The position numbers and the translations under genes were made by a program. The notes under the pieces were generated by a model. It had not been told where the DNA came from, did not search any database, and was given only the letters and a program-made list of their open reading frames with translations. From an uncultured Selenomonadales bacterium (GTDB taxonomy: Bacteria; Bacillota_C; Negativicutes; Selenomonadales; Selenomonadaceae): a stretch of DNA of 7,914 nt. Location: positions 1-7,914 of the forward strand of contig CAMJNB010000045.1 in NCBI GenBank assembly GCA_946407175.1, given 5' to 3'. Of the stretch, positions 1-7,914 are shown piece after piece. The first letter of the stretch is position 1. Each line of letters begins with the position of its first letter.

Positions 1-53
1 CGATTCATCCCGCCGCTTATGGAAGCGGGGGTATTCTCGCCTTGTTTGGATAA
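1..53 (+). CDS. 3' end of an upstream gene (partial, possibly cas10)
   Basis: A reading frame open from the window edge (codons from base 3) ends in TAA at 51-53, directly before the ATG of the first Cas7 gene. Only about 16 residues are visible, ending ILALFG, and they carry no diagnostic motif. The frame is chosen because its zero-gap junction (TAAATGGCA) is the same as at the csx19/RAMP junction downstream. The two other frames also stay open to stops at 65-67 and 70-72, so they cannot be excluded. In III-D loci cas10 often lies next to these genes, so cas10 is the natural guess, but this is inferred from context alone. Confidence 0.35.
   Translation, partial: IHPAAYGSGGILALFG
13..28 (+). 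other. short perfect hairpin upstream of the first Cas7 gene
   Basis: CCGCTT (13-18) and AAGCGG (23-28) are perfect inverted repeats around the loop ATGG. No T-tract follows, so it is not a terminator. It lies inside the end of the upstream coding sequence, 25 nt before the ATG at 54, and could affect translation of that start, which has no clear Shine-Dalgarno sequence. It may equally be chance. Confidence 0.25.
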
Positions 54-725
54 ATGGCAGAGTTTGACATAAAAATAGAAGTCAATTCACCGATACATTT
101 GGGTTCCGGTCAAGCCGACGTAAATTTGGACGCTGAAATTGTTCACGACGCATTGGGTTTTCCGTACTTCCCCGCCAAAAGATTTAAAGGCTTGCTTTAT
201 GAAAGCGCCGTTGAAATTTTTGAAATGTGCGAATTGGCAGGTATCGACACGAACGACTTAGCGGAGCCGGAAAAAATTTTTAACAGAAATTCCGACGACA
301 CCGGTAACGTTTCCGACGTTCAAATTATCGTGCCGAATTTTTACTTCAAAGACTTCAAAGACTACGAAAAAACTTGCGCCGAGTGGAAGTACCTGCAGAA
401 AAAATATCCCGAAGTCTTTTCGCCGACAGATATTTTGAACTCCTACAGCTCCGTGAGATATCAAACGCGGTTGGAAAACGGCATTACTGTCGACGGCTCA
501 CTTAGAAATCTGCGCGTACTTAATGCAGGCGTTGAATTTTTCGGCACAGTCACCGTACTCAATGCAAGCGACGGCGTTTTAAATTTAATAGCGTTGGCGC
601 TGAAAAATTTGTCCGCCGCCGGTACAAAGAGAAATCGCGGATTCGGTCACATAACCTGCACCGCGACTTGCGATAAAAGTTCTACGTCGAAATTTATTGA
701 AAAGTTTTTGAAAAAGGCGGTGTGA
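54..725 (+). CDS. csm3: Single-domain Cas7 (Csm3-like RAMP), type III-D backbone subunit
   Basis: This 223-residue protein is one RAMP (Cas7/Csm3) domain, close to the usual Csm3 size. The N-terminus has the family's first strand and loop (SPIHLGSG, residues 12-19), then LDAEIVHDALGFPYFP (25-40) and KRFKGLL (42-48), the counterpart of the Csm3 segment D-x-E-I-v-r-D-x-x-G-x-P-Y-I-P-G-S-S-L-K-G. The glycine loop GTKRNRGFG is at 190-198. Known for the family: Csm3 subunits polymerise along the crRNA, and one Asp in this first loop cuts target RNA every 6 nt. By alignment by eye D26, 14 residues before P40, is the candidate catalytic residue. PGSSL is replaced by PAKRF, so this subunit is divergent. 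The ATG directly follows a stop codon and lacks a strong Shine-Dalgarno sequence, so it may depend on coupled translation. Identity as Cas7 is secure; the exact position in the complex is inferred. Confidence 0.9.
   Translation: MAEFDIKIEVNSPIHLGSGQADVNLDAEIVHDALGFPYFPAKRFKGLLYESAVEIFEMCELAGIDTNDLAEPEKIFNRNSDDTGNVSDVQIIVPNFYFKDFKDYEKTCAEWKYLQKKYPEVFSPTDILNSYSSVRYQTRLENGITVDGSLRNLRVLNAGVEFFGTVTVLNASDGVLNLIALALKNLSAAGTKRNRGFGHITCTATCDKSSTSKFIEKFLKKAV
714..720 (+). promoter_or_regulatory. ribosome binding site that fixes the csx10 start at 728
   Basis: AAGGCGG ends 7 nt before the ATG at 728. The alternative GTG at 722 would leave only 1 nt between this site and the start, which is not workable. 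The protein from 728 begins MYELKFSLETLSP, with the RAMP strand at the expected distance from the N-terminus. Confidence 0.7.
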
Positions 726-727
726 CA

Positions 728-2386
728 ATGTACGAATTAAAATTTTCCCTTGAAACGTTATCGCCTGTTGTCATATCTGCAGGAAGTAACACCACGATAA
801 TGACGAAGAGCCACGACGAAATAAGCGGCTCGATAATTCGCGGCGTATTGGCATCGCGTTACGTCGAATTAAAAAAATTAGGCAACACTGCGCATGAAGA
901 TGAGGACTTCAGAAAACTTTTTTACGGCGATTTAAAATTCCTTTCCGCCACACCTGAACTTCTCGGCAAGCGCAGTTTTATTTTGCCCTTGTCACTGCAA
1001 AGCGGCAAGAAGGGGACTGACACTGAAAAAGACGTGCAAGACCTTTTGAAAGTTATAAAGACGCCTGCCGGTTACAAAAATCTGCGCGGCTACGGCGTAA
1101 GCACCGGCAATAAAATTTACAAGGCGTCCGTCAGCAAAAATATTTTTATGCATATGTCACGCAGTGACGAAGTGGAGCGAATCACCGGCAAAAGTGAACT
1201 CGGTCACATTTACAACTACGAGGCATTGGAAGGGGGACAAACTTTTTGCGGAATGATTCTCGGCACGAAAGATGACTTGGAGAAACTTTCAAAGGCGCTT
1301 AACCTGCAGAAAAATTCTTTCGCCATACGTCTCGGACGCTCGAAGTTTACGCAGTACGGCAAGTGTCGCATTACATTCAAAGAGATAGAAAAAGTTGAGC
1401 CTCCGAAAATTGACGGCGCGATTTACTTACGCCTTGACAGTCCGCTAATCCCTGTCGAAGATAATTTTTTAAGTGCGGCAGAAATTTTAAATGCAGAAGT
1501 TGTCGACGCTTTAAATGAATCTTGCGGCAAGGAAATTTTTTCGGCAGGAGAAATTTTTTCGGCAGGTGTCGAAGTTGAAAATTTTGTAGTCACTTGGACA
1601 ATGAAACGTCCGCGCGTTCAAGCCCTTGCCGCAGGTACAGTCTTTGAACTTAAAGCCGCTGAAACGTTGAATAAGAAAGATTTACAAACACTCGGCGAAA
1701 AAATTTTTGAAGGTTTCGGCACGCGCAGAGAAGAAGGTTTCGGTCAGGTACGAATTTGGAAGGCAGGGCAGTTTGAACTTGCCGCGCCTAAGGATAAAAA
1801 TAAACCCTCAAAAGATAAAAATAAATCCTCGAAGGATAAAAATAAATCCTCCGCGCAGATTAAACTTTCCAACGAAACGATTGAGACTGCAAAAAAAATT
1901 TTACTCGCCAAATGTTTGGAGCAGATGCGAATTTACGCGAATGAGGACGGCGAAAAATTAAGTCTGCAACTTAAAGGCGGAAATTATACGCATTTCTTTT
2001 CGCGCCTTGACAAGATTCTTGCAAGCGTCGACCCCAAAAATTTCCGCGCAGAATTTAAAGCGCAGCTTGAACTTGAAATTAACGCATCCAAAAACACGGA
2101 AGAAAGTCGCGGCAGTACGCAGTTTGAAGATAACTTGAATAAATTTACTATGGCGAATGAGCAAACATTTTTCAACGTGTTGACCGGTAAAGCCGAGTTG
2201 TCGTATGAAAGCCGTGACTTGAAAAAAGATTTGGTACGTGACGATGAAAAACGGAAGGCGCTGTTCAAAGATATTCCTTTAAACACAAAAGATTACGCCG
2301 ACGCATTTTGCTTTGAGTACCTGCGAAATTATTTCCGCGTTGCACGTAAGGCGGCGGCTACTGCGAAGGGAGGCGGTGACAGATGA
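728..2386 (+). CDS. csx10: Csx10, Cas5-like RAMP of type III-D, with a linked C-terminal helical domain
   Basis: From the ATG at 728 the protein has 552 residues, longer than the roughly 400-500 I expect for Csx10. Csx10 is the III-D hallmark RAMP that takes the Cas5-like place at the crRNA 5' handle. Visible marks are the first strand LSPVVIS (11-17), the Csx10-type loop ISGSIIRGVLASRYV (32-46), the segment FRKLFYGDLKF (61-71) with a downstream ATPE, and a double glycine loop GFGTRREEGFGQ (329-340). Residues 355-375 are three K-D-K-N-K-x-S repeats, an evident flexible linker. Residues 376-552 are charged and appear helical, with no RAMP motif; they may play the small-subunit (Cas11) role, which is inference. 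A 6-residue tandem duplication (EIFSAG twice) is at 269-280. The start lies 2 nt after the previous stop, and the 3' end overlaps the next gene in ATGA. Csx10 identity is strong given Csx19 nearby. Confidence 0.87.
   Translation: MYELKFSLETLSPVVISAGSNTTIMTKSHDEISGSIIRGVLASRYVELKKLGNTAHEDEDFRKLFYGDLKFLSATPELLGKRSFILPLSLQSGKKGTDTEKDVQDLLKVIKTPAGYKNLRGYGVSTGNKIYKASVSKNIFMHMSRSDEVERITGKSELGHIYNYEALEGGQTFCGMILGTKDDLEKLSKALNLQKNSFAIRLGRSKFTQYGKCRITFKEIEKVEPPKIDGAIYLRLDSPLIPVEDNFLSAAEILNAEVVDALNESCGKEIFSAGEIFSAGVEVENFVVTWTMKRPRVQALAAGTVFELKAAETLNKKDLQTLGEKIFEGFGTRREEGFGQVRIWKAGQFELAAPKDKNKPSKDKNKSSKDKNKSSAQIKLSNETIETAKKILLAKCLEQMRIYANEDGEKLSLQLKGGNYTHFFSRLDKILASVDPKNFRAEFKAQLELEINASKNTEESRGSTQFEDNLNKFTMANEQTFFNVLTGKAELSYESRDLKKDLVRDDEKRKALFKDIPLNTKDYADAFCFEYLRNYFRVARKAAATAKGGGDR
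1532..1567 (+). repeat. 18-bp tandem duplication inside csx10
   Basis: Two adjacent 18-nt units (1532-1549 and 1550-1567) are identical except for the last base. Each is GAAA, six T, CGGCAGG, then A or T. They encode EIFSAG twice. The frame is preserved, and the near identity at DNA level suggests a recent slippage event. Confidence 0.85.
1790..1852 (+). repeat. three 21-bp direct repeats encoding a K/D/N/S linker in Csx10
   Basis: Units 1790-1810, 1811-1831 and 1832-1852 share the core GATAAAAATAAA and translate as KDKNKPS, KDKNKSS and KDKNKSS. They lie between the glycine-loop end of the RAMP part and the C-terminal helical part of Csx10. Such arrays change copy number easily, so linker length may vary between strains. 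Confidence 0.88.
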
Positions 2387-3750
2387 ATAAGGCAAGCATT
2401 ATCGGCAAAATTTTAATCGAGGGCGACTTGGTATTGGTGTCCCCGCTTTTAATAGGTGACGGCGAAGGCGAAACGTCCGAAAATAAAAAAGACATTCACG
2501 TTTTAAAAAAGAAAAACATAGAAAAGCAAAAAGAAATTCCGTTTATACCCGGCACGTCACTTTGCGGCGTCCTGCGCGAATATATGACAGGCATTGAACC
2601 TAAGGCAGTCGCAAAACTTTTCGGCGACGCTACAAATTCTCAGAGCGCCATTCAATTTGACGACATAGAGCTTAAAGACGGTAAAATAATTTCGCGTGAC
2701 GGCGTAAGCATTGACGGCTTGACAGGTACCGGCATTGACGGCGCAAAGTACGATTATGAGGTGATTGACAGAGGTGCAAGCCGTAACCTTCGCATTTTGA
2801 TAAATCTGCGCGGCGCAAGCGCCGATTCTGAAAATTTTGACGCCGCGAATTACACGTTGAATGAAGTTCAAAGCACGGTTGATGAATTAATCGTAAGACT
2901 TCAACACGGCATAAGGTTGGGCGCCTTGACTGCAAAGGGATTCGGTCTTACTAAGATTAAAAACTTGACCGCCAATTTTTACGACTTCCGCAATAAAGCC
3001 GACGTTGTCGCGTGGCTTACCGATACGCCGGCGTCACGACAAATTACGCCTTCCGCCAAAACCATTTCAGACGACCCTGCCGACTTCATTGTCGACGCGC
3101 AGTTTAAATTCAATTCGTCATTCATTGTCCGCAACTACCAAGTCAGCGCCGAAGATAAGAGGAATAAAATTTCAGCCGTCAGCTTGCGAAGTAAAAACGA
3201 CTTCGTGATACCCGGTACCAGCTTGAAGGGAATTTTCCGTCACCAAGCAGAAAAAATTTTCCGTACGCTTAAACTTGACGTGACAAAACTTGAAAAGCTT
3301 ATGGGCACTTCAAAAGACTCCGGCGAAAAAATTAAAAGCCGCTTTATCGTGGCAGAAAGTTATATTGCACCGGACAAAGTTGCCGAAATTAATCACACGC
3401 GAAACAAAATTGACAGATTCACCGGCGGCACGTTGCAGGGGACGCTTTTCACTACCAAGCCCGTGTATCAGAAAACTTCCGAACCTACCGTGACGATTCA
3501 TTTTGAAATAAGAAACGCGAAAGATTTTGAGGCGGGTCTGGCGTTATTTTTACTGCGCGATATGTGGAAAGGCAACGTTGCAATAGGAGGCGAAAAGTCA
3601 ATCGGACGCGGCACGGTAAGCGGCATCAGCGCCGAAATAAAATTTCAAGGCAAGACGTACAAACTCGGTGACGGCGGCAAGGTAGTTGAAGGCGACGCGA
3701 CAAAACTTTCAGCGCTTGCCGAAACGCTTAAGAATTGGGGTGATGATTAA
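2383..3750 (+). CDS. csm3: Tandem Cas7 (two Csm3-like RAMP domains in one protein)
   Basis: The 455 residues are two complete Cas7 domains. Domain 1 (about 1-200) has SPLLIGDGEGE (20-30), FIPGTSLCGVLREYM (54-68), an LFGD turn, and glycine loop GALTAKGFG (180-188). Domain 2 (about 230-455) has IPGTSLKGIFR (276-286) and the loop IGGEKSIGRG (401-410). The Csm3 catalytic Asp lies upstream of the PGSSLKG motif; here an Asp sits exactly 19 residues before the motif Pro in both halves (D37 to P56, D258 to P277), so either or both may cut target RNA. Domain 1 also has a Csm3-like SRDGVSIDGLTGTG segment. A linker of about 30-40 residues joins the halves. The start overlaps csx10 by 4 nt (ATGA) and has a strong Shine-Dalgarno sequence, AAGGGAGG, at 2366-2373. 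The arrangement equals the Cas7-2x subunit of the III-D variant effector. The name csm3 is by family, not strict orthology. Confidence 0.9.
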   Translation: MNKASIIGKILIEGDLVLVSPLLIGDGEGETSENKKDIHVLKKKNIEKQKEIPFIPGTSLCGVLREYMTGIEPKAVAKLFGDATNSQSAIQFDDIELKDGKIISRDGVSIDGLTGTGIDGAKYDYEVIDRGASRNLRILINLRGASADSENFDAANYTLNEVQSTVDELIVRLQHGIRLGALTAKGFGLTKIKNLTANFYDFRNKADVVAWLTDTPASRQITPSAKTISDDPADFIVDAQFKFNSSFIVRNYQVSAEDKRNKISAVSLRSKNDFVIPGTSLKGIFRHQAEKIFRTLKLDVTKLEKLMGTSKDSGEKIKSRFIVAESYIAPDKVAEINHTRNKIDRFTGGTLQGTLFTTKPVYQKTSEPTVTIHFEIRNAKDFEAGLALFLLRDMWKGNVAIGGEKSIGRGTVSGISAEIKFQGKTYKLGDGGKVVEGDATKLSALAETLKNWGDD

Positions 3751-4349
3751 TGAGCGGCTTAGACTTGGCAAAGGAAGTCGGATTGCAACTGCACGAAGGC
3801 AAAATTATTTGCGAACGTGTAACTTGCGGCTGTACGTTGAGCGACGTTGAAAAAATTCTTGCCGAAAAATTTACAGACTCCCGCGCAGTTTTTATCGCGT
3901 GGCAGATTCAAAGTGTTGTTTGGGGAACTTATGAAGGCGGCAAACTTAATCTGCGCGACAAAACGTCACCTAAACCTGAAAATTGGCTTGAGTGCAGAAT
4001 TTTTAATGCTACAGAAGAAATTCACCTTAAGCGCCGTGAAAATGTTTTAAGCGGACGCTACATTAAAGACGTAGAAGGTAAAGACGTGAAAGGCGAGGGA
4101 AAATTTTACGTTGACAGCTTTGCGCGTCTTTGGGGCGAATGTGAAAAAAAAATCAGCGCGGCGGACGGATATGTAAATCTGCTTGACAGAGGACGCAAAC
4201 TTTACATGGAAATTCCCTGCGAAAAAGGCGGCGCGAAGTACTACGGACTTTTGACGCGAAATTACATTGACAGCGATGAGCATACGGGGCTTTCCGGCTA
4301 CACGGATTGCCGTTTTGTTGCGATTGAACCGGCGGAAGAGGTGAAATAA
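3750..4349 (+). CDS. csx19: Csx19 (TIGR03984-like), type III-D accessory subunit
   Basis: This 199-residue protein is not a RAMP. I recognise it as Csx19 from its order of motifs: ECRIFNATEEIHLKRR (81-96), GRY (102-104), FARLWGE (124-130), LLDRGRKLYMEIP (144-156), then YYGLLTRNYI and a final GYTDCRFVAIEP. These match the family pattern F-N-x-x-x-E-x-x-L, G-R, L-W-G, E/D-R-G-x-x-L-x-x-P, R-x-Y and D-x-R-F-V. Csx19 is confined to III-D loci and is a structural component in the fused III-D variant complex; no enzymatic activity is established. The N-terminal ~80 residues include three Cys (C21, C26, C28) without a clear metal-site pattern. The ATG shares one base with the preceding TAA and has the Shine-Dalgarno sequence GGGGTG at 3737-3742. 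Confidence 0.82.
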   Translation: MSGLDLAKEVGLQLHEGKIICERVTCGCTLSDVEKILAEKFTDSRAVFIAWQIQSVVWGTYEGGKLNLRDKTSPKPENWLECRIFNATEEIHLKRRENVLSGRYIKDVEGKDVKGEGKFYVDSFARLWGECEKKISAADGYVNLLDRGRKLYMEIPCEKGGAKYYGLLTRNYIDSDEHTGLSGYTDCRFVAIEPAEEVK

Positions 4350-6287
4350 ATGGCAAATAGCTACTATCGCGGCAACAACAACTTGAATGAAATGTCAAAG
4401 GCAACGGCGCCTTACAACTTCGTGTCACTGCCTGATAAGCCGTTACCTGCCGAAGTCACGGACGTTGCAAGCTTTAAATCTCACATTGCTGACGGCGAAA
4501 CATTCAGCGGAGAAATTCAACTTGACATTGAAACGCTGACGCCGATGTTTATAGGCGGCAATACCAAAGACACGTCGATAACTTTTTCTCCGCTCGGTAC
4601 GCCGATTATTCCCGGCAGTTCTCTGCGCGGTATGTTTAAAAATATTTTTAAAATCGTGACGTGCGGAACTTTTCGCGGTGTCACGACGTCCCAACGCAAG
4701 GGCGAAGATTTTAACGACGAACATATTTACTTCCGCTGTCTCATGGCGACTGACAAAATGCCGGAATGGACTAAAGATTTGAACGCGCTTTACAAGAGCC
4801 GCATGGAAGGTGAAAAAGGTAAAAATGCCCGCGCAGGTTTTTTGATTCAAACTAAGGACAACAAATACTTTATCGCGCCGCTGTTGCCGAAATTGGAACG
4901 CAAAAACGATTACATAATGATGAAAGATTTTCAGCATGATTATGGTAAAGTAGCTCTTTGCGATTCATTTATATTATGGGACAAGGGTACTGCGTATTGC
5001 GTGACAGGTAACCAATGGGCAAAAAACCCTGAAAAGTTGCTGGACAGAAATGCTTACGAAAAATTTAAAAAAAGTTTGAAAGGCTTGACTGACGAAGAAC
5101 GCGCCAAAAAAATTGCCGAGACGAGATATGGTAAGCAAATAATTCGCTTTGTTAAAATTGAGTATATCGATTGGAGCAAGCGCGTTGAATTGCCGGAAGA
5201 TGTACGCTTGTCCTACGTACACGACAGAAACAGGCGCGGCGTTGATCTTTTTAAAGATAGTGGCAAGCGCAAAAAAACAAACTTTGATACGGGAATTTTA
5301 AATCGCAGTCAACTTAAAGGGCTTGTGAAAAATCTTCCTGACGACGTTCAAAGTTTAGTACCTTGTCACTATCTTGAAGAAGACGGCAAAGTTACGGCGT
5401 TCGGTCACGGTCAATGTTTCCGCATTCCATACAGAAATGCAATAGGCGACGTTGTATCTGCGGAATTGCGGCAAGAAAGCACAGAGTTTGTGGACTTTGC
5501 CGACGCGGTTTTCGGCTGTGAAAAATATTGGGCAAGCCGCGTATTTTTTGACGACGCCATAACGTCCAATGCCGAGACCTTAACTAAAGCTCCCGCGCAT
5601 CCTTTAATGCAACCCAATCCCACTTCCTACCAACTTTATCTTAAACAAAGAGGAGAAAAACTTAATCATTGGGATACGGAAAAAGCAAAGATTCGCGGCT
5701 ACAAAATGTATTGGCATAAAGACGGCAATATTGATGATTGGCATGCCACGCAGGCTGAATTGGATCTTGACGCCGATAAAGATAAAGATAAACGTTTGAT
5801 TAAGGATTTGACGCCGCTTAAACCCGGTACAAAATTTATTTCAAAGATTCGTTTTCAAAATTTGAGTGCGGTTGAACTCGGTGCGCTTATGATGATTTTC
5901 AATTTAAACGACGCGAAAAAGCCTGCGTACAAAATCGGTATGGGCAAACCTTTAGGTTTCGGCAGTGTAAAAATTACACCGACGCTTTTTGTAGAGACTG
6001 CCGACGCTTACACAACACTTTTTGACGACGGCGGCTTTAAAAATCCCTACGCTGAAAAATCGCCCGCCGAATATCTTGACGCTTTCAAAAAATATCTTGC
6101 CGATAAAAAAATATTCGCAACGTGGGAAAAAGTTATGAAGGAGTTAAACGCCATTATGGATTTTGGCATTACCGTTAAAAAAGATTGGAATAGCAAAGTT
6201 GCGCAAATTCCCAGTGACTTTAAAGACAAGAAAAATAAATTTTTGACACGCGCAGTGTTGCCGAGTATTCTTGAGGTGGTAAAGTGA
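4350..6287 (+). CDS. Large Cas7-type RAMP with internal insertion (TIGR03986-like), type III-D
   Basis: The 645-residue protein begins with a short disordered leader, then APYNFVSLP (20-28), typical of the TIGR03986 RAMP family. The first strand LTPMFIGG (63-70) and IIPGSSLRGMFK (86-97) mark the Cas7 fold, with D74 at 14 residues before P88 as candidate catalytic Asp. A long insertion (about 96-380) follows, ending near VPCHYLEEDGKV and FGHGQCFRIPYRN (about 338-362). The Cas7 fold resumes at VFG...SRVFFDDA (387-403), PNPTSYQLYLKQ (422-433), IRGYKMYWH (448-456) and glycine loop IGMGKPLGFG (529-538). About 100 further residues form a C-terminal tail. Ordinary Csm3 proteins are near 220-250 residues, so the extra mass is the insertion plus tail. 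It matches the Cas7-insertion subunit of the III-D variant effector. The ATG directly follows csx19's stop, in the same frame, with AGAGGTG at 4337-4343. Family identity is strong; the insertion's role is unknown. Confidence 0.87.
   Translation: MANSYYRGNNNLNEMSKATAPYNFVSLPDKPLPAEVTDVASFKSHIADGETFSGEIQLDIETLTPMFIGGNTKDTSITFSPLGTPIIPGSSLRGMFKNIFKIVTCGTFRGVTTSQRKGEDFNDEHIYFRCLMATDKMPEWTKDLNALYKSRMEGEKGKNARAGFLIQTKDNKYFIAPLLPKLERKNDYIMMKDFQHDYGKVALCDSFILWDKGTAYCVTGNQWAKNPEKLLDRNAYEKFKKSLKGLTDEERAKKIAETRYGKQIIRFVKIEYIDWSKRVELPEDVRLSYVHDRNRRGVDLFKDSGKRKKTNFDTGILNRSQLKGLVKNLPDDVQSLVPCHYLEEDGKVTAFGHGQCFRIPYRNAIGDVVSAELRQESTEFVDFADAVFGCEKYWASRVFFDDAITSNAETLTKAPAHPLMQPNPTSYQLYLKQRGEKLNHWDTEKAKIRGYKMYWHKDGNIDDWHATQAELDLDADKDKDKRLIKDLTPLKPGTKFISKIRFQNLSAVELGALMMIFNLNDAKKPAYKIGMGKPLGFGSVKITPTLFVETADAYTTLFDDGGFKNPYAEKSPAEYLDAFKKYLADKKIFATWEKVMKELNAIMDFGITVKKDWNSKVAQIPSDFKDKKNKFLTRAVLPSILEVVK
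5775..5792 (+). repeat. short GATAAA triplicate encoding DKDKDK
   Basis: Three consecutive GATAAA units encode alternating Asp and Lys in the large RAMP, between the YWH motif and the glycine loop. It is probably a surface loop. The same GATAAA unit also forms part of the Csx10 linker repeats. Confidence 0.7.
6273..6279 (+). promoter_or_regulatory. ribosome binding site supporting the GTG start of cas6
   Basis: GAGGTGG lies 4 nt before GTG 6284 (7 nt counted from the GAGG core). The GTG overlaps the TGA of the preceding gene in GTGA. The next in-frame ATG (codon 12) would remove the first strand of the Cas6 fold, so the GTG is preferred. Confidence 0.65.
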
Positions 6288-7069
6288 TCGGCGCGGTACA
6301 TTACAAATTGCGTGCTATGCATTCTGCGCGGCTACCTTTCATAAACGGCAGACTTATGCACGCCGCCTTTTTTAAAATTCTTCACAACATTGCGCCGGAG
6401 ATTGAAACTTTTGTTCACGAAAATATGAACATAAAGCCTTTCACGGTGTCATTTCTCGACCCGCTTTCCGACTTGTCGATATTTGAGGACAGGTGGCAGG
6501 TTAAGCGCGGCGATAAATTTTTTTGGCGCGTCACCGGCTTGAACGAAGAAATTTTAAATGCCGCGTTGAATGTCCCCGAAGGCTACGAACTTCAGGCAGG
6601 GAATTTGACTTTGGAAGTTGAAGACGTCGACTCAAAAATTATTTCGGCGGAAGATTTTATTTTGAACGTCAAAGAACTTTTACCTGCCGCAGAGATTGAG
6701 TTTGAATTTTTAACGCCGGTATCTTTTCGCATTGACGACTACGACGCGCCGCTACCGCGTGCAGAATTAATTTTCCCTTCGCTTGCCGATAAGTGGACGC
6801 AAGCCCAAATGCCTGCCGACGCCGATAAAAAAATTATTCGCGATCTTGCCTCGCAGATTCGCCTAACAGAATGGCAGGGACAAAGTAAAAAATTTTATTT
6901 CGGACGTGACAGAGGGACGTTGGCTTTCTGGGGAAAATTTCGCTACAGCTTACGGCAATTTGATGACGACGTGAAAAAAGTTTTTATGTTGCTTGCAAAG
7001 TTCGCCGAGTACTCCGGTACCGGAAGGTTGAGCGGTCAAGGTTTCGGTCAAACGCGCGTAAAATTTTAA
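6284..7069 (+). CDS. cas6: Cas6 CRISPR RNA endoribonuclease
   Basis: The 261-residue length fits Cas6, which cuts precursor crRNA inside each repeat and leaves the 5' handle. The C-terminus carries the Cas6 signature AEYSGTGRLSGQGFGQTRV (241-259), equivalent to the usual A-x-Y-x-G-x-G-R-x-x-x-x-G-F-G. The N-terminal half has APEIETFVHENMNIKPFTVS (37-56), which aligns by eye with the Pyrococcus furiosus Cas6 segment holding its catalytic His46; H45 is therefore the candidate general acid/base. H34 and H26 are alternatives. The gene starts with GTG overlapping the previous stop by 4 nt and is the last gene of the effector operon, with a terminator 31 nt after its stop. No truncation is visible. 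Confidence 0.92.
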   Translation: MIGAVHYKLRAMHSARLPFINGRLMHAAFFKILHNIAPEIETFVHENMNIKPFTVSFLDPLSDLSIFEDRWQVKRGDKFFWRVTGLNEEILNAALNVPEGYELQAGNLTLEVEDVDSKIISAEDFILNVKELLPAAEIEFEFLTPVSFRIDDYDAPLPRAELIFPSLADKWTQAQMPADADKKIIRDLASQIRLTEWQGQSKKFYFGRDRGTLAFWGKFRYSLRQFDDDVKKVFMLLAKFAEYSGTGRLSGQGFGQTRVKF

Positions 7070-7099
7070 AACTTAGTCTACAAATTTAATCCGCAGTTT

Positions 7100-7130
7100 A
7101 ATCCCGTCGACACGGCGGGATTTTTTCTTT
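7100..7130 (+). terminator. Rho-independent terminator after cas6
   Basis: AATCCCG (7100-7106) pairs perfectly with CGGGATT (7116-7122), and the T-rich run TTTTTTCTTT spans 7121-7130. A few more pairs (CCG with CGG) can form in an alternative register. Its position fits the end of the cas operon. Confidence 0.82.
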
Positions 7131-7157
7131 GACTGAAAATTTTCACCGTGATAAACT
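7129..7157 (+). promoter_or_regulatory. possible sigma-70 promoter for the cas2/cas1 remnant
   Basis: TTGACT (7129-7134) and TAAACT (7152-7157) are 17 nt apart. The -35 starts in the T-tract of the cas6 terminator. A transcript would begin near 7164, almost at the ATG of the former cas2 (7165), giving little or no leader. The -10 matches the consensus at 4 of 6 bases. Confidence 0.4.
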
Positions 7158-7164
7158 TTCGGCT

Positions 7165-7830
7165 ATGAAGTAATTAATTTGTTATGATATACCGGAAGAC
7201 AGCGTACGCGCCAAAATTGTACGCTACCTTGAAGAATTTGCCTACCGAATGCAGTACAGCATTTTCAACTACAGTACACAAAAATTGCAAAGGCAGTCTG
7301 AAAAAGTTGCTACGTTTAAAACCGTTGATGAACTGCGCGGCGCAGAAGGTATTGCCGCCAAAAATTATTTCTCCGCGTTTCCTGAACTGATTAATATAAC
7401 GCGCTGGTCTTGGAAAGGTCGCTCCCAACACCCCGCCGCAGATCCTGTCAATGCACTTTTAAATTACGGCTACGCCTTCCTTGAACGTGAAGTCAGAATA
7501 GCCGCCGCAGTTGCAGGTATGGACGCACGTTTCGGCTTTTTCCATTCAAATGACGGCAGAAAAGATTCTTTGGTTTATGATTTAATGGAACTTTTCCGCC
7601 AGTCGGTTATTGACAGGTTTGTATTGACTTTATTAAATCGGAAAATGATTTCGCCTGATGACTTCGATAAATCTAAAACCGATTGCCGCCTGACTTTTGA
7701 CGCCGTGAAAATTTTTTGTACGCGCTACGAAGAATATATGTCTAAAAAGTACAGCGAATACGACGGCAAAAATACTCGTGATGTTATCTGCGAACGCATT
7801 AAAACTTTTGCGGAATGTCTGCGGCGCTGA
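7165..7830 (+). pseudogene. cas1: cas2'-'cas1 chimera: Cas2 N-terminus joined to the Cas1 catalytic domain
   Basis: In one frame, ATG AAG TAA at 7165-7173 is followed by LICYDIPEDS, RAKIVRYLEEF and AYRMQYSIFN (7174-7269), the first ~33 residues of a Cas2 with its Y-D-I-P catalytic Asp. The frame then runs straight into the C-terminal Cas1 domain, complete to TGA at 7828-7830. Counting from the ATG at 7249, the Cas1 metal ligands are all present: E33 in ELRGAEG, H99 in GFFH, D111 in LVYDLMELFR; PAADPVNALLNYGY (62-75) is also clear. Full Cas1 is about 300-340 residues, so the N-terminal beta domain (~130-150 residues) is missing, as is the second half of Cas2. The stop at codon 3 blocks expression from the natural Cas2 start. 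A 193-residue product from ATG 7249 is possible but has no good Shine-Dalgarno sequence. Cas1 and Cas2 normally form the spacer integrase, so this copy is very probably non-functional. The cause is likely a deletion in a cas2-cas1 order plus a point mutation. Confidence 0.85.
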
Positions 7831-7840
7831 AAAATTTTTC
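7829..7840 (+). other. 12-bp perfect AT palindrome after the cas1 stop
   Basis: GAAAAATTTTTC is a perfect palindrome starting within the TGA stop, and is followed by another run of seven T after TTGCAA. It is too AT-rich and loop-less to call a terminator. Confidence 0.3.
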
Positions 7841-7869
7841 TTGCAATTTTTTTCAGTCTATGGTATAAA
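7841..7869 (+). promoter_or_regulatory. strong promoter-like element reading out of the window (possible CRISPR leader)
   Basis: TTGCAA (7841-7846) and TATAAA (7864-7869) are separated by exactly 17 nt, and TGG directly before the -10 gives the extended TGn motif. A transcript would start near 7876. The 45 bases left are AT-rich and non-coding, apart from a possible ATG at 7910 with a weak site (GGA) 2 nt before it. After a cas1/cas2 pair, an AT-rich leader of a CRISPR array is a common neighbour, but no repeat unit is in view, so the target is unknown. Confidence 0.55.
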
Positions 7870-7914
7870 CTGCACAGTTGAAATTTTTGACGCAGAATTT
7901 TTTTGGAAAATGAT

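Follow-up and report, generated by a model that had tools for sequence, protein, structure and literature searches.

An in-frame cas2/cas1 stump beside an intact type III-D CRISPR effector operon: probable recent loss of the adaptation module, and its repeated decay in the Selenomonadaceae

The window, by which we mean the whole stretch of 7,914 nucleotides analyzed here, carries five genes of a type III-D CRISPR effector followed by cas6 and, downstream of these, a short stump of the adaptation genes cas2 and cas1 (Table 1). The assignment to type III-D is based on PADLOC, which identified Csx10/Cas5, Csx19 and Cas7_IIId/Csm3 (three genes) in a single operon; of the gene upstream, only about 70 bases are included, just before position 54. 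As a preliminary description of this DNA had supposed, the effector operon is intact: the six genes preceding the stump are full length and under constraint, with dN/dS ratios of approximately 0.11-0.31 against the related locus L002 and 0.10-0.25 against a second one, L001. The csx10 gene of L001 itself looks frameshifted (L001:628-2245, residues 1-72 in one frame and 76-554 in another). A CRISPR array was not seen in the window, which ends 84 bases past cas1; the array of L002 starts at 9755, 281 bases past its cas1. Searches of a plasmid collection with positions 7080-7914 and of Rfam at gathering scores returned no match, and viral contigs yielded no relative.

Table 1. Features of the window, all on the forward strand, with the profile matches and comparisons that support them.
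Feature	Position	Strand	Evidence
Cas7/Csm3-like gene of III-D effector, intact	54..725	+	PF03787 3.8e-12; Cas7_IIId 5.6e-32; dN 0.049, dS 0.233 vs L002
Csx10 / Cas5 of III-D, intact	722..2386	+	Cas5_IIId 3.9e-48; dN 0.060, dS 0.210 vs L002
Double Cas7 of III-D, intact	2383..3750	+	PF03787 3.4e-36, two stretches; Cas7_IIId 3.6e-93
Csx19 (labelled cas11 by one PADLOC model), intact	3750..4349	+	Csx19 2.7e-30
Long Cas7/Csm3 of III-D, intact	4350..6287	+	Csm3 1.6e-103; Cas7_IIId 9.4e-99
cas6, intact	6284..7069	+	PF10040 1.6e-13; 93% identity with G002/L002 counterpart
Terminator-like hairpin 3' of cas6	7100..7122	+	1 found vs 1.3 expected in shuffles, weak alone
Promoter-like TTGACT-17-TAAACT	7129..7157	+	3 sites found vs 1.5 expected, weak alone
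cas2 remnant, codons 1-35 of 91, nonsense at codon 3 (7171-7173)	7165..7269	+	
193-aa ORF from first common start after the stop: Cas2 peptide MQYSIFN + Cas1 C-terminal part	7249..7830	+	
Junction left by the deletion, joining cas2 codon ~35 with cas1 codon ~138; precise position uncertain	7270..7276	+	
C-terminal remnant of cas1 (codons ~138-317) with its original stop	7277..7830	+	PF01867 1.4e-50

The stump begins with ATG AAG TAA (7165-7173), and its reading frame is then open from 7174 to 7830. Searched separately, as the preliminary description had proposed, 7174-7269 is recognized as Cas2 (PF09827, E 8e-8, profile positions 4-34 of 74) and 7270-7830 as Cas1 (PF01867, E 1.4e-50, positions 133-283 of 283), and PADLOC agrees with both assignments; two separate and colinear profile matches of this kind are not due to chance. 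The first part is colinear with cas2 codons 1-35, with 96 of 105 bases identical to L002 and 94 of 105 to L001; eight codons differ from L002, five of them without a change of amino acid, and 11 from L001, seven of them likewise silent. The second part is colinear with the cas1 of L002 from about codon 138. The earlier reading of a Cas2 sequence running without a break into Cas1, with the N-terminal domain of Cas1 and the C-terminal half of Cas2 gone and a TAA directly after ATG AAG, is thus confirmed. The chimera it proposed does not hold in the protein sense: the combined Cas2-Cas1 frame cannot be entered from any common start codon, the first ATG, GTG or TTG past the stop being the ATG at 7249, already within the cas2 remnant. 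The locus offers neither a complete Cas2 domain in a translatable gene nor a Cas1 with both its N- and C-terminal domains, and by standard rules neither Cas2 nor full-length Cas1 can be read from it.

The open frame from 7174 to 7830 could nonetheless be taken for a fusion protein translated through readthrough of the TAA or from an unusual start, the more so as a Cas1-Cas2 fusion is on record for the type I-A system of Thermoproteus tenax, where it is described as a protein interacting with other Cas proteins (PMC3497052, PMC3513311). Both that fusion and the stump lie in one reading frame, but in the stump both domains are truncated and the start is closed. Neither fold would be complete, with codons 36-91 missing from Cas2 and codons 1 to approximately 137 from Cas1. 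Among the best 120 of 338 homologues the Cas2 motif occurs only in the window's own sequence, these being proteins of at most about 381 residues among which a full-length fusion could not be shown, and among the matches listed for 189 genomes of the family none is a Cas2-Cas1 fusion. The match nearest the query start with a long run (G137, 3-181) proved to be an ordinary cas1 cut by the contig end. A translated fusion is therefore extremely improbable; with no common start and both domains cut, we rejected a working fusion protein, and the stump is most likely a pseudogene.

Used as a query against genome contigs, the stump retrieved 12 loci, the nearest four of which belong to Selenomonadaceae from reindeer, goat and sheep records. 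L001 and L002 carry the same III-D operon followed by an intact cas2 (91 codons) and cas1 (317 codons); gene by gene, identity to the window is 84-94% for L002 and 81-88% for L001, and BLAST over the effector stretches gives 87-92% and 83-86%, respectively. An intact cas2 and cas1 also lie downstream of cas6 in L003, and in L004 within another layout, where the module does not adjoin cas6. Compared with the cas1 of L001, those of L002, L003 and L004 show 69%, 80% and 62% identity. The window thus shares with L001-L004 the kind of operon and the order cas2-cas1, whereas their modules are unbroken and, in L001 and L002, hicAB or hicB stands between cas6 and cas2. In L003 (12394-14190, minus strand) and at L084:2931-4811 (minus strand), similar proteins of about 600 residues, alike by eye at their starts, lie beyond the place of the array; these are possibly ancillary type III proteins.

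Alignment to these relatives, which the preliminary description had called for, located both the intact module and the junction, and agrees with its proposal of a deletion in a cas2-then-cas1 arrangement together with a nonsense codon silencing the start of cas2. In BLAST coordinates, a net 575 bases are missing between cas2 and cas1 relative to L002; this deletion, from about cas2 codon 35 to about cas1 codon 138, would be the second one at the locus (see below for the first), and cas2 has, in addition, its stop at codon 3. As cas2 and cas1 are in different frames in L002, an open junction is a one-in-three outcome that needs no selection. By eye, no convincing direct repeat is found at the cas2/cas1 junction of the window. 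The preliminary description had also regarded cas2 upstream of cas1 as the less common order, which our survey contradicts: across 189 genomes of the family, at least 92 with a match and cas1 genes down to 44% identity included, we counted by hand at least 31 loci with Cas2 and Cas1 matches on one contig, and among the matches listed cas2 lies upstream in 26 of 31, downstream in four and on each side in one. We therefore rejected this arrangement as an oddity; it is the usual one in the family among these matches. Two genomes (G075, G076) have two copies each of the cas2-cas1 module.

The region between cas6 and the stump has a history of its own. L001 carries a HicA/HicB toxin-antitoxin pair between cas6 and cas2 (L001:6984-7517; Pfam HicA 2.3e-17) and L002 HicB alone (L002:7868-8161), with HicB matches of 2.4e-15 and 2.3e-12 in these loci, while the window has neither gene. 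Stretches similar to the hairpin and to the promoter-like element of the window also precede hicA in L001 and hicB in L002, and a second copy of the promoter-like stretch precedes cas2 in L002, where a 51-base repeat occurs at 7832 (before hicB) and at 8192 (before cas2) with 90% identity. The HicA frame of L001, as listed, begins at a TTG inside the promoter-like stretch, and its Pfam match starts only at residue 19. In the window, the start region corresponds to the hicB-side copy of the L002 repeat up to the first codons and to cas2 thereafter. The ancestral order was likely cas6, promoter, hicAB (or hicB), cas2, cas1 and array; the hicAB stretch would then have been lost with its new edge at the end of the repeat that L002 holds twice, presumably through recombination between such copies.

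The spacer between hicB and cas2 also contains a word resembling cas1 at about codons 150-160, some 30 bases long in L002 (8158-8186) and 20 in L001 (7511-7530). The L002 word and the cas1 of L001 align over 30 columns that contain a single indel and a single mismatch (score 48; reached by 0 of 1000 plain shuffles, best 30), and the L001 word matches cas1 with a score of 30 (0 of 1000 shuffles, best 25). Other pairings are weaker or absent, the score being reached by 118 of 1000 shuffles for the L001 word against the cas1 of L002, by 337 of 1000 for L001 against L003 and by 4 of 1000 for L002 against L003. Chance similarity was accordingly rejected for L002 and less firmly for L001. The word is perhaps the scar of an earlier copy of cas1, and the intact neighbors L001 and L002 may themselves go back to a locus that had once been broken and acquired cas2-cas1 anew.

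The cas1 remnant is mosaic, with a switch near 7655 (7640-7660): before it, 91% of bases agree with L002 and 80% with L001, and after it 87% agree with L001 and 57% with L002, and in the final 78 residues the protein P0002 does not differ from the window. Measured accordingly, dN is 0.050 and dS 0.289 against L002 for 7276-7655, and dN 0.026 and dS 0.907 against L001 for 7656-7827. Since these values resemble those of live genes and no drift is visible, the damage looks recent; the absence of relaxed constraint fits a recent loss, and would also fit a retained function. The exact junction has been seen once, as the 193-residue frame (P0001) has a single member sequence on a single contig; this contig is 7914 bases long, and the window is probably the whole of it. 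A metagenome assembler might have merged the reads of several strains or skipped sequence at the junction, and a mixing of strains could also have produced the mosaic. Such an artifact is quite unlikely: the cas2/cas1 junction shows no long repeat, so that a graph error is less likely there, the proteins P0003 and P0101 reveal that this region was deleted differently on other contigs, of 3019 and 1147 bases, and comparable scars are found in other genomes of the family. We consider it highly probable that the adaptation module of this type III-D CRISPR locus was inactivated recently, in a bacterium close to uncultured Selenomonadaceae.

A retained function was considered for the 193-residue frame opening at ATG 7249, whose product would be the C-terminal part of Cas1, serving a role other than integration or acting with a Cas1 in trans. 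This frame is open, has the dN/dS of a live gene and keeps the conserved E (LRGAEG), H (FFHSND) and D (YDLME), which we take to be the catalytic metal ligands. These conserved acidic and histidine residues align with those of the solved Cas1 chains 7cr6 and 8d3l. Further open frames limited to the C-terminal part are known, namely P0003 (185 residues), P0101 (182 residues) and one in G188. However, both Cas2 and the N-terminal part of Cas1 have been lost, no clear ribosome-binding site precedes 7249 by eye, and a recent loss accounts for the open frame, which makes a retained protein highly unlikely. P0003 and P0101, known as proteins only, open with the end of hicB read out of frame and enter cas1 at LDELRG, codon 150, which looks like decay, and P0101 has by eye lost residues in a conserved stretch; in these alleles, cas2 and the N-terminal part of cas1 appear to have been lost together. 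By eye, they show the same two C-terminal cas1 types as the window mosaic, behind one kind of junction. The deletion seen in P0003 might have been caused by the word resembling cas1 between hicB and cas2, taken as a chance repeat, but the word is better explained as a relic of an earlier cas1 copy. That C-terminal-only Cas1 is a recurring product in the Selenomonadaceae, arising by separate deletions (the window; P0003 and P0101; G188) and kept for use, is very unlikely; if true, the retained part might, for example, act as a nuclease on its own or hold acquisition back.

The preferred reading, a recently inactivated module, gains its wider interest from the rest of the family. Among 21 family genomes with a cas6 at least 58% identical over nearly its full length, 13 have an intact cas2 and cas1, in some cases on different contigs (G001-G004, G057, G058, G059, G063, G075, G076, G082, G108 and G113), five have a broken or lost module and three have no match. 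The cas6 of G057 itself carries a stop. G092 has an intact cas1 but yields no match to cas2, and its likeness to relatives returns only for the final 15-18 bases of that gene; G091 shows a similar loss of cas2, with the N-terminal part of cas1 damaged and its far end cut by the contig. In G073, only cas2 codons 36-91 remain; their frame is open and follows pieces of an IS110-type transposase gene (L051:171-974), the first ORF of which matches PF01548 at 7.1e-24, and cas1 is damaged. The joined ORF has no Pfam match, and both its likeness to an IS110 end and its in-frame run into cas2 at about codon 36 were judged by eye. In G103, cas2 is frameshifted and cas1 extends only to codon 142, with one CRISPR-repeat-like word about 50 bases on. 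G080 lacks any match to cas1 or cas2, and the 6.5 kb analyzed there contain a single repeat-like word, about 230 bases past cas6; these lone words hint at a collapse of the array. The three genomes with no cas2 or cas1 match are G105, whose contig ends at cas6, G107 and G110; in relatives the module is sometimes not next to cas6. Outside the 21 genomes, a more distant cas1 is reduced to its C-terminal part in G188, G041 has a truncated cas2 with no Cas1 match, and G085 (L049) has a fragmented III-D operon in which 88 codons remain of the end of cas1. Loss of the module with the effector kept has therefore happened repeatedly in the family, with differing breakpoints. Neither this recurring decay nor the loss of hicAB or the mosaic cas1 figured in the preliminary description.

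Because by standard rules Cas2 and the N-terminal part of Cas1 cannot be made, the stump locus should not acquire spacers, whereas the effector would still be able to use crRNAs from an existing array, located past the end of the contig or at another site. The DNA that follows the window, which ends 84 bases past cas1, could hold the array or a second intact module. Acquisition in trans is known from Flavobacterium columnare, whose VI-B array is described as using the Cas1 of a II-C system (PMC8092290); the likeness is that acquisition genes at another site can serve an effector locus. In the five scarred relatives, whose assemblies are of unstated completeness, no intact Cas1 and Cas2 pair was found elsewhere. 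As a caution, the Cas1 and Cas2 family searches gave a match in 9 of 14 and 7 of 14 control genomes, respectively. In G001, the genome of L001, the III-D module is intact, and a further, distant Cas1 and Cas2 pair lies on another contig (C2:2152-3403); this genome also has a third Cas2 match. G002 and G003 have one Cas1 and one Cas2 match each. The bacterium of the window might, like G001, possess such a pair and acquire spacers in trans.

A comparable situation is described for the type III-A system of the Mycobacterium tuberculosis complex, where Beijing (RD207) and deleted-DR strains are reported without cas1 and cas2 (PMC5310062). There too, adaptation genes are deleted and type III effector genes kept in whole or in part, but the deletions are described as large and clonal, some reaching into the csm genes, whereas the window shows a small internal deletion and a fused stump in a III-D locus. 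Type VII loci, described as lacking adaptation modules, are a further known parallel. A literature search found no description of the stump locus, which is not proof of its absence from print. The stump is very likely a real, recent and ordinary case of decay, and its interest comes mainly from the repeated loss in the family: a CRISPR system is caught losing acquisition while its effector genes appear to remain under constraint, and intact and broken versions of one locus can be compared within the Selenomonadaceae. This makes it testable how long an effector survives without acquisition, and whether the array next freezes or collapses.
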